From: Alphaproteobacteria bacterium | Lineage (GTDB): Bacteria > Pseudomonadota > Alphaproteobacteria > Micropepsales > Micropepsaceae | Assembly: GCA_003158585.1 (NCBI GenBank) | Contig: PMKE01000065.1 | Coordinates: 5,146 to 57,653 of the forward strand | DNA: 52,508 nucleotides | Direction: 5' to 3' | Shown: positions 1 to 52,508 of the stretch, in pieces | Numbering within the stretch: the first letter of the stretch is position 1 | Layout: each line of letters begins with the position of its first letter | Translations under genes and position numbers: made by a program | Notes under the pieces: generated by a model | What the model saw: the letters and a program-made list of their open reading frames with translations, nothing else | What the model was told of the DNA's origin: nothing | Databases searched by the model: none

Positions 1-334
1 TGGCTCATATTGGCGAGGAATTCGGATTTGGCCCGGCTGGCGAGGGCCTGTTCCAGTGAGGCGGCCCGCAAGGCGTGTTCGGTTCGCTTGCGCGAAATGC
101 ATTCCCCCGCATCGGCGGTATACCGGGACAGCAGCGACGTTCGTTCGCGCCGCGTACGGCAGTACCCGTGATTGGCCAAGTCGTCCTCGCGCGTTTGTCA
201 TCCCGCAGGCGGCCAATCGTTAACAAAACAGGACTAATTGTTGCTTAAGGAAACTTGGAGCGGCTCAAATATACCCTGCGTTATGCGTCGTTTCGCCGCC
301 GCTGCAAACGCGTCGCGTACCTGGAAATGAGAGA
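1..334. other. Window edge, no confident gene
   Basis: I see no gene here that I can defend. A short plus-strand open end in the third frame stops at a TGA at 57-59 and could be the last 18 codons of a gene cut by the window edge, but it is too short to identify. The minus-strand open frame at 5-226 is rich in Pro, Arg and Gly, which is typical of a GC-rich shadow frame. The stretch from about 215 to 250 is AT-rich. Confidence 0.4.
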
Positions 335-364
335 GTGCGTTCGGCGCCGAAGCGCCAAACGCAC
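335..364 (-). terminator. Stem-loop downstream of the PEP-CTERM gene
   Basis: A 7 bp arm (GTGCGTT/AACGCAC), one C-A mismatch and a 5 bp arm (GGCGC/GCGCC) close a CGAA tetraloop. It lies 19 bases past the stop codon of the minus-strand PEP-CTERM gene. There is no strong U tract, so it may terminate weakly or protect the 3' end. Confidence 0.5.
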
Positions 365-383
365 CCGGGGGGACAGGACGCGA

Positions 384-1052
384 TTAGGCCCTGCCGGAAA
401 GAAGGCGTCCGGAAAATGCCATGCCGAGCAGCATCAGTGCCGCCGCCAGCAGGCCGATCGAGGACGGCTCGGGCACATTCGTGGTGCCGTTGATGTTGAA
501 AACCATCGAGCAGCGGCCGGTCTCGGGTTGGATGAGACCGGAAGGGCAAAACGACACGTCGCCATAGGAGGAGTCCCACGCGTCGGACAAGCCACCGGTG
601 ATATCCCAGTAGGTAGAGGTATTGTTCGTGGCTGCGGCGCCGCCCAGCTCGAGCCAATAGGTGCCGGCGGCAAGCGAAACGCCCGGCAGTACGAAGCTGT
701 CGAAGTTGATGTCGTAGTTTTCGCCGTTGGTGAAGATATAGCTCGACGTCACGGGAGCCGTTCCCGAAAACAGAACCGTGCCGAGCCCCGGGATTCCGTC
801 GAGGATGGCCCAAGTGACCGAGGTGGTCGTTTCACCCGGTGTGTTCCACGCTCCGAAATCGACGCCCTCGAGCGCTACCGACGAAGCCAGGTCGAACGTA
901 TTCGCCGCAGCAAAGCTGCCCGAGATATTCCAGGCTGAGACCGTGCCGTTGACGGTACCGTTGCTATAGAGAACCGTCGCGTTGCCTGCGCCCGCGCTCA
1001 AGGCGAGCCCGAGAAGGGCTCCCAGTATCGAGGTTCTTGCCGTCTTCCACAT
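384..1052 (-). CDS. PEP-CTERM sorting domain protein
   Basis: This 222 aa protein is predicted to be exported and sorted to the cell surface. An N-terminal signal peptide (about residues 1-25, ending near AGAGNA) precedes a Ser/Thr/Gly-rich beta-type domain. The C-terminus has the PEP-CTERM layout: VPEPSS at 193-198, a hydrophobic helix, then a basic end (GRLLSGRA). In this family an exosortase/EpsH-type transpeptidase recognises the tail, and many members accompany exopolysaccharide production. No exosortase is in the window. The ATG at 1052 has GAGGAT about 9 bases upstream. A LacI-type operator candidate lies about 80 bases upstream and a stem-loop follows the stop. The role of the mature domain is unknown. 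Confidence 0.85.
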   Translation of the reverse strand: MWKTARTSILGALLGLALSAGAGNATVLYSNGTVNGTVSAWNISGSFAAANTFDLASSVALEGVDFGAWNTPGETTTSVTWAILDGIPGLGTVLFSGTAPVTSSYIFTNGENYDINFDSFVLPGVSLAAGTYWLELGGAAATNNTSTYWDITGGLSDAWDSSYGDVSFCPSGLIQPETGRCSMVFNINGTTNVPEPSSIGLLAAALMLLGMAFSGRLLSGRA

Positions 1053-1131
1053 TGGATATAATCCTCAGGCGAACGACCTTGGACGCCGCCGCCAAGGGAG
1101 GTTCCAAGCAACCGGTGTGCCAGAATGAAAA

Positions 1132-1145
1132 CGCAAGCGCTTTCA
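1132..1145. promoter_or_regulatory. Candidate LacI-family operator upstream of PEP-CTERM gene
   Basis: CGCAAGCGCTTTCA matches its own reverse complement at 5 of 7 half-site positions around a central GCGC. It resembles the sites at 5666-5679 and 14870-14883. It lies 80-93 bases upstream of the minus-strand PEP-CTERM start, where it could control that promoter. The call rests on the pattern only. Confidence 0.4.
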
Positions 1146-1218
1146 ACGAATGACCTTGCCGTCAGCCAATCGTGACGCTGCGGATTCGTAAATACTTTTT
1201 ACAATCCAGCCGGTGTTT

Positions 1219-3339
1219 TTACACCTTCGCGCCCACCGGGAATCCGCGGTCGCGCATCAAGGCGTCGACCGTCGCGTCGCGTCCGCGGAACTTGCGATAG
1301 GCTTCGGCGGGATCGACGGAATACCCCCGGCTGATGATGCAGTCGTGCAGCTTCTTGGCGAGCGCCTTGTCGTAGAAGCCGCCGGGCGCTTCCTCGAAGG
1401 CCTCGGCCGCGTCGGCGACCAGCACCTCGGCCCAGATGTAATCGTAATAGCCCGCGGCATAGCCCTCGCCCGAGAAGATGTGCCCGAAATGCGGCATGCG
1501 ATGGCGCATGACGATTTCCTGCGGCATTCCGATTCCGTCGAGCGTCTCTTTCTCGAAAGCGTGTGAATCGATGGGCGTAGAGCCCGCAAGATGCACCTTC
1601 ATGTCGACGATGGCGGAAGCGAGATATTCGACCGTCAGGAAGCCCTGGTTGAAGGTCTTCGCCGCCTTGATCTTGGCGACCAGCGCGTCCGGCATGGGCT
1701 TGCCCGTCTCGTAGTGCAGCGCAAAGCGCGACAGCACTTCCTTGGTCGGCAGCCAATGCTCGTTGAGCTGGCTGGGAAACTCGACGAAATCGGCAACGGT
1801 ATTGGAGCCCGCCACCGAGGGATAGGTCACGTCGGAGTTCAACCCGTGTAGGCCGTGGCCGAATTCGTGGAACATGGTGACGGCGTCGTCCCACGAGATG
1901 AGAACCGGCTTGCCGGGCGGCGCTTTCACGAAGTTGAGGTTGTTCGAGACGATCGGAGTTATGGTTTTGCGGAAGCGTTCCTGGGTGCGGTACTCGTTCA
2001 TCCAGGCGCCGGAGCCTTTGCCCGCCCGCGCATAGGGATCGTAGTACACCAGGCCGACATGCTTGCCGGCCTTGCGGACTTCGAACACCCGAATTTCCTT
2101 CTGCACCACCGGCACGTTATGGACTTCGGCGAACTGGAACCCGTAGAGCTGCCCCGCCGCCCAGAACATTCCTTCGCGGATTTTGTCGAGTTGCAGGTAC
2201 GGCTTGATCTCGCCTTCGTCGAGGTCGTACTTCGCCTTGCGCACTTTCTCCGCATAGAAGCGGTAGTCCCACGGCGCGATCTTGATGCCGTCGCCGTCGG
2301 CGAGCTTCTGCATGTCGGCGACTTCCTCGTGGACGCGCGCCACTGCCGGTGCCCACACCTTCTGCAACAGGTCCATGACTCTCTCGGGGGTCTTGGCCAT
2401 CTGGTAGTCGGTGATCCAGTGGGCGAAGGTGGGATAGCCGAGCAGCTTGGCCTTCTCGGCCCTGAGCGCGAGGATCTTGGTTATGATCGCGTTGTTGTCG
2501 TGGGCGTCGCCTTTGTCGCCGCGCGAAGCCCACATGCGGAACGCCTTCTCGCGCAGGTCGCGCCGCGTCGAATAGGTAAGGAAAGGCTCGATCGCCGAGC
2601 GCGTGTTGGCGAAGACGTACTTGCCTTCCAGCTTCTTGTCCTTGGCCGCTTCCGCCGCCGAGGCCACCAGCCAGTCCGGCAGGCCGGCCAGTTCCGCGGC
2701 TTCGAGGACAAGCATGTCCTCTTCCTCGTCGGCCAGCTCGTTCTGGCTGAAGGCGGTGTAGAGAGACGAAAGTTCTTTGTTGATCTCGGCCAGCTTCGCC
2801 TTGTCGGCCTCATCGAGCGCGGCGCCCTGGCGTGCGAAGCGCCGGTAGGTGAGCCAGACGACCCGCTGCTGCTCGGGTGAGAGGCCATTCGTCTCGCGCG
2901 TCTCGTAGATCGCCTTGATGCGGGCGAACAACGCCGCGTTCTGCACGACCTCGTCGTTGAAGGCGGCAAGGATGGGCGACATCTCCGTCTCGACCGCCTG
3001 CATCTCTTTGTCGTCCATCGTCGAGGTGTAGATGTTGAAGATGGTTCCGGCGCGGCCTACGGGGCGTCCGGCGTCTTCCAGCGCCGCAATCGTGTTCTCG
3101 AAACTCGGGGCCGCCTTGTTGGAGGCGATCTTGGCGATCTCGGCCCGCATCAGGGTGATGCCTTCGCTGAGGGCCGGCTTGAAATCGGCGGGTTTGACGC
3201 CGGCGAAGGACGGCACGCCGCTATAGGGGCCCTTCCAGGGGGCGAGAAGCGGGAGTGTCTTCGGTGCTGCTTCCAAGGGGTTCAAGGCCGTGGCGGCGAA
3301 TGTGGCGGCCGAAGCTAGCAGAAATGTGCGTCTTTGCAT
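1219..3339 (-). CDS. dcp: M3 family metallopeptidase, dipeptidyl carboxypeptidase-like
   Basis: This 706 aa zinc peptidase belongs to the M3A family (Dcp/oligopeptidase A), which cleaves short peptides. The zinc site is clear: HEFGH at 491-495, with the third ligand Glu expected in ADFVEFPSQ (near 520). The length fits Dcp. The N-terminus, RRTFLLASAATFAATA, is a Tat-like signal sequence, so the enzyme is probably periplasmic, unlike cytoplasmic OpdA. The ATG at 3339 has GGGGGA about 5 bases upstream. It is likely a single-gene unit, divergent from the NsrR-like gene. Dcp against another M3A subgroup cannot be settled from sequence reading alone. Confidence 0.88.
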   Translation of the reverse strand: MQRRTFLLASAATFAATALNPLEAAPKTLPLLAPWKGPYSGVPSFAGVKPADFKPALSEGITLMRAEIAKIASNKAAPSFENTIAALEDAGRPVGRAGTIFNIYTSTMDDKEMQAVETEMSPILAAFNDEVVQNAALFARIKAIYETRETNGLSPEQQRVVWLTYRRFARQGAALDEADKAKLAEINKELSSLYTAFSQNELADEEEDMLVLEAAELAGLPDWLVASAAEAAKDKKLEGKYVFANTRSAIEPFLTYSTRRDLREKAFRMWASRGDKGDAHDNNAIITKILALRAEKAKLLGYPTFAHWITDYQMAKTPERVMDLLQKVWAPAVARVHEEVADMQKLADGDGIKIAPWDYRFYAEKVRKAKYDLDEGEIKPYLQLDKIREGMFWAAGQLYGFQFAEVHNVPVVQKEIRVFEVRKAGKHVGLVYYDPYARAGKGSGAWMNEYRTQERFRKTITPIVSNNLNFVKAPPGKPVLISWDDAVTMFHEFGHGLHGLNSDVTYPSVAGSNTVADFVEFPSQLNEHWLPTKEVLSRFALHYETGKPMPDALVAKIKAAKTFNQGFLTVEYLASAIVDMKVHLAGSTPIDSHAFEKETLDGIGMPQEIVMRHRMPHFGHIFSGEGYAAGYYDYIWAEVLVADAAEAFEEAPGGFYDKALAKKLHDCIISRGYSVDPAEAYRKFRGRDATVDALMRDRGFPVGAKV

Positions 3340-3619
3340 GATGTCCCCCGAGGCGGATTTCCAGGGGCGGACTGTGCCTTTTTCGACAGGCGGACCTCAA
3401 ATCAATGTCGCGTGTTCGGCCGCGTCAGGATGTCATAGGGAATTGTGCATGTTCTTGGTCACTTTAATTGCGTCTGTCGTCGCCGCGGCAGCGCGGTCCG
3501 TCCGCACCGAGAGCGACAATAAGACTGCGGGAATGTCGGGAATCATGCGTATTTCCACCGGCAGGGTTCCGCTATGATAATTGTCCGGCCGCGTTGGAAT
3601 CGGCCGTGGGAGGTCTGCC

Positions 3620-4078
3620 GTGCGGCTCACTCTGCATACGGATTATGCGTTGCGAATGCTCATGCTGCTGACGCTGGAGCCCGACGAGCTTCACACCATC
3701 GCCAGCGTGGCCCAGCGTTACCGCATCTCGCGCAACCATCTGATGAAGGTGGCGCAGACGCTGATTCAGGCGGGCTTCGTGGAGAGCGTGCGCGGCCGTC
3801 ACGGCGGGCTGAAGCTCGGCATGGCACCTGCGGACATCAAGCTCGGGGCCGTGGTCCGCGCCACCGAGGACGGCTTTGCCCTGGTGGAGTGCTTCGACCG
3901 GCGGCGCTGCAACTGTGTCGTCATGCCGGCATGCAGCCTGCGCAAGCCGCTGGACGAGGCGGTAAACGCTTTCCTCGCCGTACTGGACCGCACCTCCTTT
4001 GCAGAGCTCGCGCAGAATCCGGGACGGGCCAGCCGCATGCGGAAACTGCTCGGCGACGGCCAGCCGGCCTTTGCCTGA
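3620..4078 (+). CDS. nsrR: Rrf2 family regulator, NsrR-like
   Basis: This is a winged-helix Rrf2 protein of about 152 aa. The N-terminus VRLTLHTDYALRMLMLL is characteristic of the family, and a helix-turn-helix follows (ASVAQRYRISRNHLMKVAQTL). The Fe-S ligand region reads ECFDRRRCNCVVMPAC. The first, third and fourth Cys have the spacing of NsrR (C-x7-C-x5-C), which senses nitric oxide through an Fe-S cluster; the second Cys is extra. I chose the GTG at 3620 because GGGAGG lies about 6 bases upstream and the protein then begins at the conserved VRLT. An ATG at 3581 would add 13 unlikely residues. No nitric-oxide detoxification gene is nearby, so its targets are elsewhere or it controls itself. 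Confidence 0.85.
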   Translation: MRLTLHTDYALRMLMLLTLEPDELHTIASVAQRYRISRNHLMKVAQTLIQAGFVESVRGRHGGLKLGMAPADIKLGAVVRATEDGFALVECFDRRRCNCVVMPACSLRKPLDEAVNAFLAVLDRTSFAELAQNPGRASRMRKLLGDGQPAFA

Positions 4079-4402
4079 CGGTACGCGCGAGAGAAAGACT
4101 CACCGATCCCTCGACCGGGGCGACGCTGGAGGTTCCTTACGAACCGGCCGGCACCAAACAGATGCAAACCGTTCGCGATATAATCTCCCTTGCGACAATA
4201 ACGAGCGTTGGTCCTCCGGCTCGCGAGGATGTTGTAAGAGTCAACTGAATCAATAGATTACGCCCTCCCACGTCGGCGAGGCAGGCTCTGCCCGCGCTTG
4301 GACAGTCTCGACATTGTGGAATAAACAAGCATGCCTCCCGCGTGCAGCTTGGGAAGGCAAAGCGCTCTCTTTCGGAAATCTCACAGGCAGTCCTGGGTTC
4401 AT
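4079..4402. other. Intergenic region before the LacI gene
   Basis: No gene is seen in these 324 bases. An AT-richer stretch at 4175-4260 may hold promoter elements. A weak GCGC-centred partial palindrome (4357-4370, GCAAAGCGCTCTCT) lies about 33 bases before the LacI start and could be an autoregulatory site, but only 4 of 7 half-site positions match. Confidence 0.35.
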
Positions 4403-5488
4403 ATGAACCGCACCGATACACAGCTCGGTCCCAAGAAACCTTCCGGCCGCAAACAGCGCGGAGCGACGACTATCAACGATGTCGCGCGCCGCGCCGGCGT
4501 GTCGCCCATGACGGTGTCGCGCGTCGTCAACGGCGAGAAGAACGTGCGCGCCTCGACGCGCGCCGCGGTGCTCGCCGCCGTCAAGGCGCTCAACTACGCG
4601 CCCAATCCCGCGGCGCGGTCGCTGGCCGGCGCCGAAGCGGCACGCATCGGTCTCATCTACAGCAACCCGAGCGCGGCCTATCTCACGGAATTCCTGGTGG
4701 GCGTGCTCGACGAATCGAGCCGCACCAGCGTCCAGGTCATCCTGGAGAAGTGCGAGGCGTCGAGCGCCGCAGAGCGTGCCGCCGTGCGCAGGCTCGTCGA
4801 CGGCGGCGCGGCGGGCGTCATCCTGCCGCCGCCCCTGTGCGAATCACCGGCTGTTCTCGAGGAGATCAAGAGGGCGGGTCTGCCTGCCGTGGCCGTGGCC
4901 GGCGGACGATTCGGCGAAGAAGCGTCGCGCGTGCGGATCGACGATTACGCCGCAGCCTTCGAGATGACGAATTACCTTCTGGATCTGGGGCACCGCCGCA
5001 TCGGCTTCATCAAGGGCAATCCCAATCAGACGGCCTCGACCGAACGCGAGCACGGCTTCGAAGCCGCGTTGAACAAGGCCGGCGTGCGTTGGGATGCGTC
5101 GCTGATCGTGGAGGGCGAGTTCAGCTACAGTTCCGGTCTCGTGGCCGCCGAAAAGCTGTTGAAGCTGAAACTCCCCCCGACCGCCATTTTCGCCAGCAAC
5201 GACGACATGGCCGCCGCCGTGGTGTCGGTAGCACACCGGAACGGTCTTCAGGTCCCGGGCGATCTCTCCGTCGTAGGCTTCGACGATACCTCGATCGCCA
5301 CCACGATCTGGCCCGAGCTGACCACCATCAAGCAGCCGATCACCGAAATGGCCAAGAGCGCCCTCAATCTTGTCGTGAGCGCCATCCGGGCGAGCAAGAA
5401 GAACGGCGGCGAGCCCAAGCTGGCGGACCAGCTTGTTGCCCATAAGCTGATCAAACGGCAGTCGGCGGCGGCTCCCAAATCGCCGTGA
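4403..5488 (+). CDS. LacI family transcriptional regulator of sugar genes
   Basis: A LacI/GalR repressor of about 361 aa. The HTH and hinge helix are near residues 23-75 (TINDVARRAGVSPMTVSRVV, then YAPNPAARSLAG). The periplasmic-binding-protein-like sensor follows, with the usual FASNDDMAAAVV and LSVVGFDDTSIA segments near the C-terminus. I prefer the ATG at 4403, which leaves a normal short lead before the HTH; the in-frame ATG at 4331 would add 24 residues and neither has a strong ribosome site. The gene lies just upstream of the xylE-like operon, separated by a near-palindromic operator, so it very likely controls sugar uptake and glycoside hydrolase genes. The inducer is unknown; a pentose or hexose released by the neighbouring enzymes is likely. 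Confidence 0.9.
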   Translation: MNRTDTQLGPKKPSGRKQRGATTINDVARRAGVSPMTVSRVVNGEKNVRASTRAAVLAAVKALNYAPNPAARSLAGAEAARIGLIYSNPSAAYLTEFLVGVLDESSRTSVQVILEKCEASSAAERAAVRRLVDGGAAGVILPPPLCESPAVLEEIKRAGLPAVAVAGGRFGEEASRVRIDDYAAAFEMTNYLLDLGHRRIGFIKGNPNQTASTEREHGFEAALNKAGVRWDASLIVEGEFSYSSGLVAAEKLLKLKLPPTAIFASNDDMAAAVVSVAHRNGLQVPGDLSVVGFDDTSIATTIWPELTTIKQPITEMAKSALNLVVSAIRASKKNGGEPKLADQLVAHKLIKRQSAAAPKSP

Positions 5489-5665
5489 TCGCGCCCTCTG
5501 CGCCAACTGTGGCCAACTCGACAAGGAAGCCGTGATGGAACCGGCCGTGAATTGCCGGGTATCGCCGCCAAGGTGCCGGGACACAACCACTGATAGTAAT
5601 TATAGACAGCGTTGTCATTTACAGGTAAGCGTCGGGCGCGTTTGGAATAAATGCCGCTTGCCCCT

Positions 5666-5679
5666 TGGTAACGCTATCA
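5666..5679. promoter_or_regulatory. Candidate LacI-family operator of the sugar operon
   Basis: TGGTAACGCTATCA is near-palindromic (5 of 7 half-site positions pair) around a central CG, the layout of LacI-family operators. It lies about 95 bases upstream of the xylE-like ATG and 180 bases after the LacI gene. It shares the half-site GCTATCA with the site at 14870-14883. Confidence 0.55.
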
Positions 5680-5771
5680 CTACGGTCGCAGGAACTTATG
5701 CGCTAGGGTGCGCTTAAAAGGGAGCAATAAAGCTCCATCCCTCGGGAGAACGTCCACAAAAGGGGTTATCG

Positions 5772-7262
5772 ATGGCAAAAGCCAATACGACTTTGGTTGT
5801 TGCGTTGACGTTGACGGCGGCCCTGGGCGGCCTGCTGTTTGGCTACGACACCGCGGTCATCTCGGGTGCGGTGAGTGCCATCGACCACAACTTCATCAAT
5901 CCGATGACGAACCTGACGGAGACGGCGCGTTCGAGCCTCTCGGGCTGGACGATTTCCTGTGCGCTGGCCGGCTGCGTGATCGGCGCTTTTCTCGCTGGAC
6001 CCGTTTCCACAAGATTCGGACGCAAGCCGACGTTGATGCTGGCGGCCGTCTTGTTCTTCGTCGGATCGCTCGGTTCGGCGGTCCCCGAACTCGGTCTTGG
6101 ACCGATCGGCGGGATGGGACCGGCGGCGCTGATGCCCTTCATCGTCTACCGCATCATTGGCGGCATCGGCGTGGGCATCGCCTCGATGATTTCCCCGCTC
6201 TACATCGCCGAGATCGCGCCGCCCAAGATCCGCGGCACGCTGGTCACGTTCCAGCAGATCGCCATCGTCGGCGGCATGCTGGTGGTCTATTTCGTCAATT
6301 GGGCAATCGCCATCCAGGGCAACGACCAGTGGATTCTGACGGTCGGCTGGCGCTGGATGCTGGCCTCCGAAGTGATCCCGTCCATCCTGTTCTTCGTCTT
6401 GATGCTGTTCGTGCCCGATACGCCGCGCTGGTACGTGATCCACGGCCAGGACGACAAAGCGCTTAAGGTCCTCAAGACACTGACGGACGAAACCGAAGCC
6501 AAGAAAACCCTGAAGGAAATCGAGCAGACGCTGGTGCAGCGTACCCGACCGCTGTTCAGCTTCGGCGTGCTGGTGATCTTCGTCGGCATCATGCTCTCGG
6601 TGTTCCAACAGTTCGTCGGCATCAACGCCGTGCTCTATTACGCACCGCTGATGTTCAAGAATCTGGGCGCCTCTACCGACAGCGCCTTCCTGCAGACCAT
6701 CGTGATCGGCGTGACCCTGGTCACTTTCACAATCGTCGCCCAAGTCACGGTCGACCGCTGGGGCCGTAAGCCGCTGCTCATCACCGGCGCCGTGATCATG
6801 GCCGTGTCCATGATTTTCCTCGGCTTCCTGTTCAATGCCTCCGGCAACGGCACGTCCACCGGCGCCTTGCAGATGTCGCACGCAGCCGGCATGTGGGGCC
6901 TGGTCGCAGTGGTCACCTACATCGCGGGCTTCTCGCTTTCGTGGGGGCCGATCGTCTGGGTGATGCTGGCCGAGATATTCCCCAATTCGATCAAAGGCAC
7001 CGCGATGGGCATCGCAGTGGCGTCGCAGTGGATCGCCAACCTGTTCATCTCCTGGTCGTTCAAGGTGCTCGACGGCGACTCGGCACTCAATACCATGTTC
7101 AACCACGGCTTCGCCTATTGGCTGTACGGCATTTGCAGCGTGCTCGCGGCGTTGTTCGTGATGAAGTACGTTCCGGAAACCAAGGGGCGCAGTCTCGAAG
7201 CCATTCAGGAGCTCTGGCATCGCACGCCGGCCGAAGCCAAGGGGGAAAAGGCCGGCAAATGA
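5772..7262 (+). CDS. xylE: Sugar/H+ symporter of the XylE type (MFS)
   Basis: A 496 aa inner-membrane sugar porter of the major facilitator superfamily with 12 predicted helices. Family marks are GYDTAVISGA near residue 24-33, RFGRKP after helix 2, FQQFVGINAVLYYAP in helix 7, DRWGRKP after helix 8 and the closing VPETKGRSLE. From memory the sequence follows E. coli XylE closely (GIGVGIASMISPLYIAEIAPPKIRG, SWGPIVWVMLAEIFPN), including the XylE-type longer loop between helices 3 and 4, so D-xylose is a reasonable substrate, though glucose or galactose is possible. It is the first gene of an operon: its stop overlaps the aldose epimerase start (ATGA). A LacI-type operator lies upstream. Confidence 0.9.
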   Translation: MAKANTTLVVALTLTAALGGLLFGYDTAVISGAVSAIDHNFINPMTNLTETARSSLSGWTISCALAGCVIGAFLAGPVSTRFGRKPTLMLAAVLFFVGSLGSAVPELGLGPIGGMGPAALMPFIVYRIIGGIGVGIASMISPLYIAEIAPPKIRGTLVTFQQIAIVGGMLVVYFVNWAIAIQGNDQWILTVGWRWMLASEVIPSILFFVLMLFVPDTPRWYVIHGQDDKALKVLKTLTDETEAKKTLKEIEQTLVQRTRPLFSFGVLVIFVGIMLSVFQQFVGINAVLYYAPLMFKNLGASTDSAFLQTIVIGVTLVTFTIVAQVTVDRWGRKPLLITGAVIMAVSMIFLGFLFNASGNGTSTGALQMSHAAGMWGLVAVVTYIAGFSLSWGPIVWVMLAEIFPNSIKGTAMGIAVASQWIANLFISWSFKVLDGDSALNTMFNHGFAYWLYGICSVLAALFVMKYVPETKGRSLEAIQELWHRTPAEAKGEKAGK

Positions 7263-8125
7263 TCACGCTGAAAGAAGGCGGCTTCGAACTCGACATTCTG
7301 CCCGAACTGGGCGGGAGCGTGGCGCGTTTCGTCTGCGAGGGCAGGAACATCCTGCGTCCTGCCCCGCACGGGGTCGCCAATGTGCTCGAAACAAGCGCGT
7401 TCCCGCTGGTGCCGTTCGCCAACCGGATCGAGAACGGTCTGATGCACTTCGAGGGGAAGGAGTACCGCCTTCCCCTCAATTTCGGCAGCCATCCGCATGC
7501 GCTGCACGGCCACGGCTGGCAGACTGCCTGGCGGGTCGACTCGGTCTCGCGCGACAGGGCAACGCTCGCCTTCGAGCATGCGCCAGACGAATGGCCCTGG
7601 TCCTACGCCGCGGAGCAGGTCTTCTCGCTCGGTAAGGACGGCCTCAAGGTTCGGCTCTCGGTTCGCAGCCGCGATGCGAAGGCCATGCCCGTGAGCCTCG
7701 GCCTCCACCCCTATATTCCGAAGCTGGCCGGCACGCGCGTCAGGACCGCCGTCGAGGGTATGTGGGAAGCCGATTCGACGATGATGCCCACTAAGCACAT
7801 CAAGGGATCGCCGCTCGTCGATCTGGCCAAAGGCGTGCTGGTTGCCAAAGCGCCGTTCGTCGACAACACCTTCACGGGCTGGTCCGCGCCCGCTCGCATC
7901 GAACAACCCGATCTTGGGCTTACCGTTACGCTCGAAGCCTCGCCGGAGTGCAGGTTCTTCCACATGTTCATTCCGGTCGGCGAGAACTACTTCTGCACCG
8001 AGCCGGTCACGGCGATGCCCAACGCGGTCAACCGGCCGGAAGCTGCGAGCGTCACAGGCGCGCGCGTGCTCTCCCCGGGCGCCGGTTTTGCGATCGAGAT
8101 GCGCCTCGGCGTCCGGAAGCAGTAA
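7259..8125 (+). CDS. Aldose 1-epimerase (mutarotase)
   Basis: A 288 aa cytoplasmic enzyme that interconverts alpha and beta anomers of aldoses. Landmarks are PFANRIENG, the first catalytic His region FGSHPHALHGHGW, the second His in SLGLHPYIP, and the C-terminal catalytic Glu expected in FCTEPVTAMPNA. It is slightly shorter than GalM and resembles the group often annotated as aldose 1-epimerases of sugar-uptake operons. The ATG overlaps the stop of the upstream sugar porter by 4 bases, indicating translational coupling. Its place between a xylose/hexose symporter and a beta-glycosidase fits conversion of the beta-sugar released by the hydrolases. Confidence 0.9.
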   Translation: MITLKEGGFELDILPELGGSVARFVCEGRNILRPAPHGVANVLETSAFPLVPFANRIENGLMHFEGKEYRLPLNFGSHPHALHGHGWQTAWRVDSVSRDRATLAFEHAPDEWPWSYAAEQVFSLGKDGLKVRLSVRSRDAKAMPVSLGLHPYIPKLAGTRVRTAVEGMWEADSTMMPTKHIKGSPLVDLAKGVLVAKAPFVDNTFTGWSAPARIEQPDLGLTVTLEASPECRFFHMFIPVGENYFCTEPVTAMPNAVNRPEAASVTGARVLSPGAGFAIEMRLGVRKQ

Positions 8126-8180
8126 CCGGCGCACTAGATTTTACCGCTTCGAAGGTCGAGACCATCGGGAGGTCCAGCGA

Positions 8181-10832
8181 ATGCGGTCACAGTCGATCGG
8201 CATGAGGAAGCAGCTTTCCTGCCGTTCCCTTCGCTTCCGCAAATGGTGCGGGCCGCTCCTGGCTCTGGCTGGCGCTGCGCTGCTCGGCGCGTGCTCATCC
8301 CTGCCGCAGATGGGCGACATCACCTCGGTCTTCCGCGGCACGCCGGAAACACCGGCAGCCGCCGTGCCACAACCTGCACCGGCAGCAGCACCTGAGCCCG
8401 CGGACTATGCGACATCGAGCGTCATCCATCCCGAAATCTGGCCGCTCTCCGCTCCCGCGGTGGCACGCGATCCTGCCATTGAGGCGGAAGTGGCCCGTCT
8501 CCTCGCCCAGATGACTCTGGAGGAGAAGGTCGGCCAGATCCTGCAACCCGACATCGGCACGACGACGCCCGACGAAGTTCGGCTCTACCATCTCGGCTCG
8601 ATCTTGAACGCTGGAGACGTGGGCCCTTACGGCCATCTTCGCGGACCCGCCTCGGAATGGCTGAAGGCCGCCGACGAGTACTACAGCGCTTCGATCGATG
8701 TGCCCCCGGGACAGCCCGCGATCCCCGTGATCTGGGGCTTGGACGCTATGCACGGCCACGCGCACGTCATCGGTGCCACCATCTTCCCGCACAACATCGG
8801 CCTCGGCGCCATGCGCGATCCCGATCTGGTGCGCAGGATCGGCGAGATCACCGCGCAGGAAATCCGCGTCACGGGACAGGATTGGACTTTCGCGCCAACC
8901 ATCGCCGTGGTGCGCGACGACCGCTGGGGCAGGACCTACGAGGGTTATTCGGAAGACCCGAAGATCGTCACCGAATACGCCGCGGCGATGGTCGAAGGGC
9001 TTCAGGGCAGGCCGGGCGATCCCGACTTCCTGAAGGACGGCCACGTCATCGCCTCGATCAAGCATTACATCGGCGACGGCGGCACCAATCTGGGCGCCAA
9101 CATGGGCGACAACCGCTACAGCGAGCCGGCGTTTCGCGACATTTTCGGACTGCCCTATGAGGCGGCGGTCAAGGCCGGCGCACAGACCGTCATGGTGTCA
9201 TATTCGAGCTGGCGCGGAGCGAATATGCACGCCGGCAAGGCGTTGGCGAACGACGTGCTTTTCGGCCGCATGGGTTTCGACGGCTTCGTCGTCAGCGACT
9301 ACAACGGTTTTGCGATGGTGCCGGGCTGCACGCAGGTGCGCTGCGCAGCTTCCTTCAACGCCGGCGTCGATATGTACATGACCGAACAAGGCTGGAAGGT
9401 ACTGTACGGCAATCTGGTCAACGACGTCAGCTCTGGCGCGATCCCGATGGCGCGGCTGGACGAGGCGGTGGCGCGTATCCTGCGCGTCAAGCTGCGCGCC
9501 GGTGCGATGACGGCGGGCAAGCCCTCGACGCGCAAATATGCAGGCCAGTGGGAACTGCTCGGCTCGCCGGATCACCGCGCCGTAGCGCGCCAGGCGGTGC
9601 GTGAGTCGCTCGTGCTGTTGAAGAACGACGGCGGGCTTCTGCCCCTGTCGCCGCGCGCTCGCGTCCTTGTGGCCGGCGACGGTGCCGACGACATGTCCAA
9701 ACAAACCGGCGGCTGGACGATCTCTTGGCAGGGCACAGGCAACGGCCGCGCAGATTTCCCGAACGCAACCACGATCTTCGAAGGCATCAAGGCCAAGGTC
9801 GAAGCGGCCGGCGGAACCGCCACGCTCAGTGTCGAAGGCAGCTTCAAGGACAAACCGGACGTCGCCGTCGTGGTGTTCGGCGAGGCCCCTTACGCCGAGG
9901 GTGCCGGGGATCTCCGCGATGTGGATTACCAACAGGGCGACAGACGCGATCTCAAGCTTTTGCAGCGCTTTCGGGCGCAGGGCATCCCGGTCGTCGCCGT
10001 GTTCCTTTCGGGACGGCCGCTCTACGTCACGCCGGAAATCAATGCCTCGAACGCTTTCGTGGCGGCTTGGCTGCCGGGTTCCGAAGGCGAGGGCATAGCC
10101 GACGTGCTGTTCGGCAAGCCGGACGGTTCGGTCGCCTACGATTTCCACGGCAAGCTGTCTTATTCCTGGCCGAAGAGGCCCGATCAGACGCCGCTCAACG
10201 TGGGCACGGAGCCGTACGATCCTCTATTCGCATACGGTTACGGACTGACTTATGGGACGCCGCGCAATATCGGGCCATTGCCGGAAGGCGCTACCGCCAC
10301 GCTGCTTGTCGATCGCGGCGAGGTTCTGAAGCAAGGCGCGGCCGCGCCGTCCTGGTCCGTTTCGCTATTGGGCTCGGGGAACGCGACGGCGAACACCGTC
10401 GTGCCGCCCGTGTCCGCAAGCGGCAGCAGCGGCGGCGCACTGGTCGCGAGATGGTCGGGAAGGGGCCCCGCGAGTCTCGTCGTCTCCGGCCCGCCCGCCG
10501 ACTTCTCGCGGCAAACCGATGTCAACATGTCCCTGAACGTACTGCTGCGCGTCGATGGCGTGCCGTCCGGCCAGGTCGTTCTGGCAATGGACTGCGGACC
10601 GCAATGCCGGGCCAAGCTCGACGTGACGCAGGTGCTGCGTAGCGTTGGCGGCAAAGGCTGGACGACAGTCAGCGTACCGCTGGCGTGCTTCAAGGCGGCG
10701 GGCGCGGACATGGCCGCCGTTTCGACGCCGTTCGAGTTGACGAGTGCCGGCCGTCTGGCGGTCAGGCTCGGCTCGATCGGCATCGGCTACCGTAAGGGGC
10801 CTCGCAGTTGTGCGGCTACCCCCGCCATGTAA
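8181..10832 (+). CDS. GH3 beta-glucosidase, ExoP-type lipoprotein
   Basis: An 883 aa glycoside hydrolase family 3 enzyme that removes terminal beta-linked glucose from oligosaccharides. A lipobox (LLGAC, Cys38) follows a hydrophobic signal, so it is likely a lipid-anchored cell-envelope enzyme. A Pro/Ala-rich linker (about 50-75) precedes the GH3 N domain (MTLEEKVGQILQPDI). The nucleophile is Asp373 in GFVVSDYNGF. The GH3 C domain ends in FAYGYGLTYG, and a further ~190 residues (with LNVLLRVDGVPSGQVVLAMD) look like the Exop_C domain known from the ExoP 1,3/1,4-beta-glucanase group. I chose the ATG at 8181 (GGGAGG 8 bases upstream); the frame is open further upstream but overlaps the epimerase gene. 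It is third in the sugar operon. Confidence 0.9.
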   Translation: MRSQSIGMRKQLSCRSLRFRKWCGPLLALAGAALLGACSSLPQMGDITSVFRGTPETPAAAVPQPAPAAAPEPADYATSSVIHPEIWPLSAPAVARDPAIEAEVARLLAQMTLEEKVGQILQPDIGTTTPDEVRLYHLGSILNAGDVGPYGHLRGPASEWLKAADEYYSASIDVPPGQPAIPVIWGLDAMHGHAHVIGATIFPHNIGLGAMRDPDLVRRIGEITAQEIRVTGQDWTFAPTIAVVRDDRWGRTYEGYSEDPKIVTEYAAAMVEGLQGRPGDPDFLKDGHVIASIKHYIGDGGTNLGANMGDNRYSEPAFRDIFGLPYEAAVKAGAQTVMVSYSSWRGANMHAGKALANDVLFGRMGFDGFVVSDYNGFAMVPGCTQVRCAASFNAGVDMYMTEQGWKVLYGNLVNDVSSGAIPMARLDEAVARILRVKLRAGAMTAGKPSTRKYAGQWELLGSPDHRAVARQAVRESLVLLKNDGGLLPLSPRARVLVAGDGADDMSKQTGGWTISWQGTGNGRADFPNATTIFEGIKAKVEAAGGTATLSVEGSFKDKPDVAVVVFGEAPYAEGAGDLRDVDYQQGDRRDLKLLQRFRAQGIPVVAVFLSGRPLYVTPEINASNAFVAAWLPGSEGEGIADVLFGKPDGSVAYDFHGKLSYSWPKRPDQTPLNVGTEPYDPLFAYGYGLTYGTPRNIGPLPEGATATLLVDRGEVLKQGAAAPSWSVSLLGSGNATANTVVPPVSASGSSGGALVARWSGRGPASLVVSGPPADFSRQTDVNMSLNVLLRVDGVPSGQVVLAMDCGPQCRAKLDVTQVLRSVGGKGWTTVSVPLACFKAAGADMAAVSTPFELTSAGRLAVRLGSIGIGYRKGPRSCAATPAM

Positions 10833-10876
10833 AACGCGGTATGTCCTGTTTCTCCGCAGCGATCTAGGGGGACGCC

Positions 10877-12070
10877 ATGAAGAAAGTGCTGGTACTCATT
10901 GCGGCATGCGCGCTGGCGGCTTCGGCCGAGGCTCGCAGCGCGGCCGATCCGCTGCCAGGGGTTGCCAACGGCCTTGCACGCACACCGCCGATGGGTTGGA
11001 ACAGCTGGAACAAATTCGGCTGCAACGTGAATGAGAAGCTCGTCCGCTCGGCTGTGGACGCGATGGTTTCAACGGGCATGCGCGACGCCGGCTACCAGTA
11101 CATCGTGATTGACGACTGCTGGCAGGGTCAAAGAAACGCGCAGGGCGACATCGAACCGGACGCCTCCCGGTTTCCCTCCGGCATGGCCGCTCTTGCCGAC
11201 TACATTCATAAGAAAGGTCTCAAGTTCGGCATCTATTCCGATGCGGGGACCAAGACGTGCGGCGGACGTCCGGGAAGCCGTGGTCGCGAATTTCAGGATG
11301 CGCAGCGCTATGCGTCGTGGGGCGTCGATTACCTCAAATACGACTGGTGCAACACCGGCACGCAGGATGCCGCCTCGTCCTATCTGACGATGAGCGAAGC
11401 ATTACAGGCTTCGGGACGGCCGATCGTGTTCAGCCTCTGCGAATGGGGCAATTCGAAGCCGTGGCTCTGGGCAACCAATGTCGGCAACCTCTGGCGCACG
11501 ACGGGCGACGTCGACGACCACTGGGAGGGACTCAATCCCAACGGCTACAGCATAGGTGTGATGAACATCGTCGACATGCAGGCCGGGCTCGAAAGCTTCG
11601 CGGGGCCGGGACACTGGAACGATCCGGACATGCTCGAAGTCGGCAACGGCGGGATGAGCGATAACGAGTACCGCGCGCATTTCAGCCTGTGGGCCGTTAT
11701 GGCCGCGCCGCTGATGGCGGGAAACGATCTTTCGGCGATGAGCCGAGAGACCAAGGCGATTCTCCTGAACAAGGAAGTCATTGCCGTCGACCAGGACCCG
11801 TTGGGCATCCCGGCGAGCCGCGTCGCGAAGAACGGCGACGCCGAAATCTGGTCGCGGCCGTTGAAGGGCGGCGGCCGGGCCGTCGTCCTGCTCAACCGCG
11901 GTACGGCACCGCGCGACATCACCGTGACATGGGAGGATCTTCGTTATCCCAACACGTTGAATGCGGGTGTCAGAGACCTGTGGCTGCATAAGGATTTGCC
12001 GCGAACAAAAGGCCGTTACACTGCACACGTTCCCGGTCACGGGGTTGTGATGGTCGTCATCAGGCCGTAG
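10877..12070 (+). CDS. GH27 alpha-galactosidase, secreted
   Basis: A 397 aa glycoside hydrolase of family 27, with a signal peptide (about 1-20, ending ASAEA). It starts with the family signature TPPMGWNSWNKFGCN. The nucleophile is Asp156 in DYLKYDWCN and the acid/base is Asp211 in WRTTGDVDDHW. Other conserved pieces are GPGHWNDPDMLEVGNGGM and VDQDPLG, and a small C-terminal beta domain follows. The substrate is most likely alpha-1,6-galactosyl side chains, as on galactomannan, which fits the GH5-like mannanase at 15.9 kb. The ATG has AGGGGG upstream, and the gene lies 44 bases after the GH3 gene in the same operon. Confidence 0.93.
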   Translation: MKKVLVLIAACALAASAEARSAADPLPGVANGLARTPPMGWNSWNKFGCNVNEKLVRSAVDAMVSTGMRDAGYQYIVIDDCWQGQRNAQGDIEPDASRFPSGMAALADYIHKKGLKFGIYSDAGTKTCGGRPGSRGREFQDAQRYASWGVDYLKYDWCNTGTQDAASSYLTMSEALQASGRPIVFSLCEWGNSKPWLWATNVGNLWRTTGDVDDHWEGLNPNGYSIGVMNIVDMQAGLESFAGPGHWNDPDMLEVGNGGMSDNEYRAHFSLWAVMAAPLMAGNDLSAMSRETKAILLNKEVIAVDQDPLGIPASRVAKNGDAEIWSRPLKGGGRAVVLLNRGTAPRDITVTWEDLRYPNTLNAGVRDLWLHKDLPRTKGRYTAHVPGHGVVMVVIRP

Positions 12071-12084
12071 GTCCGCCGGAAAGC

Positions 12085-12104
12085 ACACAACGCTGCTGTG
12101 TTTT
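12085..12104 (+). terminator. Weak stem-loop after the sugar operon
   Basis: ACACA and TGTGT pair around a 7-base loop and are followed by TTT, 14 bases after the alpha-galactosidase stop. The stem is only 5 bp, so a terminator role is tentative. Confidence 0.3.
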
Positions 12105-12250
12105 GAAGATTCATCGGCAAAGATCGGCGCTTGGTGCTAAGATCGCGTCGCGTTCTTAACCCCGTGCTGCTCGGAAAGAAGGCAGACGACATACTTTCGA
12201 CAAACCGCTTCTGAGAATAGGTGCCACGAGCACGGATCGGGAGGGCGAAG

Positions 12251-13234
12251 ATGCGTGCATTGCTTCCTGCCGGAAGGCTATCCCGCAGAGGATTCGTGGG
12301 TTATTGGGCGGCGGCGATCGCCTGCGCCCCGCAGATCGCAAAAGCGCAGACCATAGGACCGCCCCTGCCGGGCACCACGCCGGAAGAGGCTGATAAGATC
12401 GCCGCGGCAACGGACGCCGCAAAACATCTCACCGTACCGGTGATGATCGGCGGCAGGGGGCCGTTCCACTTTGTCGTCGACACGGGCGCCGACCGCTCTG
12501 TGATCGCCGACGACGTTGCTCTGCGCCTCGGTCTGACACGCGGCACCGGCGTTACCGTGCAGGGTGTCGTTCGCAGTCTGGAAACCCAGCTTGTCGCCGT
12601 CGCGGACATTACGGTCGGGTCGACACGGCATCTGAACCTTAACATGCCGGTACTGCCGCGGGCGTTCCTGGACGCCGATGGATATCTTGGCCTCGATGCC
12701 GTAGACGGCAATCGCGTTATTCTCGATTTTCAAAACGGCGAGCTGATCGTCGGCGCTCCCCGGATCCGGCTCATGCTCCAAACGCACAGAACGAACGAGG
12801 CGCTGGTGCCGATGCGCGGCTCGATGGGACATTTGCGTTCGCTCAACTGCCGGGTCGACGGCGTCAGCACGACCTGTTTCCTGGATACCGGAGCGTCGGT
12901 TTCGGTCGGCAATTCACGGCTGCTCGAGGCGCTGGTGGCGGACAATCCCGATTATCAGCTCCTGGGAAAGCTGCCGATTACCGGCATCACCGGCGGGGTC
13001 ATCGTCGGCAAGGTGATCCATGTCGACAAAATACGTCTGCACGCGGTGAACTTCTCGGATTGCAACATTGCGATCGCCGACATGCAGGTCTTCAAGATCT
13101 GGGATCTCGCCGACGTGCCGGCATTGCTCATCGGGATGAATTTCCTGCGCCAGTTTGCCAGGGTGTCGATCGACTTTGGGGCCAAGGAAATCCACTTCGA
13201 TCTCGCGAGCATTATGCTCGCGCGGCGGTCGTAG
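12251..13234 (+). CDS. Retropepsin-like aspartic protease with two DTG lobes
   Basis: A 327 aa protein with two aspartic-protease-like halves in one chain: VVDTGADRSV (Asp77) and FLDTGASVSV (Asp212). Most bacterial retropepsin-like proteins have one lobe and would act as dimers; this one could form a pepsin-like pair by itself. Each half also has a later hydrophobic-Gly flap/strand region (GYLGLD; LLIGMNFL). The N-terminus SRRGFVGYWAAAIACA resembles a Tat signal, suggesting periplasmic location. I chose the ATG at 12251, preceded by GGGAGGGCGAAG. It follows the sugar operon by 180 bases and converges with the sodium symporter gene. Substrates are unknown. Confidence 0.8.
   Translation: MRALLPAGRLSRRGFVGYWAAAIACAPQIAKAQTIGPPLPGTTPEEADKIAAATDAAKHLTVPVMIGGRGPFHFVVDTGADRSVIADDVALRLGLTRGTGVTVQGVVRSLETQLVAVADITVGSTRHLNLNMPVLPRAFLDADGYLGLDAVDGNRVILDFQNGELIVGAPRIRLMLQTHRTNEALVPMRGSMGHLRSLNCRVDGVSTTCFLDTGASVSVGNSRLLEALVADNPDYQLLGKLPITGITGGVIVGKVIHVDKIRLHAVNFSDCNIAIADMQVFKIWDLADVPALLIGMNFLRQFARVSIDFGAKEIHFDLASIMLARRS
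13204..13222. terminator. Stem-loop at convergent gene ends
   Basis: A perfect 8 bp stem (CGCGAGCA/TGCTCGCG) with a TTA loop lies in the last codons of the protease gene, about 20 bases from the end of the converging symporter gene. It could terminate or stabilise both transcripts; it has no U tract. Confidence 0.4.
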
Positions 13235-13240
13235 CTCGCA

Positions 13241-14821
13241 CTACCACGCGACGGCGTAAAGCGCGACGAGAATGGCGACGATCAGGACGGCGGCGATATT
13301 GTAAGCCGCTCCCGTCGAGAAATTGATGCCGCTCACATCGATGGTTGAGGTTTGCGGCTTGCGTTTATCGGCCAGGGATACGGTGACCATCAACGCCAAG
13401 CAGATCAGGAAGACGTAGCCGATCCGGTTCATGAACGGAATCTGCGGCAGGAACACGCGGTAGAGGGTCGAAAATATCAGCGAACCGACGGCGGCGACCA
13501 GCGCACCCGTCTCGGTCGCCCTCTTCCAAAACAAGCCCAGGATGAACACCACGGTGATGCCGGGCGAGAAGAAGCCGTTGTACTCCTGGATATACTGGAA
13601 CGCCTGATCGAAGTTACCGAGCAGCGGCATCGCCGTCACCATCGCGACGAACAGTGCACCGATGGCCGCGAAACGCCCTACGATCACCAAGAGGCGCTTG
13701 CTGGCACCTTTGTGGAGGACCTTGAACACGTCGACAGTGAAGATTGTGGCAATCGAGCTGAGCGCCGAACCCATCGAAGAGATGATCGCGGCGACCAGCG
13801 CCACGAAGACAAAGCCCAGAACGCCGGCCGGCAATAGGTTCATCAGTTGGGGATAGGCTTCGTCCGATCTGCTCAGATGCGGCAGCAGCAGCGCGACGGC
13901 AATGCCGGGCAGGACCACAAGGACCGGCATGAGCAGCTTGAGGAAGGCCGCCAATACGACGCCTTTTTGCACGTCGCGGATGCTCTTTGCCGCCAGCGCG
14001 CCCTGGACGATGAACTGGTTGAAGCCCCAATAGCCGAATTGTATGACCCAAATTCCGCCGACCAGCGCCGTGAGGCCCGGCATGTATTTGTAGTACGGGT
14101 TGTCGGGCGTGAGGATCATGTGGAAATGCTGGGGCAGTTGCGTCGTCAGGGTGTGGAATCCGAAAAACAGCCCCTGCAGCCCGCCGCCGCCGAAGGCCGC
14201 GGAAATCTTCTCGATCGCGATGAAGCAGATCACCAAGCCGCCCAGCACCAGCATGCAGACCTGCAAGACATCCGAGTACGCCGTTGGTCTCAGGCCGACA
14301 TACAGCGCATAATTGCCGGCGACGAGAGCAAGCAGAATTATGCTCATTAAAAGCGACAGTCCTGTCACCGCGTGGACCGCCGTGGCGCCGAGCCACATGA
14401 TCGCGGTGAGAGCGACTAAGGTGTAGAGACAGACCCAAAAGACCGCCAGCGTGATCTGCGTCTTGCTGCCGTAGCGCCGTTTCAGGAACTCCGGCATCGT
14501 CGAGATCTGGTTTTTCAGGAACACCGGCAGGAAATACTTTCCGACCACGATCAGGGCAAAAGCCGCCAGCCATTCGTAGGAAGCGATGGCCAAGCCGAAA
14601 GCGTAGGCCGAGCCGGACATGCCGATGATCTGCTCGGCGGAGATATTGGCCGCTATCAGCGAGGTGCCGATCGCCCACCAGGGAAGGGCGCGTCTGGCCG
14701 GTGTGGCGTCTTGCTCCTCGTCGGGTGCGCTGCGCTTTCCCCGCTGAAGTAATTGCGAGATCGCCAGCACGAGTGTGGCGTAGACGACGATGACGGCTAT
14801 ATCTAATAGCTTAAGATGCAC
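13241..14821 (-). CDS. Sodium/solute symporter (SSS family), SGLT-like
   Basis: A 526 aa inner-membrane transporter with about 13-14 predicted helices, of the SSS/SLC5 family that couples Na+ to solute uptake. Recognisable family segments are the helix-1 unwound region (GTSLIAANISAEQIIGMSGSA, split here by reading), STMPEFLKRRYG, YWGFNQFIVQGALAAKS, and FLKLLMPVLVVLPGIA, all close to the sugar-transporting vSGLT group as I recall it. The start is GTG at 14821, giving VHLKLLD, with GGGGAG about 10 bases upstream. A LacI-type operator lies 49 bases upstream, linking it to the sugar operon. The substrate is probably a monosaccharide such as galactose or glucose. Confidence 0.87.
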   Translation of the reverse strand: MHLKLLDIAVIVVYATLVLAISQLLQRGKRSAPDEEQDATPARRALPWWAIGTSLIAANISAEQIIGMSGSAYAFGLAIASYEWLAAFALIVVGKYFLPVFLKNQISTMPEFLKRRYGSKTQITLAVFWVCLYTLVALTAIMWLGATAVHAVTGLSLLMSIILLALVAGNYALYVGLRPTAYSDVLQVCMLVLGGLVICFIAIEKISAAFGGGGLQGLFFGFHTLTTQLPQHFHMILTPDNPYYKYMPGLTALVGGIWVIQFGYWGFNQFIVQGALAAKSIRDVQKGVVLAAFLKLLMPVLVVLPGIAVALLLPHLSRSDEAYPQLMNLLPAGVLGFVFVALVAAIISSMGSALSSIATIFTVDVFKVLHKGASKRLLVIVGRFAAIGALFVAMVTAMPLLGNFDQAFQYIQEYNGFFSPGITVVFILGLFWKRATETGALVAAVGSLIFSTLYRVFLPQIPFMNRIGYVFLICLALMVTVSLADKRKPQTSTIDVSGINFSTGAAYNIAAVLIVAILVALYAVAW

Positions 14822-14869
14822 AGCTTTCCGGCTCCCCGAAGACCGCCGCTGTTAACGAATCGCCCTTGC

Positions 14870-14883
14870 TGAAAGCGCTATCA
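14870..14883. promoter_or_regulatory. Candidate LacI-family operator of the sodium symporter
   Basis: TGAAAGCGCTATCA is palindromic at 6 of 7 half-site positions around GCGC. It lies 49-62 bases upstream of the minus-strand symporter start and 150 bases upstream of the rlmJ start. It shares GCTATCA with the operator before the xylE-like gene, suggesting the same regulator. Confidence 0.6.
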
Positions 14884-15030
14884 GTATTCGCGCATTCTGC
14901 AAAGAGCGGCGGCCTTGCCTGCCCATGTCGGCAACCAAGCCTAGTGGAAACGCCTTACCAATCTTCTACGATCCGCCATTCGCAGATACCCCCGTGCGTT
15001 CGCGGCGAAACGGCCGTAAACACTCTATTT

Positions 15031-15843
15031 ATGAATTACCGCCATGCCTTTCATGCCGGGAATTTCGCGGACGTTGCGAAGCACTTGGCCTTGGTTGCGA
15101 TCCTCCTGCATCTGCTGAAAAAGCAGGCGCCATTCGCTGTCGTCGACACACATGCCGGCCGAGGGGCCTACGATCTCGGCGGCAAAGAAGCGCAGCGCAC
15201 GGGCGAGGCCGAACGCGGCATAGGGAGGCTGGCGGACCTCAGAAGTGAATTGACAACGCTGTCATCCTATCTCGACCTGGTGCATGAATGCGGGGTGGGG
15301 ACCTATCCCGGCTCGCCGCTTCTCGCGGCGAAACTGTTGCGTCCGCAGGACCGGCTGGTGGCGATCGAGAAACATCCCGACGATGCCGCGGCGCTAGCCG
15401 TTTTGCTGAAGCCGTTCCCCAAGGCGCGCGCCGAGACGGCAGACGGATATGCGCGTCTTGCCGCACTGCTGCCGCCCCCCGAGCGCCGCGGCGTAATCCT
15501 GATCGATCCGTCCTACGAAGCCGAGGACGAGTTTCAAACGGCGGCACGCGCCTTCGCCGCTGCCTACCGGCGCTTCGCCACGGGCATCTATGCGATCTGG
15601 TTTCCGGTCAAGTCGCGCGCCGAGGCCGACGGGTTCTGCGGCGAAGTTCTGGCGGCGGGTACCGCGAAAGTGCTGCGCCTCGACGTTGCGCTGGTTGCGC
15701 CTGCGGAAGACCGGCTTTCGGCGGCGGGACTGCTCGTCGTCAATCCGCCTTATCGGTTCGAGGACGAGATGGGCCGGGCGTTTGCAGAGGTGCTGCCGCT
15801 GCTCGAAGCCACGGCGCGTTTCGACTGGCTGGCCGGCGGCTGA
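15031..15843 (+). CDS. rlmJ: 23S rRNA (adenine-N6)-methyltransferase RlmJ
   Basis: A 270 aa enzyme that methylates N6 of A2030 (E. coli numbering) in 23S rRNA. The N-terminus MNYRHAFHAGNFADVAKH is diagnostic. Further marks are AVVDTHAGRGAYDL (SAM-binding region), the Pro-Gly-Ser stretch TYPGSPLLA, and the amino-methyltransferase motif IV, which here reads IDPSYE rather than DPPY. YAIWFPVKSR follows. I chose the ATG at 15031 because the protein then starts at the conserved MNYRHAF; the upstream extension from 14866 runs through the operator region. No strong ribosome site is seen. It is a housekeeping gene unrelated to the sugar genes around it. Confidence 0.93.
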   Translation: MNYRHAFHAGNFADVAKHLALVAILLHLLKKQAPFAVVDTHAGRGAYDLGGKEAQRTGEAERGIGRLADLRSELTTLSSYLDLVHECGVGTYPGSPLLAAKLLRPQDRLVAIEKHPDDAAALAVLLKPFPKARAETADGYARLAALLPPPERRGVILIDPSYEAEDEFQTAARAFAAAYRRFATGIYAIWFPVKSRAEADGFCGEVLAAGTAKVLRLDVALVAPAEDRLSAAGLLVVNPPYRFEDEMGRAFAEVLPLLEATARFDWLAGG

Positions 15844-15879
15844 TATGGTTGCATCCGGCTGCGTTTGAGGGGAATTCGC

Positions 15880-17733
15880 ATGATGTCGATCCGCACGGCG
15901 TTTTGGTTTTTTATGCTTGTCGTCTTCACGGCAGCCGCTCCTGCACTCGCCTTCGACCGTTTCATCACGGCGCGGGGCGGCATGCTGATGGACGGCAACG
16001 CCCCCTTCCGTTTCGTCTCCTTCAACGTCCCCAACCTCAACTACATCGAAGACGACATGCGGTTCACTGAGACGAATCCCTACCGCCTGCCGGACGAGTT
16101 CGAAATGCGGGACGTTTTCGAGACCGTAAACGAAATGGGCGGGCGGGTCGTGCGCATCTATACCGTGCCGGTGAAGAGCGCGGGCTTCCCGCCCAAGGCG
16201 CCCACTTATGTCCTGGCGCCGGGCAAGTTCGACGAAGATGCCTTCCGCAGCCTCGACCGGATGATGGCGCTGGCGAACGAGTACGGCGTGCGCATCATCT
16301 TTCCGCTGGTCAACAACTGGCCGTGGATGGGCGGACGGCCGCAATACGCCGCCTTCCGCGGCAAGCAGCCGGACGACTTCTGGACCGATCCTCAGCTGAT
16401 CGCCGACTTCAAGGCGACGATCCTCCATCTGCTCGAACGCACCAACACGATCACCGGCGTCAAGTACAAGGACGACAAGGCGATCCTCTGCTGGGAGACG
16501 GGCAACGAGCTGGGCGCCCCGTTCTCCTGGACCGTCGCGATCACGCGCACTCTCAAGTCCATCGATCATAACCATCTGGTGATGGACGGCAGCCGTGGCC
16601 TGATCAGCAACGAACCGCCGAGCATCCAGCTTGGCGCTCTCACCGAGCCCTCGATCGACATCGTCACCACACATCACTACGAGAGCGATCCCGCGGTGAT
16701 CCCGCAGCACATCCAGGACACCATCGGCATCGTGCAGCGGCGCAAGGTCTACCTCGTGGGCGAATTCGGCTTCGCGCCCACGGCGGCAAACGAGGCGATC
16801 CTCGACAAGGTGATTTCGAGAGAGCAGGACGTGGCCGGCGCCCTGATCTGGAGCCTGCGCTTTCACGACCGCGACGGCGGCTTCTATTGGCATTCGGAGC
16901 CGTTCGGCGGGAACCTCTACCGGGCGTTCCTGTGGCCCGGCTTCTCGGCGGGCGGGGCGTATGACGAGATCCGCATGATGGCGATGATCCGCCGCAAGGC
17001 CTTTGCCATCCGGGGCATGGCAGAGCCGCCTCGTTCGATACCGAAGGCGCCCTCGCTGCTTCCAATAGAGAATGTGAGCGCGATCTCCTGGCGGGGCTCG
17101 ATGGGCGCCACAAGCTATGATGTCGAGCGCGCGGAAGGCGCGGCCGGGCCTTGGGTGCCGGCCGGGCAGGACATCTCGGATGCCGATGCGCCCTATTTCC
17201 CGCTGTTCGACGACGAAGGCGTCCGCATCGGCGGGCGCTATTACTACCGCGTGCGTGCGGTCAACGGCGCCGGCGCCTCGCCCTGGTCCGCTGTGGCGGG
17301 ACCGGTGAGCGTCGCCTTCAAGGTGAAGATCGACACGATGAAAGGCCTTGGGCGGGCGCTACAGGCGAAGGCCATTACGGTGGCCACGGGCTTAGACCGC
17401 AGCTTCAAGGAGTCCCCCGCCAGGCTTGCCGGCGAGCGAGGCTCGGAACTGACCTATCTGGTGCCGGGGCGCTTCCAGAGCTTCACCCTCTACGCTTTCG
17501 AGAAGGGTGCCGCCGACGTGCTGCAAATCCTGGGCTCGGCCGACGGCAGGACGTGGCGGGTCCTGAAGGGGGCGGCTGAGAGTTATGCCGTCGGCGAGAG
17601 CACCTACGATTATTGGCGCCCGAAGATATACCGCACCGCCGGAGAGGCGCCGCTCAAGTTCGTCAAAATCCGTTTCCTCGGCGCGGCGCAGTTGGCGAGG
17701 GCGGAAATCGCCTATACAAACCGAGACCGGTAA
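15880..17733 (+). CDS. Secreted GH5-like beta-mannanase with FN3 domain
   Basis: A 617 aa exported protein: signal peptide (about 1-24, ending APALAF), then a clan GH-A barrel of the kind seen in GH5 mannan endo-1,4-beta-mannosidases. The acid/base is Glu210 in LCWETGNELG and the nucleophile is Glu295 in YLVGEFGF. THHYESDP lies between them, as expected for the active-site His-Tyr. A fibronectin type III-like domain follows (about 395-480, SYDVERAEG to YYYRVRAVNGAG), then a C-terminal beta-rich region of about 130 residues, perhaps a carbohydrate-binding module. The ATG at 15880 has GAGGGG 7 bases upstream. With the GH27 enzyme it suggests galactomannan breakdown. The exact GH5 subfamily is not certain. 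Confidence 0.85.
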   Translation: MMSIRTAFWFFMLVVFTAAAPALAFDRFITARGGMLMDGNAPFRFVSFNVPNLNYIEDDMRFTETNPYRLPDEFEMRDVFETVNEMGGRVVRIYTVPVKSAGFPPKAPTYVLAPGKFDEDAFRSLDRMMALANEYGVRIIFPLVNNWPWMGGRPQYAAFRGKQPDDFWTDPQLIADFKATILHLLERTNTITGVKYKDDKAILCWETGNELGAPFSWTVAITRTLKSIDHNHLVMDGSRGLISNEPPSIQLGALTEPSIDIVTTHHYESDPAVIPQHIQDTIGIVQRRKVYLVGEFGFAPTAANEAILDKVISREQDVAGALIWSLRFHDRDGGFYWHSEPFGGNLYRAFLWPGFSAGGAYDEIRMMAMIRRKAFAIRGMAEPPRSIPKAPSLLPIENVSAISWRGSMGATSYDVERAEGAAGPWVPAGQDISDADAPYFPLFDDEGVRIGGRYYYRVRAVNGAGASPWSAVAGPVSVAFKVKIDTMKGLGRALQAKAITVATGLDRSFKESPARLAGERGSELTYLVPGRFQSFTLYAFEKGAADVLQILGSADGRTWRVLKGAAESYAVGESTYDYWRPKIYRTAGEAPLKFVKIRFLGAAQLARAEIAYTNRDR

Positions 17734-17768
17734 GACCGGGGGATTGCACCGGTCGGGGGGGATGTGGC

Positions 17769-19079
17769 GTGACACTCCTGTCGGTCGTCCTGGCAGTCCT
17801 GGTTCTCGTCCTCTTGATCGCGTGGGGCAAGGTTCAGCCCTTCGTGGCCTTCATCGTCTCGGCCCTGGTGGCGGCTCTGCTGCTCGGCATGCCGCTGGAG
17901 AAAATCTCCGGCAGCATTCAGCGCGGCATCGGCGATTTTCTCGGCTCGCTTGCGGTCATCATCGGGGTCGGCGCCATGTTCGGCAAGCTGATCGCCGACA
18001 GCGGCGCGGCGCAGCGGATCGCCACGACACTGATCGGCCTGTTCGGCTCGAAGCGGATCATCTTCGCGATGGCCTGTACGGGATTCGTCGTCGGCATTCC
18101 GCTGTTCTACAATGTGGGCTTCGTCATCCTGGTGCCGCTGGTTTTTTCGATAACCTATCAGTCCAAGCTGCCGCCGGTGTATCTCGGCGTGCCGCTGCTG
18201 GCGGGACTTTCCATCTGTCACGGATTTCTGCCGCCGCATCCTGCTCCCGCGGCGATCGTGATCCAGTTCGGCGCCGACATCGGCCTGACGCTGTTCTACG
18301 GCGTCGTCGTCGGCATCCCGACGCTTCTGATTACCGGACCGCTGTTCGCGCAGACGCTCAGGAAGATGGCATCGGTGCCCTCCGAGTTGTTCACGCCCAA
18401 GCCGATGGACGAAGCGAAGCTGCCGGGCGCCTTCAACAGTTTCGTCTGCGCCCTCTTGCCGGTGGTGCTAATCGGCGCGGCCACGGCGCTCGCCTATGCG
18501 CCCGGCATCGGTCCGTACAAGCCGCTGCTGTCGCTGCTCGGCGACCCGATGCTGGTGATGCTGTTCTCTTTGTTCGTGGCGACGATCAGCCTGGGTCTGG
18601 CGCGCGGCACGAAGCTCAAGCCCCTGATGGAAAGCTACGGCCAAGCCATCCGGGACATCGCCATCGTCCTTCTGATCGTGGCGGGGGCGGGTGCGCTGAA
18701 ACAGGTGTTCGTCGATTCCGGCGCCGATGCAACGATCGGTCGGGAGCTGCAAAGTCTGGCGGTGCCGCCGCTGATCCTCGGCTGGTTCATCGCGATGATC
18801 ATTCGCATCTGCCTAGGCTCGGCCACGGCGGCGGGCCTCACCGCCGCGGGCATCGTTCAGCCGCTGGTGATGAGTTCGGGCGTCAACAGGAACCTGATGG
18901 TGCTGGCCATCGGCGCGGGCAGCCTGATGTTCAGCCACGTCAACGATTCCGCCTTCTGGATGTTCAAGGAGTATTTCAACCTCAGCCTTAAGGACACCTT
19001 CCGTTCCTGGACCCTGATGGAGACCCTGATCGGGGTTTTCGGATTGTGCTTCATCCTCTTGCTCAACGCTGCGCTGTAG
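17769..19079 (+). CDS. GntP family gluconate permease
   Basis: A 436 aa inner-membrane permease of the GntP family (gluconate:H+ symport and relatives), with about 12 predicted helices. Family marks are GVGAMFGKLIADSGAAQRIA, FFVGIPLFYNVGF-like (here VVGIPLFYNVGFVIL), the short GFLPPHPAP motif, and LGSATAAGLTAAG. I chose the GTG at 17769, preceded by a run of G; the first helix then starts within a few residues. It follows the GH5 gene by 35 bases and may be co-transcribed. The substrate could be gluconate or another sugar acid such as a uronic-acid derivative from hemicellulose. Confidence 0.9.
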   Translation: MTLLSVVLAVLVLVLLIAWGKVQPFVAFIVSALVAALLLGMPLEKISGSIQRGIGDFLGSLAVIIGVGAMFGKLIADSGAAQRIATTLIGLFGSKRIIFAMACTGFVVGIPLFYNVGFVILVPLVFSITYQSKLPPVYLGVPLLAGLSICHGFLPPHPAPAAIVIQFGADIGLTLFYGVVVGIPTLLITGPLFAQTLRKMASVPSELFTPKPMDEAKLPGAFNSFVCALLPVVLIGAATALAYAPGIGPYKPLLSLLGDPMLVMLFSLFVATISLGLARGTKLKPLMESYGQAIRDIAIVLLIVAGAGALKQVFVDSGADATIGRELQSLAVPPLILGWFIAMIIRICLGSATAAGLTAAGIVQPLVMSSGVNRNLMVLAIGAGSLMFSHVNDSAFWMFKEYFNLSLKDTFRSWTLMETLIGVFGLCFILLLNAAL

Positions 19080-19127
19080 TGGCCGCTTGCACTCGGGGGC
19101 GGGGTTAAGTATTTGATCCGCCGCTGC

Positions 19128-19217
19128 GGACAGGTGGCTGAGCGGTTGAAAGCACCGCACTCGAAATGCGGCGTACGGGAAACTGTACCGGGGGTTCGAA
19201 TCCCTCCCTGTCCGCCA
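19128..19217 (+). tRNA. tRNA-Ser (anticodon CGA)
   Basis: A 90-base tRNA with CCA encoded. The acceptor arms GGACAGG and CCTGTCC pair fully, with G as discriminator. The anticodon stem CCGCA/TGCGG closes the loop CTCGAAA, giving anticodon CGA, which reads UCG serine codons. The long variable arm (CGTACGGGAAACTGTACCG) is typical of class II serine tRNAs, and the T arm contains GGTTCGAATCC. A serine recombinase remnant begins 81 bases further on. Confidence 0.97.
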
Positions 19218-19298
19218 GTTCAATACTGAACTGCGAACGCCGTGCGTAGCCGTTTTCCCGCCTGCGGCGGTGACTAAAGCATTGAGCAAATTACTCTT

Positions 19299-19838
19299 CT
19301 ACCCCACGATCCGAACTTCGGTATCAGCGACCTCGACGCGCTGTGCCAGCGCCCGTAGATGGTCGCGGCGGTAGCCGCCTCCATCGATGCGCATCCGCTC
19401 ACGGGCCGTCCTGCCGAACTTGGCGAGCATCGCTGGGGTGATCGCCTGCCCGGAGCCTTGAAGGGTGGCCTGGGCGCGCTCGGCATCGACCTGGGCTTGG
19501 TCCCGAGCTGCCTTGAGGCTTGCGATACGCTCCCGGAGGTCTGGGTCGTTCAGATTGGCTACGCCGTTTTCGATGGCATCGTACAGCCGCTTGAGCCGCG
19601 CGTCGGCCTCGGGGGCCCGCTTGTTGAGTTCGCCGATGTGCAGGCGGCGGCGCTCAGAGCGCTCCTGGCGGCGGTCGAGGACGGCGGCGAGGACTTCTTC
19701 CAGCCGGTCGGGCTGTAGCAGCCGGTCCGCGAAGTGATTGGTGACAAGTTCATCCAGTTTTGCCATTGGAATCGAACGGCCCTTGCAGCCGGTCTCTCCC
19801 TGCCGGGCCTTGATCGAGCACGTGTAGTAGCGGTATCG
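19299..19838 (-). pseudogene. Large serine recombinase, C-terminal fragment
   Basis: About 180 codons of the end of a large serine recombinase. The first part, YYTCSIKARQGETGCKGRSI, carries two Cys of the recombinase zinc-ribbon and the conserved Gly-Arg. RSIPMAKLDELV follows, and then a long charged coiled-coil region (RLEEVLAAVLDRRQERSERR and beyond), as in integrases and resolvase-like enzymes of genomic islands. The catalytic resolvase domain and the front of the zinc ribbon are absent. The frame continues upstream into the wrong frame of a GH79-like gene, so the open frame to 20327 is a chimera. This is a scar of a lost mobile element. Confidence 0.8.
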
Positions 19839-20496
19839 GGACCGGCGAAGGGTGCGCCAGGCACGCGTTTGCGCACGGCGGTGTAATAGCGCTGCCATTC
19901 TCCGGCGAACATCGCGTAGTCGTAACCGGCGGCGCGAACGCCGTTGCGGCTGAAAAGATCGGGCTCGTTGCAAAGCTGGAAGGCCACCAGCTTCGGCCCG
20001 ATGGTCCGCATGACGCAATCGGCTTCCTCTGCGGTGATCTCGGGGCCTTCGCCGCCCATGTTGAGGCCGTAGATCAGCCTCCATCCCGGCGCGTCGAGGA
20101 ATTCGCGCAGGTTGCGGATGGCGGCGGGGCCGACCGGGCGGCGCGGCGCGGCCATACGGCCGGTGTCCGGGCCATAGACCTTGTCGGAGGAACCCGGCGC
20201 ACCCTCGGTGGTCCACACACTGTAGGCGCTGGTATTGCCGCCGATGCGCAGCACGCCCGATCTGCCCAGCCGCCGGAAGAAGGCCGCAAGCTGAGTGTTC
20301 GCTCCGGATAAGAAACCTGGATTGCAAGCTGCGCGGTCTCGCAGCTCAATCCCGTGAAATCGGCCGGTACGGGATTGCCCTTGCTGCCGGGATGCAAGGT
20401 GACGCGCACCGAGGCCGGAGCTGCGAATGCACCGGTTGGAGTTAGCACCGCACCGGCAGCGCAGGCAGAAATGCGAAGAAACTCGCGCCGCTCCAT
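19839..20496 (-). pseudogene. GH79-like glycosidase, frameshifted and truncated
   Basis: The start is MERREFLRISACAAGAVL (ATG at 20496), a Tat-type signal, followed by VPADFTGLSCETAQLA. The reading then has to move to another frame near 20322, where NPGFLSGANTQLAAFF, VLRIGGNTSAYSVW and FQLCNEPDLF continue the protein; the last holds the expected acid/base Glu of a clan-A glycosidase. One missing base (T on the plus strand, near 20322) would restore the frame. The gene breaks off after PFAGPDTA at about 19838, where it meets the recombinase fragment. The family looks like GH79-type beta-glucuronidase/heparanase relatives. It is almost certainly inactive. Confidence 0.78.
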
Positions 20497-20628
20497 CCCG
20501 GCATCCGAACATCACACTGCCGGGTTGCCAAAGCACAATGCGTCAGGTCGCGGAGAATGTGAGTCGTATTTGCGAACGGGCGCGAGCCAGTATAGGCCTA
20601 TGACAAAGCTCTCCCGAAGGAGTTTTCC

Positions 20629-23316
20629 ATGAAATTGTCCGGCTCCGTGCTGCGCCGCGTCACGGCGGTGGCCGCGCTGGTGGTGTTGTCAACCGGCAGC
20701 GCCACGGCATTCGATTGGCCGTGGAGCAAGAAGGCCCCCCCGCCGCCTCCGCCTCAGCCCGCCTACGCCAATCCGCAGCTTCCCTTCGAGCAGCGAGTGG
20801 ACGATCTCATCTCGCGCATGACGCTGGAGGAGAAGGCCTCGCAGCTCGTCAACCAGGCGCGCGCCGTCCCGCGGCTCGGCATACCGGCCTACAACTGGTG
20901 GAGCGAGGCGCTACACGGTGTCGCTCGAAACGGCATCGCCACGGTCTTCCCGCAAGTCATCGGTTTGGGCGCCACCTTCGATCCGGTTTTGATCCACGAC
21001 ATGGGTGTGGCGATCTCGAACGAGGCACGGGTCAAGTTCAATCAGTCCGGCGGCCAAAGCGCCGATCACACGATCTACCAAGGCCTCACTTTCTGGTCGC
21101 CGAACGTCAACATCTTCCGCGATCCCCGCTGGGGCCGCGGCCAGGAAACCTACGGCGAAGACCCGTATCTCACCGGCCTGATGGGCAAGGCCTTCGTCAT
21201 GGGGATGCAGGGCGACGATTCCAGGTATCTGCGCACCATCGCCACGCCCAAACACTACGCCGTGCATTCGGGGCCGGAGCCGAAGCGTCACGGCTTCGAT
21301 GCCGCGGTCTCCAGGCATGACATGATGGATACCTACCTGCCGCAATTCCGCGCCGCCATGTTGGACGGCCAGGCCGGATCCGTCATGTGCGCCTACAACG
21401 CCACCAACGGCCAGCCGGCCTGCGCCAACGATTTCCTGTTGACCGAAATCCTGCGCAAGGCGTGGGATTTCAAGGGCTACATGGTCTCCGATTGCGGCGC
21501 GATCGACGACATTGCGCAAGGCCATCGCTACACCGGGACCCTTGCCGAAGCAGCCGCGGTTTCGATGAAACACGGCGTCGACAACGACTGCATAGATTTC
21601 TCGGTCGTGACGAGCGGCCGGGACGACTACAAGGCCTATGCCGATGCCATGACAGAGGGCCTTCTGCCGGAAAGCGTGGTCGACGAAACCCTGAAGCGTC
21701 TGTTCCTCGCCCGCATGAAGCTCGGTCTTTTCGATCCGGAGGATACGGTGCCTTACGCCCAGGTGCCCGTTTCCGTACTGGATTCCGAGGCCCACCGCCG
21801 GCTGGCGTTGCGCGCGGTGCGCGAGTCGATGGTTCTGCTCAAGAATAACGGCGCCTTGCCGCTGAAGCCCAAGGTCAGACGTATTGCGGTGATCGGGCCT
21901 CTAGCCGACGAGGTCGTGCCGCTGCTCGGCAACTACAACGGCACGCCTTCGCAGCCGGTGACGGCGCTCGAAGGCTTAAAGCGCCGCTTCCCGGATGCCG
22001 AGATCGTCTTTGAACCCGGCACCAATTTCTTGCGCGCGCCCGAGACTATTCCCGGCGCGCTGCTCTCGTCGGACGGCAAGCCCGGTCTCAAGGTTGAATT
22101 CTTCGACAACGAGGATTTCTCCGGTACGCCGGTGATGACCCGCATCGATCCGGTGGTCGATTACGCCCGCGACCGCAACGGCCTCAACCCCGCCCAGCTT
22201 CCGGATGTGCCGCATTTCGCCGTGCGCTGGACCGGCACGCTGATGCCGGCCGAAACGGGCGACTACGCCATCGGGCTCGATGCACCCTTCGGCCGGCTTT
22301 GGATCGACGGCAAGAAGATCATCGACCTCGGGGCAGGCGATAACACTTTCAGGACCGTCGTGATGCATCTGGAATCCGGCCATGCCTATGCCGTTAAGAT
22401 CGAGCGCGGTTTTCAGAAGCGCCTCATGCTGCGCTTCGTCTGGGCGCGGCAAATTCCCGATGCCAAAGAGCGCGCCATTGCGGCGGTGAAGAAGGCCGAC
22501 GTCGTGGTGGCGGTCGTCGGCATCACCCCGCAGCTCGAGGGTGAGGAGATGACGGTCAATGTGCCGGGTTTCGAGGGCGGCGACCGCACCAGCCTCGATA
22601 TTCCCAAACCGGAAGACGACCTGCTCAAGGCCGTTCGCAAAGCCACCAAGAAGCCGCTGATCGTCGTGCTGTACAACGGCTCGGCGTTGTCGGTGAACTG
22701 GGCGGCCAAGCACGCCGACGCTATCGTCGATGCGTGGTACGGCGGTGAGGAAGCCGGTACGGCCATTGCCGACATCCTGTCGGGCGATTACAGCCCGTCG
22801 GGCCGCCTGCCTGTGACGTTCTACACGGGCGTCAAGCAGCTTCCGCCGTTCGAAGACTACTCGATGGCGAACCGCACCTACCGCTACTTCAAGGGCAAGC
22901 CGCTTTACCCGTTCGGCTACGGCCTCAGCTACACCAAGTTCGCCTATGGCGGCCTGACGCTCTCCGCCGCCGCCGTGAAGGCGGGCGACGCGCTGGGCGT
23001 CGATGTGGACGTCGGGAACGCCGGCAAGCGCGAAGGCGACGAGGTGGCAGAGCTTTACCTCACCTTCCCCAAGGTACCCGGCACGCCAATCTGCGCTTTG
23101 CGGGGCGTGCAGCGCGTCCATCTCATGCCGGGCGAGACCAAGCGCATCCACTTCGATCTCTCGCCACGCGATCTGAGTTCGGTGACCGAAGCGGGCGATA
23201 TCATGGTGCAGTCCGGCGACTACGCCCTCAGCGTCGGCGGCGGGCAGCGCGGCACGACCAAGGCAATCGTCGCCGCCAGCTTCAAGGTCGAAGGAGAACT
23301 GAGGCTGCCGGATTGA
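20629..23316 (+). CDS. GH3 beta-xylosidase/beta-glucosidase with PA14 insert
   Basis: An 895 aa exported family 3 glycosidase. A signal peptide (about 1-27) is followed by a proline run and the GH3 N domain (RMTLEEKASQLVNQA). YNWWSEALHGVAR and SPNVNIFRDPRWGRGQETYG resemble the xylosidase branch. The nucleophile is Asp288 in MVSDCGAIDD. The GH3 C domain is interrupted by a PA14-like domain (about residues 483-602, GLKVEFFDNEDFSG to RFVWAR), an arrangement known in several GH3 enzymes and linked to short-oligosaccharide binding. An FN3-like domain closes the protein. AAGGAG lies 6 bases before the ATG. Xyloside or glucoside specificity cannot be fixed by eye. Confidence 0.92.
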   Translation: MKLSGSVLRRVTAVAALVVLSTGSATAFDWPWSKKAPPPPPPQPAYANPQLPFEQRVDDLISRMTLEEKASQLVNQARAVPRLGIPAYNWWSEALHGVARNGIATVFPQVIGLGATFDPVLIHDMGVAISNEARVKFNQSGGQSADHTIYQGLTFWSPNVNIFRDPRWGRGQETYGEDPYLTGLMGKAFVMGMQGDDSRYLRTIATPKHYAVHSGPEPKRHGFDAAVSRHDMMDTYLPQFRAAMLDGQAGSVMCAYNATNGQPACANDFLLTEILRKAWDFKGYMVSDCGAIDDIAQGHRYTGTLAEAAAVSMKHGVDNDCIDFSVVTSGRDDYKAYADAMTEGLLPESVVDETLKRLFLARMKLGLFDPEDTVPYAQVPVSVLDSEAHRRLALRAVRESMVLLKNNGALPLKPKVRRIAVIGPLADEVVPLLGNYNGTPSQPVTALEGLKRRFPDAEIVFEPGTNFLRAPETIPGALLSSDGKPGLKVEFFDNEDFSGTPVMTRIDPVVDYARDRNGLNPAQLPDVPHFAVRWTGTLMPAETGDYAIGLDAPFGRLWIDGKKIIDLGAGDNTFRTVVMHLESGHAYAVKIERGFQKRLMLRFVWARQIPDAKERAIAAVKKADVVVAVVGITPQLEGEEMTVNVPGFEGGDRTSLDIPKPEDDLLKAVRKATKKPLIVVLYNGSALSVNWAAKHADAIVDAWYGGEEAGTAIADILSGDYSPSGRLPVTFYTGVKQLPPFEDYSMANRTYRYFKGKPLYPFGYGLSYTKFAYGGLTLSAAAVKAGDALGVDVDVGNAGKREGDEVAELYLTFPKVPGTPICALRGVQRVHLMPGETKRIHFDLSPRDLSSVTEAGDIMVQSGDYALSVGGGQRGTTKAIVAASFKVEGELRLPD

Positions 23317-23798
23317 TGGTTGCAGGCTTGCCAAGTCGAAGCTGCGCTGAACCAGCCCGGCTTCGTTGCTTCGCAACTTCGCCGCGGCAGTCTCAGCTGC
23401 TGCGCAGCGAAGACTGGTGGGCGGTGAGATTCACATTTCGCCGCTAATACATTGTTTTTTACGATATTTTCTACAGTACGATTATTTCATATCAACTCAG
23501 GTTCAACTTTTTTTGTGGATAAATTGAATTGGTGCGCAGTCGCGATGCGCGGTCGGCGGAACGGAAGCGAGTAGGGCGGTACTAAGTCCTCGCCACCTGC
23601 GCGCTCCGCCTTCGGCGGACCTGAATAGCCTGCTCGCGTTGCTCACGAGTGAGCCTCGCCAAGAAGTTCGACGCGTCGATCTGTGCGGGCTGTCGCAAGC
23701 AGCGTATTTCGTACAATCCTATTTAGTAGGAAGATAATTATGATTGCACGACCGTAACCCGTTCCAAACCTACACGATCTTACCTCTGATTTTTTTCT
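23317..23798. other. Intergenic region between glycosidase and che operon ends
   Basis: No gene is seen in this 482-base convergent gap. It holds an AT-rich block (about 23445-23530) unlike its surroundings, two small hairpins (GTTGCTTCGCAAC near 23365 and TCCGCCTTCGGCGGA near 23607), and a T-run near 23790. The hairpins could end the glycosidase transcript. Confidence 0.4.
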
Positions 23799-24383
23799 TC
23801 AACACAAGGAAATCTTGGTTGGCTTGAGAAGCGAATCAATTTCATCCTGCGACATGTTCGGTTCCAGGGCTACGCCGATATCCGCCGACAGATCGGTGCT
23901 TCTCCTGCCGACGCCATCGGGTGGGCCGTTGTTCTTGAACCGTCGGCACGGCCCGATATAGCTGTCCGACTCGATGAAGGGACGCGACGACTTCGACGAC
24001 CAGACAATATGATCGAACAACACGTTCGGCGCTAAGGGCTTGCTGACGACGATGTTTGCCCCGTTGTCGCGCACCGCGGACACATTGGACATCTGCGTGT
24101 ATCCGGTCAGGACCACGATGGGGATGTACTTGATTGCAGGGTTCGCCAATCGGCGTACCCAGCGAGCCAATTCTATTGCAGACATGTCCGGCAGCGTCAC
24201 CTCGCAGAGCAAGAGGTCGTAACGGCCGTTCGCGAGCTTTTTCTTCGCTTCCTCGCCTTGTTCCACTACCGTGTACTGGTTCAAGCCGAAACCGCGGAGA
24301 ATTTGGCTCAATATCTCGTTGGAATACTGATCGCAGTCGACGATCAGGGCCGAGATATGTGCGAAATTGAATTTCTCGTCCAC
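23799..24383 (-). CDS. Receiver-domain protein with Glu phosphosite and CheY-binding-like tail
   Basis: A 194 aa protein, last in the che operon, in the position I recall as cheYIII in Caulobacter. Residues 8-125 form a receiver domain: acidic residues Asp16/Asp18, Thr93 in VVLTG and Lys115 in VSKPL. The phosphoacceptor position reads LLLCEVTLP, with Glu61 (codon GAG) in place of Asp, so it probably cannot be phosphorylated in the usual way and may mimic an active state. After a linker the C-terminus contains MSQDEIDSLL (177-186), similar to the FliM N-terminal CheY-binding motif and the CheZ C-terminal SQDQVDDLL. The start is GTG at 24383. The role is inferred: a modulator of CheY or of the motor switch. 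Confidence 0.82.
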   Translation of the reverse strand: MDEKFNFAHISALIVDCDQYSNEILSQILRGFGLNQYTVVEQGEEAKKKLANGRYDLLLCEVTLPDMSAIELARWVRRLANPAIKYIPIVVLTGYTQMSNVSAVRDNGANIVVSKPLAPNVLFDHIVWSSKSSRPFIESDSYIGPCRRFKNNGPPDGVGRRSTDLSADIGVALEPNMSQDEIDSLLKPTKISLC

Positions 24384-24404
24384 GACGCCACCACACTAGT
24401 CCAA

Positions 24405-24779
24405 TCAACCCCAATGCTCTTCCAGTGTCTCATCGTTCGTCGTCTTTCCGCCACCGCCATTCAGTTCCGCGCGCAGCCGCTCCCTGATGCGGAAGAACGG
24501 AATGGCGCCGATCAGGTCGTGCAACGCGTCCAGATCGGTCGAGCCCGTCTCCAGCCGCAGGGACAGCTGGTCGATAAGCCGTGCGTGCGCCTCGATATTC
24601 TGCGAATAGAGATCGAATCGCTGGAGCAGACCGATGGCATCCTTAGCGCCGGCGATCCCCGGATCGTCCGCCAGCATCTCACCGAAGCGAGCGGTTTCGA
24701 TCGCAAGATCGCGCAATTCGCCGGCGACACCCTTCAAGAGGCGCAGCGCAGCCGAACCCTCCAGCTTCGTGTCAGTCAT
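24405..24779 (-). CDS. Small helical che-operon protein, CheU position, CheZ-like motif
   Basis: A 124 aa protein that looks all-helical (SAALRLLKGVAGELRDLAIE, then LDALHDLIGA). By gene order it matches the gene I recall as cheU of Caulobacter, whose function I do not know. Residues 56-60 read DLYSQ within LLQRFDLYSQNIEAHARLI; CheZ phosphatases have DLTGQ (Asp143/Gln147) in a similar helix. This makes a CheY-P phosphatase role possible, but five residues can agree by chance. I chose the ATG at 24779 because it overlaps the cheD stop (8-base overlap); the open frame upstream of it is a shadow of cheD. The receiver gene follows 21 bases later. Confidence 0.72.
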   Translation of the reverse strand: MTDTKLEGSAALRLLKGVAGELRDLAIETARFGEMLADDPGIAGAKDAIGLLQRFDLYSQNIEAHARLIDQLSLRLETGSTDLDALHDLIGAIPFFRIRERLRAELNGGGGKTTNDETLEEHWG

Positions 24780-25377
24780 CGAAGAACTCCACATCCGCCG
24801 TTTCGGGTCTTCTGGCCTGCGTTTGCAGGGCACTGAGTTCGCGTTCGACAAGCTGCTGACCGGAGTCGACGACCTTAACCTGCCGCGCCCTTCCGGTTAC
24901 AGGGCTGTATTGGATCCGCCGTGCCATTTTTCCGCCGACATCTCCACCGACGACGGCGATGCTTTCGTCCTTCAGAAACTGCCGTGCGAATGAGGCGTTG
25001 CGCGATCCTACATCCGAAAGTGCCGCGACCACGTTGGCCCCGCCGAACAACTTGGCTTCAAGGCAGCGGCGGTCGCCGCCGCGTTTGAGGATGTCGTTGA
25101 TCAGAAGTTCCATCGCGTTGACGCCGTAGCATTGCGCTTCGCGATCCCGGCCGTCGCCGTTGGGCAGCAGGAAATGGTTCATTCCACCGATGCCGCCGGC
25201 CGGGTCGCGGATACACGCCGCGATGCACGAACCGAGGATCGTGGTCAGGACCTCGTTCTCCTCGGACGTCACATATGTGTCGCCCAGGGTGAGATGGACA
25301 TGCCAACAACCGTCGCGCGGATTGCGGAATCTTCGCAGCTTCCTTTCCTCGACCGTGGTCTCGATCATCGGCATCAT
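24772..25377 (-). CDS. cheD: Chemoreceptor glutamine deamidase CheD
   Basis: A 201 aa CheD. This family deamidates glutamines in chemoreceptors and in some species interacts with CheC. The catalytic residues are visible: Cys51 in TTILGSCIAACI and His68 in GMNHFLLP; a Thr in the same fold is expected near the ETK/GDT segment. AKLFGGANV and GGDVGGKMARR are further family motifs. The start ATG-ATG at 25377 lies 7 bases after the cheY stop. The C-terminus (about 165-201) extends past the usual domain and is charged. Confidence 0.93.
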   Translation of the reverse strand: MMPMIETTVEERKLRRFRNPRDGCWHVHLTLGDTYVTSEENEVLTTILGSCIAACIRDPAGGIGGMNHFLLPNGDGRDREAQCYGVNAMELLINDILKRGGDRRCLEAKLFGGANVVAALSDVGSRNASFARQFLKDESIAVVGGDVGGKMARRIQYSPVTGRARQVKVVDSGQQLVERELSALQTQARRPETADVEFFDD

Positions 25378-25384
25378 GAGGCCT

Positions 25385-25777
25385 TCATGGTGTCAGCGGG
25401 CCAAAGACCTGCTCGAGCTTCTGCTTGAGCACGGCGACGGTGAACGGCTTTGCGAGATAGTTATTGGCGCCGAATTGCACGGCACGTTTGACAAGTTCGG
25501 CGTCAGCGCGGCCGGTCAACAACACGAATCCCGTCGATTTCAGGACGGGGTCGGCGCGAACCGTACGCAGGAACTCGAGTCCGTCCATACCGGGCATGTT
25601 GAAATCCGAAAGGATGATGTGCGCCGGCGTAACCTTGAGGCACTCGAGCGCCTCCTGGGGGCTTGGATATTCGCGGACGTCAAGTATGCCGATCTGCTGC
25701 AGGCAAGATCGCACCAGCGTTCGCATTGTCAGCTGATCGTCGACGACGACGGCTTTGATCTTAGACACGGATGGCAT
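25385..25777 (-). CDS. cheY: Chemotaxis response regulator CheY (second copy)
   Basis: A 130 aa single-domain receiver. The acidic pair is in VVVDDQ, the phosphoacceptor Asp in [12 protein letters not shown], Thr in VLLTG and Lys in LAKPF, so all conserved residues of an active CheY are present. The start ATG at 25777 overlaps the end of cheB by 17 bases. In the Caulobacter order this is the cheYII position, between cheB and cheD. It is the likely partner of the motor and a possible target of the two atypical proteins at the operon end. Confidence 0.93.
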
Positions 25778-26813
25778 GGCACACCTTCTGCACACTCGAC
25801 TCGCATAGATCGAGTATCCCTTGTCCGATATGTTCCAGTCGCAGCTGCCTTTCGACGGCTCCAATCTCAAAAGCGACGCGCGGCATGCCGTAGACGATCG
25901 AAGTCTCTTCGTCCTGCCCGATGGTTGCCGCTCCTTGCTGGCGCATCTTCAGCAGGCCTGCTGCGCCATCGCGTCCCATGCCCGTGAGAATGACCCCGAT
26001 GGCATTGCGGCGGACGGCGGATGCCATCGATCCGAAAAGCACGTCGACGGAGGGGCGGTGCCCACCAAAGGGCGGAGCGGAGGTCAAGCGGCATCTCAGC
26101 GTACCAGTACCGACAATTTCCAGGTGAGTGTTCCCGCCAGGCGCGAGATAAACGTTGCCGATGGATAGGATGACGCCGTCCTTTGCTTCGCTCACGGATG
26201 GCTTGCAGAGACGATCCAGGCGCTGGGCGAAGCTTGTCGTGAAATGCGCTGGCATGTGCTGGGTGATGACGGTGGGCGGGCAGTTTTCCGGGAAATTGGA
26301 GAGGACGGTGATCAGCGCTTCCACGCCGCCGGTCGACGAACCGATCGCCACAATCGACTGTCCGGGATCGAAATTGACGCGTGTCGGTATGGGATTTCTT
26401 TCGACGTAAGGCCGTACGCGGGCGCGCGAGGCGGTCTTCACCTTCTCGCATAATTCGCGGCCGCTTTCTCCGAGGTTTGCGGCGACGTTGTCGGTCGGTT
26501 TCGAGAAATAGTCGACCGCTCCGATCTCGAGCGCAGAAAGCGTGACTTCCGCCCCTTTCTGCGTGAGCGTTGATACCATCACGACCGGCATGGGTCTCAG
26601 CCGCATGATCTTTTCGAGGAACTCGAGGCCGTTCATGTTCGGCATTTCAACGTCGAGGGTGATGACGTCTGGGTTCAATTCCTTGATCATACGGCGCGCT
26701 ACGGCGGCGTCTTGTGCGGCGCCGACCACCTCGATCTCTGGATCGCGAGACAGGATCGCGGTCAGCAGGCCGCGGATGGTCGCAGAGTCATCGACGATAA
26801 GGACGCGTCTCAT
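25761..26813 (-). CDS. cheB: Protein-glutamate methylesterase CheB
   Basis: A 350 aa two-domain enzyme that removes methyl groups from, and can deamidate, chemoreceptor glutamyl sites. The receiver domain ([27 protein letters not shown]) is followed by a linker and the esterase domain with its Ser-His-Asp triad: IGSSTGG, TQHMP and GMGRDGA. The ATG at 26813 overlaps the cheR stop (ATGA), so translation is coupled; an upstream in-frame start would add 44 unrelated residues. It opposes CheR in receptor adaptation. Confidence 0.95.
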
Positions 26814-27688
26814 GACTTGGCTCCCCGGCGGCGGTAGATTGTCTGTCCCACGAGATCGAAGGGATGGTTTGCAGTCGCGATGCGCTCGGAATGGCCTATG
26901 CAGAGAATGCCGCCTGGGCGGAGCACGTGGGCAAAGCGCCCCCAAATTTCATTCTGGGTCGCTTCGTCGAAATAGATCATCACATTGCGACAGAAGACGA
27001 TGTCGAACCGGCCGGTCATCGGCCAGTCGCGCAATAGGTTCAATTCCTTGAATCGAACCATGGAGCGCAATTCGGGGACGGCTTCAAAATCGGGATCTTC
27101 GCGGCGCGCGAGCGGCCGAAACCAGCGCCGCTTCAGCTCGATCGGTATGTTGCCCAACAGGCGCGACGCATAGACGCCGGCGTTTCCCCGGCGCAGCATT
27201 TCCGGATCGATGTCTGTCGCCAGGATCAGCAAGTCAAGCTCGCTTGCTTCCGGCATGACCTCCAAGGCGGTAAGTGCGATCGAATAAGCCTCTTCGCCCG
27301 ATGAGGTGCCGGCCGACCAGATGCGCAGTTTCGCGCCGTGACGTGCGGCCTCCAGCATCTCCGGAAAGACGCGCTTCTTGAGATATTCGAAGTGATGGGG
27401 TTCGCGGAAGAACCGGGTGACGTTGGTGGTCATCGCCGCGATCATGATCTGGCGTTCGTCCGCGCCGTCGGCGCCCTCGATCAAGGCGCAATATTCGCGG
27501 AAATTGCGTAGCCCGATGGCGCGCAGACGCTTGGCGAGGCGCGAATAAACGAGGTTTGCCTTGGTCTCGGTCAGTACGATGCCCACTTCCGAATGGACGA
27601 GTTCGGCGATCTGCCGGAAATCCGACCAGGTGAACGCGAATTCTCCGTCCGAGACGGCTAATTCCCGCGAGTGCACGCCGTTGCCCAA
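26810..27688 (-). CDS. cheR: Chemoreceptor methyltransferase CheR
   Basis: A 292 aa SAM-dependent methyltransferase that methylates glutamyl residues of MCPs. The N-terminal helical domain ([31 protein letters not shown]) is followed by the catalytic domain: [38 protein letters not shown] and [10 protein letters not shown]. The start is TTG at 27688 with GGAG about 8 bases upstream; a GTG four codons downstream is an alternative. It lies 11 bases after cheW. The MCP of this operon ends in DWTEF, which fits the pentapeptide to which CheR binds. Confidence 0.94.
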
Positions 27689-27699
27689 GGCAATCTCCG

Positions 27700-28182
27700 T
27701 CAGGCTGCTTGTTCAAAGCTCTTGTCGGCGGCGAACGACGAGGTGAGCTTGGTCATGCCGAGCAGCGTCACCATTCGTCCGTCGAGAACGGCGATCCCTT
27801 CGACATACTCATTCTGACTTTCGCGCATGACGTCCGGGACAGATTGAATCTCCGCCGACGTCACCGTCAGGATGTCCGAAACTGCGTCGACCAGAATACC
27901 GATGGTGCGCTCGCCCGCGTTGACCACGATGATGACATGCTTGGCCGTGGCTTCGGTGGTACCGAGCCCGAGGCGCGCCTTCAGATCGATCACCGGCAGA
28001 ACCATTCCCCGGAGATTGATGACGCCGCGGACGTAGTCGGGAACATGGGGGAGCGCCGTCGTGTCGGTCCAGCCGCGGATCTCGCGAATCGTCATGATGT
28101 CGGCGGCGAATTCCTGGCCGGTGGCGAGGAAAGTGATGTACTGGCGACGATCTTGGCCAGTCTCATGTTCGTTGAGGCTCAT
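27700..28182 (-). CDS. cheW: Chemotaxis coupling protein CheW
   Basis: A 160 aa CheW that joins CheA to chemoreceptors. The double SH3-like fold is indicated by QYITFLATGQEFAADIMTIREI, the hallmark VRGVINLRGMVLPVIDLKARLG, and ILVDAVSDILTV. The start ATG at 28182 lies 2 bases past the cheA stop. The C-terminal ~15 residues after TLLGMTKL are a short non-conserved tail. Confidence 0.95.
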   Translation of the reverse strand: MSLNEHETGQDRRQYITFLATGQEFAADIMTIREIRGWTDTTALPHVPDYVRGVINLRGMVLPVIDLKARLGLGTTEATAKHVIIVVNAGERTIGILVDAVSDILTVTSAEIQSVPDVMRESQNEYVEGIAVLDGRMVTLLGMTKLTSSFAADKSFEQAA

Positions 28183-28184
28183 GG

Positions 28185-30266
28185 TTATGCTCCGATAGCC
28201 TGTTGCATCTCACTGGAACGGCTTTTTTCGCGGCAGCGCGCCACGAGACCGTCGATGTCTAGGATTAGGGCCACGCGCCCGTCGCCGAGAATCGTCGCCG
28301 CCGCAATGCCTTCGATGTGACGGAAATTCGATTCGAAACTTTTGATGACGACTTGGCGCTGTCCGATTATGGAGTCGACCGCAAACGCAGTGCGCCCGAC
28401 ACCTTCGCTTTCGACCAGTATAACCACGCCCGCTGCAAGGTCTTCCGCGGCGTCCTCGACGCCAAGCAGATCGCCGACGCTGACCAGCGGCACATATCCG
28501 CCGCGCACGTTGAGAAGTCTGCCGTTCGATCCGAACGGGCGAATGTCCGATTCTTTCGGTCGCAGGCTTTCAATGATGTGTGTCAGCGGCAAGACGAACG
28601 TCTGGTTTCCGACGGCCACGACCATGCCGTCCAGCACAGCGAGCGTCAGGGGCAGGGTCAGACTGAAGCGGCTGCCCTTGCCGGCTACCGAGCCGATCAC
28701 GATGCGGCCGCCCAGGTCGACGATGTTACGGCGCACGACATCCAGACCGACGCCCCGGCCGGAGATGTTCGACACCTGATTGGCAGTCGAGAAGCCCGGC
28801 AGGAAGATCAGATTGTCGGTCTCTTCGTCGGAAAGGCTGGCGGAAGGCGAAATCAGTCCCTTTTCCACCGCCTTTGCGCGCACCCGCGCGCGGTCGATGC
28901 CGCGCCCGTCGTCCGTGACTTCGATCACGATCCGTCCGCCGCGATGCTCGGCCGACAGTGTCACTTTCCCTTCCGCAGGTTTGCCGGCTGACAGACGTTC
29001 TTCCGTCGTCTCCAGCCCGTGGTCTATGGCGTTGCGGATCATGTGGGTCAGAGGTTCGCCCAGACGTTCGATGACCGTCTTGTCGACTTCCGTCGCTTCG
29101 CCATCGAGGGTGAGATGGACTTGCTTGTTGGTCTGCGCCGCCAATTCGCGCACCAGCCTCGGCATCCGCTGGAATACCGACTTCACCGGTTGCGTGCGGA
29201 TAGCCATCACGCTTTCCTGCAGCTCGCGCAGCAGATGTTCGAGTTCGTTGAGACCGGCGCCGATCGTGGACGAACGGGCCTGGCCGCATTCCATGACGCG
29301 CTGTGTGAGCATGGCCTGGGTGATCACCAGCTCGCCAACGAGGTTCACCAATCGATCGACCTTGTCGAGGTCGACACGGATTGTCTGCTTTGTCGCCGCT
29401 TCCGCCGGCGCCTGGGGGGCGCCGGCGGTTTTCTTCTCCGTGGGCGGGCTTTCGGCCGGGGTGGGGTCGGCCGGTTGAATTGCGGGAGAAGGTGTCTGGG
29501 TTACGATTTCCAGAGCGGCGAGCGGCACGTCTTCGCGGATGTCGAGCTCACAATCGTCAGTCACAAACTCGAACACTTCATCGATCTTCGCGCGGTCGTT
29601 ACAGCCGCGCAGCACAATGTCCCATGCCAGATAGGCTTGGTCTGAATCGAGCGCTGCCAGTTCGGGCATTCCGGACAAGTCTGCGCGAACTTCGACCGAG
29701 CCGAGCCTGCCAAGTTCGCGAAGTAGCAGGAATGGCTCGTTGGCCTTGGCGTAAAGGCCGGGGTGAGGCGCAAACCGTATCCGCCATGTGCCTGGAGCGG
29801 GACCGGGCGCGTCGTCGATCTCGACATGGATCGGTGTGAACACCACACCCTCCATTTCGGCGGCCGCGGCGTCATCGCCGTCGGGCGAGATGCCGGAAAG
29901 AGCGTTCAATTCTTCTTTGACGTCGCCGTCCTGCACTTCGCCGGCACCGTTGCGCGCCGCGGTCACGTGGTCGGAGAGTACGTCGCCGGCCCTCAGCAGC
30001 ACTTTCACCACATCGCCGTTTGGTGCGAGCTTTCCCGAGCGAACGTGGTCGAGAACCGTTTCGAAGACGTGTGCGAAGCCGACGAGCACTTCGTACCCGA
30101 AGGCGCCGCCGCCGCCTTTGATCGAATGCACGGCGCGGAACACGGCGTTGATGACCTCGCCGTCGGCCTCGCCGTCTTCCATGGCGATGAGACCTTCCTC
30201 CATGGCCAGAAGAAGCTCGTCGCATTCCTGGAAATAGGTCTGTCTGATGGCTTCCATCGGATCCAT
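28185..30266 (-). CDS. cheA: Chemotaxis histidine kinase CheA
   Basis: A 693 aa CheA that phosphorylates CheY and CheB in response to receptor signals. P1 (Hpt) carries His47 in AVFRAVHSIKGGGGAFGY. A central region with receptor-adaptor-like sequence and a Pro/Ala linker (about 280-320) follows. P3 begins at IRVDLDKVDRLVNLVGELVI; P4 has the N box HMIRNAIDHGLE, the G boxes VTDDGRGID and GRGVGLDVVRRNI; P5 is the CheW-like end. I chose the ATG at 30266 (AGGA 8 bases upstream), giving MDPMEAIRQTYFQEC; the longer frame is not needed. It is expressed with the whole cluster. Confidence 0.95.
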   Translation of the reverse strand: MDPMEAIRQTYFQECDELLLAMEEGLIAMEDGEADGEVINAVFRAVHSIKGGGGAFGYEVLVGFAHVFETVLDHVRSGKLAPNGDVVKVLLRAGDVLSDHVTAARNGAGEVQDGDVKEELNALSGISPDGDDAAAAEMEGVVFTPIHVEIDDAPGPAPGTWRIRFAPHPGLYAKANEPFLLLRELGRLGSVEVRADLSGMPELAALDSDQAYLAWDIVLRGCNDRAKIDEVFEFVTDDCELDIREDVPLAALEIVTQTPSPAIQPADPTPAESPPTEKKTAGAPQAPAEAATKQTIRVDLDKVDRLVNLVGELVITQAMLTQRVMECGQARSSTIGAGLNELEHLLRELQESVMAIRTQPVKSVFQRMPRLVRELAAQTNKQVHLTLDGEATEVDKTVIERLGEPLTHMIRNAIDHGLETTEERLSAGKPAEGKVTLSAEHRGGRIVIEVTDDGRGIDRARVRAKAVEKGLISPSASLSDEETDNLIFLPGFSTANQVSNISGRGVGLDVVRRNIVDLGGRIVIGSVAGKGSRFSLTLPLTLAVLDGMVVAVGNQTFVLPLTHIIESLRPKESDIRPFGSNGRLLNVRGGYVPLVSVGDLLGVEDAAEDLAAGVVILVESEGVGRTAFAVDSIIGQRQVVIKSFESNFRHIEGIAAATILGDGRVALILDIDGLVARCREKSRSSEMQQAIGA

Positions 30267-30276
30267 GAAGATCGTC

Positions 30277-30645
30277 CTAAGGTGAAACGCGCCGGATGGC
30301 GGCCAACAGCTTGTCGGGATTGAACGGCTTGACGATCCAGCCGGTGGCACCGGCGTCGCGCGCGAGCCGCTTTTTCGCCGGTTCGCTTTCCGTGGTGAGC
30401 ACCAGGATCGGCGTCATGCGATTGAGCGAGCGACGACGCACATGCTCGATGAAACCGTAGCCGTCCATGCGAGGCATATTGATGTCGGTGATGATTACGT
30501 CCACCAGGCCGGCGGTTTCGAGTACTTCTACGCCGTGGATGCCGTCATCCGCCTGGATCACCGTGTGACCCGCATCGCTGAGCGCAAGTCTCAGCATATC
30601 CCGCATCGTTCGCGAATCGTCGACGGTGAGAATTGTTTTTGCCAT
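30277..30645 (-). CDS. cheY: Chemotaxis response regulator CheY (first copy)
   Basis: A 122 aa single-domain receiver, complete in its active residues: ILTVDDSRTMR, the phosphoacceptor Asp in IITDINMPRMDG, Thr-Thr in LVLTTE and Lys in IVKPFNP. The ATG at 30645 starts MAKTILTVDDS. It lies 10 bases upstream of cheA and 2 bases after the STAS gene, the cheYI position of Caulobacter-type clusters. WIVKPF and the length are typical of CheY proteins paired directly with CheA. Confidence 0.94.
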   Translation of the reverse strand: MAKTILTVDDSRTMRDMLRLALSDAGHTVIQADDGIHGVEVLETAGLVDVIITDINMPRMDGYGFIEHVRRRSLNRMTPILVLTTESEPAKKRLARDAGATGWIVKPFNPDKLLAAIRRVSP

Positions 30646-30647
30646 TG

Positions 30648-30944
30648 TCACGCCAGCCCCAGTGTATCCTTCAATCCGAGCAACGAGACGGTTTCCAGAA
30701 ACGCCGTTGACGGATTCACGATGGTCATGGAGGGACCGCCCGCCTTGGCGAACGCAGCGGCCCCCGCCACCAGGATTTGCAGGCACGGTGACGAGATACG
30801 CTGGACGGCGGCAGCGTCGATCGTCATGCTGCTCCCGCTCGCCAAACCCTGTTCGAGCTGTGCCTTCAGCGCACCCGCTTGCAGGAGGTCGACGACAGCA
30901 GGCAGAGAACTGCAGCCGTCCGACCCATTGCCGGTCTCGTTCAT
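30648..30944 (-). CDS. STAS domain protein of the che operon
   Basis: A 98 aa protein with the pattern of a STAS (anti-anti-sigma-like) domain: MTIDAAAVQRISSPCLQILVAGAAAF, then GGPSMTIVNPSTAFLETVSLLGL. The Ser-Ser in RISSPCLQ sits where SpoIIAA-type proteins carry the phosphorylated Ser. In Caulobacter a gene in this position is called cheX as I recall; it is not the CheX phosphatase. GGGGGG lies 6 bases before the ATG at 30944. Its job in chemotaxis is unknown; a kinase/phosphatase-switched adaptor role is a guess. Confidence 0.82.
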   Translation of the reverse strand: MNETGNGSDGCSSLPAVVDLLQAGALKAQLEQGLASGSSMTIDAAAVQRISSPCLQILVAGAAAFAKAGGPSMTIVNPSTAFLETVSLLGLKDTLGLA

Positions 30945-30971
30945 TGCGGCGCCCCCCGGTCTTGGCTGGTC

Positions 30972-32876
30972 CTAGAACTCGGTCCAGTCTTCGGCCTCGA
31001 CTTCCGCCCGCTGTGCGACGGCCGCGACGGCGCGCCGCCCCGTACCGTTCGTATGACGAACGGCCTGGTGCGGACGCGGCTTCACCACCGGCTGCGGAAC
31101 CGTCTGGGGACGAGGGGCCGGCGTATTGTACGACGTGGGCCTTGAATCCGCGCCGACGTTAAAGAACCCAACTAGGTTCGACAGAGCCTGCGTTTCGCCG
31201 GCCAGATTTCGGACGGCCGCGGTGCTTTCTTCGACCATGGCCGCGTTCTGCTGTGTGACCTGGTCCATCTGGCCGACGGCAACGTTGACCTGCTCGATGC
31301 CGGTCGATTGCTGCTCGGCCGCCTGTGCCATTTCGGTAACCAGCGAGTTGATCTGCACGACCTGTTCGACGATGCGCTTCAAGGCCTTCCCGGATTCGCC
31401 GACATACTTGACCCCGGCGCCGACATGCTCGCCGGAAGCCTTGATCAGCGTCTTGATTTCCTTCGCCGCTTCGCTCGAGCGCTGCGCCAGAGCGCGAACC
31501 TCGCTCGCCACGACGGCGAAACCCTTGCCCGCATCGCCTGCGCGCGCCGCTTCGACACCCGCATTGAGCGCGAGAAGGTTGGTCTGGAACGCGATCTCGT
31601 CGATCACGCCGATGATGTCGGTGATCTGCTTGGACGATTGTTCGATCTCGCCCATAGCCTTGATCGCGGTCTCGACCACCCGTCCGCCTTCTTCGGCGGC
31701 GGATTTTGCGGCGACCACGCTGGTGCTCGCCTCTTTGGTGTTGGTGGCGGTCTTCTTGACGGTGGCGGTGATCTCTTCCAGAGCGGCGGCGGTTTCTTCC
31801 AGGCTGGCGGCCTGCTGTTCCGTGCGGCGGGAAAGATCATCGGATGCCTGCGAAATTTCGCCGGCGCCGGTGGAGATTCCGCTGGTCGAGGACAGCACGT
31901 TCTTCATCGTGTCCTGGAGGCGCGCCATCGCGGCGTTGAAGTCGTCCTTCAGCTTGACGAACGGGCCGATCAGTTCCGCGGTCACGCGGTGTGTCAGGTC
32001 GCCCTTCGCGAGTGCATCCAAGCCTGCGCCGACGCTCGAAACGATTGTCTGCGTCTGCTCGGCCTTTGAGCGCTCGGCGGCTGCCAACTGGTTCTTGAAG
32101 GCGGTCATCGCCTCGGCCAACTTGCCGATTTCGTCCTTCTGATCGGCGTTAGGAACATGGGCGTCGAGCTTACCGGCGGCCAAATGGCCCATCGCATCGG
32201 TCATCTCGACCAGCGGAGCGGAGACGGAGCGGATCAGCGTGAAGCCGGCACCGAAGCACAGCAGCAAGGCGAAGCCTATTGCTGCAAATATCCAGAACCG
32301 CGCGGATTCGAACGTGACTTCGCCTGCTTTACCGGCGGCATTCGCACCTTCCGTATTATAGGCAATGGCGCCATCGATCTCGTTCTTGAGTTCCGTGAAC
32401 GATTTCATCATCGGCCCCATGTAGTAGGCCACGGCGTCGGCTTGCCCTCTCGACTTGCTGATCGCGAGCTCGATCTCCAACATCGGCAAATAGGCGGCCC
32501 ATTTGCTTTCAATCTGGTTGGCCAGTGTGCGTTCCTGGTCCGAAACAGACAGCGCCCGGTATTTGCGCAGCGCTTCTCCGACGGCGACTTGCAGCAATTC
32601 CAGATTCTGCTTTCCCAGATCCTGAAGCTCGGGTGTGGAGAACTCCAGAACTGCGCCGTTCCACGAGCGGAACCGCGTAGCGGTGTATTGGACTTCGCCG
32701 AGGACGCGTGTGCCCTGAAGCCAATGGCTGCGCATCTCTTCGGCGTTAGTGTTCACCTGGGAGAGCCGTTGGGCGGCAAAGAGTCCAAGTGCTATTGTGG
32801 CGATTAGTACGCAGGCGAAAGCACTTACGACCTTGGTGCTCACCGAAAGATCTTTGAACTTCGTGGCGACGGACAT
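30972..32876 (-). CDS. Methyl-accepting chemotaxis protein
   Basis: A 634 aa chemoreceptor and first gene of the che operon. TM1 lies near residues 14-33 and TM2 near 183-205, enclosing a helical periplasmic sensor domain of the four-helix type. A HAMP domain follows TM2 ([22 protein letters not shown]), then a second linker and the cytoplasmic signalling hairpin with the tip [20 protein letters not shown]. The protein ends in [13 protein letters not shown] fits the xWxxF pentapeptide that tethers CheR and CheB. The ATG at 32876 has GGGGGATT upstream, and a longer TTG start is unlikely. The ligand is unknown. Confidence 0.94.
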
Positions 32877-33088
32877 GGAATCCCCCAAAAGTCTGTAGAC
32901 GCGTGCGCAATGACTGCAGTGCGCTTCTTGCTCCGTTCGCGCTTACAGTCGCACCGTCGCCATAAGGATTGGTGTAAACGAGACGACGCGCGAGCCGGCG
33001 ATCGATCGCGAAGAAAATCCCGATGCTGACCAATGTCAGGTTGCAATCGTCGACGATTATGCGTGAGCGCGAGATCTCGAAAGCGGGT

Positions 33089-33463
33089 TCATTTTCGTTT
33101 TGGGTTTACTCGCCGCCGCATTTTCTTCAGGTTGATATGCCTCCGGTTGAGGAAATTCCAAATGGTCCAAAGGCTGACATGAATGCCGCGCTTTTTCAGC
33201 AGCTTGCGTATTTCTTCAAGCGTCAGATCGGCATTCTTTTCAACAAGCTTGAGCAGCCAGTCGCTATGGTCCGCTAGCAACGCACGGCGATGGCCCCGCG
33301 CCGGGTTCGGTGCGACGCTTTTTTCATTCCGCCAGCGCCGTATCCATTTGACCGCGGTGCTTGAGCTCACGCCGAATACTTCAGCCGCGTGGCGGGCGGA
33401 CACTCCGCTTTCCACCAGCCGAACAAGCCGGATGCGCAAATCTTCGGAATAGGCCCGTGGCAT
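33089..33463 (-). pseudogene. IS630-type transposase, N-terminal remnant
   Basis: A 124 aa frame that matches the helix-turn-helix half of IS630-family transposases: MPRAYSEDLRIRLVRLVESG, EVFGVSSSTAVKWIRRW and LTLEEIRKLLKKRG, LWTIWNFLNRRHINLKK. The DDE catalytic half that should follow is missing; beyond the stop lies the promoter region of the mcp gene. Some IS630 elements encode the enzyme in two overlapping frames, but no second half is present here. I did not find terminal inverted repeats. It is an old, immobile fragment. Confidence 0.75.
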
Positions 33464-34042
33464 AGTCGCTACCCAAAATAATCACAAACCGTTCGCGGGC
33501 CGATCCCTTCGGTTCCGTCGTGGCGCGTTGGATAATCTCATTCCAAAATGAAGTATGTGATGAAACACAACCTGAAATCTTCCAACCCCACGCGTGTGGT
33601 CTCGACCAAGTGTGTGAACATTGAAACGCGTGTCACAGCTATGACATTGTGAGGTTGAAACGCGCTGCGTCAGATTGTCTCTGCAAAAAATCGGCTCAAC
33701 AATCGCCGCTTGAAACCGTAGCGCGATAAATTCCGTCGCGACGATGCACGACCGAGCTGCGCTACAAAGGCCATGAACATGCGCACGACGGACATCTACT
33801 GCACGCAGCAGCGTCGTTCCAACTTCTTGTCCAATTGTTCGAGAACGTACTAATCACACGCGTGGCTTGAAGCGCGGCAAATCGCCGAAGCGAATCCGTC
33901 CGCGTCCAGTTCAGCCGAACTTAACCGCAGCCATTGCATGTTCATCGCGAGCCAGTGGCCGAAGACTCGCGCCACGCCGCTGAAGGACCGGCGGAGCTCT
34001 GCCGCGATCCACTTCGTGGTGAATTATCGAGGGGGCAATGTC
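33464..34042. other. Intergenic region before the porin gene
   Basis: No gene is seen in these 579 bases. It contains a striking palindrome at 33631-33646 and two GAAACGCG direct repeats that flank it. An 11-base inverted-repeat pair is also present: CCACGCGTGTG at 33588-33598 and CACACGCGTGG at 33855-33865. The region likely carries the porin promoter and its control sites. Confidence 0.5.
33631..33646. promoter_or_regulatory. Near-perfect 16 bp palindrome upstream of the porin
   Basis: TGTCACAGCTATGACA pairs with itself at 7 of 8 half-site positions around AGCT; the arms are TGTCA and TGACA with a 6-base spacer. It lies about 400 bases before the porin start and 170 bases upstream of the transposase remnant. 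It looks like the site of a dimeric regulator, but I cannot name one. Confidence 0.45.
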
Positions 34043-35647
34043 ATGAACGCGAAGACACTGACGGCAGTGTTACTGATGGGATCGTCGGCTCTGGCCTTTA
34101 TGCCGGCCGCTTATGCTGCCGCGAGCGACACGGAAGCCAGGATTCAGGCGCTGGAGAGCGAAATCCAGGATTTGTCGAACAAAATGCTGGAGTTGAAGCG
34201 CAGCACGGAAAATCAGAATGCGGACGCGCAAAAACAACAGGCCTCCGCGGTCAAAGTGACGATCACCAACGGACGTCCGACGATTTCATCGGCGGACGGA
34301 AACTTCACGGCCAGCTTGCGCGGGACTTTGCAGGCCGACTGGGGCTATTACAGCCAGAGCGCCGCGGCGAAGGGTCTGCCGGCGGCATACGGTCCGGATC
34401 TCTCCAGCGGCACGAACCTGCGCCGCGCCGAACTCGGCATACAAGGCAAGGTATTCGGGGAGTGGTCCTACTTCTTCCTTTACGAATTCGGAAATCCCAG
34501 TACGGAAGCACCGGGACACATCCTGTATTCCTACCTGCAATATGACGGGTTGGCACCTTGGGCATTCCGTGTCGGCGTCTATGCGCCGCCGGCGAACCTC
34601 GACGACAGCACCGCTGCCGCCGATTTGATGTTCCTGGAACGCAACGCGCCTTCGAATATGCAGCGCGGCATCGCCGGCAGCGAAGGCCGCGACGCGATCA
34701 GCATTCTCTATATGGGCGAGCGCGTGTTCGGCGCCCTCTCCTATACGGGCGGCAAGGTCCAGGACGGCCCGGTTTTCGACGAACAGCAGGCGCTTCTCGG
34801 CCGCGTTGCTTACATGGCATATGCCGACGCCGAGGCACATTTGTTGATTGGCGCAAACGGCACTTACGTGTTCAAGCTGCCCGATGGTGTGGCCAGCGGC
34901 AGTGCCACCCTGGCGACCACGCCGGGCGGAACGGCGCTCAACTGCATCACGTTATCCGATCTGCCCGAAATCAGTGTCGATTCCAATGCCGTAAAACTGG
35001 TGAACACCGGTTCGTTGCCTGCGAAACACGTTTTGCAGTGGGGTGTCGAAACGGCCGGCAACTATCGCAACTTCTACGGCCAGGCCGGATATTACGGCTT
35101 CCAGGTCGACCGTACACCTGTTGCGTACGCGGCCTATTCGGGTGCGAGCACGTCGGCCACGACCGTCGTTCATCCGGGCGACAATCGGTTCAGTGCCTGG
35201 TATGTGCAGGCGAGCTGGATCATGACCGGCGAAAGTAAGGGCTACAATCCCGCCAGCGGCGCATTCACCTCGCCCAAACCGGCCCAGCCGTTCTCGCTGT
35301 CCAATGGCGGCTGGGGCGCGTGGGAACTGGCCGCCCGCTACAGCGATCTGAACCTGAACGATCATGTGAATGACGCTTCGAACGTCATCACGAACTGGAC
35401 CGGCGTGTCGACGCGGACATACACCTACTACAACACGGTGCGCGGCGGCGATCAGCGGATCGTGACGGTTGGATTGAACTGGTATCCGAACAACAACGTT
35501 CGTTTTGCGTTCGATTACCAGTTGATCGACGTAAGCCGCCTGCAGACGCCTTCGGCCGTGACGACCGCCGTGACACCCGCGCTGCCCGAAGTAAACGGAG
35601 GACAAAATCTACAGACGATGGCGGCGCGCATGCAAATAGCGTTTTAG
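34043..35647 (+). CDS. Outer-membrane porin, OprO/OprP-like
   Basis: A 534 aa outer-membrane protein. The signal peptide (about 1-25, ending MPAAYAA) is followed by a short coiled coil (IQALESEIQDLSNKMLELKR), which in such porins helps trimer formation. The barrel then has the OprO/OprP-type order: LRGTLQADWGYY, LRRAELGIQGKVFGEWSYFF, FRVGVYAPPANLDD and LMFLERNAPSNM, ending in MQIAF with a terminal Phe. The family transports phosphate, polyphosphate or other anions. The ATG at 34043 has GAGGGGG upstream; the open frame extends 105 bases further but lacks a signal there. The true substrate cannot be told. Confidence 0.87.
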   Translation: MNAKTLTAVLLMGSSALAFMPAAYAAASDTEARIQALESEIQDLSNKMLELKRSTENQNADAQKQQASAVKVTITNGRPTISSADGNFTASLRGTLQADWGYYSQSAAAKGLPAAYGPDLSSGTNLRRAELGIQGKVFGEWSYFFLYEFGNPSTEAPGHILYSYLQYDGLAPWAFRVGVYAPPANLDDSTAAADLMFLERNAPSNMQRGIAGSEGRDAISILYMGERVFGALSYTGGKVQDGPVFDEQQALLGRVAYMAYADAEAHLLIGANGTYVFKLPDGVASGSATLATTPGGTALNCITLSDLPEISVDSNAVKLVNTGSLPAKHVLQWGVETAGNYRNFYGQAGYYGFQVDRTPVAYAAYSGASTSATTVVHPGDNRFSAWYVQASWIMTGESKGYNPASGAFTSPKPAQPFSLSNGGWGAWELAARYSDLNLNDHVNDASNVITNWTGVSTRTYTYYNTVRGGDQRIVTVGLNWYPNNNVRFAFDYQLIDVSRLQTPSAVTTAVTPALPEVNGGQNLQTMAARMQIAF

Positions 35648-36329
35648 AGGGATGAGCCCGCGTGGGCCATCGGACACGCCGCAACCGCGAGTGCAAGTAC
35701 GATGCTCACAGCCAATTAGGCATCCGTAAAGCCGAAGATCGTACTGCTTGGCCATAAGGACCCGGCGGAACGGATCCTAGTTCGACAAAACGGCCGGCAG
35801 GCTGTTTTGGGCGCGAGCGCAGCGAGCGATCCGAGCACGAAGTGCGAGGACGAGAATGCGCCAAGGCGCATTCTCGCAATCCCTTCTGTCCTTCATCTTT
35901 ATCGAGAGCAGCGAAGGGTGAGTGTCCTGTGCGGTGAGCTTTTCCTCATGCCTCCGGCGTCATCGCAGTATCGCCAAGGAGAATGCCGCCGCTTTCGTCG
36001 TTGAAAAAAGTGCGCCCTTGATGCGAGCGCCGAATCTTCGGCCTGACATCGCGGTCAGGCGGCACGCGCCGCAATGGCGCCGTTTGCCTTGCGTTGCGTC
36101 AAGCAACGGGATTTTGCCCCGTAAAATCCGCTCGCTGTCCCTACGTATTCGTGATTCAGACGTCATGAATTACCAAGCGTAAAAAAATAATAGAACCTTT
36201 CTAATTTGACCTTGATTTAAGAACTGGAATTATTCTATGACTAATTGTCAATCGCTCGTTAGCTCTTGCCAGTTCGTTGGGTGTCTTCGAGCGCTAGGCA
36301 ATTCGGGGTCTCAGAAACAGAGGGTAGCA
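35648..36329. other. Intergenic region with five stem-loops before flp
   Basis: No convincing gene is seen in these 682 bases. Five perfect stem-loops follow one another: 35851-35876 (12 bp stem), 36029-36042, 36041-36060, 36093-36107 and 36109-36129. From 36175 to 36240 the sequence is AT-rich and holds a possible promoter for flp (TTGACC at 36206 and TATTCT at 36231, with a long 19-base spacer). Confidence 0.5.
35851..35876. repeat. Perfect 12 bp inverted repeat
   Basis: CGAGAATGCGCC and GGCGCATTCTCG are separated by AA. It is the strongest hairpin of the array between the porin and the pilin genes, 200 bases after the porin stop. It may end the porin transcript or be part of a structured repeat element. 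Confidence 0.6.
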
Positions 36330-36539
36330 ATGCAAAAGACGATTAGAACTATGCGTGACTTTTTCACCGCGGAAGACGGTCTTGTGACGGTCGAGTGGGT
36401 AGCACTCGCCAGCGCACTCGTGGTCGGCGCGATCTCAGTCGGCTGGCTGGTAATGACCGACCTGAAGGCTCCTGCCAACACCATCGGTACGCAGATCAGC
36501 GCGGCGGCCAAAACCACGCCGGGAACTGCGGCGCCCTAA
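36330..36539 (+). CDS. flp: Flp-type pilin
   Basis: A 69 aa type IVb prepilin, the main subunit of the Tad pilus. The processing region reads FFTAEDG|LVTVEWVALASALVV: Gly at -1, Glu at +5 and an aromatic Trp at +6 where Flp pilins usually have Tyr. The hydrophobic segment follows and then a ~25-residue soluble tail. The ATG at 36330 has AGAGGG upstream; the open frame begins at 36237 but has no useful extra sequence. It heads the tad locus and is separated from cpaB by a hairpin, which would let the pilin be made in excess. CpaA at 44.9 kb should process it. Confidence 0.85.
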   Translation: MQKTIRTMRDFFTAEDGLVTVEWVALASALVVGAISVGWLVMTDLKAPANTIGTQISAAAKTTPGTAAP

Positions 36540-36568
36540 CCGGGCCGTCGTTGCACGCAGAAATGCAA

Positions 36569-36596
36569 CCGGCGGCAGTCTTATGACTGCCGCCGG
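36569..36596 (+). terminator. Strong hairpin between flp and cpaB
   Basis: CCGGCGGCAGTC and GACTGCCGCCGG form a perfect 12 bp stem with a TTAT loop, 29 bases past the flp stop. A smaller GTTGCA/TGCAAC hairpin precedes it (36550-36569). No U tract follows, so partial termination or 3'-end protection of the pilin mRNA is likely. Confidence 0.6.
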
Positions 36597-36714
36597 CGCA
36601 TCTGCCGCGTCGGCAAGCAGCAACCACGCACGCTGACAACAAGTGCCGAGGTGCCGCTCCGGGCCGCAGGAGATGGCACCGGAACCATCGCGGACTCGCG
36701 GTCAAGGGGGCATC

Positions 36715-37545
36715 ATGCGCCGATCTTATATCAGTCTCGCCGCCGGCATCGTGCTGGCGCTCGTGGCGATCGTCGTGATGCGGCTTTACATCGGGGCCGC
36801 GACGGGAGGCGTTCGCGAGTCGGATAGCGACTTCACCCGCATCGCCGTCGTGGATAGGGATCTGCCGGGCGGTTCCGTGCTGGAGCCGGCGGAAGTCCAT
36901 CTTGTGCGCTGGCCGAAGGAATCTGTGCCGTCCGGCGCGTTCACCGATATCGACTCGATCTTCCAGGGCTCGAAGACCTCCGACGATCGCGTGGCGTTGA
37001 CCGCGCTGGTCCGCGGCGAACCGCTTCTGCGCAGCAAGGTCTCGGGCCTCGGCGCCCGTCCGATCTTGTCTTCGATGGTCGCCGACGGCATGCGCGCCGT
37101 CTCGGTCAAGATCGACGATGTCAGCGGCGTCGCGGGTTTCATCCTTCCCGGCGATCACGTCGACATCATGCTCACGCGGTCCATCGGCAACAATTCCGAG
37201 AACATCGTGACCGACGTCATCCTTCAAGGCATCAAGGTGCTCGGCATCGATCAGCTCGCCTCGACCGAATCCGACAAGCCCGTCGTAGGGCGCACGGCCA
37301 CCGTCGAGGTGACGCCGGAACAAGCCGGAAAGCTGGCTCTGGCGCAGCAGGCCGGAAAGCTGAGTCTGTCTCTGCGCAATTCGTCCACCGCCGGCACCGA
37401 GGAAGTATCCCGCATCGCCGTGAGCGACTTGATCGCAGGCCGCAAACCGCAGCCCGTCCGTCGCATCGTCCGGCGCGTCTCGGCGGATGCTGTCCAGGTT
37501 CAGTACGGCGTTCCCGAACGCTCCGCGCGTGCCGCCGCCCGTTGA
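36715..37545 (+). CDS. cpaB: Flp pilus assembly protein CpaB/RcpC
   Basis: A 276 aa periplasmic protein anchored by one N-terminal helix (SLAAGIVLALVAIVVMRLYIG). It has a SAF-type domain (VVDRDLPGGSVLEPAEVHLVRWP) and the RcpC core (MRAVSVKIDDVSGVAGFILPGDHVDIMLTR). CpaB is thought to stabilise the secretin or link it to the periplasm. The ATG at 36715 has AAGGGGG upstream. The secretin gene follows 17 bases later. Confidence 0.93.
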   Translation: MRRSYISLAAGIVLALVAIVVMRLYIGAATGGVRESDSDFTRIAVVDRDLPGGSVLEPAEVHLVRWPKESVPSGAFTDIDSIFQGSKTSDDRVALTALVRGEPLLRSKVSGLGARPILSSMVADGMRAVSVKIDDVSGVAGFILPGDHVDIMLTRSIGNNSENIVTDVILQGIKVLGIDQLASTESDKPVVGRTATVEVTPEQAGKLALAQQAGKLSLSLRNSSTAGTEEVSRIAVSDLIAGRKPQPVRRIVRRVSADAVQVQYGVPERSARAAAR

Positions 37546-37562
37546 TACATAGAGGTAACAGA

Positions 37563-38963
37563 ATGTTCTGCCGCTCCATCGTAGTCGGTACTTTCATAGC
37601 CTTCGTGACGCTGAGCGTCGGCGCCCGGGCGGAGACTTCGTCCGAGCCCGTCACCGTTGTCCATGCCGGCAGCACGTCCGCCCACATCTACGTTCCGCTC
37701 GACAAAGGCCAGCTTCTACGGATCGAACGTCCGTTCAGCCGCGTGTCGGTCGGCACGCGCGAGATCGCCGACGTCATGCCGATGTCGAACGGCACGGTCT
37801 ACGTGCTGGGCAAGAAGTTCGGCAACACGAACCTGATGTTCCGCGACGCCTCCGGCGCGGTGGTCGCGGTGGTCGACGTGGTCGTGACGAATATCGACAT
37901 CAGCGGAATGACGAACCGCCTGCGGGCCATCATGCCCGAGGAGAACATCGAGGTGGCGCCTCTGGGCGAGGGGCTCGTGATCAGCGGTCTGGTCTCGAGC
38001 CCGGATCATCTGAGGCAGGTCGCCGCGCTCGCCGAACAGCTCGCGCCGGGCAAGGTCGCCAACCTTCTGACTTTGGGCGGCACGCAGCAGGTCCTGCTCG
38101 AAGTGAAGTTCGCGGAAGTGGAGCGCACGGCACTTAAGAATATCAGTGCAGCCGGCAACCTGAATTTCCTCAACGGCGGCGACAATATCCGCTCGGCCTG
38201 GGGTCCGGCCATCGATCCCACCCCGGGCGGTGCCGATGCGTCGCAGGTGTTCGGTGCCGTTGCGGGCATTTTCACGCACGGCAGTTGGACGATTGCGCAG
38301 GGCTTCCAGGCGCTGGAGAAGAAGGGCCTGATCCGCACGCTGGCAGAACCCAATCTCGTGGCGCTGTCCGGCGACACGGCAAGCTTCCTGGCGGGCGGCG
38401 AGTTTCCCATTCCGGTGGCCCAGGGCGCGCCGAACGGCGGCCTCTCGACCGTGACCGTGGAATACAAGAACTACGGCGTCGGACTTTCGTTCACGCCGAC
38501 CGTCGTCACCAGCGACCTGGTCAATCTTGTCATCCTTTCCGAGGTGAGTTCGATCGACGCCTCGCTTGCCGTGCGCGCCAACGGCTTCGACATTCCCGCG
38601 CTCAAGACCCGCCGGGCGAAGACCACCGTGGAACTGAGGGACGGGCAGTCCTTCGCCATCGCGGGCCTGTTGCAGGACGACTTCACCAACGGCACGCAGC
38701 AGTTACCGTTCCTCGGCAATGTGCCGGTGCTCGGCGCGCTGTTCCGTTCTCCGAGCTATCAGCACTACCAGACCGACCTGGTTGTGATGATCACAGTGCA
38801 TCTCGTCGCGCCGACGGTCGCCAGGAACCTCGCAACGCCGCTCGACAGCCTCGTGCTGCCGACGCAAGCCGAGCACTTCGGCCTGGACGGCCGTGTCGAG
38901 GGCGATCATGCCGGGAACGACGGGCAGAAACCCAAAGACAACCAGGGATTCGTATTGCCATGA
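37563..38963 (+). CDS. cpaC: Tad pilus secretin CpaC/RcpA
   Basis: A 466 aa outer-membrane secretin through which the Flp pilus passes. After the signal peptide (to about GARAE) comes the pilus-type N domain (GQLLRIERPFSRVSVGTREI, VYVLGKKFGNTNLMF) and a BON-like segment (LVISGLVSSPDHLRQVAALA). The secretin core closes the protein, with VLLEVKFAEVERT, the VPVLGALFRSP signature and DLVVMITVHLVAP. The ATG at 37563 has AGAGGT upstream; the TTG at 37542 is less likely. The stop overlaps the next gene by 4 bases. Confidence 0.94.
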   Translation: MFCRSIVVGTFIAFVTLSVGARAETSSEPVTVVHAGSTSAHIYVPLDKGQLLRIERPFSRVSVGTREIADVMPMSNGTVYVLGKKFGNTNLMFRDASGAVVAVVDVVVTNIDISGMTNRLRAIMPEENIEVAPLGEGLVISGLVSSPDHLRQVAALAEQLAPGKVANLLTLGGTQQVLLEVKFAEVERTALKNISAAGNLNFLNGGDNIRSAWGPAIDPTPGGADASQVFGAVAGIFTHGSWTIAQGFQALEKKGLIRTLAEPNLVALSGDTASFLAGGEFPIPVAQGAPNGGLSTVTVEYKNYGVGLSFTPTVVTSDLVNLVILSEVSSIDASLAVRANGFDIPALKTRRAKTTVELRDGQSFAIAGLLQDDFTNGTQQLPFLGNVPVLGALFRSPSYQHYQTDLVVMITVHLVAPTVARNLATPLDSLVLPTQAEHFGLDGRVEGDHAGNDGQKPKDNQGFVLP

Positions 38964-39286
38964 AAAAGGGATTGTTGTTCGCGACGGTCTGTTTGCTTCC
39001 TCTGGCGGCCTGTACCTCCATTGACGAGCAGGAGGGAACGCCCGCACCGCATTTGGGCGATGCCGTAAAGCGCAACATCGTCGCGCAGACGATCAATCCC
39101 AATGCCGGTGAGGAAGCGACGGGGCCCCAGACGACGGACGGGCACCGCGCCGCGCTGGCGCAGCAGCGCTACGCCACCGGCAAGGTCATACCGCCCGAGG
39201 ACGTCAGTTCTTCGCAGCAACAGCAGAACGGCGGTGCGAGCAGCGGCAACGGCGGCAGCAGCACGAGCGGCAACTCCACGCCGTAG
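38960..39286 (+). CDS. Small tad-locus lipoprotein
   Basis: A 108 aa lipoprotein: MKKGLLFATVCLLPLAAC with the lipobox at LAAC (Cys18). The mature part has GDAVKRNIVAQTINP, a short motif I associate with small lipoproteins in tad loci, and a low-complexity Gln/Ser/Gly tail. It occupies the place where other clusters have cpaD/rcpB and may serve as a secretin pilot or assembly factor, but it is too short to be a normal CpaD. It overlaps the cpaC stop (ATGA), so translation is coupled; an 82-base gap follows before cpaE. Confidence 0.75.
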   Translation: MKKGLLFATVCLLPLAACTSIDEQEGTPAPHLGDAVKRNIVAQTINPNAGEEATGPQTTDGHRAALAQQRYATGKVIPPEDVSSSQQQQNGGASSGNGGSSTSGNSTP

Positions 39287-39368
39287 GGTACGCATGTGTA
39301 ATGAAGGGTCGACAGAAACCTGAATATGTCTGGTACCGGACTTCGGGTTCTCCCGAGAGGGTCCGGCG

Positions 39369-40448
39369 ATGAACGGCGCGCCCTTCGCTTCCCTGATCCC
39401 CGCTGCCGGCATGCTGGCCGGCATGCTGCCGATTGCGCGGCGCCTCGCGACTGCGGGGCAATACGCCGAAGACCCCCTGCCGGATAAAACGGCCGAGTTG
39501 GATGGCGCGGAATCCGGGGAACCCGTCTCGCACGACAAGAACGAGCATTTCGGAGACAAAAAACCAGCCAATCCCGTCGACTTGTCGAACCAGCCCCTGT
39601 CGCGGCCGGGGCAGAACGGGCAAGGCGAGCTGTCCGGGGAAGAGACCGATTTCGGCAACGGCGGTACGCCGGGGCGCCTGATTGTCTTCATGCATGTGAC
39701 GGGGGGCGCCGGCGCCACGACCATTGCCGTCAACACGGCCTCTACGCTGAACGAAGCATCGCCGCAGAGCTGCTGCATTCTCGATCTGGATGTCCAGTTC
39801 GGCGGTGTGGCAAGCCTGTTGGATCTTACCTGCAACTCGGCACTCCAGGCCCTGATCGACGATCCCCGCCGGATCGAGCGCATCCGCTTCGAACAGATGC
39901 TCGTCGCCCATTCCTCGGGCCTGCAGGTGCTGACGGCGCCGCGGGCGCCCGTTCCGCTGCACGCGTACCAGCCGCGGACCATCTCCAACCTGCTCGAAGC
40001 GGCGAAGGCGCGCTTCCGCTTCGTCGTCGTCGACATGCCGGTGGCGCTGGCGTCTTGGACGGACGTGGTGCTGAGCATGGCCGAGCAGATCTATCTGGTG
40101 ACGCCGATGAGCGTACCGGCCGCACACAATCTGGCACGCCTGCTTCTGCTTCTGCGGCAGCACGATCTCTCGCATCTGCCGATCAGGATCGTGGTGAACC
40201 GCGAAGTGAAGGGCGGCAAGAACGGCACGGTCGATGCGAACCAGTTCAAGCTGGCGATCGGCCGGGCCATCGATCATCGCGTTCCGGAAGATTTTTCGCT
40301 GATCCAGCAGTCGCACAATCAGGGGACGGCCGCAGTGCGGCTCGCCCCGAAGAGTCGCTTCGCGCAGGCGATAAGCGAAATCGCGGCCATGGAATCGGGT
40401 GGTACCTTGCTCGCGAAACCGCAGCGCGGGTTCTTCGGCAGGTTATGA
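39369..40448 (+). CDS. cpaE: Pilus assembly ATPase CpaE/TadZ-like, without N-terminal receiver
   Basis: A 359 aa MinD/ParA-type protein that places the Tad machine in the cell. The deviant Walker A region reads HVTGGAGATTIAVNTA (about 108-123), followed by CCILDLDVQFGGVASLLD, VVVDMPVALASW and FGRL at the end. Typical CpaE/TadZ proteins start with an atypical receiver domain; here the first ~100 residues are a polar low-complexity stretch with no such fold, preceded by a hydrophobic patch (SLIPAAGMLAGMLPIA). The gene lies 82 bases after the lipoprotein gene and 8 bases before cpaF. Confidence 0.88.
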   Translation: MNGAPFASLIPAAGMLAGMLPIARRLATAGQYAEDPLPDKTAELDGAESGEPVSHDKNEHFGDKKPANPVDLSNQPLSRPGQNGQGELSGEETDFGNGGTPGRLIVFMHVTGGAGATTIAVNTASTLNEASPQSCCILDLDVQFGGVASLLDLTCNSALQALIDDPRRIERIRFEQMLVAHSSGLQVLTAPRAPVPLHAYQPRTISNLLEAAKARFRFVVVDMPVALASWTDVVLSMAEQIYLVTPMSVPAAHNLARLLLLLRQHDLSHLPIRIVVNREVKGGKNGTVDANQFKLAIGRAIDHRVPEDFSLIQQSHNQGTAAVRLAPKSRFAQAISEIAAMESGGTLLAKPQRGFFGRL

Positions 40449-40456
40449 GGGGTCGA

Positions 40457-41821
40457 ATGTTTCGAGTGTTTCCAGAGAAAGAGGATAGTACCGCGGAGAT
40501 CTTCGATCAGACGCCTGCGGAACCTGCCGAGCCGGTCGCGCGGGATGCATCCGCCGTGTCGTCGCCCCGCACGGATCTCAAGGTCCACCTGCACCAGAAG
40601 CTGCTCGAAATGCTCAATCTGGGCGTTCTGGACCAGCTGAGCCGGACCGAGCTCAACCGCGAACTGGTTCCCATCATCCGCAAGCTGCTGGACGCCGAGG
40701 GTGTGGTCCTCGACACCGGCGAATACCGCCAGCTGACCGACGAGGTGCTCGACGAAGTGCTGGGGCTGGGCCCGCTGGAGCCCTATCTGAAGGATCCGAC
40801 CGTCACCGACATCCTGGTCAACACGCACCAGCACATGTTTGTCGAGCGCTTCGGACAGCTCGAGCCGACGGAGGCGCATTTCAAGGATGAGCGCCACCTG
40901 ATGCGGGTGATCCAGAAGATCGTCACCGGCGTAGGGCGCCGGGTCGACGAATCCCAGCCCTGGATGGACGCCAGACTCCCGGACGGCAGCCGCGTCAACG
41001 TTCTGGTACCGCCTTGCGCCGTGGACGGGGCGCTGCTCTCCATCCGCAAATTCTCGAAGACGCCCTACACGATGGACCGCATCATCGAGCTGGGCTCGAT
41101 TGACCGGAAGATGGCGGCCCTGTTCGAGGTGATCGTCTCGACGCGGCGCAACGTGTTGATCTCCGGCGGCACGGGTTCGGGCAAGACCACGCTGCTCAAC
41201 GCGCTTTCCAGCTACATCAGCAACCGGGAACGCATCGTCACGATTGAGGACACCGCCGAGCTTCAGTTGCAGCAGGCGCATGTCTGCCGGATAGAGACGC
41301 GCCCGCCGAACCTCGAGAATGCCGGAGAGGTCACGCAGCGCGACCTGCTGAAAAACGCGCTGCGCATGCGGCCGGACCGGATCATCGTGGGCGAGGTGCG
41401 CGGCGCCGAAGTGCTGGACATGCTCCAGGCCATGAACACCGGCCATGACGGCTCGATGACCACCGTTCACGCCAACACTCCGCGCGACGCGCTGACCAGG
41501 CTCGAGCACATGGTGGGCATGACGGGGCTCGACCTGCCGCAGAACTCGCTCAGGGGCCAGATCGCCTCGGCCATCCACGTGGTCATCCAGATCCAGCGCA
41601 TGAGCGACGGTCGCCGCCGCGTCACTAGTATCCAGGAAATCATCGGCATGGAGTCGAACACCGTCACCATGCAGGAGATCTACAAGTTCGAGCGCACGGG
41701 GCTCGACTCGGCGGGCAATATCCTGGGCACGCACCGTGCCACGGGGGTCCGTCCGAAATTCCTGCGCTTGGCGGAGGAATACGGGCTCAACATCCCGGCC
41801 GAACTGCAAAAGGAGAATTAG
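40457..41821 (+). CDS. cpaF: Tad pilus secretion ATPase CpaF/TadA
   Basis: A 454 aa hexameric ATPase of the type II/IV secretion family that powers Flp pilus extension and retraction. Walker A is GGTGSGKTT at 237-245; the Asp box follows ([11 protein letters not shown]) and Walker B/His box are in [19 protein letters not shown] and [13 protein letters not shown]. The N-terminal domain contains [20 protein letters not shown], typical of CpaF. I chose ATG at 40457 with GAGGGG upstream; ATG at 40445, overlapping the cpaE stop, would add four residues. The next gene begins 2 bases past the stop. Confidence 0.96.
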
Positions 41822-41823
41822 GC

Positions 41824-42798
41824 ATGGGAGGCTGGCTTACCCTTGCACTGATCGGAATTGCGGTCATCGTCTGCACGGCGCTCTTGACCGACGCGCTGCT
41901 CGGTTTCCTGCGCGCCTCACGCGGCATCGACGACGACGCCGTGACGCGGCGGCTTTCCAAGGCGACGGGTGGTAATCGCAGCATTCTGCTGAATCTCATA
42001 CGCTCCACTCCGGAAAGCGGCCGCGCCGAGAAAACTTCGATTCAATTACAGGACGTGTTCCACCGGCTGATTGAGCAATCGGGCAAGTCCCTGAAGCTGC
42101 GCAGCGCGGCCCTCGTTTCGGCGTGCCTGTCCTTAATCGCCATTTTCTTGCTGTATCTGGTGCTGCCCGGCGGCATCCGGTTTCTGGCGCTGCCTTTCGG
42201 AATCGTAGCCGGTCCGGGCGCGGTCCTCTTCTACCTCTTGAGAGCACGCAGCGCCCGCGTCGCGAGGTTCGAGGAACAGCTGCCGGAAGCCATCGATCTG
42301 GTCGTCAGAAGCCTGAAGGTGGGTCATCCGCTGAGCGTCTCGCTTTCGGTCATCGCCCAGGAGCTGCCCGCCCCGATCGGACGCGAATTCGGTCTGGCGC
42401 ACGACAAGGTAAGTTACGGGCTCACGATTCCCGACGCGTTCAAGGAGATGAGCGAGCGCGTGCCGCTCGCGGATTTGCGCTACCTGGTGGCGGCGCTCCA
42501 GATCCAGGAGGAGGCCGGCGGCAACCTGATCGAGTCGCTCAGCAAGCTCGCCGGTGTGATCCGCGAGCGCTTCCGCATGTTCAGGAAAGTCAAGGCGATC
42601 ACCGCCGAGGGCCGGATGTCGGCCTGGCTGCTTTCGTTCTTCCCCATCGGAATCGGCTTGGCCATCAGGCTCGTGAAGCCCGACTATTTCGATCGCGCCC
42701 TGGAGACGCAGAGCTTCCCGATCTTCGCCGCCGTTACCGTCGTGTTGCTGATCGTGAACATCGTGATGATGAACGCGATCACCAAGATCAAGGTGTAG
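41824..42798 (+). CDS. tadB: Tad pilus inner-membrane protein TadB
   Basis: A 324 aa inner-membrane platform protein. A first helix (LTLALIGIAVIVCTALL) and two more near residues 95-140 precede the T2SSF domain (ARFEEQLPEAIDLVVRSLKVGHPL, LRYLVAALQIQEEAGGNLIESLSKLAGVIRER), and two helices end the protein. TadB pairs with TadC to form the platform on which CpaF acts. Seven bases separate it from tadC. Confidence 0.94.
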   Translation: MGGWLTLALIGIAVIVCTALLTDALLGFLRASRGIDDDAVTRRLSKATGGNRSILLNLIRSTPESGRAEKTSIQLQDVFHRLIEQSGKSLKLRSAALVSACLSLIAIFLLYLVLPGGIRFLALPFGIVAGPGAVLFYLLRARSARVARFEEQLPEAIDLVVRSLKVGHPLSVSLSVIAQELPAPIGREFGLAHDKVSYGLTIPDAFKEMSERVPLADLRYLVAALQIQEEAGGNLIESLSKLAGVIRERFRMFRKVKAITAEGRMSAWLLSFFPIGIGLAIRLVKPDYFDRALETQSFPIFAAVTVVLLIVNIVMMNAITKIKV

Positions 42799-42804
42799 GA
42801 ACAC

Positions 42805-43746
42805 ATGGATACTTCGATCTTCGCCGGTAACGGATTCATCCTCCTCGCCTCGGGACTTCTGTTCTGTGCAGTGGTCCTTGCCACGGTCGCGGCGACCGGG
42901 ATTTATGCGGAGAGAAGGCAGCGCGTACCGCAAGCCGGCGCGAAGAGCAGCGTACAAGCTGCGCCGGGCATGCCGCAGATTTCGATAGAAGACGACTTCC
43001 TTCAGCGTTTTGCGCGTTTCATGACGCCCTCCAAGGAGGAGGAGCACGCCGAAATGCGCCTGCGGCTGTCGCGGGCGGGCTATCGCAAGCCGTCGGCAGT
43101 GCGCATCTTCCACTTGGCGCGGGCGGCGTCGGCGCTGGGCTTCACGGTTGCGGTTGCGGTCGCCTTTCCGCTGGTCGTGAGCGATTACCCCCTGCCGTTG
43201 TTCTTCGCCTTGATCTTCGTCGCCTTCCTTCTGGGGTTCATCGTTCCGTCCCTTGTCCTGGAGCGGCAGATCGCCGGGCGCGAACGCAAGGCGGAAGAGG
43301 GCTTTCCCGACACGCTGGACATGCTTTTGGTCTGCATCGAGGCGGGGCAGGGCTTCGAGCAGGCTGCGCGCCGCATCGCAAAGGAGCTGAAGGGGCACAA
43401 CGAGGTCCTCGCCGAGGAACTGACGATCCTGAACGACGAGTTGTGGGCGGGTAAGGACCGCGGCACCGTGTTCCGCGATTTTGCGCAGCGCCTGAACGTC
43501 AACGACATCGTCGCCTTCGTCAGCGTGCTCCGCCAGGCGGACCAGTTTGGCGTCAGCATCGCCGAGGCGATCCGCGTCTACGCGGCGGACATGCGTTTCA
43601 AGCGCGTGATGCGGGCCGAGGAAAAGGCGAACATCATGCCGCTGAAGCTGGCGCTTGCCAGCATGGCGTTCACGGTGCCGCCGACGATGATCATCATGAT
43701 CGGGCCGTCGCTGCTCGAGATCGCACGTTCGTTCACGCAAACGTAG
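42805..43746 (+). CDS. tadC: Tad pilus inner-membrane protein TadC
   Basis: A 313 aa platform protein with the same layout as TadB: helix 1 (ILLASGLLFCAVVLATVAAT), a middle helix pair, a T2SSF domain (EEGFPDTLDMLLVCIEAGQGFEQAARRIAKEL; VNDIVAFVSVLRQADQFGVSIAEAIR) and a last helix (PPTMIIMIGPSLLEI). EKANIMPLKLALASM is typical of TadC. It lies in the middle of the operon, 6 bases after tadB and 9 before tadD. Confidence 0.94.
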   Translation: MDTSIFAGNGFILLASGLLFCAVVLATVAATGIYAERRQRVPQAGAKSSVQAAPGMPQISIEDDFLQRFARFMTPSKEEEHAEMRLRLSRAGYRKPSAVRIFHLARAASALGFTVAVAVAFPLVVSDYPLPLFFALIFVAFLLGFIVPSLVLERQIAGRERKAEEGFPDTLDMLLVCIEAGQGFEQAARRIAKELKGHNEVLAEELTILNDELWAGKDRGTVFRDFAQRLNVNDIVAFVSVLRQADQFGVSIAEAIRVYAADMRFKRVMRAEEKANIMPLKLALASMAFTVPPTMIIMIGPSLLEIARSFTQT

Positions 43747-43755
43747 GGGACGGAG

Positions 43756-44934
43756 ATGAAAAGAAACCTGCTGTTGGGGTGCGCGGCGATGGTCCTGGCA
43801 AGTGCCCTGGGCGGCTGCGAGAGCAGCGGCAACGACTTCATCTACCAAGCTTTGGCGAAGGCCGACAAAGGATGGTCGGCGCTGCCCGATTACGAGCGCG
43901 GCAAGCGCTATCTCCAGGTCGGCGATTACGGCCTAGCCATCGAGGCGTTCGAGATGGAACTCCGGCGCGATCCCGCCTCCGTGCGTTCGCTGAACGGGGC
44001 GGCGATCGCCTATCAGCGCATCGGCCGGGACGACGTCGCCGAAAAGTTGCTCGGCAGGGCGCTCCAGATCGAGCCGAATTCGGCCTTCACGCTCAACAAC
44101 ATGGCTTTCCTGTTCATGACGCATGGCGACCGTGCCGGCGCGCTGGCGATGATCGAGCGTGCCAAAGCCGCTCCGGCGAATAACGCGACCGTGACGAGCG
44201 TCCTCAAAGGCAACGAAACCCTGCTCGTGCCGCAGCCCGTCGCTCAGGTTGACAGCGAGACGAGGCTGACGGCGGCCAAGACCGTGCCCGTGACGGCCGC
44301 TCCGTTCGAAGCGCCGGTCGTTGCCGCGGCACCTCAGGGCGTTGCTCCGCAGGCGCCTCGTCCTCAACTGGTGCTCGACTTGCCGGCACCACTTGTTCCG
44401 GAGCCTGAACTGCCTCCGCGAGTGGAAATCGCATCGCCGAAGGCCACGGCGCCAATCAGGCAGCCGTTGATCGAGGCTCCCCAGTCGATACGAATCGCAT
44501 CGGCGAAGATCGACATTCCGGCACCGCAACCGGTGCTCGACCTGCCCGAGTCGGCCGCCGTCGCATCGCGTCAGGCCGCAACATTAGAGCCGCAGGCGCC
44601 GCGACCCGCGGCTGCCGGCAATCTGCTCGCCACGCTGAGCGTGGTGAACGGTTCCGGCCACAGTCGCCTGGCGCACCGCATCGGGCAGTTTCTGACCGGC
44701 CGGGGATTCCGCGTCGCACAGCTTGCCAATGCGAGATCGTTCGGGCGGCGCCAGACCTTGCTCTTCTGCCATGCGGCCTCGCGGCAGAAGGCGGAAGCCA
44801 TCGCACGCTCGATGCCGATTGCCGTGCAGGTGGTCGAACTGAAATCCGACTCCGACCGGATCGAACTCGTCGCCGGCCGCGATCTCGATGCGTTCGACGG
44901 GCAAATGGCGGCCTTGAAGCTGGCAGAGAGGTAG
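43756..44934 (+). CDS. tadD: TadD-like TPR lipoprotein with LytR_C-like C-terminus
   Basis: A 392 aa lipoprotein: lipobox at LGGC (Cys21). TPR repeats occupy about 50-140 (YLQVGDYGLAIEAFEMELRRDPASV, LLGRALQIEPNSAFTLNNMAFLF), as in TadD pilotin-like proteins. A long Pro/Ala-rich linker follows. The last ~100 residues (LLATLSVVNGSGHSRLAHRIGQFLTGRGFRV to VELVAGRD, split here) resemble the LytR_C domain. Standard TadD is mainly the TPR part, so this is a fusion or lineage-specific extension. The linker makes the C-terminal domain likely to reach the peptidoglycan or the secretin. The gene is translated 9 bases after tadC. Confidence 0.83.
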   Translation: MKRNLLLGCAAMVLASALGGCESSGNDFIYQALAKADKGWSALPDYERGKRYLQVGDYGLAIEAFEMELRRDPASVRSLNGAAIAYQRIGRDDVAEKLLGRALQIEPNSAFTLNNMAFLFMTHGDRAGALAMIERAKAAPANNATVTSVLKGNETLLVPQPVAQVDSETRLTAAKTVPVTAAPFEAPVVAAAPQGVAPQAPRPQLVLDLPAPLVPEPELPPRVEIASPKATAPIRQPLIEAPQSIRIASAKIDIPAPQPVLDLPESAAVASRQAATLEPQAPRPAAAGNLLATLSVVNGSGHSRLAHRIGQFLTGRGFRVAQLANARSFGRRQTLLFCHAASRQKAEAIARSMPIAVQVVELKSDSDRIELVAGRDLDAFDGQMAALKLAER

Positions 44935-44943
44935 GCCGATCCG

Positions 44944-45450
44944 ATGTTGTCCTTGATCTGGATATTGTTTGCCGTGTTGGGCCTGGTTGCGGCCGTGACG
45001 GATCTCGCGGCCTACCGGATCCCGAATTGGGGGACGCTGGCGTTCTTCCTGCTGTTTGCCGCGGTCGTCGCCTTGCGCGGCGCGAACATTCCCTGGGCCG
45101 ATCACCTGGGCGCCTTCGCGGTCTGTCTCGCCGGAGGCATTCTCTTCTTCGCGCTGAAGCAGGTCGGGGCAGGAGACGCCAAGCTGCTGGCGGTGGTTGC
45201 GCTGTGGTCCGGCTTCGGTGCGCTGATACCTCTGCTCTTCTGGATCGCCGTGGCGGGACTCTTGGAGTTGGCCGTCATCCTGGGCCTGCGCCGTCTCGTG
45301 CCCAGGCTGCAGAAGTTGTTCCCGCAGATCGATCCCGCGCGCCTGCCGCGCGTACTGATGAAACGCCAAGGCGTGCCGTTCGGGGTCGGCATCGTTGCGG
45401 GAGCGATCGTTGCATCGTTCTGGTTTCCACCCTGGCTTTGGGTCGCATAG
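44944..45450 (+). CDS. cpaA: Prepilin peptidase CpaA/TadV
   Basis: A 168 aa A24-family aspartic prepilin peptidase, membrane-embedded, that cleaves Flp and the pseudopilins TadE/TadF. The catalytic Asp residues are Asp20 in AAVTDLAAYRIPNW and Asp78 in VGAGDAKLL (the GxGD motif). It lacks the N-terminal methylase domain, as usual for Tad peptidases. In many tad loci it follows flp; here it sits between tadD and tadE. Confidence 0.92.
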   Translation: MLSLIWILFAVLGLVAAVTDLAAYRIPNWGTLAFFLLFAAVVALRGANIPWADHLGAFAVCLAGGILFFALKQVGAGDAKLLAVVALWSGFGALIPLLFWIAVAGLLELAVILGLRRLVPRLQKLFPQIDPARLPRVLMKRQGVPFGVGIVAGAIVASFWFPPWLWVA

Positions 45451-45464
45451 GCGGAGGGATGAAC

Positions 45465-45887
45465 ATGACAAGAAAAACCAAACGGCTGCTCCGCTTGTGG
45501 CGCGGCGAAAAGGGAACGGTCACGGTCGAGTTCGTGATCTGGATTCCCATTTTCCTGATCATCCTGGCGTTCACCGCGGACGCCTGCAAACTCTACCTGA
45601 CGCAGGCCAACATGTGGGACGTGGCGCGCGATACCACGCGGCGCATGTCGATCGGCCAATACTGCGACGCGCCGACGGCGCAGACCTACGCGCAGGGTCA
45701 GCTCTACTACAATTCGCTGACTTACGCCTTCACGGTCACCAAAGGGACCGACGACGTCGTGGATATCTCGACGCCGATCTCCGGCGCCAGCGTGTTCGGC
45801 GTTCTCGCCTCCTTCGGCGGCTTCAGCGCCGGATCGCTTGACGCTAAAGTCACGATGCCCTCCGAACCGGGGACCTGCACGCCATGA
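45465..45887 (+). CDS. tadE: Pseudopilin TadE-like protein
   Basis: A 140 aa minor pseudopilin. The processing site is GEKG|TVTVEFVIWIPIFLIIL, with Gly at -1 and Glu at +5. A helix and a soluble C-terminal part with two Cys (YCDAPT, GTCTP) follow. I prefer the ATG at 45465, with GGAGGG about 7 bases upstream, over the ATG at 45459. The stop overlaps the tadG start. TadE is needed for Flp pilus assembly; TadF is not separately seen here. Confidence 0.9.
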   Translation: MTRKTKRLLRLWRGEKGTVTVEFVIWIPIFLIILAFTADACKLYLTQANMWDVARDTTRRMSIGQYCDAPTAQTYAQGQLYYNSLTYAFTVTKGTDDVVDISTPISGASVFGVLASFGGFSAGSLDAKVTMPSEPGTCTP

Positions 45888-47425
45888 AAAAATTCGAGAA
45901 GTGGTTCCGGTTTCTCAAGGAAGAATACGGTGCCGGCACCGTGTTCATGATCCTCATGCTTCCGTTGTTTCTCTCGCTGGCCGGCCTCGCGATCGATGCC
46001 TCGGCTGCCTACCGCACCAGGGCCGTGCTCCAGAGCGCCGCGGACGCCGCCTCGCTGGCCGCCGCGTTGGCGCTGCCGGATGTGACGAAGGCGAAGGCGG
46101 ACGCGCTCACCTACGCGAACGCCAACGTGCCGCCCGGATACGGCGTGAACGTCCTGACTTCGTCCGATATCGTGACCGGCACCTGGGATTCCGCGGCGGG
46201 GACCTTCACGGCCGGCACAGCTCACCCCAACGCGGTTCAGATCTTCACCCAACGCTCCACGGCGAACGGCAACGCGCTGCCGTCGACCTTCCTCAGGCTG
46301 GTCGGCATCGATCATTGGGATGTGACCGCGCAAGCCATCGCCACCTCGAGCGTGCCGATCCTGCGCGTCTCGCTGGTGCTCGACAACACAGGCTCGATGG
46401 CCGACCAGGACTCCACGGGTACCAGCAAGATCAGCGCGCTCAAGGACGCGTCCCACAAGCTTCTCACCACGCTGGAGAATGTCGCCGTCAATCCCGGCGA
46501 CGTGCAGGTGGCGATCGTCCCCTTCACCCGCGACGTGAACATCGGCACGGGCTATTCCGGCTCGCCGTGGCTGAGTTGGACGGATTTCAAAGCCGCGCCG
46601 TCGACACCGGCGCAGACCGTAGGCCCCAATTCGAACTGCCCGTGGACCGACGGCACTCAGGGCTACCACTGCCAGTCTTCTTCGGTAAACGGCAGCAGCC
46701 GTGCCACCAAGGTTCCGTCGAGCGGACTGATCTGTCCTTCCGTAACCGGCACGGGCCATTACTGGAACGGCTGCTTCAACAGCGTCAAAATCAGCGGGAG
46801 CAAATACAGCCACACCTGGGTGGCGAACAGCACCGGCACCTGGGGCGGTTGCGTCACCGACCGCAATCAGGACTACGACACGACCAACACAACGCCTGTG
46901 TCGGGGACGCCGGCGACCATGATGGTGGCGGAGAATTCTCCGTACTGTCCCGCCGCCACCGTCATACCGCTCGGCTACGACTGGACGGCCCTTAACAACA
47001 AGATCGACAGCATGGTCGCCTCCGGCAGCACCAACCAGACGATCGGGCTCGCCTGGGGCTGGCAGGCCTTGACGCAGGGCAACCCGCTCAATCCGGCGCC
47101 GCCGCCCAAGAATGCAGGCCAATACATCATTCTGCTCAGCGACGGCTTGAACACGCAGGATCGCTGGTACGGCGACGGCTCGACTCACAGTACGAGTGTC
47201 GACAGCCGCATGGCGCTGGCCTGCGCCAACGCCAAGGCGGCGGGCATTACGATCTACACAGTGTATGTCGACATCGCCGGTGCGCAGGGCAACTCGCAGG
47301 TCTTGCAGGACTGCGCCTCGAGCCCGTCGAGCGCCTACTATTTCGACCTGACCACCACCGCCGACATCGATAAGGCATTCCAGACCATCGGTCAGCGCAT
47401 CACGGCGCTGCACTTGGTGTACTAG
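45884..47425 (+). CDS. tadG: Tad pilus protein TadG with von Willebrand A domain
   Basis: A 513 aa protein anchored by one N-terminal helix in the Tad segment (GAGTVFMILMLPLFLSLAGLAI, then AVLQSAADAASLAAALAL). A vWA domain follows: the MIDAS start is LVLDNTGSM (Asp-x-Thr-Gly-Ser), with IILLSDGLNT later. Between them is a long Cys-, Ser- and Thr-rich insert. TadG is a pilus-locus surface or periplasmic protein, perhaps a pilus-tip or adhesion factor. It overlaps the tadE stop by 4 bases and is the last gene of the operon. Confidence 0.9.
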   Translation: MKKFEKWFRFLKEEYGAGTVFMILMLPLFLSLAGLAIDASAAYRTRAVLQSAADAASLAAALALPDVTKAKADALTYANANVPPGYGVNVLTSSDIVTGTWDSAAGTFTAGTAHPNAVQIFTQRSTANGNALPSTFLRLVGIDHWDVTAQAIATSSVPILRVSLVLDNTGSMADQDSTGTSKISALKDASHKLLTTLENVAVNPGDVQVAIVPFTRDVNIGTGYSGSPWLSWTDFKAAPSTPAQTVGPNSNCPWTDGTQGYHCQSSSVNGSSRATKVPSSGLICPSVTGTGHYWNGCFNSVKISGSKYSHTWVANSTGTWGGCVTDRNQDYDTTNTTPVSGTPATMMVAENSPYCPAATVIPLGYDWTALNNKIDSMVASGSTNQTIGLAWGWQALTQGNPLNPAPPPKNAGQYIILLSDGLNTQDRWYGDGSTHSTSVDSRMALACANAKAAGITIYTVYVDIAGAQGNSQVLQDCASSPSSAYYFDLTTTADIDKAFQTIGQRITALHLVY

Positions 47426-47453
47426 ATTGGATTGTGTTCAAGAGTCTTAATTT

Positions 47454-47618
47454 ACTCACATGTCATCCCGGCCTAGCGATCGCATTTCTTGCGATCGCGC
47501 AGAGCCGGGACCCACCATGAGACAAGCGTGTGTTCCGACGTGGGTCCCGGGTCGCTCCGCTTCGCTACACGCCCGGGATGACAAACCAAGTTGATTCAAT
47601 CAGAACACAACCGACTCT
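47454..47618. repeat. Nested inverted-repeat element, copy 1
   Basis: The outer arms TGTCATCCCGG (47461-47471) and CCGGGATGACA (47573-47583) enclose inner arms CCGGGACCCAC (47505-47515) and GTGGGTCCCGG (47540-47550). A GCGATCGC hairpin (47476-47498) is also present. A flank TTGATnCAAnCAG ... CAACCGACTCT also occurs in the second copy at 49636-49828. It lies between convergent genes. Confidence 0.8.
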
Positions 47619-47637
47619 GATTAGAATCAACCGGCGA

Positions 47638-48399
47638 TCAGTGTCCCCGCTTGAACGGTTTTCGGAACTTGAGGATGAACTGGTCGGTGCGGCCGCGGAT
47701 CGACTTGTCGAACACCAGCGCCGTGCGCGGATCGTCCTTGTTGCGCAGCACGCGGCTTTCGCCGACGAACACGAACCCGGCGGCGAGGATTTCCTTCTTG
47801 ACCAGAGCCTCGTCGATGCGGTGAAGCGTCTGGGTGTCGCGCGCGCCCGAACCGGCCTCAGCCGAATGATCGAGCACGATGTAGAGCCCGCCCGGCTTCA
47901 GCGCATCGAACACCGCCTTGTTGACCAGCGCGGTGTCGGCCGGCTTGAAGAAGTCATCCTTCAGGTCGTGGTAGTTCTGCGAGGTCCACACCACGTCGAG
48001 CAGTTCCGGCGCGGCCAGCGTGTTGATCGGCGCGTGCAGCACGCTGACGTTGGGATAACCGGCCGCGACCGCCATGATGCCCGGCGGTTTGCCCTTGAAG
48101 AACCCATCGAGCTCGACGGGCTGATAGGCGTAGACCCATCCGTTGGGCCCCACCGCCTTGGCGAAGATACGCGTGAAATAGCCGCCGCCCGGAATCAGAT
48201 CCATCACCCGCAGGCCGGGCTTGATCCCGGCAAAGACGAGCATTTGGGCGGGTTTGCGGACCTCGTCGCGTTTGGTGTCGTCAGCGGGACGCGCGGCATC
48301 GGCGACGGCCGCCTTGATGGGTGCAGGCACCGGCGCCGCCACGGCTCCGGCCGTCAGCACGACCGACGCCAGTAACGCAAAAGCCCATTTGCGCGTCAT
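47638..48399 (-). CDS. Exported SAM-methyltransferase-like protein
   Basis: A 253 aa protein with a clear signal peptide (1-22, ending GAVAAPVPA). The mature part is a class I methyltransferase fold: motif I is LRVMDLIPGGGYFTRIFAKAVG, and ALKPGGLYIVLDHSA lies in the later half. Periplasmic members of this kind are grouped as predicted methyltransferases (COG4798, from memory), though SAM is not expected in the periplasm. GGAGA lies before the ATG at 48399. It is divergent from the kinase-like gene and convergent with tadG. No substrate is known. Confidence 0.8.
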   Translation of the reverse strand: MTRKWAFALLASVVLTAGAVAAPVPAPIKAAVADAARPADDTKRDEVRKPAQMLVFAGIKPGLRVMDLIPGGGYFTRIFAKAVGPNGWVYAYQPVELDGFFKGKPPGIMAVAAGYPNVSVLHAPINTLAAPELLDVVWTSQNYHDLKDDFFKPADTALVNKAVFDALKPGGLYIVLDHSAEAGSGARDTQTLHRIDEALVKKEILAAGFVFVGESRVLRNKDDPRTALVFDKSIRGRTDQFILKFRKPFKRGH

Positions 48400-48478
48400 C
48401 TTTTCTCTCCCGCTTGGCTACGGCGCGGGAGTATGGCACGGAGCGCAGAAGCAAGTCCAAAACGTTACGGCAACTCAC

Positions 48479-49489
48479 ATGAGTTTGAACGGCCAATACG
48501 CAGACATCCGGGCGGCGCTCGCCGGAATGGGGCTGGGCCAAGCTTACGAAGTGGAAGCCTTGGCGGGCGGCGTGTCGTGCGACGTGTTCCTGGTGAAAAG
48601 CCCTTCGCGCACGATGGTCGTGAAGCGTGCATTGCCGAAGCTGCGCGTCGCCGCCGACTGGCGCGCCCCTGCCGATCGCAGCCGCGCCGAAGTCGCCTGG
48701 ATGCGTCTGGTCGCCGGGATCGATCCCAATTGGGTGCCCGAGATTCTAGGCGAGGATCGCGCGCGCCACCTGTTCGCGATGGAATACTTCCCGCCCGAGA
48801 CCTATCCGGTGTGGAAATCGCTGCTGGCGGATGGCAAGGCCGAGGCGGGGTTCGCGGCGCAGGTGGGACGCGCCCTGGGGCGCATCCACGCCGCCACCGC
48901 CGGACGCGACGACATCGCGCGCGAATTTGCCAACGGCGTCCAGTTCCATGCGCTGAGGATCGACGCCTATCTTCTCACCACCGCGTCCAAGCACGCCGAC
49001 GTCGCCGCCACGCTGCGCGCGATGGCGAAGAGCCTCGGCGCGGCACGCATCGCGCTGATGCAGGGCGACATCAGCCCCAAGAACATCCTCTGCGGCCCGG
49101 AAGGCCCCGTCTTCCTCGATGCGGAGACCTCTTGCTACGGCGATCCGGCCTTCGATCTCGCCTTCTGTCTCAACCATCTTCTGCTCAAGGGCGTCTGGCA
49201 CCCAGAACACGCCGCCGCCTACGCGGAATGTTTCGAGGCCTTGAAGGAGACCTATTTCGCAGAGGCCGCCTGGGAAAGCCGCAACGGCCTCGAAAGCCGC
49301 ACAGCGGGGTTGCTGTCGGCTTTCCTCTTGGCGCGCATCGACGGCAAGTCGCCGGTCGAATACATCACCGCCGAGGCCGACAAAGGCTTTGTGCGGCAGA
49401 TGGCCAAAGAATTCCTCAATGGCGGGGCGACGACCCTCTCCGCCATGCTTGACCGCTGGACGGAAGCGCTGCCGGTCCGTCAAATGTGA
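48479..49489 (+). CDS. Aminoglycoside phosphotransferase/choline-kinase-like kinase
   Basis: A 336 aa protein with the APH-type kinase fold. A nucleotide-binding N lobe (VEALAGGVSCDVFLVKSPSR, VVKRALPKL) is followed by LMQGDISPKNILCGPEG, where the usual catalytic HGD is QGD, and by VFLDAETSCYGDPAFDLAFCL, which takes the place of the metal-binding DxD/DFG segment. HGD to QGD is a change at a conserved position, so the activity is uncertain. I chose the ATG at 48479; the longer frame overlaps the divergent methyltransferase gene. It is a small-molecule kinase of unknown substrate, not evidence for antibiotic resistance. Confidence 0.78.
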   Translation: MSLNGQYADIRAALAGMGLGQAYEVEALAGGVSCDVFLVKSPSRTMVVKRALPKLRVAADWRAPADRSRAEVAWMRLVAGIDPNWVPEILGEDRARHLFAMEYFPPETYPVWKSLLADGKAEAGFAAQVGRALGRIHAATAGRDDIAREFANGVQFHALRIDAYLLTTASKHADVAATLRAMAKSLGAARIALMQGDISPKNILCGPEGPVFLDAETSCYGDPAFDLAFCLNHLLLKGVWHPEHAAAYAECFEALKETYFAEAAWESRNGLESRTAGLLSAFLLARIDGKSPVEYITAEADKGFVRQMAKEFLNGGATTLSAMLDRWTEALPVRQM

Positions 49490-49635
49490 TGCAACGGCTG
49501 GATCGCAGGCTGCGTCTACCTGTTCCGGAATCCATCCGGTTTGACGTTGCACCTGTTCTTCGTTTGGAACGGCATTCTCCTCTACGCCGTCTACGGCGTG
49601 CGCAAGAGCCGCTTGCGTTTGAGATTCCCCATTCA

Positions 49636-49828
49636 ACTCACTTGTCATCCCGGCCAAGCAATTGGCCGATAGGCCGTGAGCGGCAGCGAACGGCGCGTAT
49701 CGGCGCAATCGCGTAGAGCCGGGACCCACTGCGACACAGGCGCTAGTTTTGAAGTGGGTCCCGGACAGCCGCTATGCGGCTTCCGGGATGACAAGCTTGG
49801 TTGATACAAACAGGAAGCAACCGACTCT
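49636..49828. repeat. Nested inverted-repeat element, copy 2
   Basis: The outer arms TGTCATCCCGG and CCGGGATGACA enclose CCGGGACCCAC and GTGGGTCCCGG, as in copy 1. The arm between them differs (GGCCAAGCAATTGGCC and neighbours). The element runs into the last bases of the DUF4185-like gene: its CCGACTCT end lies on that gene's stop. Again it lies in a convergent gap. Confidence 0.8.
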
Positions 49829-51215
49829 ACTCCGTAGCCGCCAGCGTGGATTGCATCACCACGACGTTGTACGGATTCCAGGTCGAGACAATCCAATAGA
49901 TCGTCGCCTGTCCCGCCTTCGTCGCGGCGCTTGCCGTTGCTTGCGTATAGCGGTTCAGCACGAACGGCGCGTAGAAGCCGCCCATCACGGCGTTGCCGTT
50001 CGGCAGCGTCGGCCAGTAATTGCGTCGCACGAGGCCGGGGCATCCGGCCGGGGTCATCACCAGCGTGCAGGCGACCCAGGGATCGTGCGCCGCGCTGAGC
50101 AGCACAATGGGCGCAGACCACGGGCCCCACGGCTCCGGCGCGGAGCGGGCCTTGATCGCTCCGCCGCAGTTGTAGAGCAGCAGCCAGGAGCGCAGCAGTG
50201 CGTTCCAGGTGACGGAATGCTCTCCGACGCAGCGTTCGCCCGTGCCGGAGAATATCTCCGCACCCGCGGGAGGCGTCCAGGCGCCGGAAGCGTTATGCCC
50301 GCTCTCCCATTCTGCGCGCGTCACCCAGACGGGATGTCCGTCGGTAATGCCGGTGAAGAACGACCACGTCGAGGGATTATCGAATGTGGCGCGCGGCGCC
50401 ATCGCCAGATAGGGGATGCTGGCGCGGTAGCGCGCTGCGCCGAACACCGGAATGCCCGTCATACGCTTCAGCGGGACCGCTTCGAGGCGCGGCGGCGTCT
50501 GCGCGGCGGTCACATAGACGAAGCCGCTCGGCATTCGCGCTATCTTGACAGTCAGCGGCCCGGACATCGTCTGCTGGAATGCAATGGGAGTTGCGGGCGA
50601 GGCCCAGGCCAGCACGCTGCGGCCCACGCTGTTGATCTCGGGTATTTCCAGGCAGGTTCCCGCCGCTGCAGGAAGGCTGAGCGGCGTGACCGGGTCCGGC
50701 GCGAGCGCCGAGGGCTTGGAGCAGTGGTCGGTCCAGAAGAAGGCATAGAGCCTGTCATCGAGAAAGATGCCGCCCGACGGCACGTCGAACAATCCCTGTT
50801 TGATGGCTGGCGTCACCGTAGGATGTGCGAAACCCGTGCGCTCCTTCACGATATGAAGATCGAGGCAGCCGCGGCCGCCGGGCGCGGCGGTGCGCGTCGT
50901 CCAACCCAGCGCGTCGTCCGGGGGCACCGACGGAATGCTGGCGGGGGGATGATTGATCGGCCAGGTATCGCCGAACAGGAGAGTGAGCGCGCTTCCGCTT
51001 TCTGCGGGAAAGCCGAGGTCGGTTCCGTCCATTCCGAAGTTCGAGAAAGTCCGTGCGGCGGTCGGCGTGTTGGTGGCCCAGTCCGTCTCGCCGGTGAGCT
51101 GGCAGACCTTTGCGCTCGTTCCGACGAGCGACAACGTTCCCGCCTCTGCGCCGACGGCAGCGGCCGCGAGCGCGACGGCAGACGACAATGCAAATCCAAG
51201 AAGTGCGCGAGACAT
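49827..51215 (-). CDS. Secreted DUF4185-like beta-propeller protein
   Basis: A 462 aa exported protein: signal peptide to about residue 25 (GAEAG). The rest is beta-rich and contains LTLLFGDTWPINH, SGGIFLDDRLYAFFWTDHC and repeated Trp-containing strands (WGPWSAPIVL, NYWPTLPNG). This looks like a DUF4185-type propeller, a group related in appearance to GH43/GH117 folds; I am not certain of the assignment and see no clear catalytic triad. GGGGAGG lies upstream of the ATG at 51215. Its function is unknown; carbohydrate binding or hydrolysis is a guess from the fold and the glycan-rich neighbourhood. Confidence 0.7.
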   Translation of the reverse strand: MSRALLGFALSSAVALAAAAVGAEAGTLSLVGTSAKVCQLTGETDWATNTPTAARTFSNFGMDGTDLGFPAESGSALTLLFGDTWPINHPPASIPSVPPDDALGWTTRTAAPGGRGCLDLHIVKERTGFAHPTVTPAIKQGLFDVPSGGIFLDDRLYAFFWTDHCSKPSALAPDPVTPLSLPAAAGTCLEIPEINSVGRSVLAWASPATPIAFQQTMSGPLTVKIARMPSGFVYVTAAQTPPRLEAVPLKRMTGIPVFGAARYRASIPYLAMAPRATFDNPSTWSFFTGITDGHPVWVTRAEWESGHNASGAWTPPAGAEIFSGTGERCVGEHSVTWNALLRSWLLLYNCGGAIKARSAPEPWGPWSAPIVLLSAAHDPWVACTLVMTPAGCPGLVRRNYWPTLPNGNAVMGGFYAPFVLNRYTQATASAATKAGQATIYWIVSTWNPYNVVVMQSTLAATE

Positions 51216-51380
51216 GCTTTCCTCCCCGGTGCCTGCGGCCGTAATGGCGTAACACAGACTGCCTAGGGAAGTAGCTTCTGATTTTCACTCGCTGGCGGCG
51301 GCAGCGTGCAGGAACGCACGTTCAGTCCCGCGCATTTTTTGCGTGTGCGAATGAATGCAGGCAAAAACTTTGTGCTTTTC

Positions 51381-51860
51381 CTAAACCTTCGTCTCGATCG
51401 GCACGCCGGGGGCGTATTTCGACGAGTGGATGACGAGCGCCGTCTTGACGCTGGCGACGTTCTTCTCGGCCGTCAGGACTTCGGTGATGAAGTTCTGGAA
51501 GCTGGAAAGATCCTTCGCCACGATCTTCAGGATGAAGTCCACTTCGCCCGACAGCATGTAGCATTCGCGCACGTTGGGCCACGACCGCACATGTTCCTCG
51601 AACTGCTTGAGGTCGTGATCGTGCTGGCTGCCGAGTCCCACGAAGGCGAAGCCCGTCACCTCGAAGCCGAGCGACTTGGCGTCGAGGTCGGCGTGATAGC
51701 CCTGGATGAAGCCGGCCTTCTCGAGCGCCCGCATTCGCCTCAGGCAAGGCGGCGCGGTGATCTTGGCGCGGCGGGAAAGTTCGACATTGGTGATGCGGCC
51801 ATCGGCCTGTAGTTCCGCAAGAATCTTAAGGTCGATGGAATCCAGCTTGTGATGCTCCAA
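51381..51860 (-). CDS. Lrp/AsnC family transcriptional regulator
   Basis: A 159 aa regulator. An HTH (LDSIDLKILAELQADGRITNVELSRRAKITAPPCLRRMR, split by reading) is followed by the RAM ligand domain (YHADLDAKSLGFEVTGFAFVG, VRECYMLSGEVDFILKIVAKDL). The start is TTG at 51860 with GGGGA about 6 bases upstream; the longer open frame begins with unlikely sequence. It is divergent from trxB, an order I recall as common in alphaproteobacteria. Members usually sense amino acids; its targets are unknown. Confidence 0.9.
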   Translation of the reverse strand: MEHHKLDSIDLKILAELQADGRITNVELSRRAKITAPPCLRRMRALEKAGFIQGYHADLDAKSLGFEVTGFAFVGLGSQHDHDLKQFEEHVRSWPNVRECYMLSGEVDFILKIVAKDLSSFQNFITEVLTAEKNVASVKTALVIHSSKYAPGVPIETKV

Positions 51861-51975
51861 GGAAATCCCCGAAATAATGAGCCGGGTGCTTTTTACCCTG
51901 CTGCGCTTCGTTTCAGCAATAATATTTCTACAACTACCCCTAAGACAAGATGAGTCGTACCCCCTGCCTGGGTGA

Positions 51976-52508
<533 letters not shown>

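Follow-up and report, generated by a model that had tools for sequence, protein, structure and literature searches.

The peptides of FliM and of the CheZ tail both bind phosphorylated CheY (CheY-P). A receiver protein that also docks on the FliM N-terminal peptide has been described in Caulobacter, where, according to the main text of Nesper et al. (2017; PMC5677366), CleA binds this peptide via its receiver under the control of c-di-GMP, and its Arg-rich region is needed. Phosphorylation was dispensable for CleA and the Arg residues were required, and the isolated Arg-rich region bound c-di-GMP only together with the C-terminal region. The paralog CleD, which has no FliM-like tail, bound the FliM peptide only in the presence of c-di-GMP. 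Among the Cle proteins CleA alone changes motor reversals, which it lowers through CheYII, and reversals are normal in strains lacking CleD or lacking every Cle protein except CleA. How CleA antagonizes CheYII, and why no other Cle protein controls reversals, was left at "possibly by competing" for motor sites. In the che1 operon cleA is the last receiver gene (PMC5677366).

The window, i.e., the whole stretch of 52,508 nucleotides analyzed here, carries a chemotaxis cluster transcribed in the order MCP, STAS protein, CheY, CheA, CheW, CheR, CheB, CheY, CheD, a 148-residue protein and CleA (Table 1). This is a Caulobacter-type che1 layout with cleA as the last gene. Just upstream of the cluster (33089-33463, minus strand) there is a short ORF whose product is similar to an IS630-type transposase over the N-terminal half of the latter. 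Elsewhere in the window (19299-20536, minus strand), a secreted protein is represented by its N-terminal part (MERREFLRISACAAG...), which is fused into the zinc-ribbon/coiled-coil end of an apparent serine recombinase, which is probably an insertion or deletion junction.

Table 1. Features of the chemotaxis cluster and of its CleA protein, by position in the window.
Feature	Coordinates	Strand	Basis
MCP chemoreceptor, head of cluster	30972..32888	-	sequence
STAS protein, operon head, at the position of Caulobacter cheX	30648..30944	-	Pfam
cheYI-type CheY	30277..30786	-	Pfam
cheA	28185..30350	-	Pfam
cheW	27700..28182	-	Pfam
cheR	26810..27688	-	Pfam
cheB	25761..26945	-	Pfam
cheYII-type CheY	25385..25870	-	Pfam PF00072, position
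cheD	24772..25377	-	Pfam PF03975
Gene at CheU/CheT position, 148 aa, directly upstream of cleA	24405..24851	-	position, FDxxxQ motif
cleA ortholog (194-aa ORF, GTG start, stop codon 23801-23799): receiver, Arg-rich c-di-GMP region and FliM-like tail	23799..24383	-	ORF, Pfam, alignments; operon place as Caulobacter cleA
Receiver domain, residues 11-127	24003..24353	-	Pfam PF00072, alignments
Arg105, helix-alpha4 Arg common to Cle proteins (R111 in CleA, R113 in CleD)	24069..24071	-	alignment
Arg-rich c-di-GMP region, R134...YIGPCRR...GPPDGVGRRSTD164	23892..23984	-	alignments
Conserved tail block EPNMSQDEIDSLLKPT, residues 174-189	23817..23864	-	alignments
FliM/CheZ-type CheY-docking motif (predicted) MSQDEIDSLL, residues 177-186	23826..23855	-	pattern and profile searches

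The last protein of the cluster is identified as a CleA ortholog, a CheY-like c-di-GMP effector with predicted c-di-GMP binding, because of the operon order cheW-R-B-Y-D-CheU-cle, the alpha4 Arg, the Arg-rich motif and an identity of 39-40% to CleA of C. vibrioides. The receiver model PF00072 matches residues 13-126 (E 1.8e-16), and Arg105 is invariant across the 43 aligned sequences. What an earlier note on this DNA had called a linker between receiver and tail is the Arg-rich c-di-GMP region; the CleA identity had been missed there as well. Both residues flanking this region, Arg134 and Asp164, are present; its first repeat reads YIGPCRR, with Cys in place of Asp, while the second is degenerate (GPPDGVGRR), as it also is in C. 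vibrioides CleA. In the receiver, Lys115 is retained and Val occupies the position equivalent to Tyr106. The phospho-acceptor position is taken by Glu61 (Asp or Glu among orthologs), which is in keeping with the CleA of Caulobacter, for which phosphorylation is dispensable. The same genome encodes a further close paralog of CleA outside the che cluster, on contig C137 (L002); it shares 57% identity and is tail-less.

The C-terminus of the window CleA reads EPN, then MSQDEIDSLL, then KPTKISLC (...EPNMSQDEIDSLLKPTKISLC) and matches the motif [LM]SQxE[IV]DxLL. The earlier note had seen MSQDEIDSLL at the end of a receiver protein and likened it to the peptides of FliM and CheZ. Translation confirms the former, with the motif at 23855-23826 inside the segment that had been singled out, and the likeness is borne out by the conservation of the tail, by the specificity of the motif, by the PDB search and by Pfam-confirmed CheZ ends in relatives. 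In the own 3.1 Mb genome, a degenerate DNA pattern for QxEIDxLL was found at two places only, the CleA tail and the N-terminal part of the only FliM (ILNQEEIDSLLGF), and a reversed control pattern gave no match in the same 3.1 Mb. In the genomes of 61 relatives the pattern occurred at 48 places, compared to one for the reversed control, and 46 of the 48 were FliM (39), CheZ-type C-termini (4; the two checked with Pfam were both confirmed as CheZ) or Cle tails (3). The other two were an unknown protein with two motifs and a probably non-coding frame. CheZ proteins of relatives (L248, L273, L274, L278) end with an identical type of motif, e.g., SQDEIDRLFES. When a profile of the tail was compared with all PDB sequences, the best match was the FliM peptide of Thermotoga (4iga_B, E 0.009), followed by the FliM of Salmonella (E 0.059), and no PDB sequence outscored these two; the E-values are modest because the motif has 10 residues. 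In a relative's genome (G044), a protein of unknown domain (L275) has a pair of FliM-like motifs at its end, SGQDEIDTLLSEID and SQAEIDALFD, and is possibly an undescribed CheY-binding protein.

The tail proved to be conserved in relatives, contrary to the possibility raised in the earlier note. The block EPN[ML]SQxxxDxxxxPT is retained in eight relatives whose whole proteins are 48-65% identical to the window CleA. Prevalence was assessed in a class-wide sample and in loci of the window's order collected by CheD, independently of the tail. In the latter set a Cle gene adjoins CheD at 13 of 20 loci, and 12 of these 13 carry the strict motif, the remaining one ending with the variant MSEAELGQML. 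By contrast, the tail was found in none of the 19 Cle proteins encoded outside che operons in the order (Fisher 6e-8, a value that overstates independence since the rows are related). Mean column entropy was 1.14 bits in the tail vs. 1.84 bits in the receiver, in an alignment partly selected on the tail, and it is the motif letters themselves that are conserved, beyond charge alone. In the class-wide sample, the strict motif followed the Arg-rich region in 12 of 94 Cle proteins, with near matches besides, vs. 0.27 expected from shuffling. On the grounds of its conservation, the genome-wide specificity of the motif and the first rank of FliM in the PDB profile search, the tail is very probably a peptide on which CheY-type receivers dock. 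One could instead suppose that the tail is unrelated to CheY and has a role in c-di-GMP binding, in stability or in localisation to the pole, its likeness to FliM being coincidental, and the dependence of c-di-GMP binding on the C-terminal region of Caulobacter CleA (PMC5677366, main text) would fit. However, the near confinement of the motif to CheY-binding proteins in the genomes scanned, its excess over shuffled tails and the conservation of its very letters make this explanation highly improbable.

As for its spread, the tail is present in Caulobacter, Phenylobacterium, Brevundimonas, Parvibaculum, Rhizomicrobium and a Hyphomonadaceae genome, a set seeded partly on the tail; the tail-seeded scan of genome contigs was used for spread and left out of prevalence. 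Matches in Pedobacter and Caballeronia were set aside, their similarity being confined to the receiver part. Within the window's order every tailed Cle protein is che-encoded, but this is not so class-wide: in distant alphaproteobacteria, the majority of tailed Cle genes lie away from che genes. In a tree computed from 163 Cle cores with the tail excluded, whose columns are few and many of whose forks are open, tail presence required 15 changes (at least 5 of them forced by well-supported branches), vs. 49.7 with shuffled labels. The tail thus appears clustered on the tree, yet gained or lost several times in Alphaproteobacteria. A comparison of tail and FliM coevolution has no power, because the FliM peptide hardly varies (in almost all genomes it reads LNQ[DE]EID[SN]LLGF). 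Cle genes outside che operons (L003, L004, L312, L315, L316) are often directly followed by a gene for a small helical Hpt-like protein (e.g., HDLKGQ, HEIRGL), which suggests a recurrent gene pair.

The product of the gene directly upstream of cleA matches no Pfam or NCBIfam model and carries RFDLYSQNI, in which FDxxxQ is conserved among orthologs, as in CheZ-type phosphatases. Both the position of the gene and this phosphatase motif fit what has been reported for CheT (PMC12654446). A split CheZ could be envisaged, in which the CleA tail would supply the CheY peptide to CheU/CheT, a protein with FDxxxQ and without a C-terminal peptide of its own, so that CheY-P is dephosphorylated. The adjacency of the two genes and the same C-terminal motif on the CheZ proteins of relatives agree with it. 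CheZ is also rarer in CleA genomes of the window's order (1/12 vs. 21/84 in the others), but this anticorrelation is not significant (p 0.29), and a complementary distribution of CheZ and CleA was rejected as a claim. Given further that CheU occurs without CleA in some relatives and that a contact between CleA and CheU is not known, we consider the split arrangement to be of low probability.

In our preferred reading, to which we assign a probability of roughly 0.55, the receiver of CleA sits on the FliM peptide while its FliM-like tail binds CheY-P in trans, resulting in fewer reversals. The receiver would respond to c-di-GMP in place of phosphate and dock on the N-terminal peptide of FliM, while the C-terminus bears a copy of that same peptide. 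Like FliM and the CheZ tail, this copy would capture CheY-P, most likely that of its own operon. The cheYII-type CheY of the window is the likely partner. CleA would therefore compete with CheY twice, the receiver occupying the docking peptide of FliM and the tail offering CheY-P a decoy, and high c-di-GMP would diminish motor reversals through both effects. Since the tail is near-identical to the peptide with which the motor catches CheY, CleA may present a decoy of the motor site. Binding in trans is favored because CleA, and not the other Cle proteins, suppresses CheYII-driven reversals. In a C. vibrioides strain four Cle proteins were detected, and CleA, which ends with EPNMSQEEINNLMKIAKVQI, is the only tailed one, the motif being missing from the other three; from this too we infer the decoy role. 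On the other hand, the antagonism in Caulobacter is already explained by receiver-only competition for FliM, which counts against a decoy tail. The short tail helix of the AlphaFold monomers, at a pLDDT of about 56, and the distance of most tailed Cle genes from che genes in distant alphaproteobacteria count against it as well. The fuller proposal, namely that CleA is gated by c-di-GMP and mimics the flagellar switch as a decoy whose receiver blocks the CheY site of FliM and whose tail traps CheY-P, with the peptide gained or lost repeatedly in Alphaproteobacteria, is a tentative one that we place slightly below even odds.

The tail might also act on CleA itself; the earlier note had suggested such a folding back beside the holding of a sibling CheY. 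By folding in cis onto the alpha4-beta5-alpha5 face of its own receiver, it could block binding to FliM until c-di-GMP displaces or regulates it. The receiver binds the same kind of peptide in FliM, the c-di-GMP site is located between receiver and tail, and the requirement of the Caulobacter Arg-rich region for the C-terminal region in c-di-GMP binding (PMC5677366, main text) would agree with such a switch. However, the receiver may be unable to hold the tail in its apo state, because tail-less CleD bound the FliM peptide only with c-di-GMP (PMC5677366, main text). AlphaFold monomers of both CleA proteins, which form a short helix over the motif (residues 179-185 in the window CleA and 177-183 in C. 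vibrioides CleA; pLDDT about 50-60), did not dock the tail on the receiver with confidence either, and cis docking seems to us rather unlikely. The same peptide could also be held by the receiver of the next CleA molecule, so that chains or coats would form at the motor in a c-di-GMP-dependent manner, or different Cle proteins would be linked. One molecule does hold both receiver and cognate peptide, and c-di-GMP-loaded Cle receivers bind such peptides, but the main text of PMC5677366 reports no CleA oligomers and we give such head-to-tail assembly little credence. If binding of CheY-P in trans is true, c-di-GMP would have a new entry into the chemotaxis circuit, by sequestration of CheY-P besides occupancy of the motor, and the peptide on CleA offers a testable answer to the question why CleA alone controls reversals and antagonizes CheYII.

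Compared to the known systems, the window protein most resembles CleA of Caulobacter crescentus (CC0440; Nesper et al., 2017; PMC5677366, main text) in operon position, receiver, alpha4 Arg and the Arg-rich region with its degenerate second repeat, and the tail block of C. vibrioides T5M6 CleA (EPNMSQEEINNLM) matches its own; it differs in the Glu at the phospho-acceptor position and the Cys in YIGPCRR. The C-terminal region of Caulobacter CleA was called merely variable, and a FliM-like motif is not found in the main text of that paper (PMC5677366). Likewise, in the open-access texts searched no Cle protein, nor any other receiver protein, was described as carrying a FliM-type peptide. With respect to FliM, MSQDEIDSLL fits the N-terminal CheY-binding peptide (LSQxEIDxLL), but here the peptide forms the C-terminal part of a receiver protein, and the residues after it are KPTK instead of GFD. 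The CheZ peptide shares both motif and C-terminal place, while CleA lacks the four-helix phosphatase domain. CleD, as a FliM-binding member of the Cle family, shares the receiver and the Arg-rich c-di-GMP region, but not the tail. The Cle proteins, with CleA among them, and the FliM/CheZ peptide have been described before; the FliM-type tail on a Cle receiver appears to be new.
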